DNA of 64,000 nt from Promethearchaeota archaeon. GTDB lineage: Archaea > Asgardarchaeota > Lokiarchaeia > Sigyniarchaeales > SOKP01. The stretch is from the NCBI GenBank assembly GCA_020343655.1, contig CP070805.1, positions 1,047,503 to 1,111,502 of the forward strand, given 5' to 3'. This document shows positions 1 to 64,000 of the stretch, piece by piece. Below the pieces are notes generated by a model, which worked only from the letters and a program-made list of their open reading frames with translations, made no database searches and had not been told where the DNA came from. Every line of letters begins with the position of its first letter. The first letter of the stretch is position 1. A program made the translations under genes and the position numbers.

Positions 1-230
1 ATCTTACGAGCTTCTCGTTCTACTTCCCTCAGAATAACAATATCATCCATTTTTATAGGACCCTTAACATTCCGGGTTAAAATTCGATTTCTATCCGGTC
101 CTTCAAGAATGCGTACTTTTATCTGAGTTATTTCTCCCGTGAGTCCAGTTCGGCCAATAATTTGAATCACTTGGGCGGGAATAGATTGATCCTGGACTGT
201 AATCCCTTTTGATTTATCTAATTTAACCAA
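1..230 (-). CDS. rps28e: Ribosomal protein S28e (3' end cut by window edge)
   Basis: Small-subunit ribosomal protein S28e, an OB-fold protein of the 30S head near the mRNA exit. Reading the minus strand from a TTG at 230 gives about 76 residues, with the family signature [20 protein letters not shown] followed by LTRNVKGP and the basic ending [13 protein letters not shown] lies just upstream in frame (237-239), and the only start between it and the conserved region is the TTG at 228-230. The window ends inside the last few codons, so the stop is not visible. It follows the L7Ae gene by 19 bases on the same strand, the classic archaeal L7Ae-S28e pair. Identification rests on clear motif match. 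Confidence 0.93.
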
Positions 231-249
231 AAATTTTCACCAATTTATC

Positions 250-627
250 TTATTTTTTTATTTCTTCTAGGTTCTTTATTATATCATCTAAGATATTATC
301 ATTCCCAGTTCCAACATTTTCTATCGCTATAGCACTTGAAGATACGTTGATTCTCACTGTGTTTCCTAGCTCTTTTTTAGTTGATATATATCCATAAGGA
401 ATGCCCTTTTCTTCACAGAGTAAAGGGATATGAAATAAAATCTCAGGTGGAGAAACATCTTCAGCCATAACAACAAATTTTGCCTGAACTCTTTCAATCG
501 ATTTCGTAACTTCATTCATTCCTTTTCTTATTTTAGAATCTCTCGTTTCTGCAATTGTTCCCAAGGCATTTTTAATCTGGGTTTTAAGCTTATCCGGAAC
601 CTTAATTTTTACATATGAAATTTTCAA
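250..627 (-). CDS. rpl7ae: Ribosomal protein L7Ae
   Basis: Kink-turn RNA-binding protein of the large subunit, which in archaea also serves C/D and H/ACA guide RNPs and RNase P. The 125 residues match the usual length. The motif AETRDSKIRKGMNEVTKSIE corresponds to the archaeal family's GKIRKGTNEVTK RNA-contact region, followed by VVMAEDVSPPEI and the LCEEKGIPYGYISTKKELG block. It heads a two-gene unit with S28e, 19 bases apart. The ATG at 627 is followed directly by the conserved N-terminal region, so the start is secure. Nothing looks degraded. Confidence 0.97.
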   Translation of the reverse strand: MKISYVKIKVPDKLKTQIKNALGTIAETRDSKIRKGMNEVTKSIERVQAKFVVMAEDVSPPEILFHIPLLCEEKGIPYGYISTKKELGNTVRINVSSSAIAIENVGTGNDNILDDIIKNLEEIKK

Positions 628-774
628 TCATCTCCTTCAAATATATTTAATTTTAGATATATTTTCATAAATCATCGAGTAATTATGAAAAAAATAATTA
701 TAGAGATTAAATAAAATTTTTCATTTAGAGAAGAAAACCTAAAAATTTTTTTAAAATGGTTCATTTTTTAGAAT

Positions 775-975
775 ATGATTATACCTATCCGCTGTTTTTC
801 ATGTGGGAAGCTCATCGCTCACATATACAAACCTTATCTTGAAATGTTAGAAAAGGGAGAACCTTCGGAGAAAGCCTTTAAAGAGCTAGGAATAGAAAGG
901 TTCTGTTGTAAACGTATGATTGTGAGCCATGTGGATTTAATTGATGAATTACTTAAATTTCCACGCTTACAATAA
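775..975 (+). CDS. rpoN: DNA-directed RNA polymerase subunit N (Rpb10 homologue)
   Basis: Small zinc-binding subunit of archaeal RNA polymerase, equivalent to eukaryotic Rpb10, which sits on the Rpo3/Rpo11 assembly platform. The 66 residues begin MIIPIRCFSCGK, the invariant start of the family. They carry the atypical zinc motif as CFSCG (residues 7-11) plus the CC pair at about residues 44-45, followed by the usual RMIVSHVDLID ending. It is read opposite to the surrounding ribosomal genes and has its own AT-rich upstream region. The archaeal gene name rpoN is unrelated to bacterial sigma-54. Confidence 0.97.
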   Translation: MIIPIRCFSCGKLIAHIYKPYLEMLEKGEPSEKAFKELGIERFCCKRMIVSHVDLIDELLKFPRLQ

Positions 976-1024
976 TTAAACAATTTTTTAAAATATCAAA
1001 AGGAATAAGTATAAACTAATAATA

Positions 1025-1207
1025 TTATTGCTTCCCATAGTGGGCAGTCCATCTTGTTCTTCTTGCTTTCTTCTTATATAGAAGCATAGCTTTTCTACAT
1101 TTATTAGTACAAAAATTTAAGACTGTGCCGTTTTTCATGACATACATTATTCCCCTTCCTATAGGGATATCATAACCACAGAAGCTACATTTTTTTACTT
1201 TGACCAT
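1025..1207 (-). CDS. rpl24e: Ribosomal protein L24e
   Basis: Zinc-finger protein of the large ribosomal subunit. The 60 residues contain the CSFCG pair near the N terminus and the CTNKC pair at about residues 33-37, a CxxC...CxxxC zinc site. The conserved ending RRTRWTAHYGK follows. It lies 28 bases downstream of S6e on the same strand and is probably co-transcribed with it. Length and motifs are standard, and the ATG at 1207 is the only sensible start. Confidence 0.96.
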   Translation of the reverse strand: MVKVKKCSFCGYDIPIGRGIMYVMKNGTVLNFCTNKCRKAMLLYKKKARRTRWTAHYGKQ

Positions 1208-1235
1208 ATCTTATCATCTTAGAATTTAGTAAATT

Positions 1236-1634
1236 TTATTCCTTTTTAAACAGTTCAGCTTCCCCGTATTTTACAACCTTTAAATTAATTAAAGTCATAT
1301 CATGAGTTATTTCGTTGCCTCGAACCATTTTCCTCCGTTTTTCGCCTTTTCTTTGGGGCTTGTAACCTATGCCCTTTTTTGATACAAGAATTCTCTTTTT
1401 AACTGGTCCGTGTACACCTTTTTTCATTGGAAATCCGCTAGAATCACTTCCCCCAGTAATTTCAAACTCATAGTTAGCAAAACCTATAAGCCCACCCTTA
1501 ATGATATCACCAATTTTCATTCCATCAAACCGAAATTTCTTTTCATCTATCTCAATTAGTTTAGATAATCCTTTTCCGGGGCCCTTGTCCCCACCACTAA
1601 TGTTTAATTTGTATACTATTTTTTCAGAGGACAC
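1236..1634 (-). CDS. rps6e: Ribosomal protein S6e
   Basis: Small-subunit ribosomal protein S6e. The 132 residues show the family landmarks: VYKLNISGGDKGPGKGLS, then the SGFPMKKGVHGPVKKRILVS block, then the basic YKPQRKGEKRRKMVRGNEI region. It is shorter than the eukaryotic protein, lacking the phosphorylated tail, as is normal in archaea. The start is GTG at 1634, because the reading begins MSSEKIVYKLN right at the conserved N terminus. It leads into L24e. Confidence 0.96.
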   Translation of the reverse strand: MSSEKIVYKLNISGGDKGPGKGLSKLIEIDEKKFRFDGMKIGDIIKGGLIGFANYEFEITGGSDSSGFPMKKGVHGPVKKRILVSKKGIGYKPQRKGEKRRKMVRGNEITHDMTLINLKVVKYGEAELFKKE

Positions 1635-1807
1635 AATGCATCAATATCGTACTTAAAAAAGCAAGATTAACTTCTAAAATGCATATTTTCATAAAAATTT
1701 TTTGGAAATGATATGTTTAGAATTACTTTCCTACTAAAATATATAATGAAATTTATTTTAATGAATTACCTATTAAAATTATATAAGAAATAAATGGATA
1801 TTCCTGT

Positions 1808-2665
1808 ATGCAAATATTTGAATTAGCTGAGCTAAGTGAATTTCCTTACATGGAAACAAGAGAAGTGGTTCAAGGACAATTTGTAGGTGATATTCTTAAT
1901 GAGAATAGTCTTGAAAAAGTTTTCATACTTATTGATCATGATACTAATAGAATTTGGACATACAACGGTCCAAAATGCCCTCTTAAAACACAAGCATTTG
2001 GTGCAATTTTAGCAAATAAATTTCGGCAACAGTTGCGATTGTTTTATAGAATTTATCCATTAAATAGATATTTAAAAGAAGATAAAGAATTTCAGGAATT
2101 ATTGGAAAAACAAATTGGTGGAGGCAAAGCTAAACCAATTGAAAAAAAAGATTTTCCAGAACCTAAACCTGACAAATATGGTGAAAATATTTCTGTTTCA
2201 ACTCCAAGAATAAATAAAGCATTAGAATACGTAAATGAGCTTCCCAAACCGCAAATTGATAATCTTATCAGAAGATTTTTGATAGTTGGAGCGGATATAT
2301 ATACAGATGAAGAAATTACTGAAACTTTTCTTAAAGACGAAAAAAATATCATTAAGTCAATAAAATTGGGAAGGTTAAACAATGGTTTTACTTTCTTTCA
2401 AGATCATAATTACTCGACTCGATTAATCATAAAAGAGCGAGAAATTCAAGGAATTGAATTATTCATACATGAAGATGATAAATCTCCTTCTTTAAAAATT
2501 GAAATACCTATTATTCAGGAGGAAAAATTTAGTAAAGCTGGTTCTATAAACTCATTAATCAAAGCATTTCAAATTCCAAAGAAATTACAAGAAGAAGAAA
2601 AGGAAGAAGAAGGAAAAGAAGAAGAAGAGAACCAAACTGATATTCAAGATGATTCTACTAATTAA
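1808..2665 (+). CDS. Hypothetical protein with an N-terminal gelsolin-like segment
   Basis: No named family is recognised over the full 285 residues. Residues about 35-85 read VFILIDHDTNRIWTYNG, then a lysine-containing turn, then a helix starting TQAFGAILANKF. This order (beta strand, D/N turn, IW strand, NG turn, helix) is the layout of a gelsolin repeat, and it closely parallels the repeat of the gelsolin at 53947-54954 (VYLVDDEKTIYVWIGNKC plus an Ala-rich helix). The central part (about 120-250) is of unknown fold, and the last 30 residues are an acidic Glu/Lys tail. The final 17 bases overlap the radical SAM gene, so the two are probably translated together. The gelsolin assignment is inference from pattern. 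Confidence 0.6.
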   Translation: MQIFELAELSEFPYMETREVVQGQFVGDILNENSLEKVFILIDHDTNRIWTYNGPKCPLKTQAFGAILANKFRQQLRLFYRIYPLNRYLKEDKEFQELLEKQIGGGKAKPIEKKDFPEPKPDKYGENISVSTPRINKALEYVNELPKPQIDNLIRRFLIVGADIYTDEEITETFLKDEKNIIKSIKLGRLNNGFTFFQDHNYSTRLIIKEREIQGIELFIHEDDKSPSLKIEIPIIQEEKFSKAGSINSLIKAFQIPKKLQEEEKEEEGKEEEENQTDIQDDSTN

Positions 2666-3995
2666 TCCTAGAACTTCTAAACCTTCAGAAGTCCGTTCAG
2701 AGTTTTTTAGAGAACCTAATTTAGGATTATTATATTTAGCAGCAATCTTAGAATTAAATGCCATTCCAGTTGAAATTTTAGATCTTGAGCAATTTGTAGA
2801 TTTAAAAAAATCCGAGTTAGAAAATATAATAAAAGACAGAATAATTGATTATAGGATTTTTGGGATAACATCACTTACTAATACGTTCCATCTAGCTCTT
2901 AAAATCGCGAGAATTATAAAAACTCAAGTAAAGGACAGTCTTATTATTTTAGGTGGACCTCATGTTTCTTTTATGTATAAAGAGATCCTAGAACATGACA
3001 AAAAAACAGAAAATCTAATCGATTTCATCTGTATTGGAGAAGCTGAATATAGCTTTTTGAAGTTAGTTAAGATTTTAACATCTCAGATATCTACAGGAAA
3101 AAAAAGAGAAGAATTTGAGCCTCTTCTCAATGATATTAAAAGTCTTGCTTACTTTAAATCAGACGGAAAAATTCATGTTAACGATACTTATGAAGAAATT
3201 GATTTAGAAAATTTACCTTTGCCAGCTCGCCATAAACTATCCCAAGAAAATTACTATTACTCCGTAGCAAATGTTATAGTTAATAGAGGTTGCCCTAATC
3301 AATGCTCATTTTGTTCAAGACAAAACTTATTCAAAAATACTAGAATTAGGAGTATTGAATCAATATTGAAAGAAATTAGGGATATTCAATCTCTACAAAC
3401 TTATAATCACATTAACTTTTATGATAATATCAATATTAATAGAAAATTTTTCAGGGATTTTTGTGAAATGTTTATTGAAAATAATATTGATATGCCATGG
3501 GGTTGTGAACTTCGTGTAGATACTATAAGTTATGAAGAAGCAAGCTTATTGAAAAGTGCAGGTTGTCAATTAATCGCAACTGGAATTGAATCTGCGAATG
3601 AGCTAGTTCTTAGAACAAATTTCAAATATCAAGATCCAGAGCAAGTTCGGACTGGAATTATTAACCTAAAAAAAAATGAAATTGCAATTCAGGCATACTT
3701 TGTATTAGGTTTGCCAGGTGAAACTGAACATAGTTTTTCTGAATCAATTGAATATATAAAATCTTTACCATTAGATGATAATGATAATTTAAACTACTTT
3801 GTAGCAACACCATATCCTGGATCTCGCTTATGGGAAGAAAGAGAATATTTTGGAATCAAAGTATTTGAAAATGATTTTACTAAATACGATTGTAATCATA
3901 TCATATTCGAAACAAAAGAATTAAGTAAAGAGATATTAGAACAGTTATATATTAAAGCAAAACAAATTGAAAAAGAATACCATAGAAGCTTTTAA
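2649..3995 (+). CDS. B12-binding-domain radical SAM protein
   Basis: Radical SAM enzyme of the cobalamin-binding class, 448 residues. Residues 1-140 look like the B12-binding Rossmann domain, with MILLINPRTSKPSE at the start, FGITSLTNTFHLAL and ILGGPHVSFM. The radical SAM core has the cluster motif CPNQCSFCSRQ at about residues 216-226 (CxxxCxxC), then the GIESANE and FVLGLPGETE strands of the TIM barrel. The substrate cannot be read from sequence. Relatives with this layout act on lipids, hopanoids, tetrapyrroles or tRNA. It overlaps the upstream gelsolin-like gene by 17 bases. The start is ATG at 2649. Confidence 0.88.
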   Translation: MILLINPRTSKPSEVRSEFFREPNLGLLYLAAILELNAIPVEILDLEQFVDLKKSELENIIKDRIIDYRIFGITSLTNTFHLALKIARIIKTQVKDSLIILGGPHVSFMYKEILEHDKKTENLIDFICIGEAEYSFLKLVKILTSQISTGKKREEFEPLLNDIKSLAYFKSDGKIHVNDTYEEIDLENLPLPARHKLSQENYYYSVANVIVNRGCPNQCSFCSRQNLFKNTRIRSIESILKEIRDIQSLQTYNHINFYDNININRKFFRDFCEMFIENNIDMPWGCELRVDTISYEEASLLKSAGCQLIATGIESANELVLRTNFKYQDPEQVRTGIINLKKNEIAIQAYFVLGLPGETEHSFSESIEYIKSLPLDDNDNLNYFVATPYPGSRLWEEREYFGIKVFENDFTKYDCNHIIFETKELSKEILEQLYIKAKQIEKEYHRSF

Positions 3996-4027
3996 TTGTT
4001 TTTAATAATCAAAAATGGTGAAACCTA

Positions 4028-4354
4028 ATTCCTAGTGATTTTACAGAAAAAATTATCCATATTATTAAGAATATTCCAAAAGGAAACGTTTTAACTTATG
4101 GATTTATTGCTAAATTGGCAGGAAATCCAAAAGCTGCTAGACAGGTTTCATGGATTTTACATTCTTCGACTAAAAAGTACAATCTTCCATGGCATCGCGT
4201 TATCAGTTCAAAAGGGATAATTTCATTAAAATCACTCGAAGATCGTGAATATCAAAAAAATCTTCTAGAACAAGAAGGAATAATGGTTACTGATGGATTT
4301 AAAGTTAATCTTAAAAAATACCTTTGGAAAATCGATTCTATAGAAAAGATTTGA
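4028..4354 (+). CDS. Alkyltransferase-like (ATL/MGMT-family) protein without an ordinary start codon
   Basis: DNA-binding domain of the O6-alkylguanine transferase family. The reading frame is open from base 4022, just after a TGA at 4019-4021. It gives IPSDFTEKIIHIIKNIPKGN, then VLTYGFIAKLAGNPKAARQV, then the active-site loop PWHRVISSKG. Trp replaces the alkyl-accepting Cys of PCHRV, the hallmark of ATL proteins, which mark O6-alkylguanine for repair rather than reverse it. There is no ATG, GTG or TTG before the conserved helix. The first conventional start, TTG at 4115, would delete the N-terminal third of the domain. ATT at 4028 or a small frameshift near 4015-4022 (an ATG lies at 4015 in another frame) may be the true solution. 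Confidence 0.75.
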   Translation: MPSDFTEKIIHIIKNIPKGNVLTYGFIAKLAGNPKAARQVSWILHSSTKKYNLPWHRVISSKGIISLKSLEDREYQKNLLEQEGIMVTDGFKVNLKKYLWKIDSIEKI

Positions 4355-4370
4355 AAAAAGATTTTTTATT

Positions 4371-4673
4371 CTAAATATTCCTCGACCTATGTGGTAAACA
4401 GCTTGGAAATGTCCTAAAAAATAAGGAAAATGCAAAATCTTCTTTACCCGCATGAATCAGTTTTCGTACACTTTCTAAATTTTTTTTCTGATTAACTAAC
4501 ACATTATTTCGGGTATCTAATTGAGTAAATCTTTCAATTTCTTCGTTAAAATTTTCAATTAAACTGTTTCCATCATCTTTTTTAAAATTTCTAAAATCTT
4601 TATAACAAGCTTCTAAAACATTGCCATAACCAGGTTTTTTAGGAAATTTTCCCTCGGCAATGGTGTATACCAT
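4371..4673 (-). CDS. Small hypothetical protein
   Basis: A 100-residue reading frame with no recognised family. The first 80 residues are hydrophilic and helix-prone, with many Lys, Asp, Glu and Asn (for example KKDDGNSLIENFNEEIERF). The last 20 are Phe, Pro and Arg rich and less convincing. The ATG at 4673 is preceded by a weak AAGGGTGAT ribosome-binding sequence, and a pair of 14-base direct repeats lies about 40 bases further upstream. It is divergent from the TPR-nitrilase gene. The frame has protein-like composition, but real coding status is not certain. Confidence 0.5.
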   Translation of the reverse strand: MVYTIAEGKFPKKPGYGNVLEACYKDFRNFKKDDGNSLIENFNEEIERFTQLDTRNNVLVNQKKNLESVRKLIHAGKEDFAFSLFFRTFPSCLPHRSRNI

Positions 4674-4712
4674 TTATCTATCACCCTTTAGAACTTAAGT
4701 TACTATTTTTTT

Positions 4713-4744
4713 ATTTTGATATAAATGTCAATTTTGATATAAAT
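4713..4744. promoter_or_regulatory. Two 14-base direct repeats in a divergent promoter region
   Basis: The sequence ATTTTGATATAAAT occurs twice without mismatch, at 4713-4726 and 4731-4744, 18 bases apart start to start. Read on the minus strand each copy contains TTTATAT, a good archaeal TATA element. The pair lies between the hypothetical gene ending its 5' side at 4673 and the TPR-nitrilase gene starting at 4836. It could be a doubled promoter for the minus-strand gene or an operator for a regulator bound on one DNA face. Confidence 0.45.
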
Positions 4745-4835
4745 AATTTGCTAGGTATAAATGTTTTGTAAATATCTTATTTAATAATAAATCCCTAAAA
4801 AATCAAGAATTTCAGTGTATTATAGCTTAAAGTAA

Positions 4836-7800
4836 ATGACTGAAAACAGTAAATTATCTGAATTATTAAAGAGAGCTCAAACTGAAGAAAATTTATATAA
4901 TTGGGCTGAAGCAGCAAGATTATACGAACAAGCGGGTAAATCATATTTAAACAAGAAAAAAGTGAAAGAAGCTGCTATTGCTTATAAATGCTTAGGTCGC
5001 GTTTATTTTTTAGCATTTGAAACAGTCGATACTAAGGCTGAATATGTAGAAAGTTTAAAACTAGCAATCGAAGCTTATAATAAAGCTAAAAATCTCTTTA
5101 AGCAAGATAAAAATAAAGCAGAAGAGTTAGAATGTGAAGCAGAAGCTTTATTTGCTAATGGATTTATTTCAAGCTCTACAAGTGATGCAAAGAAATCATA
5201 TAGTAATTCAAGCGACCTTTTTGTTGAAGCTAGTAATATTTTCTCAAAAAGCGATGATCAAGAGAGTAAGGCTAGGTCACTAACAAGAGCAGCATTTTCT
5301 TTTATATTTCTTCAACCTTTTTCAGAAAATAAACTAGAGGCTGATCAACTTTTTCAAAAAGGGATAAGTTTAGCATCTGAAGCTTTGAAAATATCATCAA
5401 ATGTTGATAATCTTCGTATTTTTTCCGAAATTATTTTTTCTGAACTAATAATAAACTTGACTAAAGTTTTTTTAAAAGATTTTAAGAAGGAACCATCATT
5501 TAAAGAATATCTTAAAAATAATATGTTGAAATTTGATGAGTATATAAAACTTTTTTATAATTCTGATGATAATAGAGCCCTAGCAATGATATATTCTATG
5601 GCAGGTTTTCTTTATTGTCTTTATGCAACACATTATATAAAAGATGAAAAAGAATTTTATGAGTATACAGATAAGGGTTTAAAATTACTGGAAGAAACAT
5701 TAGCTTTTGCTCGAAAGGCTAATAATAAATTCCTAATTATTTTTAATTTATATTATATAGATTGGTTCGCTCTTTTTGCTCGTAGATTCAAATATATCCA
5801 AAATAGAATCTTTAAAGATGTTAAAGAAATAGAAGATTTAAGAGAGATTTATTCTCATTCATATAATCCTTACCGATTTTATGCAGATTTTTTTCCTGTT
5901 TTCTATTATGCTAATATGGCTCTAAGAAGTTTTTTCACTATTCGCCAAAGAAAAACTTATGCTAAAAAAGGAATTGAATTTGCTAAATATACTCTGAAAG
6001 GGTCATCACCTTTGTTTTATAGATATCTGCCATATCAAATGTTAACATATTCTTATTCACAATTAACATCTCTTGCGACATCGAAGGAAGAAAGAGATGA
6101 ATACGTTGAAAAAATGTTTAAATATGCTCAAAAAGCCCATGATTTGGGAGAAAAATATGAGGGAGGTATGATACGAGCAGCTGGTTTTTCATCCCTCTAT
6201 AGAGCTTATAAAACTCGTGCAGAACTGTCCGAAGACAAAGAACGTAAAATTGAAATGTTATCTGCTGCAGCAGATGCCTCTAAAAAATATTTAGAGCATA
6301 CACCTGAACAATGGAGGGGAATTTTGTTTGGTCAAATACGTTTAGCACTCTTATACGAAGAAATTGGTATTATAACCGGAGAAAATGATACATTATTGCA
6401 AGCAGAGGAGGTTTACAAGAATATAATTAAAGATGCTCTGGATAGTGGATATTATTTTTATGCTGCGGCGGCATATGAATATCTTGCACGTATAGAAGAT
6501 CGATTGGGTAATTATATGATCTCAGCAGAGCAATATGGACAAGTCCAAGAATGCTATTCAAAGTCTGTTATAGGAGTAGAATACAAATTATTAAAAGAAA
6601 GAATTAAAGAAAAAATATCGTACGCAAATGCTTGGAACCTAATTGAGTTAGCTAAATTACATAATAAACAAGAAAACCATTTGCAAGCTAAGGAAAATTA
6701 TACAAAAGCGTGTCAAATACTAAAAGAATTGCCTAGTAATAATTATGAAGCTTCATATTATTTCGCGTGGACATTTTTGGAAGAAGCGGAACATCTTAGT
6801 AAGCAAGAAAGGCATGATGATGCAACAGAGCAATTTGAATTTAGTAGCAGGCATTTTAATGAGGCTTCAAATGTTTTACAAGAAGTTTTAAAACAATCTA
6901 AGGATAAATTAGAAAATGAAAGAATTAATAACCTTAAAAATGTAGCTAAAGTAAGAATTAATTACTGTAATGCTAGAATGAATGTTGAGAATGCAAGAAT
7001 TCTAGGAAAGAAGGGAGAACACTTTCTAGCCGCTAAGGAATTTTCTTCTGCCGCATCTCAATTTAAAGCTATTTGTAATAATTTTAAACTCGAACGAGAG
7101 CGAAGAGAATTAGAAGCGATTTATCATCTTTGTAAAGCATGGGAAAGCATGGAATTTGCTGAAAATTATAAAGATTCTAATAAATTTGCAGAAGCAGCTC
7201 ATTTATTCGAAAAAGCAAGTAGTTTTTTTAGTAATAATAAGTTAAAGATATTATCTTCAAGTAATTCTGCATTTTGCGAAGCCCTAGAGCTTGGTTGTAG
7301 ATTTGATGAATCAACAGAAACTTCGATAAAATCCGAGTTATATCCGAAAATTAAAGTAATACTTAGAAAAGCCGCATCTTCTTATAAGAAAGGAGGCTTT
7401 ATTAATGAAGCCGATTGGGCTTTAGCAACCTCAACTTATTTTGATGCAGCTTGGCATCTAATACAGGCAGATGAAGAAATGAATCTGAAAAAAAAAAAAG
7501 ATCTTCTTAAAATCGGCTCAGAAATTCTTCATTCTGCAGCAAACCTTTTTGGAAAGGCTGGTTATAAAAATAAAGAAAATGAAATATTAGAACAATTAGA
7601 ATTGGTAGCAAAAGAAGAAAGAATAATTGTATCTGCTTTAAACACTATTAGTGAGCCTTCCATAACAAAAAGCACTGTAGGTATTATTGCTCCCGCATGT
7701 CCCCTTGAATCTAGCCAATCACCAAGAATTAGTGAAGTACGTGAATTTAGTGATGAAATATTGGAAGCAGAAATTATTGAAGGACCCAGAGAGAAATACA

Positions 7801-8663
7801 AATTAATCTATAAAGATTTACTAAAAGATCATCCTGAAAGGCAACAAAAAGAATTCAGAGTTGGTATTGCTCAAATAGGAATATCAACTGAAGGTGATTT
7901 ATTAGGTGAATTTTACACAGAAGATAATGGTCTATTAAATCTACGAAAAGATAAAGTTGACATTATTAGTAGAAAAGTTATAGATATGATAAAAAATGCC
8001 CATAATAATAGAGTAAATATTCTTATCTTTCCAGAAATGGCGATTGATTTAAATTATAGCACACTACTCAAAGATATTTCAAATCTCGCAAAGGAATATA
8101 ACATCTATATTATTCCAGGTTCCTATCACGACCCAGCAACGAGAAGAAATCTTAGTTTGGTTATAAGTCCTGAAGGAATATTATGGGAACAGGAGAAGAA
8201 TATTCCAGCGATGATTAGTTTCAAAGGCACAAGATTCAAAGAAGGTATAGAATCTGGGAGAATGCCAAGAAAAGTTAAAATTTGCAACACAGAATATGGA
8301 AGGATTGCGATTGCTATATGCCGAGATTTTCTCGATATGGATTTAAGAGTAGAATTAAAGAATTTTGAACCACCAGTGGACATTATTTTTAATCCTGCAT
8401 TCACTCCTGTTACTGCAGATTTCAAAGCAGCTCATTTCGACGCTCGTAGATCGATTTATGCTTACTGCTTCTTTGCCAATATTGGAGAATATGGCAATTC
8501 ACTAATCTATACTCCGGAAAAAGAAAGAACTGAAAGAGCCATACCACCTAAGGAAGAAGGCTTAATCTATAAAGATATTGATCTCTTTAAATTGCGTTCA
8601 GAACGTAAAAAGTGGCAGAAAATCAATGAAAAAGAAAAACAGTTTATCCAAAGCACGAGATAA
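4836..8663 (+). CDS. Large TPR-repeat protein fused to a C-terminal carbon-nitrogen hydrolase (nitrilase) domain
   Basis: A 1275-residue protein. Residues 1 to about 960 are helical repeats of TPR/alpha-SNAP type, with repeated units such as WAEAARLYEQAGKSYL and KFAEAAHLFEKASSFF. A linker follows at about 960-1005. From residue 1006 (EFRVGIAQIG) the frame is a nitrilase-superfamily amidohydrolase. The likely catalytic triad is Glu1067 in IFPEM, Lys1121 in EQEKNIP and Cys1162 in AICRDF. The superfamily hydrolyses nitriles, amides or N-carbamoyl compounds, and the substrate here is unknown. No signal peptide or membrane segment is seen, so it should be cytosolic. It stands alone with its own upstream region. 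The fusion is unusual, since nitrilases are normally stand-alone or joined to NAD synthetase or acetyltransferase domains. Confidence 0.9.
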   Translation: MTENSKLSELLKRAQTEENLYNWAEAARLYEQAGKSYLNKKKVKEAAIAYKCLGRVYFLAFETVDTKAEYVESLKLAIEAYNKAKNLFKQDKNKAEELECEAEALFANGFISSSTSDAKKSYSNSSDLFVEASNIFSKSDDQESKARSLTRAAFSFIFLQPFSENKLEADQLFQKGISLASEALKISSNVDNLRIFSEIIFSELIINLTKVFLKDFKKEPSFKEYLKNNMLKFDEYIKLFYNSDDNRALAMIYSMAGFLYCLYATHYIKDEKEFYEYTDKGLKLLEETLAFARKANNKFLIIFNLYYIDWFALFARRFKYIQNRIFKDVKEIEDLREIYSHSYNPYRFYADFFPVFYYANMALRSFFTIRQRKTYAKKGIEFAKYTLKGSSPLFYRYLPYQMLTYSYSQLTSLATSKEERDEYVEKMFKYAQKAHDLGEKYEGGMIRAAGFSSLYRAYKTRAELSEDKERKIEMLSAAADASKKYLEHTPEQWRGILFGQIRLALLYEEIGIITGENDTLLQAEEVYKNIIKDALDSGYYFYAAAAYEYLARIEDRLGNYMISAEQYGQVQECYSKSVIGVEYKLLKERIKEKISYANAWNLIELAKLHNKQENHLQAKENYTKACQILKELPSNNYEASYYFAWTFLEEAEHLSKQERHDDATEQFEFSSRHFNEASNVLQEVLKQSKDKLENERINNLKNVAKVRINYCNARMNVENARILGKKGEHFLAAKEFSSAASQFKAICNNFKLERERRELEAIYHLCKAWESMEFAENYKDSNKFAEAAHLFEKASSFFSNNKLKILSSSNSAFCEALELGCRFDESTETSIKSELYPKIKVILRKAASSYKKGGFINEADWALATSTYFDAAWHLIQADEEMNLKKKKDLLKIGSEILHSAANLFGKAGYKNKENEILEQLELVAKEERIIVSALNTISEPSITKSTVGIIAPACPLESSQSPRISEVREFSDEILEAEIIEGPREKYKLIYKDLLKDHPERQQKEFRVGIAQIGISTEGDLLGEFYTEDNGLLNLRKDKVDIISRKVIDMIKNAHNNRVNILIFPEMAIDLNYSTLLKDISNLAKEYNIYIIPGSYHDPATRRNLSLVISPEGILWEQEKNIPAMISFKGTRFKEGIESGRMPRKVKICNTEYGRIAIAICRDFLDMDLRVELKNFEPPVDIIFNPAFTPVTADFKAAHFDARRSIYAYCFFANIGEYGNSLIYTPEKERTERAIPPKEEGLIYKDIDLFKLRSERKKWQKINEKEKQFIQSTR

Positions 8664-8715
8664 TTTTATTAAATAGTATTAATAAAAAAGACCGTAATAT
8701 TGCTAAATTCTAAAT

Positions 8716-10164
8716 TTATATCGTATAATTATAGAAATTATAATTTGGATGATAAAAAACAGTAAAATTGTATTCCGAAAAAGTTGGCAGTATTAGATCT
8801 AATTCATATTGGAGTTCTATATATACCTTTAGACTGTTAACTTCTGTTTTATTTGTTATCTTTATGTTAATTGAACCATTTCCATATCCCATGGCTTTCC
8901 AATAAGTTAGATCCCAATTTAAATAGATAATATTTTTACTTGTGTTTGAGAGTAATTGAAAGTTTATATCTAAATGTCTCATTTCATTCAAAAATATATA
9001 CTCCAAATTATACAATTCTACTGTAGTGACATTATGATCTTCTCTTGGAATTACATAATCTCCTGACGTTTCAACTTCATATGGGTCAACATCAGTTTGC
9101 CAATTACAGTCTCGTTTCCACTTAAAACAATTCACTATACGTACATGAGCCTCGCTATAACTAGTTAATGCTTTAATTGTTATAAAATCTAAATCTGTAT
9201 TATTAAAATTAATCGATTGATAATGATTCGATTCTATTTCTTCAAAAAGGGCATGTTCTCTTATAAAACGTGTTGTTCCATTAATAGAACTATATAGAAA
9301 TACATCATATTTTATAATTTCTATAGGAGACCAAAGTTTTATGAAGACTTTATCCTTGGAATTTAAAAAAATTTTAACTTCTTGAGATTTTTTGAAATGA
9401 TTTGCCCAATATAAGTAAATTCGACCCGATGACGAGAAAGCAAACAAATTTGCTTTTGAAAGAAACCAAATATTCCAAAAATCAAAATATTGATGTCCTG
9501 ACTCTGTTATACATGTAAAATCTTTAGAGAAACTAATATGATCCAGTTTTAAATTAATTTCTCCAGAATTTGTTGTTATTTTAAAATCATTATATATTGA
9601 ACTCATATTTATTATAACATCAACATTTCCAGAATTAGTTTCGATTTCAAATATACTAAAATTTATGTTATATATGGTGAATTTTATATCTGAATTCCCA
9701 CTATAACTTTTGATGCCGTAGATATAATTAGGGTTTAAGAATACGCCGATACTTGCATCCACTATAATATTATTTGATATTGGTTCATTTATACGGCTAT
9801 AAATAGAAACCTTCAAAATAGATTGATTTTTTTCATAATTAATGACAAAAAATTCTTCCGGATTATAAGTACTTTTATGAATTATAATCCATTCTACTTC
9901 CAAAATATTACTTGAATTTTTTGTTGATTGAATGAAATTAATATCCGCCACTTGAATTTGATTGTCGATTTCAATTTCTGATATATATTCCTCGTTACTA
10001 GAAATTTCACAATATCCTGAAAATTCTTTGGGAATTTCATAAATGGATAGAATTGCTATTGATCCCAATAGCGATGAACTAATAATGATAAGCGCTGAAA
10101 ATATTGTTTTAATAATTTTTTTTTCGATAATTTTCCTAAATTTAAATCTATTTTTACCCAACAT
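8716..10164 (-). CDS. Membrane-anchored surface protein with adhesin-like beta repeats
   Basis: A 482-residue protein of unknown function. Residues about 18-38 (TIFSALIIISSSLLGSIAIL) form one hydrophobic helix after a basic N terminus, so it is a signal anchor with the rest outside. The extracellular part is Asn/Ser rich with many N-glycosylation sequons. Around residues 150-215 it carries repeated strands such as YSGNSDIKF, TNSGNVDVIIN and TNSGEINLKL. This S/TGN(V/I)xx pattern resembles the DUF4097-type putative adhesin beta-helix. It is probably monocistronic. The adhesin comparison is by pattern only. Confidence 0.65.
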   Translation of the reverse strand: MLGKNRFKFRKIIEKKIIKTIFSALIIISSSLLGSIAILSIYEIPKEFSGYCEISSNEEYISEIEIDNQIQVADINFIQSTKNSSNILEVEWIIIHKSTYNPEEFFVINYEKNQSILKVSIYSRINEPISNNIIVDASIGVFLNPNYIYGIKSYSGNSDIKFTIYNINFSIFEIETNSGNVDVIINMSSIYNDFKITTNSGEINLKLDHISFSKDFTCITESGHQYFDFWNIWFLSKANLFAFSSSGRIYLYWANHFKKSQEVKIFLNSKDKVFIKLWSPIEIIKYDVFLYSSINGTTRFIREHALFEEIESNHYQSINFNNTDLDFITIKALTSYSEAHVRIVNCFKWKRDCNWQTDVDPYEVETSGDYVIPREDHNVTTVELYNLEYIFLNEMRHLDINFQLLSNTSKNIIYLNWDLTYWKAMGYGNGSINIKITNKTEVNSLKVYIELQYELDLILPTFSEYNFTVFYHPNYNFYNYTI

Positions 10165-10269
10165 TTTTTATCGTAAAATATTTAGAATATTAATTCAACT
10201 TATAAATTTTCCTAGCTATTCAAAATCATGTTAAGATCTCAAATAAAATCTGCTAGAGTCTTAAAAAAT

Positions 10270-10404
10270 TTATGATGTAACAAATTCTTCTTCTATTTTA
10301 TAATTAAAAGAAATTCTTTGATGTGGATACCATAAAGAAATTAGGGCTAATCTTAATAAAAAATCAAATCTAATTGTTTTAAGAGCATTTACTAAATTAG
10401 ATAA
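10270..10404 (-). pseudogene. Possible gene remnant, no start codon
   Basis: A 44-codon open frame ends at TAA (10270-10272) and is closed upstream by TAA at 10405-10407. It has no ATG, GTG or TTG start. The translation (for example LVNALKTIRFDFLL and LWYPHQRISFNYK) has a protein-like amino-acid mix unlike the surrounding AT-rich spacer. It may be the tail of a decayed gene. The rest of the 390-base gap between the surface protein and Fae-Hps holds only the promoter of the latter. Confidence 0.25.
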
Positions 10405-10496
10405 TTAAATTTGAATAGGATAATTTTATTAATAAAAGATTAACTCTAGAATAATGTAGATACGCAATTTTTTTATGTTATCTAAAAAACACACTA

Positions 10497-10504
10497 TTAT
10501 AAAT
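10497..10504 (+). promoter_or_regulatory. TATA box of the fae-hps gene
   Basis: TTATAAAT lies about 55-60 bases before the coding start, preceded by an A-rich BRE-like stretch (AAAAAACACAC). Transcription would begin about 25 bases downstream, near 10525, leaving a short leader. The match is to the archaeal TBP/TFB consensus. Confidence 0.55.
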
Positions 10505-10556
10505 AGAAAAACTCTACAAATTATACAAAAATTTGAGTTTTAAGTAAAAATTTGTT

Positions 10557-11855
10557 GTGAAATTTATGCCAAAAACAGTAGAGTATTATGTTGGAGAGGC
10601 ATTAGTTGGGGAAGGGGATGATTTAGCACACATAGATTTAATAATTGGTTCTAAGAATGGACCTGTAGGTGTTTCATTTGCAAACGCACTCAGTACGCCT
10701 TCTAAGGGTCACGGCGGATTGCTCGCAGGCATCAGACCTAATCTTTTAGCAAAACCAGTTTCTCTTATAGTTCCTAAAGTGACTCTTGCTAAAATGGATG
10801 ATGCAAGCAAAATTTTTGGACCTGCTCAAGCTGCAGTCGCTAAAGGAATCGCAGATGCTGTTGAAGAGGGTATTATTCCAATGAATAAAATAGATGATTG
10901 GTTAATTATTGCGAGTGTATATATACATCCAAGCGCTAATGATTATCGAAAAATCTATCAATATAATTATGGTGCAACAAAATTAGCAATTCAGAGAGCA
11001 TTAAGAGGATATCCTCCTATAGAAAAGATTTTTTACGATAAAGACCGAGCTAAACACCCAGTTGCGGGAATAAGAGTTCCTAGACTGTGGCGACCTCCCT
11101 ATATACAGGTAGCATTAGACCATCCTGCCTTGGAAAAGCAAATGAAAGTTGTTAAAGAACTACCTAAAAGTGATCGGATCTTACTTGAAGTTGGCACGCC
11201 ATTTCTTAAGAAATATGGTGTTGAATCGATTAAAAAAATTCGAGAACTAGCAAAAGATAAATTTATTGTAGCCGATTTAAAAACCTTAGACGTTGGAAAA
11301 TTAGAGGTTGATTTTGCATTTGATGCTACTGCCGATGGGGTTGTAGCAAGTGGTTTAGCTTCTTCAGCTTCGCTTGACAAATTTATTCTAGAAGCACAGA
11401 GACTTGGCATTCATGCATTTGTTGATACAATGGAAGTTCAAGATCCGCTTGAAAAATTGAGTTCACTAAGACAAACACCCGATGTTGTGATCATTCATAG
11501 AGCTATTGACGTTGAGCAATCCACAACTGGAGATCGATCTCCTGACGCAGCTCAAAAAGCCCGATGGGGATTAGTACCAAAAATTAAAGAATTGTATGGG
11601 GGTCAAAAGAAAGCTTCAGGAAGGGATAGAGTTTTAGTCGCTGTTGCTGGTGGTATTGAACCTAGTACTGCCGCATATGCATTAGATCAAGGGGCAGATA
11701 TCCTCATCGTAGGCAGATTTATAGCCAGCGCGAAAGATGTTGAGTTTGCTATGAGAAGGATGTTAGGCGTTCTCCCTGGATATCAAGATATCAATCTTAA
11801 GAGAATTCACAGCGAAGACGATGACGAATCCGTAAAAAGAGCTACATGGGATTAA
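10557..11855 (+). CDS. fae-hps: Bifunctional formaldehyde-activating enzyme / 3-hexulose-6-phosphate synthase
   Basis: A two-domain enzyme of 432 residues. Residues about 10-165 are the Fae domain (VGEALVGEGDDLAHIDLIIG, with the conserved His), which condenses formaldehyde with tetrahydromethanopterin. Residues about 180-400 are the HPS TIM barrel (VALDHP, EVGTPFLKKYG, VADLKTLDVG), which joins formaldehyde and ribulose 5-phosphate or runs in reverse. In archaea the reverse ribulose monophosphate route supplies pentoses, with the Fae part trapping the formaldehyde released. The GTG at 10557 and an ATG three codons later (10566) are both possible starts. A TATA box sits at 10497 and a T run at 11870 may end transcription. 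Confidence 0.96.
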   Translation: MKFMPKTVEYYVGEALVGEGDDLAHIDLIIGSKNGPVGVSFANALSTPSKGHGGLLAGIRPNLLAKPVSLIVPKVTLAKMDDASKIFGPAQAAVAKGIADAVEEGIIPMNKIDDWLIIASVYIHPSANDYRKIYQYNYGATKLAIQRALRGYPPIEKIFYDKDRAKHPVAGIRVPRLWRPPYIQVALDHPALEKQMKVVKELPKSDRILLEVGTPFLKKYGVESIKKIRELAKDKFIVADLKTLDVGKLEVDFAFDATADGVVASGLASSASLDKFILEAQRLGIHAFVDTMEVQDPLEKLSSLRQTPDVVIIHRAIDVEQSTTGDRSPDAAQKARWGLVPKIKELYGGQKKASGRDRVLVAVAGGIEPSTAAYALDQGADILIVGRFIASAKDVEFAMRRMLGVLPGYQDINLKRIHSEDDDESVKRATWD

Positions 11856-11869
11856 AAAATTAGAAATAA

Positions 11870-11877
11870 TTTTTTTT
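11870..11877 (+). terminator. T-rich terminator after fae-hps
   Basis: Eight consecutive T bases begin 15 bases after the stop codon of fae-hps. Archaeal RNA polymerase terminates at such runs without needing a hairpin. No stem is visible here. Confidence 0.4.
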
Positions 11878-11941
11878 AGATCTCTCTTTGGTCAAAACTC
11901 TTGTACTTAATGTTTATAATCGAATTTTATAGATTATACTA

Positions 11942-13186
11942 TTATTTTAATTTGAAAATTTTATCATTTTTCTTAACAGGTTTATCAACAACAATCCCAA
12001 CTGTTAATCGCTCTTTTTTTGACGAAACTATGGGAGTTTCAGTAAGATTTTTTTTTTGCTTAATTTGAATCGATTTAACTTCTTGCCTTAAAAATGTATC
12101 AGTATGCGTCCCAATAATAAATATCTCATCTTTTAGTTTTAATTTACCTGATGTTAAAAGGATCTTAGCTGCCATTTTTTCAGGAAAGTAGTTCAAAACC
12201 TTGCCAATCTCAACCTTCTTATATTTCGAGATGTTTCCATCAAAATCTCTTTGTATTTCTGTACCTCTCGGTATCCCAAAATAAAATCCTGTAGAGAAAC
12301 CTCGATTGTATATTTTATGTAAACGTTTAAGCCAATCTTTAACTTTTTCTTGCGTAAAAGTGTTCCCATAATATGCATCAATCGCTTCTCTATAACAAGA
12401 TGCTGTTTCTTCAATGTAAATTGGATCTCTCATCCGGCCTTCAATCTTAAAAGCATCAATTTTTGCTTCAATTAATTTAGGAATATATTCGATCATGCAC
12501 AGATCTTTAGCATTAATGAAAAAAACTCCATCATATAACAATTCATTATTCTGATCATCATAAACTCTCCATTTTCTTCTACAAGGCTGTATGCATTTTC
12601 CCCTGTTTGCTGAGTAATCCTGAGATTGACAAATTTCAGCAGAAAAGTAGCACCGCCCTGATATCGAGGTACATTGAGCACCATGAACGAATGTTTCAAT
12701 TTCAGTTTTAGTTAATTTACTTTTAATTTCTTTGATTTGTTCTAGTGATAGCTCTCTTGCTAGAATTAATCTTTGAGCTCCTATTGATTCATAAAATTTT
12801 GCTGTTTGAGAATTAGAAATATTAGCTTGAGTAGAGATGTGGAAGTTTAAGCCTTTTTCTTTTGCTAAATTAATAGCTCCAATATCATGAATAATTACAG
12901 CATCAATTTCTGCCTCTGCAGCTTTTTCTAATATATGATCTAAAAAAGTGAACTCATTTTCATATATTACTACATTTGTAGTGAGATAAGCATGAGTATT
13001 ATTACTGTGGCAAGTTTTTACGATATTATTTAGCTCTTCTAGTTTAAAATTATCACTATACATTCGCATGTTAAAAGATTCAACACCAAAATATACGGCA
13101 TCAGTTTTACTTAATACAGCATTTAAAGATTTGTAGTTTTTTAAAGGAGCCATCAATTCGACTCTTTTTTCAGTAATATTCTTCAT
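11942..13186 (-). CDS. U32-family peptidase-like protein
   Basis: A 414-residue member of peptidase family U32. Bacterial members of this family (RlhA, TrhP) take part in prephenate-dependent hydroxylation of tRNA or rRNA. Landmarks are MAPLKNYKSLNAVL at the start, VYFGVESFNMRMY, and the Cys-rich signature HGAQC...SGRCYFSAEICQ...RGKCIQPCRRKW at about residues 168-205, which probably holds a metal or iron-sulphur cluster. The block DAFKIEGRMRDPIYI is also family-typical. A C-terminal beta domain (about 320-414) follows. It appears monocistronic. Substrate RNA or protein cannot be inferred. Confidence 0.88.
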   Translation of the reverse strand: MKNITEKRVELMAPLKNYKSLNAVLSKTDAVYFGVESFNMRMYSDNFKLEELNNIVKTCHSNNTHAYLTTNVVIYENEFTFLDHILEKAAEAEIDAVIIHDIGAINLAKEKGLNFHISTQANISNSQTAKFYESIGAQRLILARELSLEQIKEIKSKLTKTEIETFVHGAQCTSISGRCYFSAEICQSQDYSANRGKCIQPCRRKWRVYDDQNNELLYDGVFFINAKDLCMIEYIPKLIEAKIDAFKIEGRMRDPIYIEETASCYREAIDAYYGNTFTQEKVKDWLKRLHKIYNRGFSTGFYFGIPRGTEIQRDFDGNISKYKKVEIGKVLNYFPEKMAAKILLTSGKLKLKDEIFIIGTHTDTFLRQEVKSIQIKQKKNLTETPIVSSKKERLTVGIVVDKPVKKNDKIFKLK

Positions 13187-13278
13187 CGAATTTTTCTCAA
13201 GTAGGCATTTAATTCAAGTTTTATCTAAATTAAAATAGTCTAACATTGGCTAAATAATTATTATTTTCTTCAAGTTGA

Positions 13279-13470
13279 TTAATCAATTTTTTCTAATGGA
13301 TCATTTTTACTTGCCACAATTTCCTTTATTACATCAAGGGAGCGAATGTTGGTATAAAGATAAAAAAGATTTATTGTGATAATGCTTAAAATAGCGCTAA
13401 AGAGAAATAAATTTGCCGTTTTTGTGTATTTTTAGGAATTAAAAATGCCCATAAAAAGAGATCTATTCAT
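13279..13470 (-). pseudogene. Small membrane protein frame with an in-frame TAA
   Basis: From ATG at 13470 the frame reads MNRSLFMGIFNS, then TAA at 13432-13434. It then continues without another stop for 51 codons to TAA at 13279, giving KYTKTANLFLFSAILSIITI followed by a hydrophilic tail ending DPLEKID. The second part contains one clear membrane helix and has coding-like composition. It is 63 residues if the internal stop is ignored. It looks like a recently disabled gene, though a sequencing error at the stop would restore it. It fills the 380-base gap between the U32 gene and the long coiled-coil regulator. Confidence 0.4.
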
Positions 13471-13569
13471 TAGGTTAAGAAAGAAAAAAGTTTAATAAAA
13501 ATATATTATTTGCTTATTTTAAGAATGTCTTTACCACTTTTGGCATTTGGTTAATTTATTCTGCCAGAA

Positions 13570-15825
13570 TTATCTTATGGGACGGCTATTAGCTTGGAAT
13601 ATTGGTCCAATGAATTGACTGTATAAACGACTATAACCTTCTTGATTGGATACAACCGCGATCATTTCTGCTTCTCTTTCTGTAGCTGGTGCTAGAATTA
13701 CCTCTTCGGCATCCCGTGTGACAGCGAAAAATTCACCTGCAGTTTGTAATTGGCGGAATTGGATGTTTCCGAGCTGTTTCATTTTATTTATTATCCCGCT
13801 GTACTGCTGTAAGTCCCAATGGCTAGTTAACATAAACCGTACTGCTTTTTTCTGAAAAGCATATTCAGATACGACCTGTAAGATATCAGGAACTACATAT
13901 GGAGTAACAATAATAATTGAAGATTTTACACGATAAATCGCATCTTTTATAGCAGCAATCATCGCATCCTTTCCAACAACGGGCCAAGTTGTAACCTTAG
14001 CTATTTCCGGGATTGCACTGGAGGCAGTATGAATATCGGTTAACTTATCTTCATTATTCTCTGCTAATTCTGTAGCATCATCAATAGAATTCATAAATTG
14101 TAGAGTAAAATCTGCAATAGCATCTTTAACATTTTGAATAGTATCTCTTGTGGTATTTGATAAACTATTTTGGAGTGTTTTTGCGTTTTGTTCATATTTG
14201 GATTTATGATCTGCGAGCATATCGGTTAAATTAGTATTCATATCTTTAGCTTCAGCATTCCATAATCTAATTTCACTATCAATTTTATCTGAACAATCTC
14301 TTTTACCCTCTTCGAAATTAGTGTTAACATCTCTGGTCCAATCAGCACTTATTCTTTTAACTTCAATATCAAAATCAGTATACTGTTTTAATGAAATTTC
14401 TTTATGATTATTTATTGCATCATCATATTGTCTATGGTGTTGTTTAAGTGAACTTTCTAGAGAGTCTTTTAACTTTATTCTCGTATCAGAACAATCTTTT
14501 ACACCACTTTGTAAAGTATCATCAACCTCTCCAGCCAAATCAGTTGCTAGGTTTTCTAGTTGTGCATCTATAGTTTCTTGCGCCCTATAATCTAGATCAT
14601 TGGTTTCTGTTGCCAAACCATCGTTTTCCTTTACCATAATATCAGTTACATCTGTTTTAATCTGCTCAGTAGTGCCTCGTGTGTTTGTTATATAATCATC
14701 ACATGTTTTAATAAAATCCGGTTTCATTGGTTCTGAATATTTCAAAACGTTTTCTATAGTTGTTTTATGTCTAGCTTTATATTTTTTCTTTTTTCCCATC
14801 CAGAAAAATCCTTTTTTTGCCATATCTTCAGTAAAATCAGTAAACCTATTAGCATGTTCGAGTAAATTATCGATCAAGGTTAATGTCATATTTTTAAAAT
14901 CATTAGTTTGATCTGTTAATATTCTATGTCTCTCATCTACAGTTGCCTTTAAGTTTGTTTGGAGAGTGTCTGTAATATTCTTCACATGATTCGTGTGTTC
15001 TTTTAGCAAATTCGAAATTTTTGCTTTTAAATCAGTAACTACCTTATCCATACGTTCTAAGTATTTCTCTAGAATTTGCTCCATTTTAGGTTTAAGCTGG
15101 TTTGCAATATTTTTATGTCTTTCAACATGTTCATCCAAGTCCATCTTCAATTCTTTGTCTAAATTTGCTACTCTGGTTGAAAAATCATCCAACAGCTTTG
15201 AAATTAAAGTAGTAAGATTATCTTTTGTTTTATTAATTTCAGCTTCATTTTTGCTTACACTTGTTTCTGAAATATCTTTTAAATTTGAATTTAGCTTATC
15301 TATTATTGTATGAAGTTTCCTTTCTAATGTCTTGTTTGTCTCAATAAAACGATTAGTAGCACTATCTATACGGTTCTTTTTCTTATTATTTTTGGAATCA
15401 GAATCTTCGAAAAAGGCTTTGATTTGGGAATCAACTGCTTTTTCTACTTCGCCAATACTTTTATCTTGAATTGCTTCAAGTTTCTCAAAGCGATCTGATT
15501 GGTCAGCTAAAATAGTGTCCTTAATTTTGCCAATTTCATTTCTAAAATTCTCTGATTCACTTGTAAATAATTCAAAATATGGTTGAAGTGGAATATATCT
15601 ATCAACTATCCCTTCAATCCTCTTAAGAAAACCTTTCTCAACTAACCAATTGGTAACTTCTAATACAGTTTCATATTGTAGTCCTTCATGTTCTTCCACT
15701 AAAGTCATGTATACTTCAGAAGGAGTTGCGCGAGGAACTCTTAAATAGACTAAATAAATATTGATATGGTCTTCTGTAAATCCATATCGAGTAAATACTT
15801 CCTTAGTGAAATCTTTTAACGACAT
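13570..15825 (-). CDS. TrmB-like regulator with a very long central coiled coil
   Basis: A 751-residue protein in three parts. Residues 1-75 form a winged-helix domain of TrmB/MarR type (TPSEVYMTLVEEHEGLQYE, VTNWLVEKGFLKRIEG). Residues about 80-600 are almost pure helix, rich in Asp, Lys, Thr and Asn, with a coiled-coil pattern and a short basic break at about 345-355 (KKGFFWMGKKKKYK). Residues about 620-751 resemble the C-terminal sensor of TrmB proteins (AIKDAIYRVKSSIIIVTPYV, then RFMLTS, then RQLQ). The ATG at 15825 is preceded by a strong GAGGAG ribosome-binding site (15833-15838). The huge coiled coil between DNA-binding and sensor domains suggests a structural or long-reach regulatory role. 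Confidence 0.8.
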   Translation of the reverse strand: MSLKDFTKEVFTRYGFTEDHINIYLVYLRVPRATPSEVYMTLVEEHEGLQYETVLEVTNWLVEKGFLKRIEGIVDRYIPLQPYFELFTSESENFRNEIGKIKDTILADQSDRFEKLEAIQDKSIGEVEKAVDSQIKAFFEDSDSKNNKKKNRIDSATNRFIETNKTLERKLHTIIDKLNSNLKDISETSVSKNEAEINKTKDNLTTLISKLLDDFSTRVANLDKELKMDLDEHVERHKNIANQLKPKMEQILEKYLERMDKVVTDLKAKISNLLKEHTNHVKNITDTLQTNLKATVDERHRILTDQTNDFKNMTLTLIDNLLEHANRFTDFTEDMAKKGFFWMGKKKKYKARHKTTIENVLKYSEPMKPDFIKTCDDYITNTRGTTEQIKTDVTDIMVKENDGLATETNDLDYRAQETIDAQLENLATDLAGEVDDTLQSGVKDCSDTRIKLKDSLESSLKQHHRQYDDAINNHKEISLKQYTDFDIEVKRISADWTRDVNTNFEEGKRDCSDKIDSEIRLWNAEAKDMNTNLTDMLADHKSKYEQNAKTLQNSLSNTTRDTIQNVKDAIADFTLQFMNSIDDATELAENNEDKLTDIHTASSAIPEIAKVTTWPVVGKDAMIAAIKDAIYRVKSSIIIVTPYVVPDILQVVSEYAFQKKAVRFMLTSHWDLQQYSGIINKMKQLGNIQFRQLQTAGEFFAVTRDAEEVILAPATEREAEMIAVVSNQEGYSRLYSQFIGPIFQANSRPIR

Positions 15826-16093
15826 AAATTTATCTCCTCAAATAACATAAAATTCGATATTCAATCTTAAATTAATTTTAAGATGAATTTCATATAAATA
15901 TTTTAATTTGAAAATGTTTAATAATATTTTCAAAATTATAATATTAAAACTTAAGCTTCAAGGGAATTTATTAAACTCAATTCATTTGAAACCTTAGATA
16001 AGTTCCTAATTTAACTATACTAAAATGTCTGTAAAATTCATTAAATTCAATCAAGTAGATCTAAATTAATTGGGGAAAATTATTCCTCAATCC

Positions 16094-16102
16094 TTTTTAT
16101 AA
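16094..16102 (+). promoter_or_regulatory. Probable TATA box upstream of the surface protein at 16148
   Basis: TTTTTATAA lies about 46-54 bases before the ATG, within a 320-base divergent intergenic region that otherwise shows no gene. It would place the transcription start about 20 bases before the coding region. Confidence 0.35.
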
Positions 16103-16147
16103 CATTCACGTTAATTTAATTAGACCGATTTAGGTGTTAAAAGTAGA

Positions 16148-16825
16148 ATGAAAAAAGTTAGTAAAATAATACTTGGAATATTTACTTTCTCAATTTTATT
16201 TTCAATATTCAACGTTAATTCAGTATTGGGCGCAGGAGAAACGAATATTAATGTTAATGGAGATACTATTCAAACACAAATACAAGCTAATAACAGAATT
16301 ATGTTTACTTTTAGGCAAAGAACTCGACTTACATGGAATTCTAACGTTGATATCGATGTAAATATTGAATGCGATTCATTGCAAATTGGTGTAAAATATG
16401 TTGAAATAGAGATTTTAGCAGAGAGAAATTTAACAATGAACATGATATGTACAGAAGAGCAAATTCAACTTGGTTTAATTAAAGGGTATACTTATAGGAT
16501 AAGAGAACGAGAACGTTTCCAATATCAAGAAGGTTTCTGTGCTTACATACAATGTAATGATTCTTGTCAAGCAAAACTTAAAATACAAGCAACTAATCAA
16601 AATCGCAACGGAAATTGGGCTTATTATGATGAAACTGCTGAAGAGTGGGTCGCTGTGCCTACGACTATAGAAAATGGGTATTTAGTTGCCGAAACTGACC
16701 ACTTTTCTTATTGGACAATACTTATACCAGAAGCGGATAATACCTTGTTGATTGCCATTAGTATCGGAGTAATAATAGGAGTTATTGCGATAGTTACTAT
16801 CCTATATTTCAAGAAAAGAAAGTAA
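16148..16825 (+). CDS. Secreted protein with C-terminal membrane anchor
   Basis: A 225-residue hypothetical. Residues 1-29 form a signal peptide (KKVSKIILGIFTFSILFSIF, ending near VLGAG). A hydrophilic beta-rich domain with four or more cysteines (ECDS, MICTEE, FCAYIQCNDSCQ) covers about 30-195. Residues about 200-219 (LIAISIGVIIGVIAIVTILY) are a membrane helix followed by the basic cytoplasmic end FKKRK. The segment WAYYDETAEEWVAVPTTIEN followed by TDHFSYWTIL is typical of archaeal surface proteins. It is followed after 64 bases by a membrane-anchored HTH protein on the same strand. Confidence 0.7.
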   Translation: MKKVSKIILGIFTFSILFSIFNVNSVLGAGETNINVNGDTIQTQIQANNRIMFTFRQRTRLTWNSNVDIDVNIECDSLQIGVKYVEIEILAERNLTMNMICTEEQIQLGLIKGYTYRIRERERFQYQEGFCAYIQCNDSCQAKLKIQATNQNRNGNWAYYDETAEEWVAVPTTIENGYLVAETDHFSYWTILIPEADNTLLIAISIGVIIGVIAIVTILYFKKRK

Positions 16826-16838
16826 ATGTATTCATAAA

Positions 16839-16848
16839 TTTTTTTTTT
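16839..16848 (+). terminator. T-rich terminator
   Basis: A run of ten T bases starts 13 bases after the surface-protein stop codon. It may end transcription or lower read-through into the next gene at 16890. Confidence 0.35.
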
Positions 16849-16889
16849 AAATTTTTATTTATTAATTAAAGAACTCGGAATGAATTTAG

Positions 16890-18155
16890 TTGGTTATTAT
16901 CGATTTATTTAAAAGGAAAAACTGGAAGCTTGCTAAAATCCTACTTCTATTTATGGCTTTTCTTGTTTTTAATCTTTTATTAGTAAATATTAATGCTCGA
17001 AAAGAAAATATCCCTGGTTTTTCAACTCAAGATACAGTTTACCCAAACGAAACGGTTTCTTATAATTTTTGGAATAACATCACTTTTGAAATTTCTACAG
17101 ATACCTTAATCAATCTTTCTATTGATTATGAAAGTAATATAGCAAATCGCCAGACTTTTTTTATAATTAATAATAGTGATCCAATTTCATTGAATATATC
17201 AACTAAAACAAGCTTACAGAATTTTGGTGTAACAAAATCACCACAACAACCACAAAAAGGCAATTCTAAGTACCAATTTAGATACAACTGTATTTTTAAA
17301 ATAAGATCGAATACATCAATTGAAAATCTGACTATTAGGTATAGAAAAATTCAATATTACGGTATAAATCCAGATATTTCATATTCTTTAGCTATTTTTG
17401 AAACAAGTCAAGAATCTTGGGAAATCATTGAAACAGTAGAGAAAGTAAATGAAACTACCTCTGAAAAATATTTAGATAGTTCAATCATAAATATCCAGCC
17501 AAATACTGAATATTACATTACTATTTTTGAAGAGGGACCAATTCCGTATGATTGGACGTGGTTAATAATTACAGGCACAATAATAGCAATTGCAATCATA
17601 GCTTTAGTAGTATTAATTTCAAAAAAAGATTATTTCCAATATCTAAAAACAAGAACGATACCAATTGAGAAAGGAGCTCACCGTTTATCTTTAGATGAGG
17701 TTTTGGAAAATGAAAACCGAAATAAAATAATTGATTTAATCCTTAATGAGCCTGGAATTCATTTTAATGAATTGTTACGCAGAACTGGGTTAGCCGCAGG
17801 AAATCTTGTTTGGCATCTAGACATTTTACTTACATATAAAGTTATTGGGAAAAAAAGAATAGGAAACTTTATTTCTTATTTCCCCTATTACCAAAAAAAT
17901 CCAATCTCTAATGTGGATTTAAAATTGCAAAAGAGTAAATTAACTCTAGAGATTTTAGAGATGATTGAAAAAAAACCTGGGATATGGAATAATCTAATTA
18001 CAAAAAATTTCAAGGTAGATCATAAGACAATTCAATATCACATTAAAAAGTTAATAGATCTTAACTTAATAAACATAAAGAAAGAAGGTAGGAAAAATAA
18101 GTTATATCCTAATCTTGAATCTGATTATTTTAATGATAAAAATAATTATAACTAA
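16890..18155 (+). CDS. Membrane-anchored protein with two cytoplasmic winged-helix domains
   Basis: A 421-residue protein starting at TTG 16890. Residues about 14-33 are a first hydrophobic helix (ILLLFMAFLVFNLLLV), and residues about 34-222 form an Asn/Ser-rich extracellular beta domain. Residues about 224-245 (LIITGTIIAIAIIALVVLIS) are a second membrane helix. The rest is cytoplasmic and holds two winged-helix units, about 275-330 (GIHFNELLRRTGLAAGNLVW) and about 350-410 (GIWNNLITKNFKVDHKTIQY). The layout, outside domain then membrane then DNA-binding pair, is that of a one-protein transmembrane transcription regulator. Its likely partner or target is the surface protein just upstream. Confidence 0.75.
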   Translation: MVIIDLFKRKNWKLAKILLLFMAFLVFNLLLVNINARKENIPGFSTQDTVYPNETVSYNFWNNITFEISTDTLINLSIDYESNIANRQTFFIINNSDPISLNISTKTSLQNFGVTKSPQQPQKGNSKYQFRYNCIFKIRSNTSIENLTIRYRKIQYYGINPDISYSLAIFETSQESWEIIETVEKVNETTSEKYLDSSIINIQPNTEYYITIFEEGPIPYDWTWLIITGTIIAIAIIALVVLISKKDYFQYLKTRTIPIEKGAHRLSLDEVLENENRNKIIDLILNEPGIHFNELLRRTGLAAGNLVWHLDILLTYKVIGKKRIGNFISYFPYYQKNPISNVDLKLQKSKLTLEILEMIEKKPGIWNNLITKNFKVDHKTIQYHIKKLIDLNLINIKKEGRKNKLYPNLESDYFNDKNNYN

Positions 18156-18296
18156 GTTTAAAGTATATTCCATTTCCTGTTTTTTTCTTATATATCAAAT
18201 AAGGTTAGAGAATAAAAATCTATTTTTGTTTTAATATATTAATTTTTCATAAACATAGGTTTAGATAAAAATAGATGTAAATTGAGGTATATATAA

Positions 18297-18800
18297 TTGA
18301 TCGATCCAGCAGAATTTTTAAAATTTCTTAAAGAAAGACGTAGTATAAGATCATTTCAAGATAAATCAATTCCAGATAAAGAAATTGAAATGATCTTAGA
18401 AGCAGGAAGGTGGACGCCTAGCGCCTCACACCTACAACCATGGGAGTTTATAGTTATAAAAAACAAAGAAATTTTAAAAAAAATATCAAAAAATGCGTAT
18501 TATGGTGAGTTTATTAAAGAAGCTCCTGTTGCGATTGCTATAGTTGGTAAAATTAGAACGAGTCCTAAGTGGTATATAATTGATACATCATTAGTTTCGA
18601 TGAACATGACGTTGATGGCTTGGTCTTTAGGAATCGGGACCTGCTGGATTGGAGCATTGAATAGAGGGAAAGTAAAAACTTTATTAGGTTTGGGTGGAAA
18701 TGATTATCTTCTAACTATTTTACCTTTTGGATATATTAAAGGAGCTATTCCAGAACCTAAGCCCCGGAAATCTCTAAATAAAATAATAAGAAAAATGTAA
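18297..18800 (+). CDS. Nitroreductase-family flavoprotein
   Basis: A 167-residue FMN-dependent oxidoreductase of the nitroreductase fold. The family start EFLKFLKERRSIRSFQDKSI carries the RRSIR FMN-phosphate motif. It is followed by ILEAGRWTPSASHLQPWEFI, and later by the FMN loop GIGTCWIGALNR. It starts at TTG 18297, with GAGG about 11 bases upstream. The natural substrate cannot be told, since the family reduces nitro compounds, quinones or flavins. The GH57 gene follows 25 bases after its stop on the same strand. Confidence 0.9.
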   Translation: MIDPAEFLKFLKERRSIRSFQDKSIPDKEIEMILEAGRWTPSASHLQPWEFIVIKNKEILKKISKNAYYGEFIKEAPVAIAIVGKIRTSPKWYIIDTSLVSMNMTLMAWSLGIGTCWIGALNRGKVKTLLGLGGNDYLLTILPFGYIKGAIPEPKPRKSLNKIIRKM

Positions 18801-18825
18801 ATTTTAACAAATTTATTCTTATACT

Positions 18826-20421
18826 ATGTCTCTTGGATATTTTGGTTTAGTTTTGCATGGGCATATTCCATGGTGCAAGAAGTCGGGAACCTGGCCAGCA
18901 GGGGAAGAATGGCTCATGGAAGCTATGAATGAGACATATATTCCAATGTTAAATATTTTAAGGGAATTAAAGGATAAAGGAATCAAATCAGCTATTACTA
19001 TAAACATCACACCAATACTAGCTGAACAATTGGCAGATTCATATATGAAACAACGATTTACGGAATATATGGAGAATTTAATCTCACGTGCTAAAAATGA
19101 CATCAAAAGGTTTGAAGGTCATAATGAGAGAAAGAAAATTGCAGAATTTCATTTAAAAAATTTTAAATTTGTATTAGATGCTTTTTACCATAATTATTAT
19201 AGAGATATCCTTGGTAGTTTTAAGTGGCTTCAAGATGAGGGGATAATAGAGTTAATTACTTGCGCAGCAACTCATGGATTTTTACCCCTTCTTGAGAGCG
19301 ATTCAGGAATTTTTTCTCAAATTCAGATAGCTGTAGATACTTATAAAAAATATTTCCAAAGAGAACCAAAAGGCATCTGGCTTCCAGAGTGTGCTTATAG
19401 ACCTCAAGAGTATAAAAATGGTAAATTACGACAAAGTATTGATTATTGGTTAAATAATTCGGGGATAGAATACTTTTTTGTAGATTCTCATGGAATTTTA
19501 AATGCTGAGCTTCTGGAGCAGAAGAATAATATTGGTTTAAATACAAATTTTGGATATACTCTAGAATCAGGACTTTCTGTATTTGGCAGAAATAAAAAGA
19601 CAAGTAGGCAAATCTGGGATGCAAAAATAGGATATCCTGGAAATGAATATTATAGAGAATTTCATAAAAAAGATAATGAATCAGGCTTACATTATTGGAG
19701 AATTACTAGCAAAGAATTAGGAAAAGATGAGAAACAATTATATGATATTGCAAAAGCGGAAGAAATTGTTGATTCTCATGCTAATCACTTTGTTACGTTA
19801 GTTTCTGAAGAATTAAGACTATTTTCAAAAAATTTTAAGACTAAAGGGATTATTGTTTCTCCATACGATTTTGAGCTTTATGGTCATTGGTGGATGGAGG
19901 GGATATTGTGGTCAAAAAAAGTCTTCGAATTGATCCATAACCATAAAAATATTGAAATGACAACTATTTCTGACTATATATCCAAATTTAAGGATAATTT
20001 CTCTGTAATCAAAATGGGAGAGAGTAGTTGGGGGGAAGGAGGTCATTTTCAAGTTTGGAAGAATCCAGAACATGGTTGGATTTGGCCTTATATTAATGCA
20101 TCAGTAAAAGAGTTTGAAAATGTTTTAAAAGATATACCCAATCCAAATGATTGGGAAAATAAAATCTTTAAGCAAATCGCTCGTGAACTTATAATAATGG
20201 AAGGTAGTGATTGGCCCTTTCTTCTTTACACTAAACAAGCAAAAGAATATGCAAATCAAAGATTTCATCATCATCACCAACGATTTAATAAATTGATATG
20301 GGCTGTAAAGGATTCAAATGAAAAAAATCGTATTTCTATCAGAGAATTAGAAGAAATTGAATCAATAGATTCTTGTTTTAAAGATATTAATATAAATTAT
20401 TTTAGAAAAATTAAAGGATAA
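18826..20421 (+). CDS. Glycoside hydrolase family 57 protein, likely 1,4-alpha-glucan branching enzyme
   Basis: A 531-residue GH57 enzyme. It opens GYFGLVLHGHIPWCKKSGTW, the family's first conserved region. WLPECAYRP (about residue 187) holds the expected nucleophile Glu, and SPYDFELYGHWWMEG (about residue 350) holds the acid/base Asp. The length and the C-terminal helical DUF1957-like segment (SSWGEGGHFQVW, FHHHHQRFNKL) match branching enzymes rather than alpha-amylases. It would create alpha-1,6 branches in a storage glucan. Its last 11 bases overlap the convergent arginine decarboxylase gene. Confidence 0.88.
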   Translation: MSLGYFGLVLHGHIPWCKKSGTWPAGEEWLMEAMNETYIPMLNILRELKDKGIKSAITINITPILAEQLADSYMKQRFTEYMENLISRAKNDIKRFEGHNERKKIAEFHLKNFKFVLDAFYHNYYRDILGSFKWLQDEGIIELITCAATHGFLPLLESDSGIFSQIQIAVDTYKKYFQREPKGIWLPECAYRPQEYKNGKLRQSIDYWLNNSGIEYFFVDSHGILNAELLEQKNNIGLNTNFGYTLESGLSVFGRNKKTSRQIWDAKIGYPGNEYYREFHKKDNESGLHYWRITSKELGKDEKQLYDIAKAEEIVDSHANHFVTLVSEELRLFSKNFKTKGIIVSPYDFELYGHWWMEGILWSKKVFELIHNHKNIEMTTISDYISKFKDNFSVIKMGESSWGEGGHFQVWKNPEHGWIWPYINASVKEFENVLKDIPNPNDWENKIFKQIARELIIMEGSDWPFLLYTKQAKEYANQRFHHHHQRFNKLIWAVKDSNEKNRISIRELEEIESIDSCFKDININYFRKIKG

Positions 20422-20959
20422 AAATCGCCGCAGCAACTACAGCTGCCCATTCGTTTTCTTCTCTTACTGTAGCATCAGCTGTAATATTTTTAGTCTCAAC
20501 TATTTTTCCTCCCATTTTAAATACTTCTCTTTTTTCATCATAATTTGCATCTGGATCAAAAGGAATACCGAGAGTTGTTGCTAACATTTCTGCTGCTAAA
20601 TCTTCAGCAATATCCCCTACTTTATCCGGTTTAACACCAAAAGAATGATGTTCACTTAAATATCCATATTGCCCCTTATCAGCAGGTTTCGCAACACCAA
20701 TAGAAGCACAGATCAATCGATTATATTCATTTGACTCTCTTCTAGCTAACACAGCAAAAACGATTTGACCTGAACGGAGCTGTTTTAGCCCATCTTCTTT
20801 AGTTATTTCAATACAATATGGAGGTAAAATAGAAGAAACATTCACGATATTATATTTTTCAATTCCAGCATCTCTGAGAGCTTCTTCGAAAGCAGCTAGC
20901 TTAGATTTGTGAAATCCCTTACCCTTAACAAAGAATACCTTTTTTGGGACTAAAGACAT
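20411..20959 (-). CDS. pdaD: Pyruvoyl-dependent arginine decarboxylase
   Basis: Makes agmatine from arginine, the entry to archaeal polyamine synthesis. The 182 residues have the self-cleavage site NVSSILPP at about residues 50-57. The chain breaks between the two serines and the second becomes the pyruvoyl group. Other landmarks are FAVLARRESNE, ASIGVAKPAD and YGYLSEHHSFG. Length fits the family. It converges on the GH57 gene, with an 11-base overlap of the 3' ends. Deoxyhypusine synthase, which consumes spermidine, lies just beyond on the plus strand. Confidence 0.95.
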   Translation of the reverse strand: MSLVPKKVFFVKGKGFHKSKLAAFEEALRDAGIEKYNIVNVSSILPPYCIEITKEDGLKQLRSGQIVFAVLARRESNEYNRLICASIGVAKPADKGQYGYLSEHHSFGVKPDKVGDIAEDLAAEMLATTLGIPFDPDANYDEKREVFKMGGKIVETKNITADATVREENEWAAVVAAAIFIL

Positions 20960-21292
20960 TATTTTATCATTCTTTCTTTATAATTTTCGATTAAGATTTT
21001 AATATTAAAAGTAATATTTAAACTTATTTTAAGCTCAAATAATATATTAAAATTTATGGCACTTAAATTGGATATATTATGCCTAATCCATCATAAGAAT
21101 AGAAAAATTTTGCTTAATAATAAAATTGGATATTATAAAGGATTAAAATCATGAGGGAAAAAATCCCATTAAATTTTGTCATAATTAAATACAAATCAGA
21201 GCGGAGTTTCAAATAAAGTGATATAATTTCAAGACTTTTTAAAAAAATACAAATAGATCATTTTAAAATCATTAACACATTTAATTTTATTT
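20960..21292. other. Intergenic region with two tiny overlapping frames
   Basis: A divergent 333-base gap. On the plus strand an ATG at 21056 opens 32 codons to a TGA at 21154. A second ATG at 21151 overlaps that stop as ATGA and opens 21 codons. The first reading, LDILCLIHHKNRKILLNNKI, is reminiscent of the first strands of a Nudix domain, but the Nudix box is absent. This may be a relic or chance. No RNA gene is visible. Confidence 0.2.
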
Positions 21293-22282
21293 ATGAAAAC
21301 CCATCAAAAAGAAGATTATTTGATAAAAAAAGTTAAACCTTTCAATCCAAAAATAGTAACAAATGTAAATGATCTTATTACTGCTTTAAAAGATTGTGGT
21401 TTCCAAGGAAGAAATCTTGGTTTAGCTCTTGATATCTTAGAAAAAATGGTTTCTGATAAAAATTGCCTTACTGTGTTAACTCTAAGCGGTGCGATGGTTC
21501 CTGCGGGGATGGGAGAACTAATTTCGGTATTAATGGAATATAAGTTAATTGATGTATTAATTAGTACCGGTGCTAATATAATACACGATTTAGTAGATGC
21601 TGCAAGTAATATAGGACACTACCTAGGAAGTCCCAATGTAAATGATGATGAATTATTCAAACATCGGATTAATAGGATTTATGATATCTTCCTTCCTGAA
21701 GAAAACTATGATAAAGCAGACTTAAAATTATTAGAAATAATTCAATCTTCATTCAAAATGAAAAACATTCAAATAAAACCCTCAGAGTTTCTAAAAAAGA
21801 TTGGTAGTAAACTATCAGGAAATAGCATCCTTTCAATGGCAGCTAAAAATAATCTCCCAATATTTATCCCGGCCTTTTCAGACTCAGAATTAGCTTTGAA
21901 ACTTATTAAGTACGATCTATATGAGGGATATGATTTTCAGTTCGATATCTTAGGGGATGTGAAGAAATTTGGAGAAATTGTTAAAAATTATGAAGAATAT
22001 GGAACTATTATCATAGGAGGTGGTGTTCCACGGAATTGGGCTCAACAAATCTTTCCTATGCTAGATCAATTCGATAGGATAGAGAAAATGGGTTATACTT
22101 ACTCAGTTCGCATTCACACAGCTATGGAGTATGATGGAGGACTTTCAGGAAGTACATTTTCAGAAGCTAAATCATGGGGTAAATATTCTTTGGAGTCAAA
22201 ACATGTAAGTGTTTGGTGTGATGCTACAATCGCTTTACCTATTTTAATTACAGGTTTATTGCAACGCTTAAAAATTATTTAG
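21293..22282 (+). CDS. dys: Deoxyhypusine synthase
   Basis: Transfers the butylamine group of spermidine to a lysine of aIF5A, using NAD. The 329 residues contain TLSGAMVPAGMGELISVLME, ISTGANIIHDLVDA and GGGVPRNWAQQI. Near the end lies the active-site lysine region SEAKSWGKYS, then the NAD-binding DATIALPIL. Length is typical of archaeal enzymes. It stands alone, next to the arginine decarboxylase gene in divergent orientation, which fits a shared polyamine theme. The aIF5A gene is not in this window. Confidence 0.95.
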   Translation: MKTHQKEDYLIKKVKPFNPKIVTNVNDLITALKDCGFQGRNLGLALDILEKMVSDKNCLTVLTLSGAMVPAGMGELISVLMEYKLIDVLISTGANIIHDLVDAASNIGHYLGSPNVNDDELFKHRINRIYDIFLPEENYDKADLKLLEIIQSSFKMKNIQIKPSEFLKKIGSKLSGNSILSMAAKNNLPIFIPAFSDSELALKLIKYDLYEGYDFQFDILGDVKKFGEIVKNYEEYGTIIIGGGVPRNWAQQIFPMLDQFDRIEKMGYTYSVRIHTAMEYDGGLSGSTFSEAKSWGKYSLESKHVSVWCDATIALPILITGLLQRLKII

Positions 22283-22413
22283 TTTACTTTAGTTATTTAG
22301 ACTATCAAGAAATATTTTTCTGTAGCTTTCTCTAATATTTTAATTATAGTGTTTTCAAATCCATTCTCTTTTAAATTATCTTTGTCCTTAATCTAGCTAT
22401 TTTTGATAAAACC

Positions 22414-22617
22414 CTAAAAAATAACTATTATGGCTTCAAGTTCTATAAATAAAACAAAATTAAATATAGTAAGACCCTTCATTTTACCAGTTAAAGTACC
22501 TACTTCAAAACAATACAATAAAGAAATAGTTATAAAATCGAATTTCTTTGATGAATAACTAATTAAAATAACGATAAATGTAATAAATATTACAATTAGG
22601 AGCCAAAAATCCTCCAA
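22414..22617 (-). CDS. Possible small membrane protein
   Basis: A 67-residue frame starting at TTG 22617 with a strong membrane helix at residues about 5-20 (WLLIVIFITFIVILIS) and a second hydrophobic end. No family is recognised, and there is no convincing separate ribosome-binding site. It sits alone in a 520-base gap between deoxyhypusine synthase and the RMD1-like gene. The rest of that gap shows nothing. Coding status is doubtful, but composition is protein-like. Confidence 0.3.
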   Translation of the reverse strand: MEDFWLLIVIFITFIVILISYSSKKFDFITISLLYCFEVGTLTGKMKGLTIFNFVLFIELEAIIVIF

Positions 22618-22804
22618 AATATTTGGGGCTTTACATATTTAATTGTAAAATAAACTTTATAAAAGTGAAAATAAAATTTAAACTTGATTGAATTTAAATT
22701 AAATTAATTATCTTATCTCATTGTAAAAAGTAAAAGTTCTTAATAAAATAAAAAATTTCTATCATAGATTAATCTCTACATTTTCTAATAAGGTTATTTC
22801 CCTA

Positions 22805-23914
22805 TTGAATGGTGAAGTAGTTTTCTTTCGATTAACGGATGTAGGACGAAGTATTGATTTGAAAAAAATAAATAGAATTATTCCTGCAATTCAAGATAAA
22901 AAAATTATCAAAACTAAAGACACTCCTTCATATGTAGATTTTCCAGATCCTTTACTTTTGGAGGTTACTCAAGAAATATCCTCTGAATTAAAGAATGTTG
23001 AAGATTTAAATCTACATATTAAATTATATTCTGATGGCGTGATTTCTTTAATCGCTAGACTTGTTTTTCGAGATTTCTCATTTAAAGAATTGCACACCTT
23101 AAGGAGAATTAAATTTAAGACTTCTGATGGTGAATTTCAGATAAACAATTTTTTGAAATATCATCATAATAAAATATTTAATCAAATAAGAGAGTGTATT
23201 GGTGAGGAAGGTTTTATATTTGGTGAATCTGAGCATGAAAAATATACATTATATTGTTTAACTGATGAATTTGAAGACCCTAAAAAATTTATAGAAAATG
23301 AGAGAGGTTATATATCAGCTCTACTTATGGGAGAAAATCCTGAACTAAATCTTAGCAAAGATCAGATTAATAAAACACTTAGAAATCCTTTTTCATTTTT
23401 AAAAAATGATTTGATAATATTTGATTTTGAAAGAGGATTAATTATCGATCCTAATTATGATTATGAAGATATTTTACTAGTTGTTGAGATCGCTAATTTC
23501 CAATTGCTCGAATTACGTACTTTAGACAAATTATTGGATAGAAGGTTAACAATAGCAGAAGAAGATATACGTAAAATTTATTTTAGAAGTCGAAGTTTAT
23601 TTAGAAGATTCAAGAGAAGGGTTGGGCGAATAATTCGATTAAGGTATGATCTGTTATTTTTGTTAGAAAATATTGAAAATGTTTCAAAACTAATTGGAGA
23701 CTATTTTTTGGCTGAAATATATACACACTTGGCGGAGTTATTTCAATTAAAAGAATGGAGCAATAGTATAAGACATCGGCTTGAAACATTAGAAGATATT
23801 TATAATGTCACACAAACTAATATTAATGAAAAGTTTCTACTTTATGTTGAAATTCTACTTAGCTTTATTTTTATAATGGAATTTATCCTCCTTTTAATTG
23901 ATTTCTTCTTTTAA
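22805..23914 (+). CDS. RMD1/DUF155-like protein with C-terminal membrane helix
   Basis: A 369-residue protein. The C-terminal third fits the RMD1/YagE (DUF155) family, whose eukaryotic members are mitochondrial RMND1 and yeast Rmd1. It has a long helical hairpin (LLDRRLTIAEEDIRKIYFRS), then LETLEDIYNVTQTNINEKFL, then a terminal hydrophobic helix (ILLSFIFIMEFILLLIDFFF). The N-terminal half (VVFFRLTDVGRSIDLKKI) matches the family's mixed alpha/beta part loosely. The start is TTG 22805. The protein would be anchored by its tail with the bulk in the cytoplasm. Assignment is by pattern, and function in archaea is unknown. Confidence 0.6.
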   Translation: MNGEVVFFRLTDVGRSIDLKKINRIIPAIQDKKIIKTKDTPSYVDFPDPLLLEVTQEISSELKNVEDLNLHIKLYSDGVISLIARLVFRDFSFKELHTLRRIKFKTSDGEFQINNFLKYHHNKIFNQIRECIGEEGFIFGESEHEKYTLYCLTDEFEDPKKFIENERGYISALLMGENPELNLSKDQINKTLRNPFSFLKNDLIIFDFERGLIIDPNYDYEDILLVVEIANFQLLELRTLDKLLDRRLTIAEEDIRKIYFRSRSLFRRFKRRVGRIIRLRYDLLFLLENIENVSKLIGDYFLAEIYTHLAELFQLKEWSNSIRHRLETLEDIYNVTQTNINEKFLLYVEILLSFIFIMEFILLLIDFFF

Positions 23915-23945
23915 ATAGCTATATCTTCTTTATTTGTGACTCAAC

Positions 23946-25166
23946 TCACAAGAAAATATCGGATATAGGAAAATCATCTTTTTTTTTAGACATAATTTTA
24001 TCTATAGCCTTAATAAAATCTTCATGGGAAATAATTTCAGAATTTTTTCTAATAGCATACATACCTGCTTCTGTGCAAATTCCTTTAATATCTGAACCCG
24101 TTGCACTTTTAGTAAGAGCTATTAATTTTTTTATCTCAAGGTTCTCTTCAAAATGGAGCGTTCTCATATGGACTTTGAAGATTGCTTCTCTTGCTTTTTC
24201 ATTAGGAATAGGGAATTCTACTAATCGATCAAATCGACCTGGTCTTAATAAAGCGGGATCCAAAATATCTGCTCTATTTGTTGCACCAATAAATTTTATG
24301 TCACCTCTTTGATCAAACCCATCTAATTCACTTAATAATTGCATTAATGTTCTATTTACTTCTCTATCACCTGAGGTATCATCTTGCATTCTTATGGCTC
24401 CAATTGCATCTAACTCATCGATAAAAAGAATAGTAGGGGCTTTTTGTCTTGCTAAGCTAAATATTTCTCTAACATATTGAGAACCTTCACCTATGAATTT
24501 TTGAACTAATTCTGTTGCAACAACTTTAATAAATGTTGCATTTGCTTCATGAGCAACAGCTTTAGCTAATAAAGTTTTCCCAGTTCCAGGTAAACCATAA
24601 AAAAGTACGCCTTTAGGAGGTTCTATCCCTATCTTTTTGAATAATTCTGGTTTTTTTAATGGTAATTCTATTATTTCTTTAACTTCTTGAATTTGATTTT
24701 CTAAACCTCCTATATCATTATATGAAATATCAATAGGGCAATCGATTATTTCCATACCCCTCACAAATGGGTTAAAATTGGAGGGTAGTATTTCCATTAC
24801 AGCATAATTTCGTTGATTTAAGGCCACATGTAATCCGGGGACTATCTTTTCTTCTTTCAATCTATTACTAATTCTAACTACAAAACTAGAGTTAGGTGGA
24901 CTTTCTATAATTGCCCGGTCATTAATATCATCTAAAATATCAATGATATATCCTGATAATAAGGGAAGTTCACTTAATCGCTCAATTTCTGAACGCAAAC
25001 TTTTTACTTCAAATTCCACCTTTGTTATGCTATTTCTTAATAAATTTACATCGATTTCATATTCCTTTATTTTTTTCTCAAGATGACGTATATATGAAGT
25101 TACTTTCTCTACATTCTCCGGATCTTTTTTACCATTTTCACTTTCTATAGCGGTCATTTTTATCAT
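23946..25166 (-). CDS. pan: Proteasome-activating nucleotidase (PAN)
   Basis: AAA+ unfoldase that feeds proteins into the archaeal 20S proteasome and is related to the Rpt1-6 subunits. The 406 residues show an N-terminal coiled coil (about 18-68), an OB domain (about 75-135), Walker A GLPGTGKT, Walker B ILFIDELDAIG, and the arginine-finger loop LLRPGRFDR. The C terminus ends IFL rather than the usual hydrophobic-Tyr-X. That is hydrophobic-Phe-X, a variant of the tail that docks into the alpha-ring pockets. It is 24 bases upstream of the stop of the methyltransferase/ATP-grasp gene, on the same strand. A proteasome beta gene lies at 60088. Confidence 0.95.
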   Translation of the reverse strand: MIKMTAIESENGKKDPENVEKVTSYIRHLEKKIKEYEIDVNLLRNSITKVEFEVKSLRSEIERLSELPLLSGYIIDILDDINDRAIIESPPNSSFVVRISNRLKEEKIVPGLHVALNQRNYAVMEILPSNFNPFVRGMEIIDCPIDISYNDIGGLENQIQEVKEIIELPLKKPELFKKIGIEPPKGVLFYGLPGTGKTLLAKAVAHEANATFIKVVATELVQKFIGEGSQYVREIFSLARQKAPTILFIDELDAIGAIRMQDDTSGDREVNRTLMQLLSELDGFDQRGDIKFIGATNRADILDPALLRPGRFDRLVEFPIPNEKAREAIFKVHMRTLHFEENLEIKKLIALTKSATGSDIKGICTEAGMYAIRKNSEIISHEDFIKAIDKIMSKKKDDFPISDIFL

Positions 25167-25190
25167 AAGGATTTAATATTGGAACAATAA

Positions 25191-27125
25191 TTATTTTAAT
25201 CCAATTCTTTTTATTGCTACTTCTAAAATTTTATTTAACATATCCTTATAAGGAATATTAGCAAAATTACACATTTTTGCTAGATGACCATCCCAACACC
25301 AACCAGGATTAGGATTTACTTCTAAAAGCTTGGGATTTCCTTTAGAATCTAAACGCCAATCAAATCGAGCATAATCTTGACATTCTAATCGTTCGAATAA
25401 TTTGAGAGAACAATTTTCAATAACTTCAATTGTATTTTGTGGAAGATTTGCTAAAGTAGATTTAATATTCCAATAAGGAGAATCTGGTAACCATTTTGCT
25501 TCATAACCACAAATTTGTGGTAATTCCGGAGGTAAACTTGAATAATCTTCTTCAATTATTGGAAGTATAATAAAATTATCTGGTGGATTTCCGATTATTC
25601 CAACAGTGAGATCCTTACCAGTAAGAAATTGTTCAACTAAAACTGGCTTATCATAGCCAAATTTTTCACGAATCTCTGAAATTGCAAGTAATAATTCCTC
25701 TCCATTTTTAACTACACTTCTCTGAGTAATCCCAAAACTAGAGTCCCCAAAATTTGGTTTTACAATCGCTGGGAAATATAGAGGTAAATCTATTACTTTT
25801 TCTTCTGGTTTAATGAAAATTGCTTCTGGAACTGGAATCTCTAATTCTTTTGCAATACCTCTTACTAATGATTTATCATAACAAAAGGCTAAACATTGAG
25901 GTCCAGATCCTGTATATGGTATTTCAAGAATATCAAGTAGAGCGGGTATGTGCAATTCCTTCCTAGCATCGTTGTAATAACCTTCATCGCATAAATTAAA
26001 AACAAAATCAATTTTACTATTTAAATTTTGTAAATCTTGAATAAGAGTGTTGTGATTATCTAAATATGAAAAATTATATTCATTAAACTCCTTTAGTGCT
26101 GCTTTTAATTGATTTATTGTAAAGAAATCATCATCATCAAACTTTTGTAAGGGTTTAAGTACATCGGGTTTATTAGGGTCTCCCAAAATAACAATGGTAT
26201 TTCTTTTAACTCGTTTTTCTTTCTCTTTAATCTGTGTCCATTCTTTTTTAACAAAAGCGCTGACAATAATCCTTTTTTCCATCATTCCTAAATCTTGGTT
26301 TCGTTGAGATTCAGGAGTAATCGAACCATGGAAAATAACATCACTAAAACCTACTTTTTCTAATAACTCTGAAATCCCTATTTTTGAGTATAATCTTTCT
26401 GCGTAAAACTGATCCACTAATACTCCTTTATTAACATGGGTTATTACTTCCCTTGATATCAATTTTTGTTTGTCTAAAGATAAAGTTCTTTCTCGACAAA
26501 CGAAAAAATTCTTATCAATCCACTCCCATGAACGGGATTGGAAATTTTCTCTAAGAAATTCTCCATCAGTCATATCTATTAATATTTTTCCCCACGGTTT
26601 TAAAACACGGAAAACTTCTTTTAGTACTAGAAGATCATCATTTATTGATTCAAAATATCCAAAACTATTACCTAAAATCATTACAATGTCAAATGTGTCT
26701 GGATTATATGGTAATTTTCTCGCATCTCCTTCACGAAATTTACATAAAACTCCACACTTTTTTGCATTACTTTTAGCTTTTTGAATTAAATATCTTGAGC
26801 GATCTAATCCAAAGACATTTTTAAAACCTCTATTGGCTAATTCAATAGAATGTCTTCCTTGACCACAACAAAGATCAAGAATCTGATGATCCCGATTAAA
26901 TTGCATAACTTTTGAAAAAAAGTCAATTTCAAATTCTGTGATTCTTTGATCTTCAACTACATCACCATCTGTTTTTAAATAATAAGCATTAAATATCCTT
27001 TTCCACCAATCCTGTTTGACATATTCTTCTAAGTCAAGAACAGGTCCCAAACATATGGATGTAGCTTTTTCTTTATTCTCAAAAATTCTTTTTCTATTAT
27101 TTGAATTGTTTATTTGAGATAACAT
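25191..27125 (-). CDS. Fusion of a SAM methyltransferase and a D-Ala-D-Ala-ligase-type ATP-grasp enzyme
   Basis: A 644-residue two-domain protein. Residues about 55-290 are a class I methyltransferase with motif I LDLCCGQGRHSIEL and the acidic motif II VFGLDRSRY, then FDIVMILGNSFGY. Residues about 310-640 are an ATP-grasp ligase: VILGDPNKPDV, the D-Ala-D-Ala-ligase-like FNLCDEGYYNDARKE, IPYTGSGPQCLAFCYDKSL, VKPNFGDSSFGI and the metal-binding LEVNPNPGW. Such ligases join a carboxylate to an amine. The product may be a modified dipeptide or amino-acid conjugate that is also methylated. It lies directly upstream of PAN on the same strand. Confidence 0.87.
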   Translation of the reverse strand: MLSQINNSNNRKRIFENKEKATSICLGPVLDLEEYVKQDWWKRIFNAYYLKTDGDVVEDQRITEFEIDFFSKVMQFNRDHQILDLCCGQGRHSIELANRGFKNVFGLDRSRYLIQKAKSNAKKCGVLCKFREGDARKLPYNPDTFDIVMILGNSFGYFESINDDLLVLKEVFRVLKPWGKILIDMTDGEFLRENFQSRSWEWIDKNFFVCRERTLSLDKQKLISREVITHVNKGVLVDQFYAERLYSKIGISELLEKVGFSDVIFHGSITPESQRNQDLGMMEKRIIVSAFVKKEWTQIKEKEKRVKRNTIVILGDPNKPDVLKPLQKFDDDDFFTINQLKAALKEFNEYNFSYLDNHNTLIQDLQNLNSKIDFVFNLCDEGYYNDARKELHIPALLDILEIPYTGSGPQCLAFCYDKSLVRGIAKELEIPVPEAIFIKPEEKVIDLPLYFPAIVKPNFGDSSFGITQRSVVKNGEELLLAISEIREKFGYDKPVLVEQFLTGKDLTVGIIGNPPDNFIILPIIEEDYSSLPPELPQICGYEAKWLPDSPYWNIKSTLANLPQNTIEVIENCSLKLFERLECQDYARFDWRLDSKGNPKLLEVNPNPGWCWDGHLAKMCNFANIPYKDMLNKILEVAIKRIGLK

Positions 27126-27285
27126 TTTGAATTGATATAAAAAATTTTGATTTTGATAAATAATGAAAAAAATAAAGGCTTTTTAATTCAGATAAAGTTA
27201 TTAATATTTTTGCATACATATTTAAAAGGGATACACGGAGATTAATCTTTCTTAATATTTCAATAGGAATATTAAATCTCATCAA

Positions 27286-27940
27286 TCTTTTAATCTGTTA
27301 CCCTTAATATGTTATTTAGAATTAACTTTACTTCATTCTATTAAAAATTTATATTTGAAATTAATAATAAATAAAATCATTTAAAAACTTTTTCATTATA
27401 TTTCTACTCTCTAAAACAAATCTCAATATGCTGAGATACCTTAAAAATTATACTATATATCTTCAATCTTAGAAGTAGGATAAAATAATGTTTTAAACAG
27501 ATAAATGTTAATTTACTTTAACACTTCCTCTTCTTTTTATAAGTAAATTTGATGATCAAGTTATTATTAATAATAATTTTATCTTTCCTTTTAAAGGTAA
27601 ATATACGGCACCAGAAAAAGTCTCTAAATTAGAATTTATATTAGAAATTAAACATTTCCTTTAATTAATTAATGTTTCTAAAATTAATTTAAATCATAAA
27701 GAATTTTTTAAGAATTAAATATTTCTTTAATAATGGTAAAGAACAAAATTTTACATTTAAAAAAAAAAAACTCTTAGAAATAACTTAAGTGTTCAGAGGT
27801 ATTTTGAAATTTTAAATGCACTGAGCTAATTTACTTTATCTGAATTATTTTTATTTTAAATAAAAAAGTTTTTATATAAAAACTGTTTTTATTCGTACTT
27901 GAAATTCTATTATTAATTCATAATATTAAAAATAATAAAA
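27286..27940. other. AT-rich gene-poor stretch
   Basis: About 650 bases made mostly of A/T runs between the methyltransferase/ATP-grasp gene and a tiny acidic gene. The only structured item is a startless open frame at 27512-27664, listed separately. No RNA gene, repeat array or mobile element is apparent. Confidence 0.6.
27512..27664 (+). pseudogene. Possible gene fragment without a start codon
   Basis: Fifty codons are open between TAA at 27509-27511 and TAA at 27662-27664, reading for example SKFDDQVIINNNFIFPFKGK and YTAPEKVSKLEFILEIK. The amino-acid mix is protein-like, but there is no ATG, GTG or TTG in frame. It is best explained as the decayed tail of a former gene. Confidence 0.25.
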
Positions 27941-27955
27941 AAAGAGGTTGGTAAA

Positions 27956-28093
27956 TTGAGTCCTAAACAAAAGAAGGGGAAGCAAAGGTTCGAAGAAGAA
28001 GATGATTGGGATGAGGACGTAGAATATGATGATGATGAAGACTGGGATGAAGATTGGGATGATTATGAAGACTTGAAAGAAGATTTTTTCTAA
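27956..28093 (+). CDS. Tiny highly acidic protein (45 residues)
   Basis: TTG at 27956, preceded by GAGG at 27944-27947, opens a 45-residue frame. It starts with a basic patch (MSPKQKKGKQRF) and then becomes almost wholly Asp, Glu, Trp and Tyr (WDEDWDDYEDLKEDFF). The four regularly spaced Trp-Asp units at about residues 18-37 are striking. No family is recognised. Acidic tails of this kind bind basic partners such as histones, ribosomal proteins or polymerase subunits. The good Shine-Dalgarno and non-random composition support coding. Confidence 0.55.
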   Translation: MSPKQKKGKQRFEEEDDWDEDVEYDDDEDWDEDWDDYEDLKEDFF

Positions 28094-28195
28094 TAGACCT
28101 CAGAATATCATTAAACCTAATTATATTCATCCAAGTTTTAGAAAATCTTAATCATACTTTTTTATGAATTTTAAATGGAAATTTTTTAGTTAAAA

Positions 28196-29494
28196 TTAAG
28201 CATCTTCTAATTTTATTATGTTCCCTAATTCTTCTAAAGCTTTCCTTTGCTTTTTTTCATCAAGCTTACAATCTGTTATTTTCCAAAATCTGTACTCATG
28301 ATTTAAATATGCAGGACATTTTTTTTTTATATCTTCAGGGCAATTTGTGATTTGCCAGCATTGAAATTTATATTCCTCGTAGAATTTATGAAATTTTTTT
28401 GGCAATTTTTTATATTGAAAATCAGTTTCCTTAAGATATTTATCCAAATCATTTGAATTATAGGTGTTCCAAAATAAAATATTTTTATTTCTGTTTTCCT
28501 TCTTCTTTAGGAAGTCAAACATAGCAGCCATTGCTTTTCCTGTATATGTTGTTTCTAAGTTAAATCCTTTTGTTTTCCCTTCTAAATCAAAAATAGTATC
28601 TACTGCATTTTGACCTTTTATTGTTTTAACACCATACCCAGAACCTAAATATCCTTCTATTAATTCAAAGTCATCTAAAGTAACTCTAATTTTTGGAATA
28701 GTTTTATCTCTTTTATGCAAATATTTGAGAGCCTTATTTGCATTTCGAGCTAAATTAGAAGCATTGGCAAGAAAATCGTTATACACAGCTACAGCAAAGA
28801 CTTTAGATTTTAATCCTAGTAATTTACATCCTGCTACTAACCCCGCCGCTGTTCCTGTAGTACCATTTGCTAAAAATATTAAATCAGGTTCGGGAATTTG
28901 CCCGCTTTTAAGTTGTTCATTTAACTCCAAAGTGGCTTCTATAAATCCGACCACCCCTAAAGGAGTTCCTCTGCCAAATAAAATACTACCTCCAGGAAGT
29001 ATGAATTCGTATTTACGATGGAAAATCCAAAAGAATAAGGCTTTAACAAATGTAGTTATATCAGTTTTCCCAAGATGCAATTTTGCTTTAAAATAATCAA
29101 ATAATAATAATGAACGTTGGACATGCCAATTAAGAGGCTGATTATAAAGAAACAAATCACATTTTAGAGGAGGATTTAATTTATTACAAAGTACTGCGGA
29201 AGCTAAACCATTATGTGTCCCTATACCTCCATAAGTTACGATAGCCTTTTTCTTTTTCTTTAAAATAGCGTTTCCAAAGATAAATTCAAACTTTCTTAGC
29301 TTATTTCCTCCGTAAATATGATGATTTATATCATCTCTTTTAATAAATATTTGACCTTTTTCGAAATTAAGATATTTTTCTAATTCGTATAATCTTTCTA
29401 CAGGCGTAGGTACATTTGTAAGTAAAGGTATCCATGGTACCTTTTCCTTCAAAGCTGGATACTCCTTGAATAAGAGTGGCCCTGTTCGCTCCAT
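28196..29494 (-). CDS. ACC deaminase / D-cysteine desulfhydrase-like PLP enzyme with a Cys-Trp tail
   Basis: A PLP enzyme of the tryptophan-synthase-beta fold, 432 residues. GGNKLRKFEF (about residues 62-71) carries the PLP lysine, with VTYGGIGTHNGLASAV and FLANGTTGTAAGLVAG further on. Family members cleave 1-aminocyclopropane-1-carboxylate, D-cysteine or related amino acids, and the substrate here is open. Residues about 379-409 add CW(x4)C(x7)CPAY...W(x4)C, a small Cys-Trp module otherwise seen in bacterial signalling proteins, which could bind metal or a cluster. That tail is absent from ordinary family members. It appears monocistronic. Confidence 0.8.
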   Translation of the reverse strand: MERTGPLLFKEYPALKEKVPWIPLLTNVPTPVERLYELEKYLNFEKGQIFIKRDDINHHIYGGNKLRKFEFIFGNAILKKKKKAIVTYGGIGTHNGLASAVLCNKLNPPLKCDLFLYNQPLNWHVQRSLLLFDYFKAKLHLGKTDITTFVKALFFWIFHRKYEFILPGGSILFGRGTPLGVVGFIEATLELNEQLKSGQIPEPDLIFLANGTTGTAAGLVAGCKLLGLKSKVFAVAVYNDFLANASNLARNANKALKYLHKRDKTIPKIRVTLDDFELIEGYLGSGYGVKTIKGQNAVDTIFDLEGKTKGFNLETTYTGKAMAAMFDFLKKKENRNKNILFWNTYNSNDLDKYLKETDFQYKKLPKKFHKFYEEYKFQCWQITNCPEDIKKKCPAYLNHEYRFWKITDCKLDEKKQRKALEELGNIIKLEDA

Positions 29495-29580
29495 ATTAAT
29501 TAGAATACTGAATTAGTAAAAAATATTTATATTAGGAAATAAAATGAAAATTTTATAGAAAAGAAAGATTTAAAAAACTT

Positions 29581-30351
29581 CTAATGCTTATCTTTCACGA
29601 ACTTTTCAAGTTTTTTCTTAAGTTCTTCAGATTGTCCCATTAAAATCATAATCCGTAATTCTTTGGCTAACACTGATTCAATAGAATCATCTTGATTCTC
29701 ATTTATCATTTTTTTTGCCCATTTAAGAGCTACATGATCTTTTTGTATTATTGAGTTAGCATTACGTCTAAGAATTCTTCTTAATCCTTCAGGTTTGCAG
29801 ATTTGATTCACTAAACCTATATTGAGGGCTTCTTCAGCACTAATCTCTGTACCTAAATACATTAATTGTTTTGCTCTTCCCTCACCAATAATTCTTGGTA
29901 ATAATTTTGTAGAAGCATTTGAGAAAAAAAGACCTACTCCTAATTCGGGAAGCATTATCCGAGTATCATTAGCAGCAATTCTCAAGTCGCAATATAATAA
30001 TTGTTCAAATCCTCCTCCAATAACCCAACCATGGAGCCCTGCAATAATGATGCCTGGATGGGACATCATAGCTCTTGTTAAGTTTTGAAAAGATTCTAAA
30101 AATTCAATAGCTTCAGCCATTCGACTATTATCAGTAAGAAGTTCAAATCCATATTTCAAATCAGCACCGACAGTAAAATGCTTCCCATTAGCGCTATAAA
30201 TCACACAAATATCCCCATTATCAGCACTTGTTTTAAATACCTCTATTAATCTTTTTAGAGTTTCTAGATCTAATGTATTTCTTTGTTCTGGTTTATTTAA
30301 AGTAATTTTACCAATATCACCTTCTTTTTCATATAATACAATATCCTGCAT
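29581..30351 (-). CDS. Enoyl-CoA hydratase/isomerase family protein
   Basis: A 256-residue crotonase-fold enzyme. The N terminus has ITLNKPEQRNTLDLETLKRL. The oxyanion-hole segments are FTVGADLKYG (about residues 63-72) and HGWVIGGGFEQLLYCDLRIA (about residues 105-124), followed by LPELGVGLF. It would hydrate or isomerise an acyl-CoA double bond. No other beta-oxidation gene is adjacent, so the pathway is not clear. The MBL-fold gene 82 bases upstream is on the same strand and may share its transcript. Confidence 0.9.
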   Translation of the reverse strand: MQDIVLYEKEGDIGKITLNKPEQRNTLDLETLKRLIEVFKTSADNGDICVIYSANGKHFTVGADLKYGFELLTDNSRMAEAIEFLESFQNLTRAMMSHPGIIIAGLHGWVIGGGFEQLLYCDLRIAANDTRIMLPELGVGLFFSNASTKLLPRIIGEGRAKQLMYLGTEISAEEALNIGLVNQICKPEGLRRILRRNANSIIQKDHVALKWAKKMINENQDDSIESVLAKELRIMILMGQSEELKKKLEKFVKDKH

Positions 30352-30433
30352 AATGAATCTCCTCTCTATTATTATTTAAAGAAAATTGAGTACTTCGCTC
30401 ATAAAAATGAATAATAAATATTTTTTTATATAA

Positions 30434-31342
30434 TTAATTCAAAATATATCCGTTACCTTTAGTTATAATTAACTCATTTCTATGAAATTTATCGAAATGT
30501 TTTTCTATCATTAGAACTTCAGCGATAAGTTCAAAATCTTTGAAAGCTGTGTACTTTCTATATATGATATTTTTATTTTTTAAATCCGTTGGTCTAATTG
30601 GGTTTTTTGTTTCCGAAAAATATGTAAGTATTCTTTCCTCTCTTTCCAATAATATTGATTTATATTTTTCGAGTTCTTCTTTAATTCTTTTTTCGCCGTT
30701 AATGACTTCTCTATGCCCTGTAATTGCTGTTTCGATATCTAAATTGTTAAGTCTTTCAATTGATTTTTCAAACTCAGTTAAACTAGCATCAATATTTCCA
30801 TAATATGGATATTTTGTTAAATCAATATCTCCAAAGAATGCTATCTTAGAGTTTTGTTCATAAAAGGCACAATGTCCCGCGGTGTGCCCAGGGGTATGAA
30901 GAATTTTCAATTTTAAATGCTCTCCAATATCTATAGTTTGATTATCTTCTATTGTATAATCAACCTTAATATCTCTCATTAGAAAAGTTTTTAAAAAACT
31001 TTTTAATTCATCTCCAGCTATAGTGTTTTCAACATTATAATAAGGAACCATTTTTTCAATGTCTTCAATAACAGGTTTATCTTGTAAATGACAGTAAAAT
31101 TTTACATCTTTGAATAAACTATTACCAGAAATATGATCCTCATGCCAATGACTTAAAATAATATTTTTAATTGGAAATAATTTTTTTAATCTTATTAACA
31201 GCCTATGTGAAATACCTGTATCAATTAGGTAATCTCCTAATAAAATAGAATGTGAATAAGGATATCTTGCTTTATTTGCGCCTTTTATAAAAAAAATATT
31301 TTTAAACTCCTCGGAAAGGGGCTTAACAAAATCTTCCATCAA
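30434..31342 (-). CDS. Metallo-beta-lactamase-fold hydrolase
   Basis: A 302-residue metal-dependent hydrolase. The zinc motif is SHWHEDHISG (HxHxDH, about residues 60-70), followed by LHTPGHTAGHCAFY and the Asp-containing GDIDLTKY. A C-terminal helical part (about 215-300) resembles the LACTB2-like winged-helix ending. Relatives include glyoxalase II-like thioesterases and RNases, and substrate is not predictable. It precedes the enoyl-CoA hydratase gene, which might suggest acyl-CoA or thioester chemistry. Confidence 0.87.
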   Translation of the reverse strand: MMEDFVKPLSEEFKNIFFIKGANKARYPYSHSILLGDYLIDTGISHRLLIRLKKLFPIKNIILSHWHEDHISGNSLFKDVKFYCHLQDKPVIEDIEKMVPYYNVENTIAGDELKSFLKTFLMRDIKVDYTIEDNQTIDIGEHLKLKILHTPGHTAGHCAFYEQNSKIAFFGDIDLTKYPYYGNIDASLTEFEKSIERLNNLDIETAITGHREVINGEKRIKEELEKYKSILLEREERILTYFSETKNPIRPTDLKNKNIIYRKYTAFKDFELIAEVLMIEKHFDKFHRNELIITKGNGYILN

Positions 31343-31544
31343 GAACTCTCATTTTGAATTTTTTAAAATGTAAAGCGTTTTAAATCACTTAAATTTTTTG
31401 ATTCTTAATATCTTAACGTAGAAATAACCTAAATAAGGGGATTATATTTTACATTTGTTTTATTTATAAATTGTAGGACTTTTTAATGATATTTAGAAAC
31501 ATTAAGTTACGATAATAATAAATTGAATCGAAGGGTTGTAGAAA

Positions 31545-31709
31545 ATGTATTATTGTTGTCCCAATTGTGCTTCAATGAAAATGCCTAGAGTTATAAATTA
31601 CTTCCCTCCAAAGACCGTTAAATGTTTAAATTGTGGATATATAAATTGTGAGACTAAATTTATAAAAGAAAGCCAACAAAAAACCACACCACTTCATTAT
31701 ACCCATTGA
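31545..31709 (+). CDS. Small zinc-ribbon protein (54 residues)
   Basis: ATG at 31545 opens 54 codons ending TGA at 31709. The translation begins MYYCCPNCASMKMPRVINYF and later has CLNCGYINC, giving two CxxC knuckles 25-30 residues apart, the layout of a zinc ribbon. A weak AAGGGTTG sequence lies upstream. It is divergent from the MBL-fold gene. Function is unknown. Such ribbons bind RNA, DNA or protein partners. Confidence 0.7.
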   Translation: MYYCCPNCASMKMPRVINYFPPKTVKCLNCGYINCETKFIKESQQKTTPLHYTH

Positions 31710-31821
31710 AGCCTTAATATTTTCTTTTTTTCTCAATTTAATTTATGGTTCAAAATCTTTAAAAAATTTAATTCTTCATAAAAAGAGTAGATTTAAAATT
31801 AAGTTAAATGGTTATTATTGG

Positions 31822-31998
31822 TTATTTTAATGCATAATAACAACGTTTAGGTGAAAAAACTTTTCCTTCTTCACGTAATTCTTTAATGATCTTAGATACT
31901 TCCTTAGATTCAATCCCAGTTTGCTCAGCAATTTCACCAGGGCGTAGTGGTTTATCTGTACTTTTAAATACATCCAAAACTTTTTCTTTAGCTGCCAT
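31822..31998 (-). CDS. Small winged-helix protein (58 residues)
   Basis: ATG at 31998 opens 58 codons ending TAA at 31822. It is a compact HTH: MAAKEKVLDVFKSTDKPLRP, then GEIAEQTGIESKEVSKIIKE, then LREEGKVFSPKRCYYALK. Helix 2, turn and recognition helix are plain, followed by the two-stranded wing. This is a short archaeal regulator or an RNA/DNA-binding helper. It sits about 100 bases downstream of the prolyl-tRNA synthetase stop, on the same strand. Confidence 0.75.
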   Translation of the reverse strand: MAAKEKVLDVFKSTDKPLRPGEIAEQTGIESKEVSKIIKELREEGKVFSPKRCYYALK

Positions 31999-32097
31999 AT
32001 TATGTCACAGATAAAAATATGAATTTTAAATTAAATTATTTATTTTTATGAAATATAAAAAGGTTCTCATATAAAAAGAGATTTTCATTTTTTTAAT

Positions 32098-33579
32098 TTA
32101 ATAACTCTTAGCGATATATACAGTACATTCAGCAGGTTTCCCGCATATTAAACACGTTGCAAACTCATGTTTTTCTTCATCGACTCGTTTACCACGAACA
32201 AACCCACCAATTTCTTTTTCAACTACTTCAGCACAATGATATGCATCCATGTCAATTGAGCAGAAACCACAACAAACGATTTTTCCATTATTTATTGCTT
32301 CAATCGCAGCATCCTTTTCGTAAATAACCTCGATTTGAGATTCAAAATCGATCAATGATTTTTCTTTAATCTCTTTTGTATAATTTTGAGCAATTTCATC
32401 AATTTTATTTTCCAAATCTGTCTCTTTCACATTATATCTAACACCATCATGCCTTTTTACCACTACGACTTGATGCTTTCCAATGTCTTCCGGTCCAACC
32501 TCTATTCTAATCGGCACACCTTTTAATTCCCAATAATAGAATTTATTTCCAACTGACTCATCTGAATCATCAATTTGGATAACGTACTTGTTCTTGAAGA
32601 GATTGCATATCTCTTTTGCTTTATCTAATACCAGTTTCTCTTTTCCTTTAAAAATTATTGGGATAATGATAATCTGGATTGGTGCTAGGTCAAATGGTAA
32701 AACTAAACCATTATCATCTCCCAAATACGCAATCATGGCACCATAATTTCTACTTTGAGCAGGACCATAACAAGTTTGATAACCATATTTCTCTTCCCCA
32801 TCCTTATCTACAAACTTTACATCAAATGGTTTTGAAAATATTTGACCTAGTAAATGTGTTGATGGTAATTGTAAAACTTTTCCAGATCCCATTAGCGCAT
32901 CGGCAGCATAAGTATGAACAGCTCCTGGAAATTTGTCCCATTCTGGTCTTTGAAAAAAAATTATTGGGATACAGCACTCATCCTGAAGAATTTGATATGT
33001 TGTTTCCATATCTTCTTTAACTTGTTCCATGGCAGCTTCCATTGTAGCAAATACATTATGTGATTCAATCCAATGAAATTCTCGTGCTCTAAAGAATGGT
33101 CTTGTCATTTTTCCTTCATATCTCCAAACTTGGCATGACAAATATCTCTTGAATGGAAGATCCTTATAACTTCTTATCCATAAAGCATACATTTTGTATA
33201 AAGCGGTCTCACTTGTAGGGCGTAGTGCTAATCGTTCTGGTAATTTACCAGAAGTTCCTGCTTCGGTTACCCAAAATACTTCTGGCGAAAATCCTTTAAC
33301 GTGCTCTGCTTCTAATAGTAAATTTGATTCAGGGATAAGAGAAGGCATCGTTAATGGTAAATGCCCTTTTTTCTCGAGCAAATCTTCATATTTTTTATAC
33401 ATCTTCCTTATTGTAATCGTTGCCCATTCTCTATATACAACAAAACCCTTGATGTTATACCTAATATCCGCCAATTCTGCTTTATTGATTAATTCCGTGT
33501 ACCAAGCAGAAAAATCTTCATCTTTTAAAACTGTAATTCCGGTTATTGGAGCTTCTTTTTTCTTTTTTGCCATAGACAC
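32098..33579 (-). CDS. proS: Prolyl-tRNA synthetase (archaeal/eukaryotic type)
   Basis: Class II aminoacyl-tRNA synthetase charging tRNA-Pro. The 493 residues have motif 2-like RALRPTSETALY and FKRYLSCQVWRYEGKMTRPF, FFRAREFHWIESH, and motif 3-like PFDLAPIQIIIIPI at the anticodon-domain entry. The C-terminal zinc region has CCGFC and CLICG, and the chain ends in the family's conserved Tyr (IAKSY). This is the short form without the bacterial editing insert. A second ATG two codons in (MAKKKK) may be the actual start. It is followed by a small winged-helix gene. Confidence 0.96.
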   Translation of the reverse strand: MSMAKKKKEAPITGITVLKDEDFSAWYTELINKAELADIRYNIKGFVVYREWATITIRKMYKKYEDLLEKKGHLPLTMPSLIPESNLLLEAEHVKGFSPEVFWVTEAGTSGKLPERLALRPTSETALYKMYALWIRSYKDLPFKRYLSCQVWRYEGKMTRPFFRAREFHWIESHNVFATMEAAMEQVKEDMETTYQILQDECCIPIIFFQRPEWDKFPGAVHTYAADALMGSGKVLQLPSTHLLGQIFSKPFDVKFVDKDGEEKYGYQTCYGPAQSRNYGAMIAYLGDDNGLVLPFDLAPIQIIIIPIIFKGKEKLVLDKAKEICNLFKNKYVIQIDDSDESVGNKFYYWELKGVPIRIEVGPEDIGKHQVVVVKRHDGVRYNVKETDLENKIDEIAQNYTKEIKEKSLIDFESQIEVIYEKDAAIEAINNGKIVCCGFCSIDMDAYHCAEVVEKEIGGFVRGKRVDEEKHEFATCLICGKPAECTVYIAKSY

Positions 33580-33750
33580 TCATCAAAGATAATGGTTCAA
33601 AAATTATATATTTTATGAGATTAAATTGGTGAAAAACATTTTTATAATTCTTATAAAAAAAGAGAATATTAAGATGTATTTTTAAAATGAATCAAAATTT
33701 GCTCAACTTCGAGGTATAATTTAGGATAAAGTTTGGCAAATATGCGTTAA

Positions 33751-34497
33751 TTAATCGTTATCAGGAAGTAATTTTGCATCAGTTATGATTAATCCTGGTT
33801 TGACTACTACTTGATATTTTTTTGATTCTAACAAAGATTTTATCTCATTTCCTATTAGATTTAATTTTTCTTTTTCATTATCATTAGGAATATTAAAGTT
33901 AATAAGCGATACAGCTGATTCTAGTTCAGCTAACGCTGATTTATCTGCTGGAGTTATAAATATATCATTTGCACCCGCTAATTTACCATATTTTTTGATT
34001 TCTTCTTCAAGAGATCCAAAACTAAAGTATTGCTTGCTTCTTTTTTCAAATTTTTCCAATATAATTTTTTCTAAATTTTCACGTGAAGTGGGATCATAAA
34101 AAGCTGTTAATTCTCGGGTACAAATGGTTCTGTATTTTCCGTTAATTAAATTTTCCTTATTATTTATGAATTCAATTAATTTATTATAATATTCAGGATC
34201 AATCTTCTGAAAGTTTTCAATATTTCGTACTAAATCTGTCAATTTGTCTATTAAATCATAATAAAATTTTAAGATTGATTTAATTTCTAATTTATCCTTT
34301 ATTTCTTTTATTTCAGGATAATATTTCTTAAGGATTAGATTAATGTTTTTATTGAATTTGGCACATATAACTGCTACATCATCAATAACTTTAACAGAAT
34401 TTCTATTCAATAATTTAATTAAGCTCTTTTCTAAACTTGGTAAATCTTCAAAGATTTCGTAGATCTTGCGATTATATTTTTTTTCAATATAGCTCAT
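33751..34497 (-). CDS. Helical hypothetical protein
   Basis: About 248 residues from ATG at 34497 (MSYIEKKYNRKIYEIFEDLP). The frame is open further upstream to another ATG at 34569, but that extension is Tyr/Phe rich and looks non-coding. The protein is mostly alpha-helical and charged, with no membrane segment, no clear metal motif and no recognised family. A C-terminal alpha/beta segment (about 215-248) reads YQVVVKPGLIITDAKLL. It has the general look of the helical Asgard proteins elsewhere in the window, such as that at 57926-59968, but no homology can be claimed. Confidence 0.6.
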   Translation of the reverse strand: MSYIEKKYNRKIYEIFEDLPSLEKSLIKLLNRNSVKVIDDVAVICAKFNKNINLILKKYYPEIKEIKDKLEIKSILKFYYDLIDKLTDLVRNIENFQKIDPEYYNKLIEFINNKENLINGKYRTICTRELTAFYDPTSRENLEKIILEKFEKRSKQYFSFGSLEEEIKKYGKLAGANDIFITPADKSALAELESAVSLINFNIPNDNEKEKLNLIGNEIKSLLESKKYQVVVKPGLIITDAKLLPDND

Positions 34498-34745
34498 CTG
34501 TATATAAAAAAGATAATAATACTCATATATAATGTTATTTTTTAAAAAGGTTTTGAGAAATTTAGGCAATATTAAATACTAAATCAAATCTTTGCTACAA
34601 TCATTAAATTTTTTTTTACACTTACAAGCTATTAAAAATTTATTTTATGCAAAAACAATTAAAAGATAATTTTTATTAAAGTGATAACGAATTAAAAAAA
34701 TTTTAATTCAGTTCACAATTATATTTATTTAACAGGTTAGGGGAT

Positions 34746-35378
34746 ATGGATATAATTCATATTAGTCGGCTTCAGAAAACATCAGCTATTTTTGGAATCT
34801 TAGGACCAGTAATTAATACCATTGTATTTACAGTTTTAGGTGTTCTTTATCCTGGGTATAATCCAATTAGTCAATTTATTAGTGAGCTCGCCACTTCAGA
34901 GGCTCCACACAACACAATTATGAATATTTTAGGATTTGTTGTATTTGGCCTTTATCTAATTTTTTTTGGAATTGGACTTTTCCTAAGTGTTAAAAAGCAT
35001 ATATTAACAACAATTTGTATGACTCTCTTTATACTTTCAGGTATCTGCATTTTAACTCTTTCAATATTTCCATGTGATGTGGGTTGTAGAAATATAACTT
35101 TTACAGGGATAGGACATAATGTACTTATACAATTTCCTACATATGCAATGCCTATTGCAATGATTCTTTCAGTGTATCCGGTATGGAGAGATCATAATTG
35201 GCGAAAGTATTGGTGGATCTTTTTTTTACAAATTGGAATTTTTTTGGTAGTCTATTCTCCAATTGCAATATTTATTGATTTATCTTTAGTGAACGGGTTA
35301 ATACAACGACTAGGACTAAGTGTCCCACTTTCTTGGATATTTATAATGTCGATTAAAATATATCGTCTAGCAGATTAG
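34746..35378 (+). CDS. DUF998-family membrane protein
   Basis: A 210-residue protein with about six membrane helices. The family pattern is visible: YNPISQFISELATSEAPHN after the first helix, then hydrophobic hairpins, then the conserved loop FPCDVGCRNITFTGIGHNVL with His and Asp residues. Function of DUF998 proteins is unknown. It faces a second DUF998-like gene at 35444-36088 in a tail-to-tail arrangement with a 65-base gap. Confidence 0.78.
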   Translation: MDIIHISRLQKTSAIFGILGPVINTIVFTVLGVLYPGYNPISQFISELATSEAPHNTIMNILGFVVFGLYLIFFGIGLFLSVKKHILTTICMTLFILSGICILTLSIFPCDVGCRNITFTGIGHNVLIQFPTYAMPIAMILSVYPVWRDHNWRKYWWIFFLQIGIFLVVYSPIAIFIDLSLVNGLIQRLGLSVPLSWIFIMSIKIYRLAD

Positions 35379-35443
35379 ATAAATCTAGTTATTATCAAAA
35401 TTTAATTATTTATTAAATGGCTTTAATTTTAAAATAAGTGAAA

Positions 35444-36088
35444 TCAAGAATTTAGTTTATTTCTTACTTGATATATATGTTTAAGATTAAAAATCATTAA
35501 TACTAACGTTATATCACCCACTGATCTAACAACCCATTCAGTTAGAACGTGTTGAGGAGATAATATGAATAAAAGAATAATATAAAGTCCCATTAATCCA
35601 AAAATAGAATAAGAGATTTTTTTGATTGAATCTTTTTGTCTTATTAAATAATACGCTATAGAAACCTGAGCTAAAAATCCTAAAATACCTGCAACAATCG
35701 ACCAGAATACATGTTGTGGCTTAAAATCTTCAGATAAAAACCCTGTCAAGACAATTGTAATTGATAACAAGCACCCTACTGTTTGGATTGCAATCAATAA
35801 GATTTTATCTAACTTTATATCAGTATACCAATTATAGAATCCTATAAAAAAAATTAAAAATAAAAATCCAGTCACTATTACTGAGCTGTTATAAATTATT
35901 GCTCCATTAGGATTATATGTAGAATTGCCTAAACTACTCAAATAATTGGTTAAAGGACTAAAAGGGGGCGGAGCTAATAGAACTGAGATAAGGACTGAAC
36001 CCCAGGAAATAATAATAATTAGAATACCAAGGATACAAGATAAAGGCCATTTTGCTAATGCCACTTTATTTTTTTTATTTTTACTCAA
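35444..36088 (-). CDS. DUF998-like membrane protein (second copy)
   Basis: A 214-residue protein with about six membrane helices. After helix 1 it has FSPLTNYLSSLGNSTYNPNG, equivalent to the first loop of the neighbouring DUF998 protein, then LTGFLSEDFKPQHVFWSIVA in place of the later loop. Sequence identity to the neighbour is low, but the helix order and loop positions agree. Function is unknown. It is convergent with the neighbour. Confidence 0.7.
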   Translation of the reverse strand: MSKNKKNKVALAKWPLSCILGILIIIISWGSVLISVLLAPPPFSPLTNYLSSLGNSTYNPNGAIIYNSSVIVTGFLFLIFFIGFYNWYTDIKLDKILLIAIQTVGCLLSITIVLTGFLSEDFKPQHVFWSIVAGILGFLAQVSIAYYLIRQKDSIKKISYSIFGLMGLYIILLFILSPQHVLTEWVVRSVGDITLVLMIFNLKHIYQVRNKLNS

Positions 36089-36285
36089 ATTTTATCTCGA
36101 TTAAGATTTTAATGGTATAATAGATACTAAAGATATGTACCCAATATTTATTCTTACTTATTTATTTATTGTTACAATTCTAATCAAGAAAAATTTAATT
36201 TTACTGGATTAATTTCTTTCTCTCTAAATCTCTTATTAGAGAGGATTTTACTTAATTTGATAAAAGATATAATTAGTTTATATTA

Positions 36286-37509
36286 TTATAAACCAAAAAA
36301 AACTGCTAGAAACATTGCTGCGCTACTTATTATTGGAACCGTGAAATTATCATTCATTCCCAATGGAAAAAATTCAGAAAAAGTTGCTGCAATTCCTCCA
36401 ATTATTAGTACAATTAATGATATATCCATTGCTGTAAATATAATATATCCACATGTAATTACACATCCAATATAGGCAAGAGTTCCTTCTATAGTTTTAT
36501 CAAATAATTTATGACGACCATAAGCTAATCCGAATATTTTACTATACATATCCCCAAATGTGAGGAAAACCAAAGCAGTTATTGCTATCTCTATTTCAAA
36601 TATTAGTATAACTATAAAAGTTGATATTAAAAAGATTGTCATAGATGAAAATTTCTTCTCCTCACCCTTTCTAAAAATCGATTTAACTTTAACTGTCAAT
36701 AACTCTTGAGTTTGTTTTGAAAGAAAACGAGATATGTCAAGAGCAATAAAACATAAGCATACGATACCTGATAATGCCACAGCTACTGCTTGTGAAAAAA
36801 TAAAATAAAATAACAAAAATAAAAGAGCTACAGGTCTTATCGCGACCCTCCACCAGCGTGATAAAAATTCTTCATCAGTAATTACCAATTTCTTTTCTGT
36901 TATTACTTTATACATTCCAATCGTGGCAATATGGAGCAGAACAATACAGAAAAAGATATTGAAAGGACTTTCTGGATAATTTATGAACACTGAATAACCA
37001 AGTAAAGGAAATAAAAGAACTGGCAAAAGTGATCCTGCTTTAGATATGTAGGTAAATATTGCCACAAGGATCATTAAAAATATTAAAACATAAAATATCT
37101 CGGGGCCTGCGTTAATATAATTCACAAGGTAAAAAAGAAGTAATCCTGTTGCAGTTGCATTCCCCTGACCACCGCGAAACTTTAAATAAAAGGGAAAAAC
37201 ATGTCCAACTATGGCAAACAATCCACTAATTTGCATGAAAATAAAAGCTAGTTCAGGGGGGCTACCTGTCATAACATATGAGGCTATTAAAATTGCTAAC
37301 AATCCTTTTAAGGTATCGTATAACGCTGTGGGGATAGCATATGGAAGTCCTAAAACACGAAATGCATTTGCCGTCCCTGCATTCTTAGTACCCTCCTCTC
37401 TAATATCAATTCCTTTTAATTTACCGAAAAGATAAGCAGGTAAAATTGACCCTAAAAGGTAACCAATTATTATACTTAAAATACCCATTAAAATTTCAAT
37501 ACCATTCAT
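36286..37509 (-). CDS. plsY: PlsY-type glycerol-3-phosphate acyltransferase fused to a dolichol/phytol-kinase-like CTP-transferase domain
   Basis: A 407-residue polytopic membrane protein in two parts. Residues 1 to about 200 are PlsY, the acyl-phosphate:sn-glycerol-3-phosphate acyltransferase. They show GSILPAYLFGKLKGIDIREE, GTKNAGTANAFRVLG, DTLKGLLAI and the phosphate loop FYLKFRGGQGNATATG. Residues about 235-407 resemble CTP-dependent kinases and cytidylyltransferases such as dolichol and phytol kinase, with the signature GDMYSKIFGLAYGRHKLFDK followed by TIEGTLA. PlsY uses G3P and makes an ester lipid, which is bacterial rather than archaeal chemistry. The window also holds glycerol kinase and G3P dehydrogenase homologues. 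The fusion is uncommon. Confidence 0.88.
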   Translation of the reverse strand: MNGIEILMGILSIIIGYLLGSILPAYLFGKLKGIDIREEGTKNAGTANAFRVLGLPYAIPTALYDTLKGLLAILIASYVMTGSPPELAFIFMQISGLFAIVGHVFPFYLKFRGGQGNATATGLLLFYLVNYINAGPEIFYVLIFLMILVAIFTYISKAGSLLPVLLFPLLGYSVFINYPESPFNIFFCIVLLHIATIGMYKVITEKKLVITDEEFLSRWWRVAIRPVALLFLLFYFIFSQAVAVALSGIVCLCFIALDISRFLSKQTQELLTVKVKSIFRKGEEKKFSSMTIFLISTFIVILIFEIEIAITALVFLTFGDMYSKIFGLAYGRHKLFDKTIEGTLAYIGCVITCGYIIFTAMDISLIVLIIGGIAATFSEFFPLGMNDNFTVPIISSAAMFLAVFFGL

Positions 37510-37722
37510 AAATTCTCACAATCCTTTATATTCATGTATATTTGAAACTATGTTATATAAATACTTTTTTGTAAGTCTTAATGAATTATTTAGCAAAATT
37601 TCTCATAAATGAAATAAGGGAACTAAATCGGATTTAAAAAGGTATTTCAATTATAAATAAAAAATATAAAAAAAAGAAAAAAAAAACAAAATGTAGTTCA
37701 AAAGTAAATTCTGCTATACCCT

Positions 37723-38655
37723 TTATGATAATTTGCTTTTAATTTGCTTTGATCGTGAACGCAACGTCACTTCTGTGACTTTTGCGATTTCTGAGACTTC
37801 GGCTTGAGTTTTCCTATGATTTCCAGCTTTAGCTGCCATATAAATTACACTTGCAGCTAATCCTTTAGGATCTTTACCTGTTCGCAATAATCCATTTTTA
37901 GAGGCTTCTACAAGCATATTAATAGCATTTTTCTGAGTTTCCATTGGTAAACCTAAATCATTGCCAAATCTAAATACTAATTGTTCAGCAGTAATGGGTT
38001 TATACTTTAGATTTAGCTCTGGGAGAACCTCCTTAACAACCATACCCAAAGATCGGTGTACAGTCCTTCTTGGTGTCATCGATGCTTCACAAACTTCTTC
38101 TAATAATCGTGGGAATTCATGTACTCTAATTGCTGCATATAACGAGGCAGCAATGAATCCATCAATCGATCTCCCCATTGTTAACTTCTTCCTTGCCACA
38201 ACTGAGTAGATTTTCCAAGCAGTTTCCTTAATATATTCAGGTATATTCATTTTGCTTGTCAACATCTTCAGTTTAGGCTTTGCTTCCCAGAAATTCCGTT
38301 CTATGGAACTGATTAGAGAATTTTGAATCTTGGATAATCTTGAAAATAATGTTTTACCACGTGCATTAATCAAACGACCCTTTGAGTCTATTTTAGTGTT
38401 CGGAAGCATCGTACGAGGTCCAAACTCCCGCCATCGTGGTTCTGTCCTACGTCTCTTGTTTACTTCTTCGACCGTATACGCGCGTCTTTCGTTTCCTACA
38501 AGATTTCTTTCAATAACCATACCACAATTTAAGCATACATTATCTCCATCGCGAGATTCGATACAAGGGTTATTACAACATTGAGCATTTGAACTACAGC
38601 TAGCTTCCTCTTCTGAACCAGTTTTGGTTGACCGTAGTCTATCTTTATAACTCAT
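37723..38655 (-). CDS. tfb: Transcription initiation factor TFB
   Basis: The archaeal TFIIB, which bridges TBP-bound DNA and RNA polymerase. The 310 residues have the N-terminal zinc ribbon (CNNPC...CLNCGMVIE, about residues 26-50), the B-reader region (EFGPRTMLP), and two cyclin repeats (about 110-205 and 210-305). The recognition helix near the end is TEVTLRSRSKQIK. Upstream lies a 325-base region with palindromic TGATCA repeats that may control it. Confidence 0.96.
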   Translation of the reverse strand: MSYKDRLRSTKTGSEEEASCSSNAQCCNNPCIESRDGDNVCLNCGMVIERNLVGNERRAYTVEEVNKRRRTEPRWREFGPRTMLPNTKIDSKGRLINARGKTLFSRLSKIQNSLISSIERNFWEAKPKLKMLTSKMNIPEYIKETAWKIYSVVARKKLTMGRSIDGFIAASLYAAIRVHEFPRLLEEVCEASMTPRRTVHRSLGMVVKEVLPELNLKYKPITAEQLVFRFGNDLGLPMETQKNAINMLVEASKNGLLRTGKDPKGLAASVIYMAAKAGNHRKTQAEVSEIAKVTEVTLRSRSKQIKSKLS

Positions 38656-38741
38656 AATTATTCACACTTTGACGTATTATTTTTTTCCGGCTACAATAGT
38701 ATTAATCTATTGCGATATTGATCAACGAATTTATTGTTCTG

Positions 38742-38756
38742 TGATCATTATGATCA
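38742..38756. promoter_or_regulatory. Palindromic repeat pair upstream of tfb
   Basis: The self-complementary hexamer TGATCA occurs at 38742-38747 and 38751-38756 with a 3-base spacer, so the whole 15-base unit is a near-perfect palindrome. A further TTGATCAA lies about 25 bases nearer the gene. They lie about 60-100 bases upstream of the tfb start codon. A dimeric repressor site is the likely reading. The remainder of this 325-base gap shows no gene. Confidence 0.35.
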
Positions 38757-38980
38757 ATTGTGTAATTAAAATTATTTATTTTAAATTATAATGTTTATAA
38801 TTTTGTAAAATAATTTTTTATTGACTATGTCTATTTAAGTTACATCATTATATAAATATTTAACTATACAAATTTGTTATCTGTTAACAAACGGACGAAT
38901 TATGGGCATATTGTGGGAATTTATAAATTATAAGTTTAAAAAAATTAATTTTTTTTCATGATACAAGATAAAAGAAAGAA

Positions 38981-40711
38981 CTAATGGTAGAGGTACATGA
39001 AGCGTTCCATATAGTATAAAAAGATTTGGTTATAGTAGCCTGTAAAATAAACGTCTGATGCATGACCACCAAAGGGCATCCATAATATAGCACAGTTTTC
39101 ATTACCTTTAGCATAATATGTATCTTGGATATTTCTAGATATACTAAAATAATTTAATATATCATGAGTTCCTTGAAATATTAAACAAGGAGGGCTATCA
39201 TTTTCTATCAGTAATTCAGGATTTTTAAATTCATCCCTTCCAGTAACACCAAAAAATCCCATTTGGCCATTTGCGGGGTAGAAAGGAATTAATCCTTTTA
39301 TTGTTATATTTCCATTGAATATATCACTATAAAGTCCACTTGCTATAGCTAAAGCCACAGCACAAGTAAGATGTCCTCCTGCTGATCCTCCACTTACAAA
39401 CACGGAGTTTAAATTTGCACCATATTTTTCAGTGTTGTTGGCAAGATAATTTGTAAATATACCAATGTGTCGCATCATATCATCTATACTAAAATCCCCT
39501 TTCTTATAATTAGGTGTTAAGGGATCTAATGAAAACAAGGGATTTTCAGCAATACCATATTGAATATCAAAAACGATATATCCCTGAGCAGCAAAATATT
39601 TATTCATTTGCATCATATTCATCATACCTTTATCGCCAGAAACCCAACCACCTCCGTGAATACGAATGATGGTCGAATTTTCTCCTGGGAGGCCTTCAGC
39701 TTTATTTAAAGGCATATACGCATCATAATATAATTGAATTCCTTCATCATTATAAAATAAAGTGTTGCTCTCAACTATGCAATCTTTAGGTGGGATACCC
39801 AAAAAATAACTTGATAATGAAAAAGGAGTCTGTAAAAAATAGTTATTAACATCAGGAGGTATTTTATCTCGCCAATTTGGACCGAAAGTACTTGAAAAAC
39901 TTCTTTCAATATCATTAATAGTGTATTGTGTTAAAAATAAAGGTCCTAGTAATAATCCAGAAACTAGAATACCCATTATTGTTGTCCTATAGAATTTTTT
40001 AGAATTCCAATTTCGGTGTTTTAGTTTTAAGAGTAAAATTGTATTTGCTAAAAATATTATAGAAAAAAAGATGCCGAATTGACCTGAAACTATTGCTAAT
40101 AATGTAGTTACAACTTCAAAAGATCCAAATATTATAACAATTCCAAATATAATTCCTATGATAAATGTGGTCCTTGAGAAAATTATGGCAATCTTTTTTG
40201 AGATTTTTTTAATTTTTAAAAATCTTCTTGAAGATCTTACCTCGAAATCTTGGATTTGAGACTTTAAGGATGAATTATTATAAATTTTAATTCCATAAAT
40301 AGCATAACTTATTCCAATAGTTAACACTCCAAAATAGAAAACATAAATTAACGTATAGGCTCCTAAATTATCAATTAATTGATTGGAATACGTTACAGAT
40401 ATAAGTAAATTGCCAAGCATCATGCTAACCATAGCAAATATGATAAAAATTAAATAAAAATAACTGAAAAAATTCATTTTAGTTCTGAATATCTTCTTTT
40501 CATTATTCTTAATTGAATTTATAAAAATAAGTACGAGATTCTCAAATAGTGTCATTAATAAAATAGTCCCAAAAATATCCCATAAAATTGAATAAGTAGG
40601 ATTTGATATATATGTAATACCAAGAACAATACAAATTGAATTTAAGATAACAGATGAATAGCTAGCAATTTTTACCGGTGAAATTTTTAACCAATTCCTC
40701 CCGATCCTCAT
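38981..40711 (-). CDS. Polytopic membrane protein with C-terminal alpha/beta-hydrolase (esterase) domain
   Basis: A 576-residue protein. Residues 1 to about 280 hold about eight membrane helices. Residues about 310-576 form an alpha/beta hydrolase with the oxyanion motif IRIHGGGWVSGDKG, the nucleophile elbow VSGGSAGGH, an Asp in FQGTHDILNYF and a His in PFGGHASDVY. This is the hormone-sensitive-lipase/BD-FAE-like esterase pattern. With an even number of helices the hydrolase would face the same side as the N terminus. The substrate may be a lipid or an acetylated sugar. A perfect inverted repeat and a TATA-like element precede the ATG. Confidence 0.82.
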   Translation of the reverse strand: MRIGRNWLKISPVKIASYSSVILNSICIVLGITYISNPTYSILWDIFGTILLMTLFENLVLIFINSIKNNEKKIFRTKMNFFSYFYLIFIIFAMVSMMLGNLLISVTYSNQLIDNLGAYTLIYVFYFGVLTIGISYAIYGIKIYNNSSLKSQIQDFEVRSSRRFLKIKKISKKIAIIFSRTTFIIGIIFGIVIIFGSFEVVTTLLAIVSGQFGIFFSIIFLANTILLLKLKHRNWNSKKFYRTTIMGILVSGLLLGPLFLTQYTINDIERSFSSTFGPNWRDKIPPDVNNYFLQTPFSLSSYFLGIPPKDCIVESNTLFYNDEGIQLYYDAYMPLNKAEGLPGENSTIIRIHGGGWVSGDKGMMNMMQMNKYFAAQGYIVFDIQYGIAENPLFSLDPLTPNYKKGDFSIDDMMRHIGIFTNYLANNTEKYGANLNSVFVSGGSAGGHLTCAVALAIASGLYSDIFNGNITIKGLIPFYPANGQMGFFGVTGRDEFKNPELLIENDSPPCLIFQGTHDILNYFSISRNIQDTYYAKGNENCAILWMPFGGHASDVYFTGYYNQIFLYYMERFMYLYH

Positions 40712-40771
40712 TTTCCTCTTACTTTAAAAAAAACCCTATTACGAACTATATATATTGGAGCCAAATGTATC

Positions 40772-40787
40772 GTCAAGGATACTTGAC
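40772..40787. promoter_or_regulatory. Perfect inverted repeat upstream of the membrane esterase
   Basis: GTCAAG and CTTGAC are exact reverse complements separated by GATA. They lie just upstream of TATATA (about 40749-40755), which would be the promoter for the minus-strand esterase. The position, immediately behind the TATA box, fits an activator or repressor operator. The rest of the 317-base gap shows nothing else. Confidence 0.4.
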
Positions 40788-41028
40788 AATATTTTATATT
40801 CTTATACCTCACGATTCACAGATGAATCAAGGTTTAAACCTATAATATTAATCAAAATTTTCATATAAAAATGTAAACATAAAAAAAAATATTTAAGTCG
40901 AAAGCTGAAAATATGAGGTAATAATATCTAAACCAATATTACGAACTTATTCTTTTCTGTATCTCATTTTTGTTTGTGATATTAACACGTGCTTAATTAT
41001 CAAGAATATTAGAATAAACATAAAATTT

Positions 41029-42774
41029 TCAGTGGTCTTTTAAATTTCTGTGAATTATTTCTCTAGCTTTTTCAAAAATTACAGTTGTGTTAACACCAGC
41101 AGGACAAACTGTTTGACAGTGTCCACATAAAGTGCAAGTATGTAATACTTCGATTACTAGATCGTTCAATTCTAATTCACCATAGACTAAACCATTTAAA
41201 AGACTTAAACGTCCTCTGGGACTATATGTCTCCAAAATATAATTAATTCTAGATGGGCATGAAATACAAAATCCACATCTCATACATTTTAATTCTAAAA
41301 TCTTATCAGATTTTTTTTCTAAGATACGCTTATGATTTTTAATATTTAAAGATCGAGTATCCCCTTTACCAATTCCAGGATTTAAGATCATGTTCGGATC
41401 AAAGAATTTTTTAATTTGTACCATTAGATCAACTACATCAGATTCATGCTCTAATTCAAGAAATGATGTTTTAATTTTTCCAATTCCATGCTCACCAGTA
41501 ATAGATCCCCCGGCTGGAATTATTATTTCTCTATATAAATAATCTATTGCTTTTTTAAAATCTTTTATATCTTGTTCATCATTTTCATTAAATAGAAATG
41601 TTGGATGCAAATTTCCCTCCATATGACAAATTATTGCTACTAATAAATTTTTGGCATTAATTTTTTTAGGAATTTCCTCAACTTTTTTAATAACATCAGC
41701 GAATTTTGAAATCTGTATCGTACAATCTTCAACACAAGTATTTGGCCTAATTCTCGAAAGAGCTGGGAGATTAGCTTTCCTGGCAAGGATCAATCTTTCC
41801 CGGTCCTCTTCATTAATAGCAATTTTATGGAATATTGGATTTTTTTGAATTATAATATCTAGCATAATAGCAAATGCGTCATCAACCTCTTGTTTAGAAT
41901 TTCCATCCACTTCTGCTAATAATACATATCCATTTGGAAAATCTAAGAATTCACCCCCTAAATATTCAGTAACAGCTTTCAATATAACTTTATCCATGAA
42001 TTCTAATAAATTTGGCACAACCCCACTACGCCTTAATTCTAAAACCGCATCTTTCAAATCATCAACTTTTTCAAAAATGAACATTCCTAATTTTCTGGTT
42101 TTTGGCAATGGTCTAATTCTTAAACCGATTTTTGTAATAATTCCTAAAGTGCCTTCAGAACCGATAAATAGATCCTTTATATTATAAGAAGATACTGACT
42201 TTAATACTTTTGAACCCAAGTTCAATACTTTTCCATCTGGTAATACCACTTCTAAATATATGACATAATTTTTTGTAACACCATATTTAAATGCTTGAAT
42301 GCCTCCAGCATTATTCGCAACCATTCCTCCTATTGTGGCTACGGAACTTGAGCCGGGATCTGGAGGAAAAAAATATCCATACGGTTTCAAAGTTTCATTC
42401 AACTCATCACATATAACTCCAGGCTCAACTTCTACAAAATTATTTTCAATATCTACAATAATAATACTATTCATCTGACTTAAATCTAAAATTATTCCTC
42501 TATAGGGACTTAATGAGCCAGAAGATAAACTAGTTCCACTGCCTCGAGGAGTTATTGGAATTCTATTCTCATTAGCTAATTTTAAAATTTCAGAAACTTG
42601 CTTGGTATTTTGTGGGATTAAAATTAAATCTGGTACCCATTCTTTATTAAAAATAGAACATCCAAAGGCATAAGTCCATCTTATTTCATAATCATTAAAA
42701 TAAAACTCTTCCCCGACAATTTCCTTGAAATTATTTGACAACTGTTTAGAGATTTTATTATATTGCGGTTCCAT
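41029..42774 (-). CDS. FAD-linked glycolate/D-lactate oxidase-like protein with a C-terminal iron-sulphur domain
   Basis: A 581-residue flavoprotein of the GlcD/Dld type. The FAD-binding part has VTPRGSGTSLSSGSL (about residues 75-90), DPGSSSVATIGGMVANNAGG and FIGSEGTLGIITK. The substrate domain has HMEGNLHPTFLF and GSITGEHGIGKIK. Residues about 498-570 add two cysteine clusters, CMRCGFCISCP and CTLCGHCQTVCP, which should bind two 4Fe-4S centres. The second Cys-rich CCG half found in full GlcF-type subunits is missing, so electrons probably pass to another protein. It oxidises a 2-hydroxyacid. It is divergent from the longin-like gene. Confidence 0.9.
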   Translation of the reverse strand: MEPQYNKISKQLSNNFKEIVGEEFYFNDYEIRWTYAFGCSIFNKEWVPDLILIPQNTKQVSEILKLANENRIPITPRGSGTSLSSGSLSPYRGIILDLSQMNSIIIVDIENNFVEVEPGVICDELNETLKPYGYFFPPDPGSSSVATIGGMVANNAGGIQAFKYGVTKNYVIYLEVVLPDGKVLNLGSKVLKSVSSYNIKDLFIGSEGTLGIITKIGLRIRPLPKTRKLGMFIFEKVDDLKDAVLELRRSGVVPNLLEFMDKVILKAVTEYLGGEFLDFPNGYVLLAEVDGNSKQEVDDAFAIMLDIIIQKNPIFHKIAINEEDRERLILARKANLPALSRIRPNTCVEDCTIQISKFADVIKKVEEIPKKINAKNLLVAIICHMEGNLHPTFLFNENDEQDIKDFKKAIDYLYREIIIPAGGSITGEHGIGKIKTSFLELEHESDVVDLMVQIKKFFDPNMILNPGIGKGDTRSLNIKNHKRILEKKSDKILELKCMRCGFCISCPSRINYILETYSPRGRLSLLNGLVYGELELNDLVIEVLHTCTLCGHCQTVCPAGVNTTVIFEKAREIIHRNLKDH

Positions 42775-42933
42775 ATTTGCATTTTTTACATAGATACTTA
42801 ATTATATTTTGTTAATCGGCTTTAGAAATATTTTATTCTTTAGAAAATAAATATTACTCTTATCATATTATAATTTTAATATTGAAAATATCATATGTTA
42901 TTATAAGAAATTTATTTTATTGTTGAAAGTCCC

Positions 42934-43323
42934 TTGGGAAAAATTATAAGAGATCTCTGGATATTAAATGAAAGCGGGTTAACTCTTTTTAGTAGGGTAG
43001 TTGATCCAATAGTAAATCCTCAACTTTTTGGAGGCCTTATGAGTGCTTTGAACATATTTGCAGAAAAACTTGTCGAGGGGGGAATGACAAATTTTGAGTT
43101 GAGTAATATTCGTTTTACAATTGTGAAGAAGGATCAATTTCTTTTTGTAGCAAATTCTTCCAATGAAATTAAAGTTAAAAAGGTTATTAATGAACTAAAA
43201 AACATTTCGAAAAAATTCTTTAAAGTTTATCCCGAAGAGGTTTTAAAAAGTTGGCATGCTAATGTAAAAGTTTTTGCTGATTTTGAGAAGCATATAGTTG
43301 AATCATTAGAAGAAGCTAGCTAA
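42934..43323 (+). CDS. Longin-like domain protein
   Basis: A 129-residue alpha/beta protein starting at TTG 42934. It begins IRDLWILNESGLTLFSRVVD and continues with a helix (LMSALNIFAEKLVEGG), then strands IRFTIVKKDQFLFVANS, then helix VKKVINELKNISKKFFKVY. The order (strand-strand-helix-strands-helix, opening with a hydrophobic WILNESGLTLF hairpin) is that of longin or roadblock-type domains, which in eukaryotes serve SNAREs, adaptor complexes and Ragulator. Such proteins are frequent in Asgard genomes and partner with small GTPases. No GTPase is in this window. Assignment is structural inference. Confidence 0.6.
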   Translation: MGKIIRDLWILNESGLTLFSRVVDPIVNPQLFGGLMSALNIFAEKLVEGGMTNFELSNIRFTIVKKDQFLFVANSSNEIKVKKVINELKNISKKFFKVYPEEVLKSWHANVKVFADFEKHIVESLEEAS

Positions 43324-43468
43324 ATATTTCAAAAATCTTCTATGTAAAACTTCATCTGAAATTGCTCCAAATCTTATCATTTTATTTATATAATCGAAAA
43401 AAATTTAAGAACAATTTGATTTTTTAATAATGAAAATGAAAATTTGTTAATAATAAAAGGAAAAAATT

Positions 43469-43792
43469 ATGAAACAAACTGACGATAAAGAATCTCCTGA
43501 TAGCTCAGAATTTAAAGAACTTCCACCTATTTATAAAGGAAACCTACTCCATTCGAATAATTTAAACAATATTATTAAAAGCTTATCAAATCCAAGATTT
43601 TTAGGGTCGATTCATCTGAAAAAAGGAGCATATACTAATTCTAACTCAGTTAGTAATTTAATAGAAGATGAACTGAAAGGAAAAATAACAAAATCATTAA
43701 AGAACACGTTATTTAATCCAATAACAAAGATTTTAATAATATTATGGGTTATTTTTAATCTTATCTGGTTTACCTTAATTTATATTTTTTAG
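43469..43792 (+). CDS. Tail-anchored hypothetical protein
   Basis: A 107-residue protein with a hydrophilic N-terminal 83 residues and a single hydrophobic helix at the very C terminus (ILIILWVIFNLIWFTLIYIF). There is no signal peptide, so the topology is tail-anchored with the N terminus in the cytoplasm. No family is recognised. Motifs such as PPIYKGNLLHSNNLNNIIKS have no known match. It lies between the longin-like gene and the glycerol module, on the same strand. Confidence 0.6.
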   Translation: MKQTDDKESPDSSEFKELPPIYKGNLLHSNNLNNIIKSLSNPRFLGSIHLKKGAYTNSNSVSNLIEDELKGKITKSLKNTLFNPITKILIILWVIFNLIWFTLIYIF

Positions 43793-43970
43793 AACAATAA
43801 CATTATGTTAATAGAAATATCTAAGAAATGATAAAAAAAATTTCAAATTTGTTGAATATACTTATTTTCTCTTTATAAAATTTAAAAAATATTTATATTT
43901 TTTAAGATTAAAATTTAATATTTATTACAGATATTTAAACAAGAAAAGTAGATAAAAGGTTAGTCAAATA

Positions 43971-45440
43971 TTGATTTACGATGTAATAATCATAGGAGGC
44001 GGTGTTACTGGATGTTGTATTGCTCGTACACTTTCAAAATATGACTTAAAGATTTGCTTATTGGAAAAGGAGGCGGAGATTGCCTCTGGAACTACTAAGG
44101 CCAATTCTGGAGTTATTCACGCTGGTTATGCTTCTCCTAGAGAATATGTTAAGCGACATCTATGCATAAAAGGAAATAAATTATATACCCAAGCAGCAGA
44201 GGAATTGAATTTCCCCTTTGAACGAATTGGGTCATTTGTAGTAGCATTAGAAGATAATCAGATTAAACAGTTGGAGGATGATAGAAAAAAAGGTATAGAG
44301 GATGGCATTCCAGGATTGGAGGTTATATTAGATAAAAATCAAATAAAACAAATGGAACCAAATTTAACTGATGAAGTTGTTGGTGTTTTACACGCACCTT
44401 CCGCAGGGCTCGCTAGTCCATATGAATTAACTTTTGCCTTAGCGGAAAATGCTGTTATGAATGGTGTAAAGTTTTTCAGGAACCATGAAGTTGTGAAGAT
44501 CAAACATCAAGATTATACATTTACAGTGAGAACATATCAAGGTGAATTTCAAGGAAGAAATCTTATTAATGCTGCCGGACTCTACGCTGCGAGAATTTCT
44601 AACATGTTAGGTTTAGATTATTTCAGTATTATGCCAAGAAAGGGTGAGTATATACTTTTTGATCGAAATGCCATTCAATTAAATAAGATTTTATTCCCTA
44701 TCCCCACTAAAGTTTCAAAAGGAATATTAGTCTGTCCTACGTTGCATGGTAATACTTTTATTGGTCCTAATGCCCAAAATATAACTGATCGTGAAGATAT
44801 ATCAACAACAACTGCGGGATTAAAAGAAATCTTAGAAGGTGGAATGAAATTAGTTCCAAATATTCCCGCAAGAAGCTCAATTAGAAATTTTGCTGGACTA
44901 AGAGCTGTTCCTGACACTTATGATTTTATAATTGATAATACGGACGTATATGGTTTTATCAATGTTGCGGGGATTTTATCCCCTGGTTTAACAGCAACAT
45001 TTGCAATTGCTGAAAAAGTAATTGAATTTCTTGAATTATTGGGCTTAGAATTAAAAGTAAAGGAGGATTATAACCCAGTACGCCCCAAACCAGAAAGATT
45101 TAAAGATTTCACTAAAGAAGAACTTGACAAAAAAATACAAGAAGATCCTGCATGGGCTAGAATTATTTGTCGTTGTGAAACCATTCCTGAAAAAGAAATA
45201 ATTAACGCGATACATGCTTCTGTAGGTGCTAATACAATAGATGGAATTAAATTCCGTTGTCGTCCAGGAATGGGCAGATGCCAGGGTGGGTTCTGCCGTC
45301 CTCGCGTTATTGAGATCCTTTCAAGGGAACTGAATAAACCTTACGAAGAAATTACGAAGAGAGGAGAAGATACAAATGTTTTAGTTGTAAAAACAAAAGA
45401 TCTCATTTTAAAAGATGTTCTGAGAGGTGCTAGTGAATGA
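43971..45440 (+). CDS. glpA: GlpA-like FAD-dependent glycerol-3-phosphate dehydrogenase with BFD-type iron-sulphur tail
   Basis: A 489-residue flavoprotein oxidising sn-glycerol-3-phosphate to dihydroxyacetone phosphate, or possibly a related 2-hydroxyacid. The FAD Rossmann motif is IIGGGVTGCCIARTL (about residues 6-20). The DAO-type core has GTTKANSGVIHAGY and INAAGLYAARIS. Residues about 400-455 are a BFD-like domain with four cysteines (IICRCETIPE, then CRPGMGRCQGGFC) for a 2Fe-2S centre. The start is TTG 43971. The stop overlaps the next gene as ATGA, so this is the first gene of the glycerol operon. Confidence 0.88.
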   Translation: MIYDVIIIGGGVTGCCIARTLSKYDLKICLLEKEAEIASGTTKANSGVIHAGYASPREYVKRHLCIKGNKLYTQAAEELNFPFERIGSFVVALEDNQIKQLEDDRKKGIEDGIPGLEVILDKNQIKQMEPNLTDEVVGVLHAPSAGLASPYELTFALAENAVMNGVKFFRNHEVVKIKHQDYTFTVRTYQGEFQGRNLINAAGLYAARISNMLGLDYFSIMPRKGEYILFDRNAIQLNKILFPIPTKVSKGILVCPTLHGNTFIGPNAQNITDREDISTTTAGLKEILEGGMKLVPNIPARSSIRNFAGLRAVPDTYDFIIDNTDVYGFINVAGILSPGLTATFAIAEKVIEFLELLGLELKVKEDYNPVRPKPERFKDFTKEELDKKIQEDPAWARIICRCETIPEKEIINAIHASVGANTIDGIKFRCRPGMGRCQGGFCRPRVIEILSRELNKPYEEITKRGEDTNVLVVKTKDLILKDVLRGASE

Positions 45441-46735
45441 AGAAATATGAAGTTGATGTTGCAGTAATAGGTGGAGGATCTGCGGGTTTAGCTGCGGCTA
45501 TTATTGTCAAAAAAGCGGAATTAAATGTCTTAATAATAGAAAGGGATAAAGAATTGGGAGGAATTACACTCCAATGCATTCATAATGGATTTGGACTTCA
45601 TGAGTTTAAAGAAGAACTAACTGGTCCTGAATATGTTCAGAGATTTATTAATCAAGCTAAAGAATTGAATATCCCTTATAAATTAGACACCATGGTATTC
45701 GAATTTACACCCGAAAAAAAGATATATGCTGTAAATAAAAAAGAAGGTCTAATTGAGATTAAAGCTAAAGCAATAATTCTTGCGATGGGGTGTCGAGAAA
45801 AAACTCGAGGAGCGATTAATATTCCTGGTTTTCGACCTGCTGGAATATATACTGCTGGGCAAGCTCAAAGATTTGTCAATATTGAAGGATACTTACCTGG
45901 TAGAACTTACGTTATTTTAGGAAGTGGAGATATTGGCATGATTATGGCACGACGTTTAACTTGGGAAGGTTGTCAAGTTAAAGCTGTTGTTGAAATTCAA
46001 CCTTATGTAAGTGGATTATTAAGAAATGAAGTACAATGTTTAGAAGATTACGGAATTCCATTAATAACCAGTTATACTGTAACAAAGATCCATGGAAAGG
46101 ACAGAGTTAAGGGAGTAACAATTTCAAAGGTGGATAGAAATTTTGATAGAGTTATAGGGTCTGACAAGTTTATTGAATGTGATACACTTCTATTATCTGT
46201 TGGTTTAATTCCTGAAAATGAATTAACAAGGGAAGCAGGAGCTGAAATCTCACAAATGGGAGGACCTGTCATTGATAATAATTTAGAAACTACTATAGAG
46301 GGAGTATTTGCCTGTGGAAATGTTTTACAAGTCCATGATTTAGTAGATCTGGTTACAGCAGAAGCTAAACGTGCTGGTTTAAATGCAATTGAATATCTTA
46401 AAGAAAGATATAACCAAAAGATTGAAAGAAAAGAACAGATCAAATGTATTGCAGGAGAAAATGTTAATTATGTAAAACCTGATATAATAAATAAATCTGA
46501 TTTGTCTAAAGATTTGATTTTCACTTTTCGAGTAAAAAGACCGGATAGAAGAATTCTAATTCAATTTAAAGATGATAAAAATAGGATAGTTTTCAAAAGA
46601 AAGAGGAGATATGTTATACCCAGTGAAATGATTGAATTGAAATTAAATTCAAGCGAACAACAGATAGATCCTGAATGTAAAAGTTTGGAGGTTGAAGTAG
46701 TTCCTCGTCCTGAAGTATTAATAGAGGAGGATTAA
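45437..46735 (+). CDS. GlpB-like FAD/NAD-dependent oxidoreductase
   Basis: A 432-residue pyridine-nucleotide-disulphide-type flavoprotein. It has the FAD motif VIGGGSAGLAAAI (about residues 10-22), the segment LQCIHNGFGLHEFKEELTGP typical of the GlpA-associated subunit, the NAD-binding motif ILGSGDIGMIMAR (about 155-168), and a C-terminal FAD site EGVFACGNV. In bacteria this protein is encoded between glpA and a DUF1667 gene and passes electrons from the G3P dehydrogenase. Here it overlaps glpA by 4 bases and is followed by DUF1667 after 22 bases. Confidence 0.87.
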   Translation: MKKYEVDVAVIGGGSAGLAAAIIVKKAELNVLIIERDKELGGITLQCIHNGFGLHEFKEELTGPEYVQRFINQAKELNIPYKLDTMVFEFTPEKKIYAVNKKEGLIEIKAKAIILAMGCREKTRGAINIPGFRPAGIYTAGQAQRFVNIEGYLPGRTYVILGSGDIGMIMARRLTWEGCQVKAVVEIQPYVSGLLRNEVQCLEDYGIPLITSYTVTKIHGKDRVKGVTISKVDRNFDRVIGSDKFIECDTLLLSVGLIPENELTREAGAEISQMGGPVIDNNLETTIEGVFACGNVLQVHDLVDLVTAEAKRAGLNAIEYLKERYNQKIERKEQIKCIAGENVNYVKPDIINKSDLSKDLIFTFRVKRPDRRILIQFKDDKNRIVFKRKRRYVIPSEMIELKLNSSEQQIDPECKSLEVEVVPRPEVLIEED

Positions 46736-46757
46736 CTATGCAAGGAGGATATGAGAA

Positions 46758-47162
46758 TTGTCAGTAAAAACAAATGGAAATGAACAAGAATTCCCAGAAG
46801 GATATAAGGATATAAGATGTATCGTATGTCCTACTGGATGTTTGGTACATGTTGAAAATTTAAATGGCGAGCTGATCATCGAAGGGCATTCTTGTAAAAG
46901 AGGAGAGGAATATGCAAAAGAAGAATTTATTGCCCCAAAAAGAATTCTTACTACAACAATTCGAATAGAAAATGGATTTTTACCTTTGATACCTGTTAGA
47001 TCAGATAAACCTATTCCAAAAGATAAATTAGAAGAAACATTAAAAGAAATTGCACATAAACAAATTGAAGCTCCTATTAAAATGGGAGATATTTTGATTG
47101 AAAATGTGTTAGGACTTGATATCAATATTATAGCAAGTAGAGATTTAATCGAGAAGCAATAG
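46758..47162 (+). CDS. DUF1667 protein (GlpA/GlpB partner)
   Basis: A 134-residue protein with CIVCPTGC (about residues 18-25) and a later GHSCKRGEEYAKEEF (about 44-58), the conserved cysteine set of DUF1667. The rest is PKRILTTTIRI and a helical-beta end. In bacteria DUF1667 accompanies GlpA and a GlpB-like protein and is taken to be a cysteine-rich electron-transfer partner. The TTG start at 46758 is fixed by a perfect AAGGAGG ribosome-binding site at 46742-46748. A nearby ATG at 46751 is out of frame. Confidence 0.88.
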   Translation: MSVKTNGNEQEFPEGYKDIRCIVCPTGCLVHVENLNGELIIEGHSCKRGEEYAKEEFIAPKRILTTTIRIENGFLPLIPVRSDKPIPKDKLEETLKEIAHKQIEAPIKMGDILIENVLGLDINIIASRDLIEKQ

Positions 47163-47278
47163 GCGAATATTAAAGTTAAATCCTAATTTTTAGATATTAT
47201 CTTTCACTTTTTTAAATAAGTTTAATTAGAAATATTTGCTATATTTTTAATTCTATAAGGTAGATTTTAATTTCTGAA

Positions 47279-47728
47279 TTGGATCAAATATACAGAGTTC
47301 ATAAGAACTTATATATTGGAGCTTATTGGCCAAGATTAAATTTTAAAATGCTTAACAAAATTGGTATTAAAGCTATAGTTAATTTAATGGAAGAAAATCT
47401 TTATAACCCGAAACATTTAGGTTTTGCTTATTTACATAAGGGATTTCCAGATGATTTTTACGTCCCACATGATTATCTAGATGAAATCTTGAAATTTATT
47501 GATACCTACCTTAATAATAATGAAAAAGTATTAGTACATTGCTCAATGGGGATTTCCCGAAGCGGGGGAATAATTGTAGCATGGTTATTAAAAGAAAATA
47601 CAGCATGGAGCTGGAGGGATGCGATTGCTTATATAAGTAAAATAAAATATATTTCTCCAGCAGTTGAGATAAGACAATCTGTACTGGATTATCTTGAAAA
47701 GAAAGAAAAACGTAGAAGAACTTATTGA
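47279..47728 (+). CDS. Dual-specificity protein phosphatase
   Basis: A 149-residue cysteine-based phosphatase. The active-site loop is VHCSMGISRSGG (about residues 87-98), the HCxxGxxRS motif with the nucleophile Cys. The general acid Asp is probably in FPDDFYVPHD at about residues 59-68. It lacks any regulatory domain. It stands between DUF1667 and glycerol kinase on the same strand and may act on phosphoproteins or phosphosugars. The start is TTG 47279. The fit to the family is good. Its place in a glycerol cluster is unusual. Confidence 0.9.
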   Translation: MDQIYRVHKNLYIGAYWPRLNFKMLNKIGIKAIVNLMEENLYNPKHLGFAYLHKGFPDDFYVPHDYLDEILKFIDTYLNNNEKVLVHCSMGISRSGGIIVAWLLKENTAWSWRDAIAYISKIKYISPAVEIRQSVLDYLEKKEKRRRTY

Positions 47729-47845
47729 AAAATTATAAAGGTAAATTTTTATGCCTTTAAGAGATTTCAACAAAAAAAAAAAGAAATTTATAGATATTAA
47801 ATATTTTTACTTTATAAAAGTTAAATTAAATACGAACTGATAAAA

Positions 47846-49363
47846 ATGTTTGTTGCTGCATTAGATTTAGGAACAACAGGTTGTCGTACATTTATTTTTG
47901 ATTTAACGGGAACCGTTCTAGCAAGTGATTACCAAGAATGGAGTAGTTATTATCCTTCACCCTCTTATGTCGAACAAGACGCGAAGATTTGGTGGGAATC
48001 AATAAAAAAAACAATTGAGAGGACAATTAAAAAAAGTGGAATTGATAAAACTGAAATTGTTAGTCTTTCTGTTACAAACCAACGAGAAACAATTGTACCT
48101 GTAGATAATCAAGGTAATCCCCTTTATAACGCATTAGTCTGGCAAGATAGAAGAACTATAAAACAAGTTGATTTTATCACTAAAAAGATTGGTGTTGATA
48201 AAATATACAATATTACAGGTTTGACAATTGATCCTTATTTTTCTGCAACAAAGATACTATGGTTTAAAGATAAAAAGCCAAAGATCTACCAGAATGCTCA
48301 CAAGTTTTTGCTAGTATCTGATTACATTATATATAAGTTAACAGGAAAATATGTTAGCGATTTTAGTAATTTAAGTAGAACAATGCTTTTTGATATTAAA
48401 AAATTGAAATATTCTGAAAATATTGCTTCTGAATTAGAAATTGATTTAGATAAAATGCCAGAACCATTAGAGAGTGGTATCGATATTGGAGAAGTTGCAA
48501 CAGACGAAACTCTATTTGACAAAAAAACATTAGTTATAACTGGTGCTGGGGATCAGCAATCAGCAGCTTTAGGTGTTGGAGTTGTATCTCCTGGGGAAAT
48601 AAAATGCACTACGGGAACAGGAAGTTTTATTCTTGCTTATTTATCGCAGCCAAAATTTGATCCTGAGAAACGAGTTTTATGTAGTTGTCATGCAGTTCCA
48701 GGTGCATGGGTTCAAGAAGCAAGTATTTTTACAACTGGAGCTGTACTAAGGTGGTTCAGGGATCAAATAGGGTATGCAGAATGCGCAGCGACTCAAGAAG
48801 GTCAGGATCCTTATGATTTAATTGTCGCTGAAGCAGATAAATCTTCCATTGGAGCAAATGGATTGCTTCTCATTCCCCATTTCGTTGGTGCTGGAGCTCC
48901 TCATTGGAATCCACATGCTAAAGGCATAATTTTTGGATTATCTTTAGGCCATGAACGTAAAGATCTTTATAGGGCTGTGTTTGAGGGTGTGGCCTACGAA
49001 ATACGAAAAAATATAGAAATTTTTAGAGAGATTGGGATAGAACCTAAAGAATTGAAGTTAACAGGTGGTGGCTCTCGTTCTGATTTTTGGAATCAGATTT
49101 ATGCAGATGTATTAGGAATATCGTGTATAAGGAATGTCGTTGAAGAATCAACATCATTAGGAGCTGCGATATTAGCAGCTTCAGGGGCAGGAATATTTCA
49201 AGACATTTCAAAAGCTGCTGAGAATTTATGTAAGGTGGATAAAAAATGGATACCTAACGCTCAACATCATGAAAAGTATAATAAATTCTATAATTTATCT
49301 TATGAATTGTATGATTATTTAAAAAGCAAAAATTATTATAAAAGTTTTAGCGATTTGACCTAA
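47846..49363 (+). CDS. glpK: Glycerol kinase
   Basis: FGGY-family kinase making sn-glycerol-3-phosphate from glycerol and ATP. The 505 residues match the family length. Landmarks are ALDLGTTGCRTFIF at the N terminus, EQDAKIWWESI, SVTNQRETIVP, LVWQDRRT, the ATP-site block TGAGDQQSAALGVGVVSPGE and GGGSRSDFWNQIYADVLG near the end. It closes the glycerol module begun by the GlpA-like gene, after a gap of 117 bases from the phosphatase. Confidence 0.92.
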   Translation: MFVAALDLGTTGCRTFIFDLTGTVLASDYQEWSSYYPSPSYVEQDAKIWWESIKKTIERTIKKSGIDKTEIVSLSVTNQRETIVPVDNQGNPLYNALVWQDRRTIKQVDFITKKIGVDKIYNITGLTIDPYFSATKILWFKDKKPKIYQNAHKFLLVSDYIIYKLTGKYVSDFSNLSRTMLFDIKKLKYSENIASELEIDLDKMPEPLESGIDIGEVATDETLFDKKTLVITGAGDQQSAALGVGVVSPGEIKCTTGTGSFILAYLSQPKFDPEKRVLCSCHAVPGAWVQEASIFTTGAVLRWFRDQIGYAECAATQEGQDPYDLIVAEADKSSIGANGLLLIPHFVGAGAPHWNPHAKGIIFGLSLGHERKDLYRAVFEGVAYEIRKNIEIFREIGIEPKELKLTGGGSRSDFWNQIYADVLGISCIRNVVEESTSLGAAILAASGAGIFQDISKAAENLCKVDKKWIPNAQHHEKYNKFYNLSYELYDYLKSKNYYKSFSDLT

Positions 49364-49478
49364 ATTTAGGATTTTTATCTGCTTTAATACATTTTCATTT
49401 TACTAAAGTATATAAAATTAAATTTTGATTATTTAATAAAATTTAAATTAGTTCTAAATATTTTTGAGGAGAATTTTT

Positions 49479-49811
49479 TTGTCAGAATTTGAACAAAAGG
49501 TATTGAAGTTACTAGAAGATATTAATAGTAAACTTGACAAATTGTTAACAGCTGAGCCTGTTAAAGCTACTCCAGCAAATTATACCCCAAAACCTTCAGT
49601 TGCACCCTCTCCGGCAGTATCAACAGTTAAACCTTCAGCAGTTGTTGATAAACAGGAAATGGAAGAAAAAATGAAGGAAAAACCCCCTATAGAGGGTAGG
49701 AGGGTCTGTTCTGAATGCGGAGGGACTGCTTTTAACACTGTTGAGGATAAAACACAAGTATTACATCAAATGGGCGGCGTAAAGATATATGCTAAATGTA
49801 ATATATTATAA
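49479..49811 (+). CDS. Zinc-ribbon protein interrupted before its second CxxC pair
   Basis: TTG at 49479, with GAGGAG 5' of it, gives an N-terminal helix (SEFEQKVLKLLEDINSKLDK) and a Pro/Ala/Ser-rich linker. The ribbon then begins PPIEGRRVCSECGG and ends prematurely after VKIYAK at TAA 49809-49811. The missing half, KKYICRNCGAEM, is encoded in another frame at 49826-49864, directly after a 32-base segment. The homologous ribbon of the gelsolin at 53947 reads RIYGKKYRCGECG without interruption, so the two halves clearly belong together. A T-rich terminator follows the true 3' end, not the premature stop. The full protein would be about 117 residues. Confidence 0.7.
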   Translation: MSEFEQKVLKLLEDINSKLDKLLTAEPVKATPANYTPKPSVAPSPAVSTVKPSAVVDKQEMEEKMKEKPPIEGRRVCSECGGTAFNTVEDKTQVLHQMGGVKIYAKCNIL

Positions 49812-49821
49812 ATATATTGCA
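49797..49821 (+). other. Perfect hairpin inside the segment splitting the zinc-ribbon gene
   Basis: The sequence TGTAATATATT, loop ATA, AATATATTGCA folds into an 11-base-pair stem (one G-T wobble) with a 3-base loop. It lies within the 32 bases (49797-49828) whose removal rejoins the reading frame. The codon before the gap and the last codon of the gap are both AAA. Insertion, intron or programmed bypass are the possible explanations. Confidence 0.55.
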
Positions 49822-49880
49822 GGCAAAAAAGTATATTTGTAGAAATTGCGGCGCCGAAATGTAATCCTTCAATAAAAATC

Positions 49881-49902
49881 TTTTTTTTTTTAATTTTTTT
49901 TT
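49881..49902 (+). terminator. Double T-run terminator after the zinc-ribbon gene
   Basis: Eleven T bases, two A bases and nine T bases follow the restored stop codon (49862-49864) by about 17 bases. This supports the view that the transcript includes the second half of the ribbon. Confidence 0.5.
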
Positions 49903-50092
49903 CAAAGTTATTTTTATTTTTGGGTCTCATTAAAATCTTATTAAATGTAATATACAACCTTCTAAAAGCGCGATATTATTTTTAAGAAATTTCTTTATAA
50001 TTCCTTTTAGTTAGGTTTTTAATTTCACTATACTTTAAATTCTTAATTAGAAATTTAACAAGGTAATTGCGGTGTAGATTTAAATTCCTCGA

Positions 50093-51169
50093 ATGAGAAT
50101 AAACAAATGGATTCAATACATTAAAAACTTTATTTTAAACAATTTCACGAATCGAAAAATTCCCTATTCCGCTCAGATAGAATTAACCTTGCGATGTAAC
50201 GGGAAATGTCCATTCTGTTCGATTCACTCTTTACCGGAATCCATTTTAGGTAATGATATGACTACAGAACAAATAAAATATCTCATTGATGAAATAGCTA
50301 ACTTAGGTGTACTCGCCCTTTCTTTCACAGGTGGTGAACCTACTTTAAGGAAAGATCTTCCAGAATTAATTTATCATACAGGAATAGTACATGATTTCAT
50401 GAATGGAATTGCATCCAATGGTTATCTTTTACCAAAATTGTTCAAAGAACATAAAATTGAAGGGTTAGATTATATTTTACTCTCACTAGATTATCCTACA
50501 GCAAATTTGCATAATAAAATGCGAGGAATTAAAGTATTTGATAAAATTTTTGAATCTGTTGATTTAGCTAACAAAAACGATATTAAAGTTATTATTAGTA
50601 CAGTAGTTATGAAAGATAATATCTTTTTTTTAGATGATATTTGCCAATTAGCCGAAAGATTAGGTTGTTCCATTGAATTGTATCCTTGTGAAGATATAAT
50701 AAGAGATTTTCCAAATAAAAGTTATCAGATTCAGAATATTAAGGAAATGATACCAGATGTTTCTGTTTGGGCAAATTTAATCCGATCATTAAGAAAAAAA
50801 TATAAAAATATCTTAACCGATCCTTTCAGTGTAGAAGTAGTAGAGAAAGGAGGTTTTGGAGGATTTCCACAATATAACCAAAAAATTTTACGTTGTCATG
50901 TTGCTGAGGCTTATTTATTCATAAGCCATGACGGATTTATTAATTATCCTTGCAAAATTCATCCTATAATAAGTTATAATGCTTTAAAATTCCCTATATC
51001 TGCGATATATAATTCGCATAAAGTAAAAGAAATAATGGAAATGCATGATAATTATGCGTTCTGCCAAAATTGCCGTTTAGGTTGCGCCATAGCATCATCA
51101 ATCCCTACTCGGTGGAAAACGGTTTATGCTAAATATATTAAAGGATTTATTGAGGGTGGGTTGCGATAA
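50093..51169 (+). CDS. Radical SAM protein with SPASM-like C-terminal cysteines
   Basis: A 358-residue radical SAM enzyme. The cluster motif is LRCNGKCPFCS (about residues 34-44, CxxxCxxC), followed by LALSFTGGEPTLRKDLPELI, the SAM-binding GGEP loop. The C-terminal part has LRCHVAEAYLFISHDGFINY, then PCKIHP and CQNCRLGC, a cysteine set like that of SPASM or twitch domains carrying an extra iron-sulphur cluster. Relatives modify peptides or lipids (HpnH-like, MoaA-like). The ATG at 50093 begins MRINKWIQYIKNF. It is the first of several plus-strand genes that are not tightly spaced. Confidence 0.88.
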   Translation: MRINKWIQYIKNFILNNFTNRKIPYSAQIELTLRCNGKCPFCSIHSLPESILGNDMTTEQIKYLIDEIANLGVLALSFTGGEPTLRKDLPELIYHTGIVHDFMNGIASNGYLLPKLFKEHKIEGLDYILLSLDYPTANLHNKMRGIKVFDKIFESVDLANKNDIKVIISTVVMKDNIFFLDDICQLAERLGCSIELYPCEDIIRDFPNKSYQIQNIKEMIPDVSVWANLIRSLRKKYKNILTDPFSVEVVEKGGFGGFPQYNQKILRCHVAEAYLFISHDGFINYPCKIHPIISYNALKFPISAIYNSHKVKEIMEMHDNYAFCQNCRLGCAIASSIPTRWKTVYAKYIKGFIEGGLR

Positions 51170-51286
51170 TAAAATTAATTACTTGAGCTTAATTTTCCTA
51201 GCAGAATTTAAATCTTTGCTTATAACCAGAAAACAATTCAAAAAATTTAATTTTAAATATGTTTTTCCTAATATAGTGATGGTATA

Positions 51287-51910
51287 ATGTCAAACGTAGT
51301 TATTATTTTACAGATAATGTTTATAACTATTGGTATGATAGCTTTAGGGATGTTTCTTAATTATATTCTAGGATTAAGAAAAGATGTTATTAGCGAAATG
51401 AGGAAAAAAGCAGTAAATCTTCAAGAACGCATGAAAAATGCTCAAACTATAGGAGATTTACAGATGATGGCAGAATTACAGCAAGAATCAGTCCGATTTA
51501 TGAAACAGATGATGAAGAAGCAGTTTGTGCCAATGTGTCTGAGATGTTTAGTTTTTATTGGAATTTTTATTATCCTCGGCTTTATTTATGCAGATTATAA
51601 TAGTGGGTTATTACCTTTTCCACTTTTAATTTTTGGTAGTGGTTGGGTAGCTTTTTACATTATTTTCTCAATTAGTTTTTCTTTATTGATATTTGGGGTA
51701 AAGAAAATCTATAAAAAAATCACTGGGAAGGAAACAAAGACACAGAGTTATTTAAGAGAAATTATGGAACTTGTCTCGCCTGCTCAACAAAGTACGGGGT
51801 TTACTTTTCAGATAACTCCTAGTACACAATATCAATTGAATGATTATGATACTAAAAATGAATCCATATCACCAAAAAAAGATTCATGGAAAAAACGCTT
51901 AGAAGAATAA
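51287..51910 (+). CDS. EMC3/TMCO1-family (DUF106) membrane insertase homologue
   Basis: A 207-residue Oxa1-superfamily protein. It has an N-terminal membrane helix (about 5-28), a cytoplasmic coiled coil rich in Met, Gln and Lys (MRKKAVNLQERMKNAQ, ELQQESVRFMKQMMKKQ), and two further membrane helices (about 85-103 and 114-143). A basic, then polar C-terminal tail follows. This is the three-helix plan of archaeal DUF106, related to EMC3, Get1 and YidC, which place membrane proteins, including tail-anchored ones, into the bilayer. Several tail-anchored proteins are encoded in this window. Confidence 0.83.
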   Translation: MSNVVIILQIMFITIGMIALGMFLNYILGLRKDVISEMRKKAVNLQERMKNAQTIGDLQMMAELQQESVRFMKQMMKKQFVPMCLRCLVFIGIFIILGFIYADYNSGLLPFPLLIFGSGWVAFYIIFSISFSLLIFGVKKIYKKITGKETKTQSYLREIMELVSPAQQSTGFTFQITPSTQYQLNDYDTKNESISPKKDSWKKRLEE

Positions 51911-51959
51911 AATAATCAAATTATTAAATTTGTGAATCGTTTAGAAATCTTAAATAACA

Positions 51960-52253
51960 ATGAAGCAAAATATTGTGTTTAACCTTATTTTCATTGCACT
52001 ATTTGTAGTTTTTCTTATTTTATCTCTTTTAATTGATTTCTTTTTCTTTATACCGATAATTTGTTTTCTACCTTTCTCTTTTAGAACAATTAAACAAAAC
52101 AGAGTTAATTTTGAAGAAAAATCAAGCAAATCACCCTCTTATAAAGACTTAAAGGTATCAGAAATAAGATATTGTCCTAGATGTGGAGGAGAAATAACAA
52201 AATCAATCGCTAAATTTTGTTACCACTGTGGAGAAAAATTAAATAATAATTAA
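51960..52253 (+). CDS. Membrane protein with C-terminal zinc ribbon
   Basis: A 97-residue protein. Residues about 7-44 are hydrophobic (two short helices, LFVVFLILSLLIDFFFFIPI), and residues about 70-92 form a zinc ribbon, CPRCGG...FCYHCG. The ribbon lies on the cytoplasmic side if the helices form a hairpin. No family is known beyond the general membrane-plus-ribbon type common in archaea. It is followed immediately by the GtrA-like gene, suggesting co-translation. Confidence 0.7.
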   Translation: MKQNIVFNLIFIALFVVFLILSLLIDFFFFIPIICFLPFSFRTIKQNRVNFEEKSSKSPSYKDLKVSEIRYCPRCGGEITKSIAKFCYHCGEKLNNN

Positions 52254-52266
52254 TGTGAGTTCTATT

Positions 52267-52737
52267 ATGGTTGAACAAGATGATATTAAAAGGCAAATGA
52301 CGCTTTATTTTATATTTGCTGCTGCAATGATAGGACTTAATTATTTGATTCAGAAATTAAACCAATTAGTTGCTCCTTTATTTTGTCAAAACTTCGGGAC
52401 ATTAGATTTCTTTCACATTTTTTATTGCTCAATTGAACCATTTAATATGCCGGAGCTTATCGGCTCTATATTCGCTGTGGGAATTACATATCTTATCAAA
52501 TTCTTTCTAGATAAGTATATAGTTTTCAAGCGGGTAGGAAAAAAGTTAAAAGAAACGTCCATAGAATTTATAAAATATTTTGGTTTTGCCATTCTAACCA
52601 CTGCTGAAAATATAGGTATTCAGTTCTTATTAACGAATTTTTTAAATACACCCTTAGAAATCAGTTTTATAATTGCTTTATCAATTGGCTATTTAACGAA
52701 ATTCTTTTTAGATCGTAAATATGTATTTAATATTTGA
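52267..52737 (+). CDS. GtrA-like membrane protein
   Basis: About 157 residues with four membrane helices in the GtrA pattern: YFIFAAAMIGLNYLIQKLNQ, FAVGITYLIKFFLDKYIVFK, a central pair with ILTTAENIGIQFLLTNFL, and the ending YLTKFFLDRKYVFNI. GtrA proteins assist flipping or transfer of lipid-linked sugars. I prefer the ATG at 52267 to the GTG at 52255, because the sequence before it is not conserved-looking. It comes right after the zinc-ribbon membrane gene. It shows a clear internal duplication (FxxDK/RxxVF twice). Confidence 0.75.
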   Translation: MVEQDDIKRQMTLYFIFAAAMIGLNYLIQKLNQLVAPLFCQNFGTLDFFHIFYCSIEPFNMPELIGSIFAVGITYLIKFFLDKYIVFKRVGKKLKETSIEFIKYFGFAILTTAENIGIQFLLTNFLNTPLEISFIIALSIGYLTKFFLDRKYVFNI

Positions 52738-52803
52738 GGACTATTATTATTTCAAAAAAGAATAATAGAAAAATTTAATAGATCGAAAGGTGTTTTAATT
52801 CAT

Positions 52804-53871
52804 ATGTCAGATGAACGTGAAGGTCATGAAGAAGATGACGATAAATCAATCGTGGACGCCCTCTCAACACTCGGTTGGGTAGAAGAAAAAGAAGAAGAAG
52901 AGGAATCTTTAAAAACTGATGATAATCTCAAAGAACAGATAAACTTCTTTGTGGAAGAGAACAAAAGATTAATGGGTGAGATCAATGAAAAAAATGAAAA
53001 AATACAAAATTTACAAGAATCTATTAACTTACTCTCTCAAAAAGCAGAGGATAAAGCTGATCAGAATCAGGCAATTCAAAAATTATATGAAACAATTGAG
53101 AATAAAAATGATGAAATTGAAAATTTAACTTCTGCTCTTGAAGAACAATCTACAAAATTAAACAAAATAATCAATGACCAAACTGAAAAAATTAAAGATT
53201 TAGACTCGCAAATTGAACAAATTCAATCGGATCAAACTCATAATCAAGATTTGGTTAATAAATTAGATGAAAAAGATATCAAAATCAAAGAGTTAAAAGA
53301 ACAATTAAAATATCTTGAAAATGATTCAATTCAAAAATCTAAGTTTGAAAAACTGGAAATCCTTCTAGAAAAAAAAGATGAAATTATTACTGAAAAAGAA
53401 AAAACTATCTTTAGAATTGAGAATGATGTAAAAACAGCGAATCAAAAAATTCATGATCTTAAACAACAGTTAGAAACATTCAATTTAGTTAAGAAGGATC
53501 TCGAGAAAAAAATAGACCGAAATAAGAATTTAGTAGTTGAGATTGAAGAATTAAAGCAAAAGAATATAAGAACTCAAGAATTCATAGAACACCTTGAAGA
53601 AAAGTTAGAAGAAGCCCATAAAAAATCTGGAAAGATCGCTGGTAAATTTGAACTCGAATTAGCCAATATGCGGAGCATGCTTGATGATAGGGAAGAGGAG
53701 ATTAAAAATTTAAAAGAGAATTTAAAAAATATACAGAGTGAAACACAAGAATCACAACAGATAATGGACGAAAAAATAAAATTAGAATCAGATCTTGAAG
53801 AAAAAAATAAAGAGATAATTGAACTTAAGAAAAAGATTAAATTGATGCGTAGGGATATGCATAAATTATAA
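52804..53871 (+). CDS. Long coiled-coil protein
   Basis: A 355-residue protein. The first 45 residues are acidic (DEREGHEEDDDKSIVDALST, LGWVEEKEEEEES). From about residue 46 to the end it is a continuous heptad coiled coil with repeats such as IKELKEQLKYLEND and LEEKNKEIIELKKKIK. There is no membrane segment or motor domain. Function is unknown, with a scaffold or filament-associated role likely. It is convergent with the gelsolin gene (75 bases apart), which is suggestive given the cytoskeletal partner. Confidence 0.75.
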   Translation: MSDEREGHEEDDDKSIVDALSTLGWVEEKEEEEESLKTDDNLKEQINFFVEENKRLMGEINEKNEKIQNLQESINLLSQKAEDKADQNQAIQKLYETIENKNDEIENLTSALEEQSTKLNKIINDQTEKIKDLDSQIEQIQSDQTHNQDLVNKLDEKDIKIKELKEQLKYLENDSIQKSKFEKLEILLEKKDEIITEKEKTIFRIENDVKTANQKIHDLKQQLETFNLVKKDLEKKIDRNKNLVVEIEELKQKNIRTQEFIEHLEEKLEEAHKKSGKIAGKFELELANMRSMLDDREEEIKNLKENLKNIQSETQESQQIMDEKIKLESDLEEKNKEIIELKKKIKLMRRDMHKL

Positions 53872-53946
53872 TTAGATTAAATTACAACTTATTCTTTAAG
53901 TTAAATCATTTAAAAAAAGAGAAAAAATAAAATTTAAAAAAATAAC

Positions 53947-54954
53947 TTATTTTTCACGCCACTGAACTCCACATTCACCGCAACGGTATTTTTTTCCATA
54001 AATACGTGGATAATCAAGTATAATATTTGATTTATCTATACTTTCGTGAATCATAAGCGGATTATCGTTGTCACATTCAGGACATTTTCTTCGTCCTTCA
54101 ATCTTTTCAATAGTTAATATGGAGGCATCAGTTCTTCCGGGTATTCCAGGAGCCGCTCCTGAAGCTTTAACATCAGAAATATCAGCTTTTACTTCTTCTG
54201 GAGATACCTCTTTAACCTCTGATTTAAATTCAGGTTGGATTGCTGCCGCAATTCTATCATCAGCATCTTCACCTTCTAACACAGATTCAGCTTTTAATTG
54301 GACAGCATCAGATTCCTTATAGTTTTCCCCTCTTCCTAAAGCTGCTATAAATTCTGCGTCATTACTTTCTTCAAAGATTGTTTCTTGTTGTAGTCCCGCC
54401 CTATCAGCATCTATAGCACGTGCCCATTGACCCGCCTTAACACGTTCTTTCACAGTACTAGTATTTCCTTGCCAAATGTACACCTTATTCCCTAAATCAG
54501 CAACGAAACAATCTTCAGATTCTAAAGATTCTTTCTTAAAGGGAACTTGAATCATTTTCATGGCATTGATATCCTCGAACTCCTCTGAGGAGACACGATA
54601 TAGAACATTTTTCCATTCTGTAAAACCTGCCCAATCACCCGTAGTTACATCTTTGAGCAATGTTTTAGCATAATTTTTTTCTACTATTTTAATTGCTCCC
54701 ATTGGATTAATCGCTTTCATGAATTCCTTTGGTTCTTGCCCCTGATCCACTGTAATTATTTTAGCAGCACCGCCACGTTGTTGATCAAGTGTCCTTGCTT
54801 GAGCGGCACCAGCAGTCTTTTCATCAACAGAGCATTTATTACCAATCCAAACATATATAGTCTTCTCATCATCCACAAGATAAACGTCTCCACTAGAAAA
54901 GATGAGTTTATTGATTTCTTTTAAATTTCCTTGTTCTATTAGAAAAAGTTTCAT
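53947..54954 (-). CDS. Asgard two-domain gelsolin with a C-terminal zinc ribbon
   Basis: A 335-residue protein. Domain 1 (about 8-90) has VYLVDDEKTIYVWIGNKC and the helix DEKTAGAAQARTLDQQRG. Domain 2 (about 105-205) repeats the pattern, with CFVADLGNKVYIWQGNTS and the helix VKAGQWARAIDADRAG. These are gelsolin repeats that in Asgard archaea bind and sever actin in a calcium-dependent way. Residues about 210-280 are an acidic/alanine linker. Residues 287-335 are a zinc ribbon (C291, C294, C325, C328) like that of TFIIS. The zinc ribbon closely resembles that of the broken gene at 49479. No actin gene is in the window. Confidence 0.9.
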   Translation of the reverse strand: MKLFLIEQGNLKEINKLIFSSGDVYLVDDEKTIYVWIGNKCSVDEKTAGAAQARTLDQQRGGAAKIITVDQGQEPKEFMKAINPMGAIKIVEKNYAKTLLKDVTTGDWAGFTEWKNVLYRVSSEEFEDINAMKMIQVPFKKESLESEDCFVADLGNKVYIWQGNTSTVKERVKAGQWARAIDADRAGLQQETIFEESNDAEFIAALGRGENYKESDAVQLKAESVLEGEDADDRIAAAIQPEFKSEVKEVSPEEVKADISDVKASGAAPGIPGRTDASILTIEKIEGRRKCPECDNDNPLMIHESIDKSNIILDYPRIYGKKYRCGECGVQWREK

Positions 54955-55082
54955 GATTAATTATCACTTTTTTAATTTTCATAAATTTTTTTATATTAAT
55001 TATAAAATTATGTTTATAAAAATTTTGATAAAAACTTAGATAATATTGCTATATTATTTACTTTAGAGAAAGCGAAATATAG

Positions 55083-56465
55083 TTAAGAAAAATCGTTTAG
55101 GGCAAAATTAACTCTTTTAATCAATTCTGGTATTTTGTTTAGATCTATAGAACAATAAGCAATTCGAATACCATTTACATTTTCGTCTAACCTTTCAATC
55201 GGTATAACTCCTACTTTATATTTTTTTAGTAGGTGATTTGCAAATTCTGTTGCCTTAATTTTCTTAGGATTTAGATTTATAAATAGAAAAAATCCACCTG
55301 AATTAGGATCGATTGATATTTCCGGATTATTTATCGTTCCTAACTCAAAATTAATGTAATCATATCTTTCTTTAAGTAAATTTTTAACTTTATCTCGAGT
55401 ATGAACGATATGATCCATTCCTTTCTCTATAAACAAATCATGTGTGAGAACTTGGTAAAAACTGTTTGGATTTGATATTGTTGCGCGATTGAAACCTTCA
55501 AATTTATTATTTAATTCCAACTTTAAGGTTTCCAAATCTTCATAATTATCTAGCCAATGTGGTTTTATACCTAAGGTGAGAAAACCAATCCGTCCTCCGT
55601 AAATTAAGAGCTCTTTAGTAATTCCATCTAATTTAATTGGAATGACATTTTCATCTAATTGGTGTAAATCATAGAATATAGATTTATTTAATGCATTATC
55701 ACTATAGATATATGGTTCATAAGCATCATCAACTAAAACGATTATTGGTTTATTATGAGTTAGTTGACAGCTTCTTAACAGGTCAATGATTTCGGAACCC
55801 TCTTTTTTGCTAGGAACATATCCCGTTGGATTGTTTGGAAAATTCAAAAGGATTACAATTTTTTCTTGAATCTTGGCAACATCATTGATTGCAATTCTCA
55901 ATCCTTCTATATTTATCTCATTTTTTTGAAAGAATTCAAATGATCTAATTTTTGCTCCAAGAAATTTATCAATTATATTATCATAATTACTCCATCTCTT
56001 ATTTGGCATGATAATATAATCTTTTGGACTCAAAAATAGGGCACAAGCTTGAAAAATTCCATTAGTAACTCCTCCTGTTATTACAGGAGTGGTTATATAT
56101 TTTTTTAACCTAGATAATAATGAACCTTCATTTTTTTCAATGTAGAATGATTTTTTAATTATCCATTCCTTCCAGATTTCTCTTGTTTCTTGTAAACCAC
56201 CAATAGATGTATATGTAACCACTTTTTTAACAGAGAGATTAGAATATTCCTTAATATCTTTTAAATAACAAGGTAACCAATCTGAATTCCCTCCATCAAT
56301 AAAATCCTTTTCAAAACCATAAGCTGCTCCAATAGTTCCAATTAATTCTGCCTCATTTTTTGCTCTTCCAGCCCAATAAAAGATGCCATCTGGAAGAAAA
56401 ATTCGCTTACCGATTTCTGAAAAAGCATTGTACAAAGGCGTTTTTTGTATAATATCAAATTTCAT
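55083..56465 (-). CDS. PLP-dependent aminotransferase (class I/II)
   Basis: A 460-residue fold-type I aminotransferase. It shows NFPNNPTGYVP (the Asn contacting PLP, about residue 210), LVDDAYEPYIY (the Asp of the PLP pyridine, about residue 243) and the PLP lysine region DGITKELLIYGGRIGFL (about residue 285). The Ser usual before the Lys is Thr here. It is longer than average, with an N-terminal extension (FPDGIFYWAGRAKNEAELIG) found in a subset of archaeal and bacterial enzymes. The amino-acid substrate is unknown. It appears monocistronic. Confidence 0.88.
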   Translation of the reverse strand: MKFDIIQKTPLYNAFSEIGKRIFLPDGIFYWAGRAKNEAELIGTIGAAYGFEKDFIDGGNSDWLPCYLKDIKEYSNLSVKKVVTYTSIGGLQETREIWKEWIIKKSFYIEKNEGSLLSRLKKYITTPVITGGVTNGIFQACALFLSPKDYIIMPNKRWSNYDNIIDKFLGAKIRSFEFFQKNEINIEGLRIAINDVAKIQEKIVILLNFPNNPTGYVPSKKEGSEIIDLLRSCQLTHNKPIIVLVDDAYEPYIYSDNALNKSIFYDLHQLDENVIPIKLDGITKELLIYGGRIGFLTLGIKPHWLDNYEDLETLKLELNNKFEGFNRATISNPNSFYQVLTHDLFIEKGMDHIVHTRDKVKNLLKERYDYINFELGTINNPEISIDPNSGGFFLFINLNPKKIKATEFANHLLKKYKVGVIPIERLDENVNGIRIAYCSIDLNKIPELIKRVNFALNDFS

Positions 56466-56581
56466 AATAGATACAACATTTTTTAAAATAATAAAGAAAT
56501 TTATCTATGAATAAATAATTTTAGAAAGCAATTGAAATTTATTTACTGAATTTAAATATTAATAAAAATTTAAAAAAAATT

Positions 56582-57052
56582 ATGAGTAATGAAGAAAATT
56601 TAAAAGAAACTAAAAAAGAACAGATTCAAGAAAAGCCTTTTCAGAAGGGATGGAAAAACTTTGTTAATGGCATAAAGGATGGATTTGAAAACTTTCAAAA
56701 GTCTTTAGAAGAGCAATCTAAGAAGAATAAGGAAGTATGGGACGAAAATAAGGATAAAATTAATGCATTCTTTAAGGATGTTAAACAGAATTGGGACAAT
56801 AAAGTTAAAGAATGGAATACAGAAATGGAGAAAAAGAGATTAGAAACAAAAGAGCAATGGGAAGCGCATAAGGACAAGATTAGTCAAGATTTTAAGAATT
56901 GGCAAGAAAAAACACGGCAAGATTGGAAGGAGGGTGTAAAGGCATTTAGAAGAGGATTTTTTCGAGCATATCTTTGGATTTTAGCATTAATAATTCCTAT
57001 TATAGTTATTATCATAGTTATATTAGTAGTTATGCGATGGTTGTTAGGGTAA
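56582..57052 (+). CDS. Tail-anchored coiled-coil protein
   Basis: A 156-residue protein made of a charged helix with regular Trp spacing (EVWDENKDKINAFFKD, KQNWDNKVKEWNTEME, KEQWEAHKDKI). One C-terminal membrane helix (LWILALIIPIIVIIIVILVV) and a five-residue end follow. The four Trp-containing units recur about every 20 residues, suggesting an amphipathic, apolipoprotein-like helix that may lie on the membrane. No family is recognised. The LysE gene follows 20 bases downstream on the same strand. Confidence 0.65.
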   Translation: MSNEENLKETKKEQIQEKPFQKGWKNFVNGIKDGFENFQKSLEEQSKKNKEVWDENKDKINAFFKDVKQNWDNKVKEWNTEMEKKRLETKEQWEAHKDKISQDFKNWQEKTRQDWKEGVKAFRRGFFRAYLWILALIIPIIVIIIVILVVMRWLLG

Positions 57053-57072
57053 TAATTTCACCTTAAATAATT

Positions 57073-57732
57073 ATGATTGAGATATTTACAATATCCTTTT
57101 TAGTTGCTCTTACTGGTGCTTTATCTCCTGGACCAGTATTAACGTTTACAATTTATAAATCACTTAAGAGTAAAAAAGGATATTTAGCAGGTCTATTTGT
57201 TGTATTAGGTCATGCGCTTTTAGAATTTTCTTTAATTATCTTGTTATTATTAGGAACCTCCTTTTTTTTCCAAAATCTTATATTTTTAATAATAGTAGGA
57301 ATAGTTGGAGGTATTTGCTTAATAGTCTTCGGTTTTTTCACTATAAGAGAGGTGTACAAAAAACAATATGAAATAGAATTTAATGTCAATGAAAAAAAGA
57401 TAGAAGGATTTAAAGGTAATAGTTTTATTGGAGGCATTTTTTATTCATTAACTAATCCTTACTTTGTGTTTTGGTGGGCAGTTACAGGCTTGACATTAAT
57501 TATCAATTTAAAAATTTCATTTCAGAATCCATTAGGACTTTTACTGTTCTTTCTTGGACATGAGTTAGGAGATTTTGTATGGTATATCCCAATTTCTACT
57601 TTTATTTATTTTGGAGGAAAATCCTTAAATCCTAAAATTTATAAATACGCACTAATTGTTTGCGGAGCTTTTATGATAATTTTTGGCATATATTTAGTTT
57701 TTAATGTTATGTTCTTCCCTCCAAGTGTGTGA
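57073..57732 (+). CDS. LysE/RhtB-family exporter
   Basis: A 219-residue transporter with six membrane helices. The family signature is LVALTGALSPGPVLTFTIYK at residues about 10-29, followed by AGLFVVLGHALLEFSL and SLTNPYFVFWWAVTGLTLI. It exports amino acids or similar small molecules. It is in the same direction as, and 20 bases after, the tail-anchored gene, so they may be co-transcribed. The substrate cannot be predicted. Confidence 0.88.
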   Translation: MIEIFTISFLVALTGALSPGPVLTFTIYKSLKSKKGYLAGLFVVLGHALLEFSLIILLLLGTSFFFQNLIFLIIVGIVGGICLIVFGFFTIREVYKKQYEIEFNVNEKKIEGFKGNSFIGGIFYSLTNPYFVFWWAVTGLTLIINLKISFQNPLGLLLFFLGHELGDFVWYIPISTFIYFGGKSLNPKIYKYALIVCGAFMIIFGIYLVFNVMFFPPSV

Positions 57733-57925
57733 TCAAAATATCATTAGTATATTTTAAAATGATATTCTTAAAAAAGCATTGGCCTATGAGATATACACAT
57801 TGCCATACGCACAATAACGTACCCTTACATGCCTTAACTTTATTTGTAGATTAAGATTTCTCTGTAAGAGGAAATGAGGTTTCAAATTTTATTAAAATTG
57901 ATTCTTAAGAACTGAGTTATAAAAT

Positions 57926-59968
57926 TCATTCTAATTTAAAATCTTCTTCACTCTCAAACATTTCTGAATGAGGCACAAGAAAATGGTTTTGACACATTGG
58001 GCAAGAATTGTACTTAGATACCCAGTATGCTATGCACAAATAATGATATGTACTTGCACAGAAAGGGCATGTAATTACTTTATCTTTAACAAAATTGATA
58101 TTTTTATGACAGACTGTACATTGTACATCTGAATCAGAAATACCTTTTCTTATTTTCACTCGATTTGTAAGGATTTTTTCTAATTTTGAAATCTCTACTT
58201 GATAGAGACCTAAGGAGTTATTTAATTGATTGATTTTAGATTTAATCTCAGAAATCCTCTCTTTTAATTCATCTTCAGTTAACCTCTCTGATAAAAATGA
58301 TGATAATGCAAAATTAAGCGGTAGTTGCTCGAAATTTTCTGTTTGTTCAGTGATTTCAGTAATTGTTGCGAATAAAAATCCCTCTTTTTCAATTAAATCT
58401 TTAAAGCTTTTAAATAATTTATTTAAAAGAAGTGATATAAGAAATGTTAATTGTTGTCTTTTACGATTTAAGCTATCTTCCCAAAATTTTATAACCTGAT
58501 AAATATCAATATCATTTGATTTCACAGAATCTAATTTTTTATAAACTTCTTCTTTAATTTTCTGGATTTTAACGTAATAATCATTTAAAATTTCTTTGAT
58601 TCTTTTTAGTTGCGGAAATTCTTCTTTAATTATTAAAGATGCCTCATCCTCGTAGATTCTAATTAAATCATTCACTTTTGAGATTTTGTCAGATACAAAC
58701 TTTCTTACTTCAACTCTAGATTCTTCATCTTTTACAGTTTTAATAAAAGTAAGATATTCATTTTTTCTACGATAAATTTCAGAAGATACATTTGAAAATA
58801 TTTTTCTAAGTGCTAATGTAATATTTTCATAAGGTTTAAGGAAACTTTCAATATTTAATACCCAATCTTCAATTTCATTTATTAATGATGAAAAATCATC
58901 AATTTTTTGATAATAAAAATTAGCAATTTCTTCAAATTTCTCTGCTTCAATAACATCATGAATTTTCTCTTGAAATCTTTTTTCCAAGCCAACAATATAA
59001 TAATCTACTATCTTTGGTAAAACTATACTAAGTTTTTGATCTTTTAGAGGTTTTATATTAATATTCAAATCTTTTTCCTTTAAATTAAAATCCTCTATTT
59101 CAACTAAAATATCGCGTAATTTATCTTCAATTAATTGAGTAAGCAGAGGACGTATGAAATTTTTTAAATTTTGTATAACTTCTTTCCTTTCAAGTATATT
59201 TATAAATTCTTCGCCGGTATACTCTTCAAAAATATTATTTGTATATAACAGATGAAGTAAATCAAAATAAAATTTAATTTTATTCTCATCTTTAGATAGA
59301 AAATATTGATAAATTTCTTCAAAATGAAATGTTAGAAACATATCTTTTTCTTTTTTTCGTTTCCTCAAAAACTCTTCATTTAAACTTTCAATAAAAATAA
59401 AAAGATCCTTAAATTCATTCCAATTTTTTAAATTACTTGGAATATTGTTTAACTTAAAATTTAAATTCTTAATTCTATTAATTTTATTCCAAAGTAGGAT
59501 TTTATCATCAAATATACTTTCAATTTCTTTTTGAGATTGCTTTATTTTAGAGGTAAGTTTATCATTCTCATCAAGAAGAGTATCTATTATTAACAAAAAA
59601 TCGTCTAACTGTAGGTTATTTTTTGTTAATCTTCTAATATTCCTCGTATTTGAACTGAGATTCTTTAAATTATTTGAAATGAGATTTAGTTCATTTAAAA
59701 TTTCTGTTTTTAAATAAAAATAATTTGATTTTATAATGGACAATAAATAACTTTCTGTAAAATCTTTCAGATCCTCTAAATAATTCGAGTATGTATCAAA
59801 AATATCAGAAGATAGGTATAATTTTGATTTTAAATAATTATCGATAACGGAATCCTCTGTATTCCCTGATTTGAATTTATTAAGAGTAGCTTTAATTTCT
59901 AAAATCTCTTCTTTTGTAAAAGCCCGAATTTCTCTAGTCTCACCGAATGTGTTATCCGAAAAGTTCAA
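57926..59968 (-). CDS. Large helical protein with a C-terminal RING-like zinc finger
   Basis: A 680-residue protein. Residues 1 to about 610 are helical and Lys/Glu/Leu/Ile rich with extended coiled-coil stretches. Residues 613-660 are a cross-brace finger: C617 and C620 (CTVC), C634 and C637 (CPFC), H642 and C645 (TYHYLC), C656 and C659 (CPMC). That makes eight ligands in the spacing of eukaryotic RING-type domains (CPxCxxxYHxxCxxxW...CPxC). RING proteins act as ubiquitin ligases. Asgard archaea are known to carry ubiquitin systems, though no ubiquitin, E1 or E2 gene is in this window. It may act alone as an adaptor. Confidence 0.8.
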   Translation of the reverse strand: MNFSDNTFGETREIRAFTKEEILEIKATLNKFKSGNTEDSVIDNYLKSKLYLSSDIFDTYSNYLEDLKDFTESYLLSIIKSNYFYLKTEILNELNLISNNLKNLSSNTRNIRRLTKNNLQLDDFLLIIDTLLDENDKLTSKIKQSQKEIESIFDDKILLWNKINRIKNLNFKLNNIPSNLKNWNEFKDLFIFIESLNEEFLRKRKKEKDMFLTFHFEEIYQYFLSKDENKIKFYFDLLHLLYTNNIFEEYTGEEFINILERKEVIQNLKNFIRPLLTQLIEDKLRDILVEIEDFNLKEKDLNINIKPLKDQKLSIVLPKIVDYYIVGLEKRFQEKIHDVIEAEKFEEIANFYYQKIDDFSSLINEIEDWVLNIESFLKPYENITLALRKIFSNVSSEIYRRKNEYLTFIKTVKDEESRVEVRKFVSDKISKVNDLIRIYEDEASLIIKEEFPQLKRIKEILNDYYVKIQKIKEEVYKKLDSVKSNDIDIYQVIKFWEDSLNRKRQQLTFLISLLLNKLFKSFKDLIEKEGFLFATITEITEQTENFEQLPLNFALSSFLSERLTEDELKERISEIKSKINQLNNSLGLYQVEISKLEKILTNRVKIRKGISDSDVQCTVCHKNINFVKDKVITCPFCASTYHYLCIAYWVSKYNSCPMCQNHFLVPHSEMFESEEDFKLE

Positions 59969-60087
59969 TTTGATTCAACCCGTTATTAGCAAATAAGTCT
60001 TTAATAATTAGAAGCCATTAATAAAATAAATTTTTTATTTGTTAAAAAGTTATAATTTTAAAATTTAAGAAAAAGTATTGTAAAAAA

Positions 60088-60705
60088 TTATTCTCCTAAT
60101 TCTTTTATCTCAAAATATTTTTCTTCTGCTCCCTTTTCGGTAATAACTAAGAGGTCAATTCCATTTCCTGTCATCGCATCTCTTTTAATTGAATTTCTGA
60201 TTGCCTTTTCAACTAATTTTTCACCCGCCGCAATGGTCATATCAGGTTTATATTCTGCTTCTAAGATTCCAATAGACATAAGCATTCCTGTTCCTGCTGT
60301 AGCGAAATCATCTGGCATAAGAGAACCAAGAGCATCTAATGTATATAGCTTTGGTCCATCTTTATCTATTCCTGCGATTACTAAATTAGTATAAAGAGGA
60401 GCCATTTTACGTGAAAATAAATAATTCGATACTAATTTTGCCATACTTCTTGTAGAGATTCGCTCACCTGTCTCTAATTCATAGAGGTTAGCCTGTGCTC
60501 GCAAGATTCTCACTAATATTTGGAAATCCCCAATCAAACCATAAGCTGTTAAACCTATATAATCAGTAATTTTAAAGACTTTTTGAGTCGATTTATTAGT
60601 TACAGTGTAGCCCCATGTCGCTCTCCGGTCATTTCCAAGCACAACACCATCCTTACATTTGATAGCTACACCTACCGCTCCAGGAACTAATATTTCTTGA
60701 GACAA
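60088..60705 (-). CDS. psmB: Proteasome beta-type subunit lacking the catalytic threonine
   Basis: A 205-residue member of the 20S beta family: GLIGDFQILVRILRAQANLY, MAKLVSNYLFSRKMAPLYTN, FATAGTGMLMSIGILEAEY and KRDAMTGNGIDLLVIT are all beta-type. Aligned without gaps to active archaeal beta subunits through VCKDGVVLAxDRR, position 1 is Ala in PGAVGVAIKCKDG where Thr1 is required. Asp17 (GNDRR) and Lys33 (QKVF) remain. The protein is therefore predicted to be inactive, like eukaryotic beta3, which also has KCKDG-like GAV at its start. A second, active beta should exist elsewhere. PAN is at 23946. Confidence 0.88.
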   Translation of the reverse strand: MSQEILVPGAVGVAIKCKDGVVLGNDRRATWGYTVTNKSTQKVFKITDYIGLTAYGLIGDFQILVRILRAQANLYELETGERISTRSMAKLVSNYLFSRKMAPLYTNLVIAGIDKDGPKLYTLDALGSLMPDDFATAGTGMLMSIGILEAEYKPDMTIAAGEKLVEKAIRNSIKRDAMTGNGIDLLVITEKGAEEKYFEIKELGE

Positions 60706-60974
60706 CTTTCATACACTTTTTAGGATTTATTACTCAAATTAGGAACTATTTTGATAATATAAATAATTAGAATTAATTAAAATTTTTCTTTTAATTTATA
60801 AAATTATAATCTTTTATCTTTATCCTCTAAAAATAAACCTTTTTTATCCTTATTCAATATATATGATTTTCAAATATTTTATTTATCTATACGATCTCTA
60901 AATTGAAATTAATTTTTACTTCTTAATTCGATCATGTCTTAATTGATACGATCGGATAATTTATACTATCACAT
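60706..60974. other. AT-rich spacer
   Basis: This spacer between the proteasome subunit and the decayed gene pair holds only AT-rich sequence with no gene, repeat or RNA that I can identify. The promoter of the minus-strand proteasome gene should lie here. Confidence 0.5.
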
Positions 60975-61136
60975 TCAATAATGATTATTATTTTCAATTA
61001 AAAATTTTTTAATTCTCCATTAAATTATAATGAATCCAATATTAAAGAAGATTTAACCAACTTTAATATCCGAATTATTTTGATTCCATAAAAATTAATT
61101 CATCTTTTTCCAATGGTTGACCATGGTATGATCATA
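60975..61136 (-). pseudogene. Decayed paralogue A (three in-frame stops)
   Basis: Read on the minus strand from 61136, 53 codons align without a gap to the downstream copy at 61159-61443. Shared positions include YDH, MV, H, M, FxW, S, IGF, W, K and IE. Three codons of this copy are TAA (codons 14, 28 and 39), and the frame ends TGA at 60975. Upstream of YDH another TAA occurs. This is a clear pseudogene created by tandem duplication and then point mutation. The family itself is not recognised. Confidence 0.6.
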
Positions 61137-61158
61137 TAAATGTTGGTATTAATATTTG

Positions 61159-61443
61159 TTAAGGATTACTTTGTTCAATTATACTTTTATTAATTTGCCA
61201 GTAAATCATAGCGAAACCAATACAAAAAGTCTTTTTATCAAAATTAATATTTGAATAAGGGTGATACCAACAAAAACATTTCATATCTTCAATATGATCA
61301 ACCATTGCATGATCATAGATTGCGAGTAATTTTTTATAACAAAATTTTTTGTCGTGATTTTTTTTTTCATTTAACTCTTGAAACTCTTCTGATTCGCCAT
61401 AACATTTAAATAACCCTTCAGATATTATATTATCTAAGAAACT
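61159..61443 (-). pseudogene. Paralogue B, open frame without a start codon
   Basis: Ninety-four codons are open between TAA at 61444-61446 and TAA at 61159-61161. The reading contains EEFQELNEKKNHDKKF, AIYDHAMVDHIEDMK, CFCWYHPYSNINF and IGFAMIYWQINKSII. No ATG, GTG or TTG occurs before the Met of HAMVDH (61305), so the N terminus is missing or shifted. The related copy A next to it is plainly decayed. I take this copy as a truncated gene. The cysteine-tryptophan core (FCxGxW-like) matches no family I know. Confidence 0.45.
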
Positions 61444-61505
61444 TTACTATTAACATCTAAAAAAATTAAAAACCTAAATTTTTAAAAATTTGAGTTAAAA
61501 AAATT

Positions 61506-61510
61506 GGAGG
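61506..61510 (+). promoter_or_regulatory. Ribosome-binding site of the histone gene
   Basis: GGAGG lies 8 bases before the ATG at 61519, one of the strongest Shine-Dalgarno matches in the window. It fits high expression of a chromatin protein. Confidence 0.6.
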
Positions 61511-61518
61511 AATAAAAA

Positions 61519-61737
61519 ATGGCAAAAAAGAAACATTCTTTCGCATGGAGCCCAATTCGTCGATTAATGAAACAACAAGGAGCCTCAATTGTCGCCCGAA
61601 ATGCAGTTGATTTATTGATTGATCATTTAGAAAAAACTGCTTCCGCTTTAACAGAACAAGCAAGAACTTTCACAATGCATGCGAATAGGAAGAAAATCAC
61701 CAAGAATGACTTACTTCTTTCTATTAAATACAAATAG
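61519..61737 (+). CDS. Archaeal histone
   Basis: A 72-residue histone-fold protein that wraps DNA as dimers or longer polymers. The first helix and loop are AWSPIRRLMKQQGASIVARN, the central helix is AVDLLIDHLEKTASALTEQA, and the loop plus third helix is FTMHANRKKITKNDLLLSIK. The DNA-contacting RKKIT loop and a basic N-terminal stub (AKKKHS) are present. There is no long N-terminal tail. A strong ribosome-binding site lies upstream and a T-rich terminator downstream. Confidence 0.95.
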   Translation: MAKKKHSFAWSPIRRLMKQQGASIVARNAVDLLIDHLEKTASALTEQARTFTMHANRKKITKNDLLLSIKYK

Positions 61738-61770
61738 AGAAGTCTAAAAAGTTTTAAAAATAATTTTTAA

Positions 61771-61804
61771 CTATTTTTCTTTTTTTTCCTTTTTTCTCTT
61801 TCTT
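61771..61804 (+). terminator. T-rich terminator after the histone gene
   Basis: About 34 bases, nearly all T or C with several runs of five to eight T bases, start 34 bases after the histone stop codon. No hairpin is needed for archaeal termination. Confidence 0.5.
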
Positions 61805-61852
61805 TAGATTTTAAAAAGTGATAAAGTTATTTGTATTACGCTTTATATCATT

Positions 61853-63475
61853 TTAGAAATATTTCTTAATAAATTCTAAGCGAGCTAGTTCAGGATTTTC
61901 TTTATTTTTCAGAATATATTCTTCAAATTTCTTATAAAGTTCAAGCATATCATCGTATAAATCTTTAAATTCCTTTTGTGGTTTAATAACAATACTTTTG
62001 TGAATATCTATGAATTTATTTACGATTTCATTCCAACTATTTATTTTATTTTTAGAATCATTATAAGATTTTGCCGCTCTAAATGCTGCACCTAAAGCTG
62101 CTGAATCTGTAAAATCAAACATGCGAACTTTAGTGTTGAATATATTCGCTAATACTTGAAGAATGTCTTTATTTGTAGAGGCCCCTCCAGTGGCGTAAAT
62201 TTCTTTAGGTTTTTCTCTAATCCATTCCGAATGAAGCCTCATAGATAAAAATTGTGCTTCAATTAAGCCTCTCACATTCCCCTCTACGTCGATATCATCG
62301 AAGCCAAATCGATAAACATGTGGTTCTAAGACATGTGGAACAATTTCTGGAAAAAAGTAGGGAAACATTAATTTTCCATTATTTCCTGGTGGTGTTTTAT
62401 TCAAAATTTCAGAAAATTTCTCCCAATTCAGATTAAATTTATCTTTTATTCTTTCTCTTGCTAAAGAACCATTTTTATAACAAATTAAACTCATATAATC
62501 ACCTGTTGGTGCTGCAAAAACATGTCCTTCTCCTTTATAATCAAGATTTAAATCCTTTAAAAAGCTGAAATAAGTATCGCTAGTACCCAGACTTATTGCC
62601 ACTTTCCCTTTTTCAACTAATCCAACGCCTATAAGGCTATTTGGGTTATCACCTGACCAAGCTAATAGATGAGTATCAGGATTAAATCCAAATTTTTTTA
62701 TGAAATATGATGATAGCTTTCCAATAAATTTATAGGGTGCTGTAAGCAAAGGCAACTTTTTTTTTAAGTTAGGAGCAGTTGCTTCTAAAGCGTTATCATC
62801 CCATTGCTTAGTTTTTATGTTCATTAAATTCATGCCAGCTCCATCTCCATGATCAATTGGTGCATTTTTTCCTAATAAAATTGAAGCCATGAATGAGCTA
62901 ACTAGATGGATAATTGAAGTTTGATTATATCCCTCAGGTTGTTCTTCGTAAAACTTTCTTATTTGTGGACCTGAAAAGCGTTCAATAGTGTTTGACCCTA
63001 ATAATTCTATCGTATATTTTAATCCTCCTAATTTCTCCCGAATTTCATTGCATTGTTTAGTCGTACTCGAATCCATCCAAATTGGGCTTGTATGCCGAGA
63101 ATATGAGTTCTTTAATTGAGATGCTAGACTCTGACTCGTATTTAATTGTTTTAGGTTCCTTTCAAATTTATCATTTAAATATACTGTTCCATGTTGTTGT
63201 CCTGAACCTGAAATTGCCTTAATTTCATTAAGTGATATCTCAGCATCCCTCATTTTTTCAAAAAGTAATTCTAACGCCTCTACCCACATAAGAGGATATG
63301 AATGTATAACTCTTTCATTATCTAAAATTACAACTCCATTTTGAGTATTATAATGTAGTAATTCTTTATCAAAAATGATACTATTCCTATGAATCACTTT
63401 CTCTAAAGTAAAATCAATTAAAATTGCGGTAAAACTCTGTGTTGAACAATCTAATCCAAGAAATAAATTTTGCAT
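61853..63475 (-). CDS. FGGY-family carbohydrate kinase, xylulokinase-like
   Basis: A 540-residue sugar kinase. It begins FLGLDCSTQSFTAILID (phosphate-binding strand loop), has ISGSGQQHGTVYLN (a xylulokinase-type xGQQHG motif), SPIWMDSSTTKQC, the ATP-site block AWSGDNPNSLIGVGLVEKGK with the following SLGTSD, and the late YATGGASTNKDILQVLANIF. The long form with GSGQQHG and GDGAGMN resembles eukaryotic xylulokinase more than glycerol kinase. It would make xylulose 5-phosphate, joining the pentose pool that Fae-Hps also feeds. It appears monocistronic. Confidence 0.87.
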   Translation of the reverse strand: MQNLFLGLDCSTQSFTAILIDFTLEKVIHRNSIIFDKELLHYNTQNGVVILDNERVIHSYPLMWVEALELLFEKMRDAEISLNEIKAISGSGQQHGTVYLNDKFERNLKQLNTSQSLASQLKNSYSRHTSPIWMDSSTTKQCNEIREKLGGLKYTIELLGSNTIERFSGPQIRKFYEEQPEGYNQTSIIHLVSSFMASILLGKNAPIDHGDGAGMNLMNIKTKQWDDNALEATAPNLKKKLPLLTAPYKFIGKLSSYFIKKFGFNPDTHLLAWSGDNPNSLIGVGLVEKGKVAISLGTSDTYFSFLKDLNLDYKGEGHVFAAPTGDYMSLICYKNGSLARERIKDKFNLNWEKFSEILNKTPPGNNGKLMFPYFFPEIVPHVLEPHVYRFGFDDIDVEGNVRGLIEAQFLSMRLHSEWIREKPKEIYATGGASTNKDILQVLANIFNTKVRMFDFTDSAALGAAFRAAKSYNDSKNKINSWNEIVNKFIDIHKSIVIKPQKEFKDLYDDMLELYKKFEEYILKNKENPELARLEFIKKYF

Positions 63476-63645
63476 TAAATATTTCCCAAAAATCCAAGTA
63501 ATTAATGTACTAAAATCTAAATGAATTCTTGATATAGAATATTCCTATTTATTAGAAGATTAATATCAAAATACTTAATTCAATTTAATTTCGATTTTAA
63601 AATTCCTTGTTTAGAACTAAAAAGGAATAGAAAAAAAGGTTTTTA

Positions 63646-64000
63646 TTAATCTTCTTCAGGGATTATTCGTTCCCCAAGGCGGTAATAATTGAAGTCACCA
63701 CCGGTAGCCCAAATAATAGGATGAACCCTTCTCCAATCGAGCTTAATTTCGCCCTCTTCTTCAATAACGCAATGTGAATTAACATATGAGTTCACAACCC
63801 TGCCAATTATTCCTTCATTTCGATCATAATCAAGGATCTCACTTACTTCACATTCGATATTTATTGGACATTGGCGTATCATTGGAGCAGTTTTTAGTTC
63901 TCCATAGAATGTGTCAAAAATCGAGCTTTTATCAAAATCTCGACCAGAATTATTTCCACAGAGATTTGTTTCAACTACGAGATCCTCCGAAGGGATATTC
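63646..64000 (-). CDS. Flavin reductase-like FMN-binding protein (5' end beyond the window)
   Basis: The minus-strand frame is open to the window edge, so the N terminus is missing. The visible part, about 118 residues, has the family signature TNLCGNNSGRDFDKS, then APMIRQCPINIECEVSEILD and GRVVNSYVNSHC. The C-terminal block is DWRRVHPIIWATGGDFNYYR. This is the FMN-binding split-barrel of flavoredoxin/flavin reductase proteins. A conserved Met (MIRQCP) inside the fold is not the start. Substrate is unknown. Confidence 0.85.
   Translation of the reverse strand, partial: NIPSEDLVVETNLCGNNSGRDFDKSSIFDTFYGELKTAPMIRQCPINIECEVSEILDYDRNEGIIGRVVNSYVNSHCVIEEEGEIKLDWRRVHPIIWATGGDFNYYRLGERIIPEED

Follow-up and report, generated by a model that had tools for sequence, protein, structure and literature searches.

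A 32-base insert in a lokiarchaeial zinc-ribbon gene is probably a very short pre-mRNA intron of the bulge-helix-bulge type

Results

A zinc-ribbon gene interrupted by 32 extra bases

The DNA analysed (the window, a stretch of 64,000 nucleotides) belongs to a member of the Lokiarchaeia whose genome, G000, is a single contig of 2.27 Mb. A small gene on its forward strand opens with TTG at position 49479; its product has a helix at the N-terminus, joined by a low-complexity linker to a zinc ribbon. The frame runs as far as KIYAK (the last lysine being the AAA at 49794-49796), continues with CNIL and ends at a TAA stop (49809-49811), and the residues KYICRNCGAEM, followed by another TAA (49862-49864), are encoded further 3' in a different frame. 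The second cysteine pair is cut off from the frame by 32 extra bases, whose removal joins IYAK to KYIC and completes the zinc ribbon IYAK-KYICRNCG. An earlier interpretation made from the letters alone (the sequence-only reading) had described this split, and the same arrangement was seen here; it had also taken the gelsolin ribbon at 53947-54954 on the minus strand as a model of the intact join, and this ribbon does read RIYGKKYRCGECG, the orthologues described below encoding the same join. Its placing of the segment at 49797-49828 was right in length, but the start can slide anywhere from 49794 to 49797 over a run of A, and bulge-helix-bulge (BHB) geometry gives 49796-49827. The strong T-rich terminator that it placed after the second stop proved to be only a run of T with no hairpin.

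The proposed organization of the gene is as follows:

49479-49795, + strand: exon 1, with the TTG start, the N-terminal helix SEFEQKVLKLLEDIN and the first knuckle, CSEC (by translation; the start and the N-terminus are conserved among orthologues)
49796-49827, + strand: proposed 32-nt intron, without counterpart in orthologues (from the fold and the register test; ends from BHB geometry)
49828-49864, + strand: exon 2, with the rest of the lysine codon, KYICRNCGAEM including the second knuckle, CRNC, and the TAA stop (motif conserved in orthologues)

The protein matched no Pfam family above the cut-off. The predicted structure of an orthologue (mean pLDDT 73) showed a helix, predicted with confidence, at the N-terminus and two strands resembling a zinc ribbon at the C-terminus, and its structural matches were weak (E > 1). 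Many of these were zinc-ribbon subunits of RNA polymerases, a likeness that is only a hint of function.

Two related genomes carry analogous inserts

The gene was found throughout the family, and the motif IYAKKY[IV]C..CG was intact in 89 of 94 locus readings from Lokiarchaeia, repeat loci of the same genomes included. The sequence-only reading had allowed that all homologues might be truncated at the same place and lack the second CxxC; the alignment of the locus showed instead intact orthologues that encode the join. The five readings without the intact motif came from three genomes of one genus only, namely G000, G015 (JAHPZE01) and G004 (CP070831.1, a complete chromosome). G015 has 30 extra nt (TGTAATTTATAAAAAGTTACATGCAGAAAA) at the same site as G000, including an in-frame TAA, and G004 has 30 extra nt (AATTGTTATTAGAGTTCCTAATAATAGCAA) with several stops, 12 coding nt downstream of the G000 site. 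All three inserts are hairpins, and the second knuckle is intact behind each of them.

An assembly or sequencing error, which the earlier interpretation had also considered, might be suspected because G000 is a single contig that seems to derive from a metagenome and has a completeness rating of 81.7%. Analogous but non-identical inserts are nevertheless present in two independently assembled genomes, the G015 contig standing at about 71x and G004 being complete, so a slip in the assembly of a single genome does not account for the insert, and we give an artefact almost no credence.

The inserts pair with the upstream exon in the register expected by a splicing endonuclease

The fold of minimum free energy of the 66-nt precursor at 49780-49845 in G000 comprised the following elements:

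49783-49789, + strand: exon helix, 5' strand AGATATA, paired with 49832-49838
49790-49793, + strand: central 4-bp helix, 5' strand TGCT in exon 1, paired with GGCA at 49822-49825
49794-49796, + strand: 5' bulge AAA, predicted cut 49795/49796 (cut rule from PMC2738675)
49797-49821, + strand: intron hairpin with an 11-bp stem and the loop ATA at 49808-49810
49822-49825, + strand: central helix, 3' strand GGCA, within the intron
49826-49831, + strand: 3' bulge AAAAAG, 6 nt against the canonical 3, with a putative cut at 49827/49828
49832-49838, + strand: exon helix, 3' strand TATATTT

The 11-bp stem with a three-base loop that the sequence-only reading had noticed was confirmed (UGUAAUAUAUU/AAUAUAUUGCA, one G-U pair, loop AUA). 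A 91-nt fold of the site gave z = -3.6, and none of 200 shuffled sequences folded as well.

In the BHB motif a 4-bp helix lies between two bulges of 3 nt each (PMC6379350), and cleavage falls between the second and third residues of the bulges (PMC2738675). In each of the three genomes, the four nucleotides that immediately follow the hairpin form a helix with four from the upstream exon and leave a 3-nt 5' bulge, which is the 5' half of a BHB. When the standard rule of cutting after the second bulge nucleotide was applied without fitting, it excised 49796-49827 from G000, exactly 32 nt, with a predicted spliced junction of GCTAA joined to AAAGTATATT. The rule was equally exact in G004 (helix UUGU/GCAA, bulge AAU), where it removed 30 nt and gave YVC-KQCG across the predicted junction of TGTAA with ACAGTG; the BHB-like fold of G004 becomes suboptimal once more flank is included. 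In G015 (helix UGCA/UGCA, bulge AAA) the frame requires the 3' cut to lie 4 nt past the central helix and not 2, that is, 2 nt later than the rule places it. When the exon flanks were shuffled and the hairpin was kept, a central helix in register arose in 1.0%, 1.2% and 1.5% of trials for the three inserts. The joint chance would be about 2 in a million if the three were independent, and the true value is less extreme because the G000 and G015 inserts may share ancestry. Two features of a strict BHB, the second 3-nt bulge and the exon helix, were incompletely represented: the 3' bulge has 6 nt in G000 and is ill-defined in G015 and G004, and the 7-bp exon helix of G000 has no clear equivalent in the other two. 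The motif is therefore at best the relaxed HBh' form.

This pairing also bears on ribosomal bypass, which the sequence-only reading had put forward by analogy with T4 gene 60 and in which the ribosome would hop over the hairpin from the AAA at 49794 to the AAA at 49826, as in that gene or in the byp elements of Magnusiomyces mitochondria. Both G000 and G015 do have the hairpin, the matching AAA codons and, inside the gap, a stop in frame. The match, however, lies in runs of A in the two genomes and is weak evidence, because its 3' side in G000 is a run of six A; G004 offers no identical take-off and landing pair that rebuilds YVCKQCG, its best pair yielding YVCNCG with a CxC; and bypass does not predict that the upstream exon pairs with the end of the insert, as it does in all three cases. 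We consequently hold bypass to be highly improbable.

Other kinds of intron were rejected. Neither the window nor loci L018 and L014 contained an Rfam match, and 30-32 nt is far too short for a group I or group II intron. A spliceosome-like GT-AG segment picked out by eye (GTAATATATTATAAATATATTGCAG) has 25 nt and leaves the wrong frame.

A probable heteromeric EndA in the genus and many tRNA introns in G000

G000 encodes the RtcB ligase and two proteins of the EndA family (L072 and L073, at about 622264 and 2000931 of the contig). The alpha homologue keeps the catalytic histidine (GPGVEHS); among solved structures, the closest to it in sequence is the tRNA-splicing endonuclease 3p1z, which we take to be the (alpha-beta)2 enzyme of Aeropyrum pernix. 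The second paralogue lacks this histidine, and two EndA genes were present in all five genus genomes tested. Two genes, one of them without the catalytic residue, suggest that the EndA of this genus is of the heteromeric (alpha-beta)2 type. Efficient cutting of relaxed motifs is confined to endonucleases of the (alpha-beta)2 and epsilon2 types (PMC6379350), and by analogy with these the enzyme of the genus would be expected to cut such motifs.

An 864-kb sample of G000 and G004 yielded five intron-containing tRNA genes and none that was intron-free. Genome-wide, roughly half of the tRNA genes recognised by ARAGORN, whose intron ends are uncertain, had introns, some at unusual positions. At the G000 tRNA loci (L112-L132) the predicted introns measure 8-33 nt, a size similar to that of the zinc-ribbon insert. 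As a control of partial use, eight tRNA introns were tested; only two shared the same strict geometry, which speaks against the intron reading as far as the ARAGORN ends can be relied on. Introns occur in 92-95% of the tRNA genes of other Asgard lineages and are dense in Atabeyarchaeia and Freyarchaeia (PMC11291895). The tRNA-Lys UUU of G000 is one example of an unusual position, with some 30 additional nt behind its anticodon stem. A tRNA-Sec gene was also found in G000 (L124), and in G004 an in-frame TGA (L059, 8516-8545) lies in GKGADGIVIGA-TGA-YQGECD, which resembles an MvhD/VhuD-type hydrogenase subunit with selenocysteine.

Inserts are scattered within the genus and confined to one gene in the sample

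The three insert-bearing genomes did not form one clade in an rpoB tree (AU test, p = 2e-6, and far lower for G000 with G015), and the gene is intact in G009, the sister of G015. This implies either that inserts were gained two or three times at least or that a single gain was followed by many losses, and the scatter indicates that gain or loss was recent. ATGTAAT is found at the start of both the G000 and the G015 insert and TGCAG close to the end of both, a likeness that may point to a common origin or to the insertion of related introns.

Orthologue comparison disclosed no other insert among 79-128 gene-sized places per genome. A reference-free scan of both strands of 464 kb of G000 (about a fifth of the genome) and 400 kb of G004, in which canonical geometry and a restored frame were required, placed the inserts of these two genomes among its top three hits; no other convincing intron emerged from the 864 kb, and the hits of the loose scan mostly look like gene boundaries. 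The cbf5 gene showed neither a frame break nor signs of an intron in 19 genomes, and this lack of introns in cbf5 and the other genes sampled weighs to some degree against the intron reading. Within this limited sample, the zinc-ribbon gene looks like a hot spot for inserts.

The sequence-only reading had recommended searching for further copies of the hairpin segment; with up to 3 mismatches, the 19 genus genomes yielded the single G000 copy, and it is therefore not a currently repetitive element. The search of viral contigs found no relative. That the insert is instead a small palindromic mobile element which spreads as DNA and merely happens to sit in this gene would fit its scattered distribution, its presence at the same site in two non-sister species and the short A-run duplication at its edges. 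Yet the segment has no second copy in the 19 genomes, the roughly 80-130 places compared per genome hold no other insert, and a DNA element needs no pairing between exon and insert, so that we think this explanation very unlikely. It overlaps with the intron reading insofar as the intron may itself be mobile.

Two further genomes differ at the locus. In G017 only a 3' tail of the gene is left (AKKYICRNCGREV, from about AKKYICRNCG; L261 15790-15850, about 35790-35850 of contig C30); the upstream part has been replaced by unrelated genes, and the break lies a few nucleotides from the G000 intron site, possibly by coincidence or possibly because the site is fragile. The orthologue of its sister G005 (L170, 635-961) does not resemble the G017 remnant but belongs to a divergent type, QQGGMKIYAK, seen elsewhere in another genus, which suggests replacement by horizontal transfer.

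The main rival to splicing is that the insert is not removed, and that the gene either was recently disabled or yields a shorter protein that lacks the second zinc knuckle. G017 lends this some weight, its gene being broken with just the exon-2 tail ahead of a conserved radical-SAM gene: as the 5' part has been lost there, the gene is not essential genus-wide and an unspliced insert might be tolerated. G014, whose region is split over contigs, has no detectable orthologue. As the inserts are recent, a disabled gene would not yet show decay of exon 2, and splicing is here predicted from sequence. Against this, three separate hairpins of 30-32 nt, each with exon pairing in the register of the endonuclease, are unlike random lesions, and the second knuckle is intact in G000, G015 and G004. 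On balance, we consider a disabled or shortened gene unlikely.

Discussion

Few introns of protein-coding genes are known to be removed by the tRNA splicing enzymes, and those were described from crenarchaea; Asgard archaea are the closest archaeal relatives of eukaryotes. We propose, with good though not full confidence, that the 32-base insert is a very short pre-mRNA intron of the relaxed BHB type, processed by EndA and interrupting a lysine codon behind its second base (phase 2). The sequence-only reading had left an intron, a mobile insert, a bypass element and a fresh pseudogene side by side. An EndA-type intron is the best supported of these because exon-intron pairing and cut positions agree with it and comparable inserts occur in related species, whereas bypass founders on G004 and a repetitive element on the lack of further copies in the 19 genus genomes.

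In the precursor, UGCU of the exon would pair with GGCA at the 3' end of the intron, beside the hairpin that forms the intron body, leaving a 3-nt bulge on the 5' side, in the relaxed HBh' form of the BHB. A heteromeric EndA of alpha and beta subunits would then cut after the second base of each bulge and release 49796-49827, and RtcB would join the exon ends. The spliced message would encode the complete zinc ribbon, and the unspliced one a protein that stops at KIYAKCNIL; as this product lacks the second cysteine pair, splicing could in principle control the gene. Cleavage, ligation, the exact ends and any regulatory role are what we infer for the proposed G000 intron from its sequence.

Since analogous inserts occur in the same gene of three related species, this Asgard group probably splices at least one messenger RNA. 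More tentatively, Lokiarchaeia may remove mRNA introns with their tRNA splicing enzymes, and the zinc-ribbon gene may be a hot spot of repeated gain and loss within the genus, perhaps through reverse splicing or as a control on the making of the complete ribbon; we regard this wider proposal as plausible rather than probable. The literature searched, which covered neither preprints nor most subscription papers, held no report of protein-coding introns of the tRNA type in Asgard archaea, and as far as it shows the proposed intron is new for Lokiarchaeia. Close species with and without it offer a system for tracing how an mRNA intron is gained and lost. In practice, split genes of this kind would come out of gene callers as truncated or as pseudogenes.

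The inserts recall three known systems. With T4 gene 60 and mitochondrial byp (PMC8211752) they share a short hairpin gap containing a stop and, in two of the three species, matched codons, but G004 has no matched-codon solution and bypass leaves the exon-intron pairing unexplained. The central 4-bp helix, the 3-nt bulge and the size range are those of relaxed HBh' introns in archaeal tRNAs (PMC6379350, PMC4090602), from which the G000 insert differs in sitting in an mRNA, with no tRNA body to aid recognition. On the best reading, it is an EndA-type intron of the kind known from cbf5 of Sulfolobales and Desulfurococcales, whose introns span 16-44 bp, have unconventional BHB motifs and are cut after the second bulge nucleotide (PMC2738675). 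A protein-coding gene, a hairpin, the size range, lineage-specific gain and loss and a host with (here probable) heteromeric EndA are common to both, and the cut rule is shared by G000 and G004, G015 needing a later 3' cut, whereas the inserts proposed here, on sequence grounds, to be spliced lie in a zinc-ribbon gene of Lokiarchaeia/Promethearchaeia and occupy two insertion sites in that one gene.
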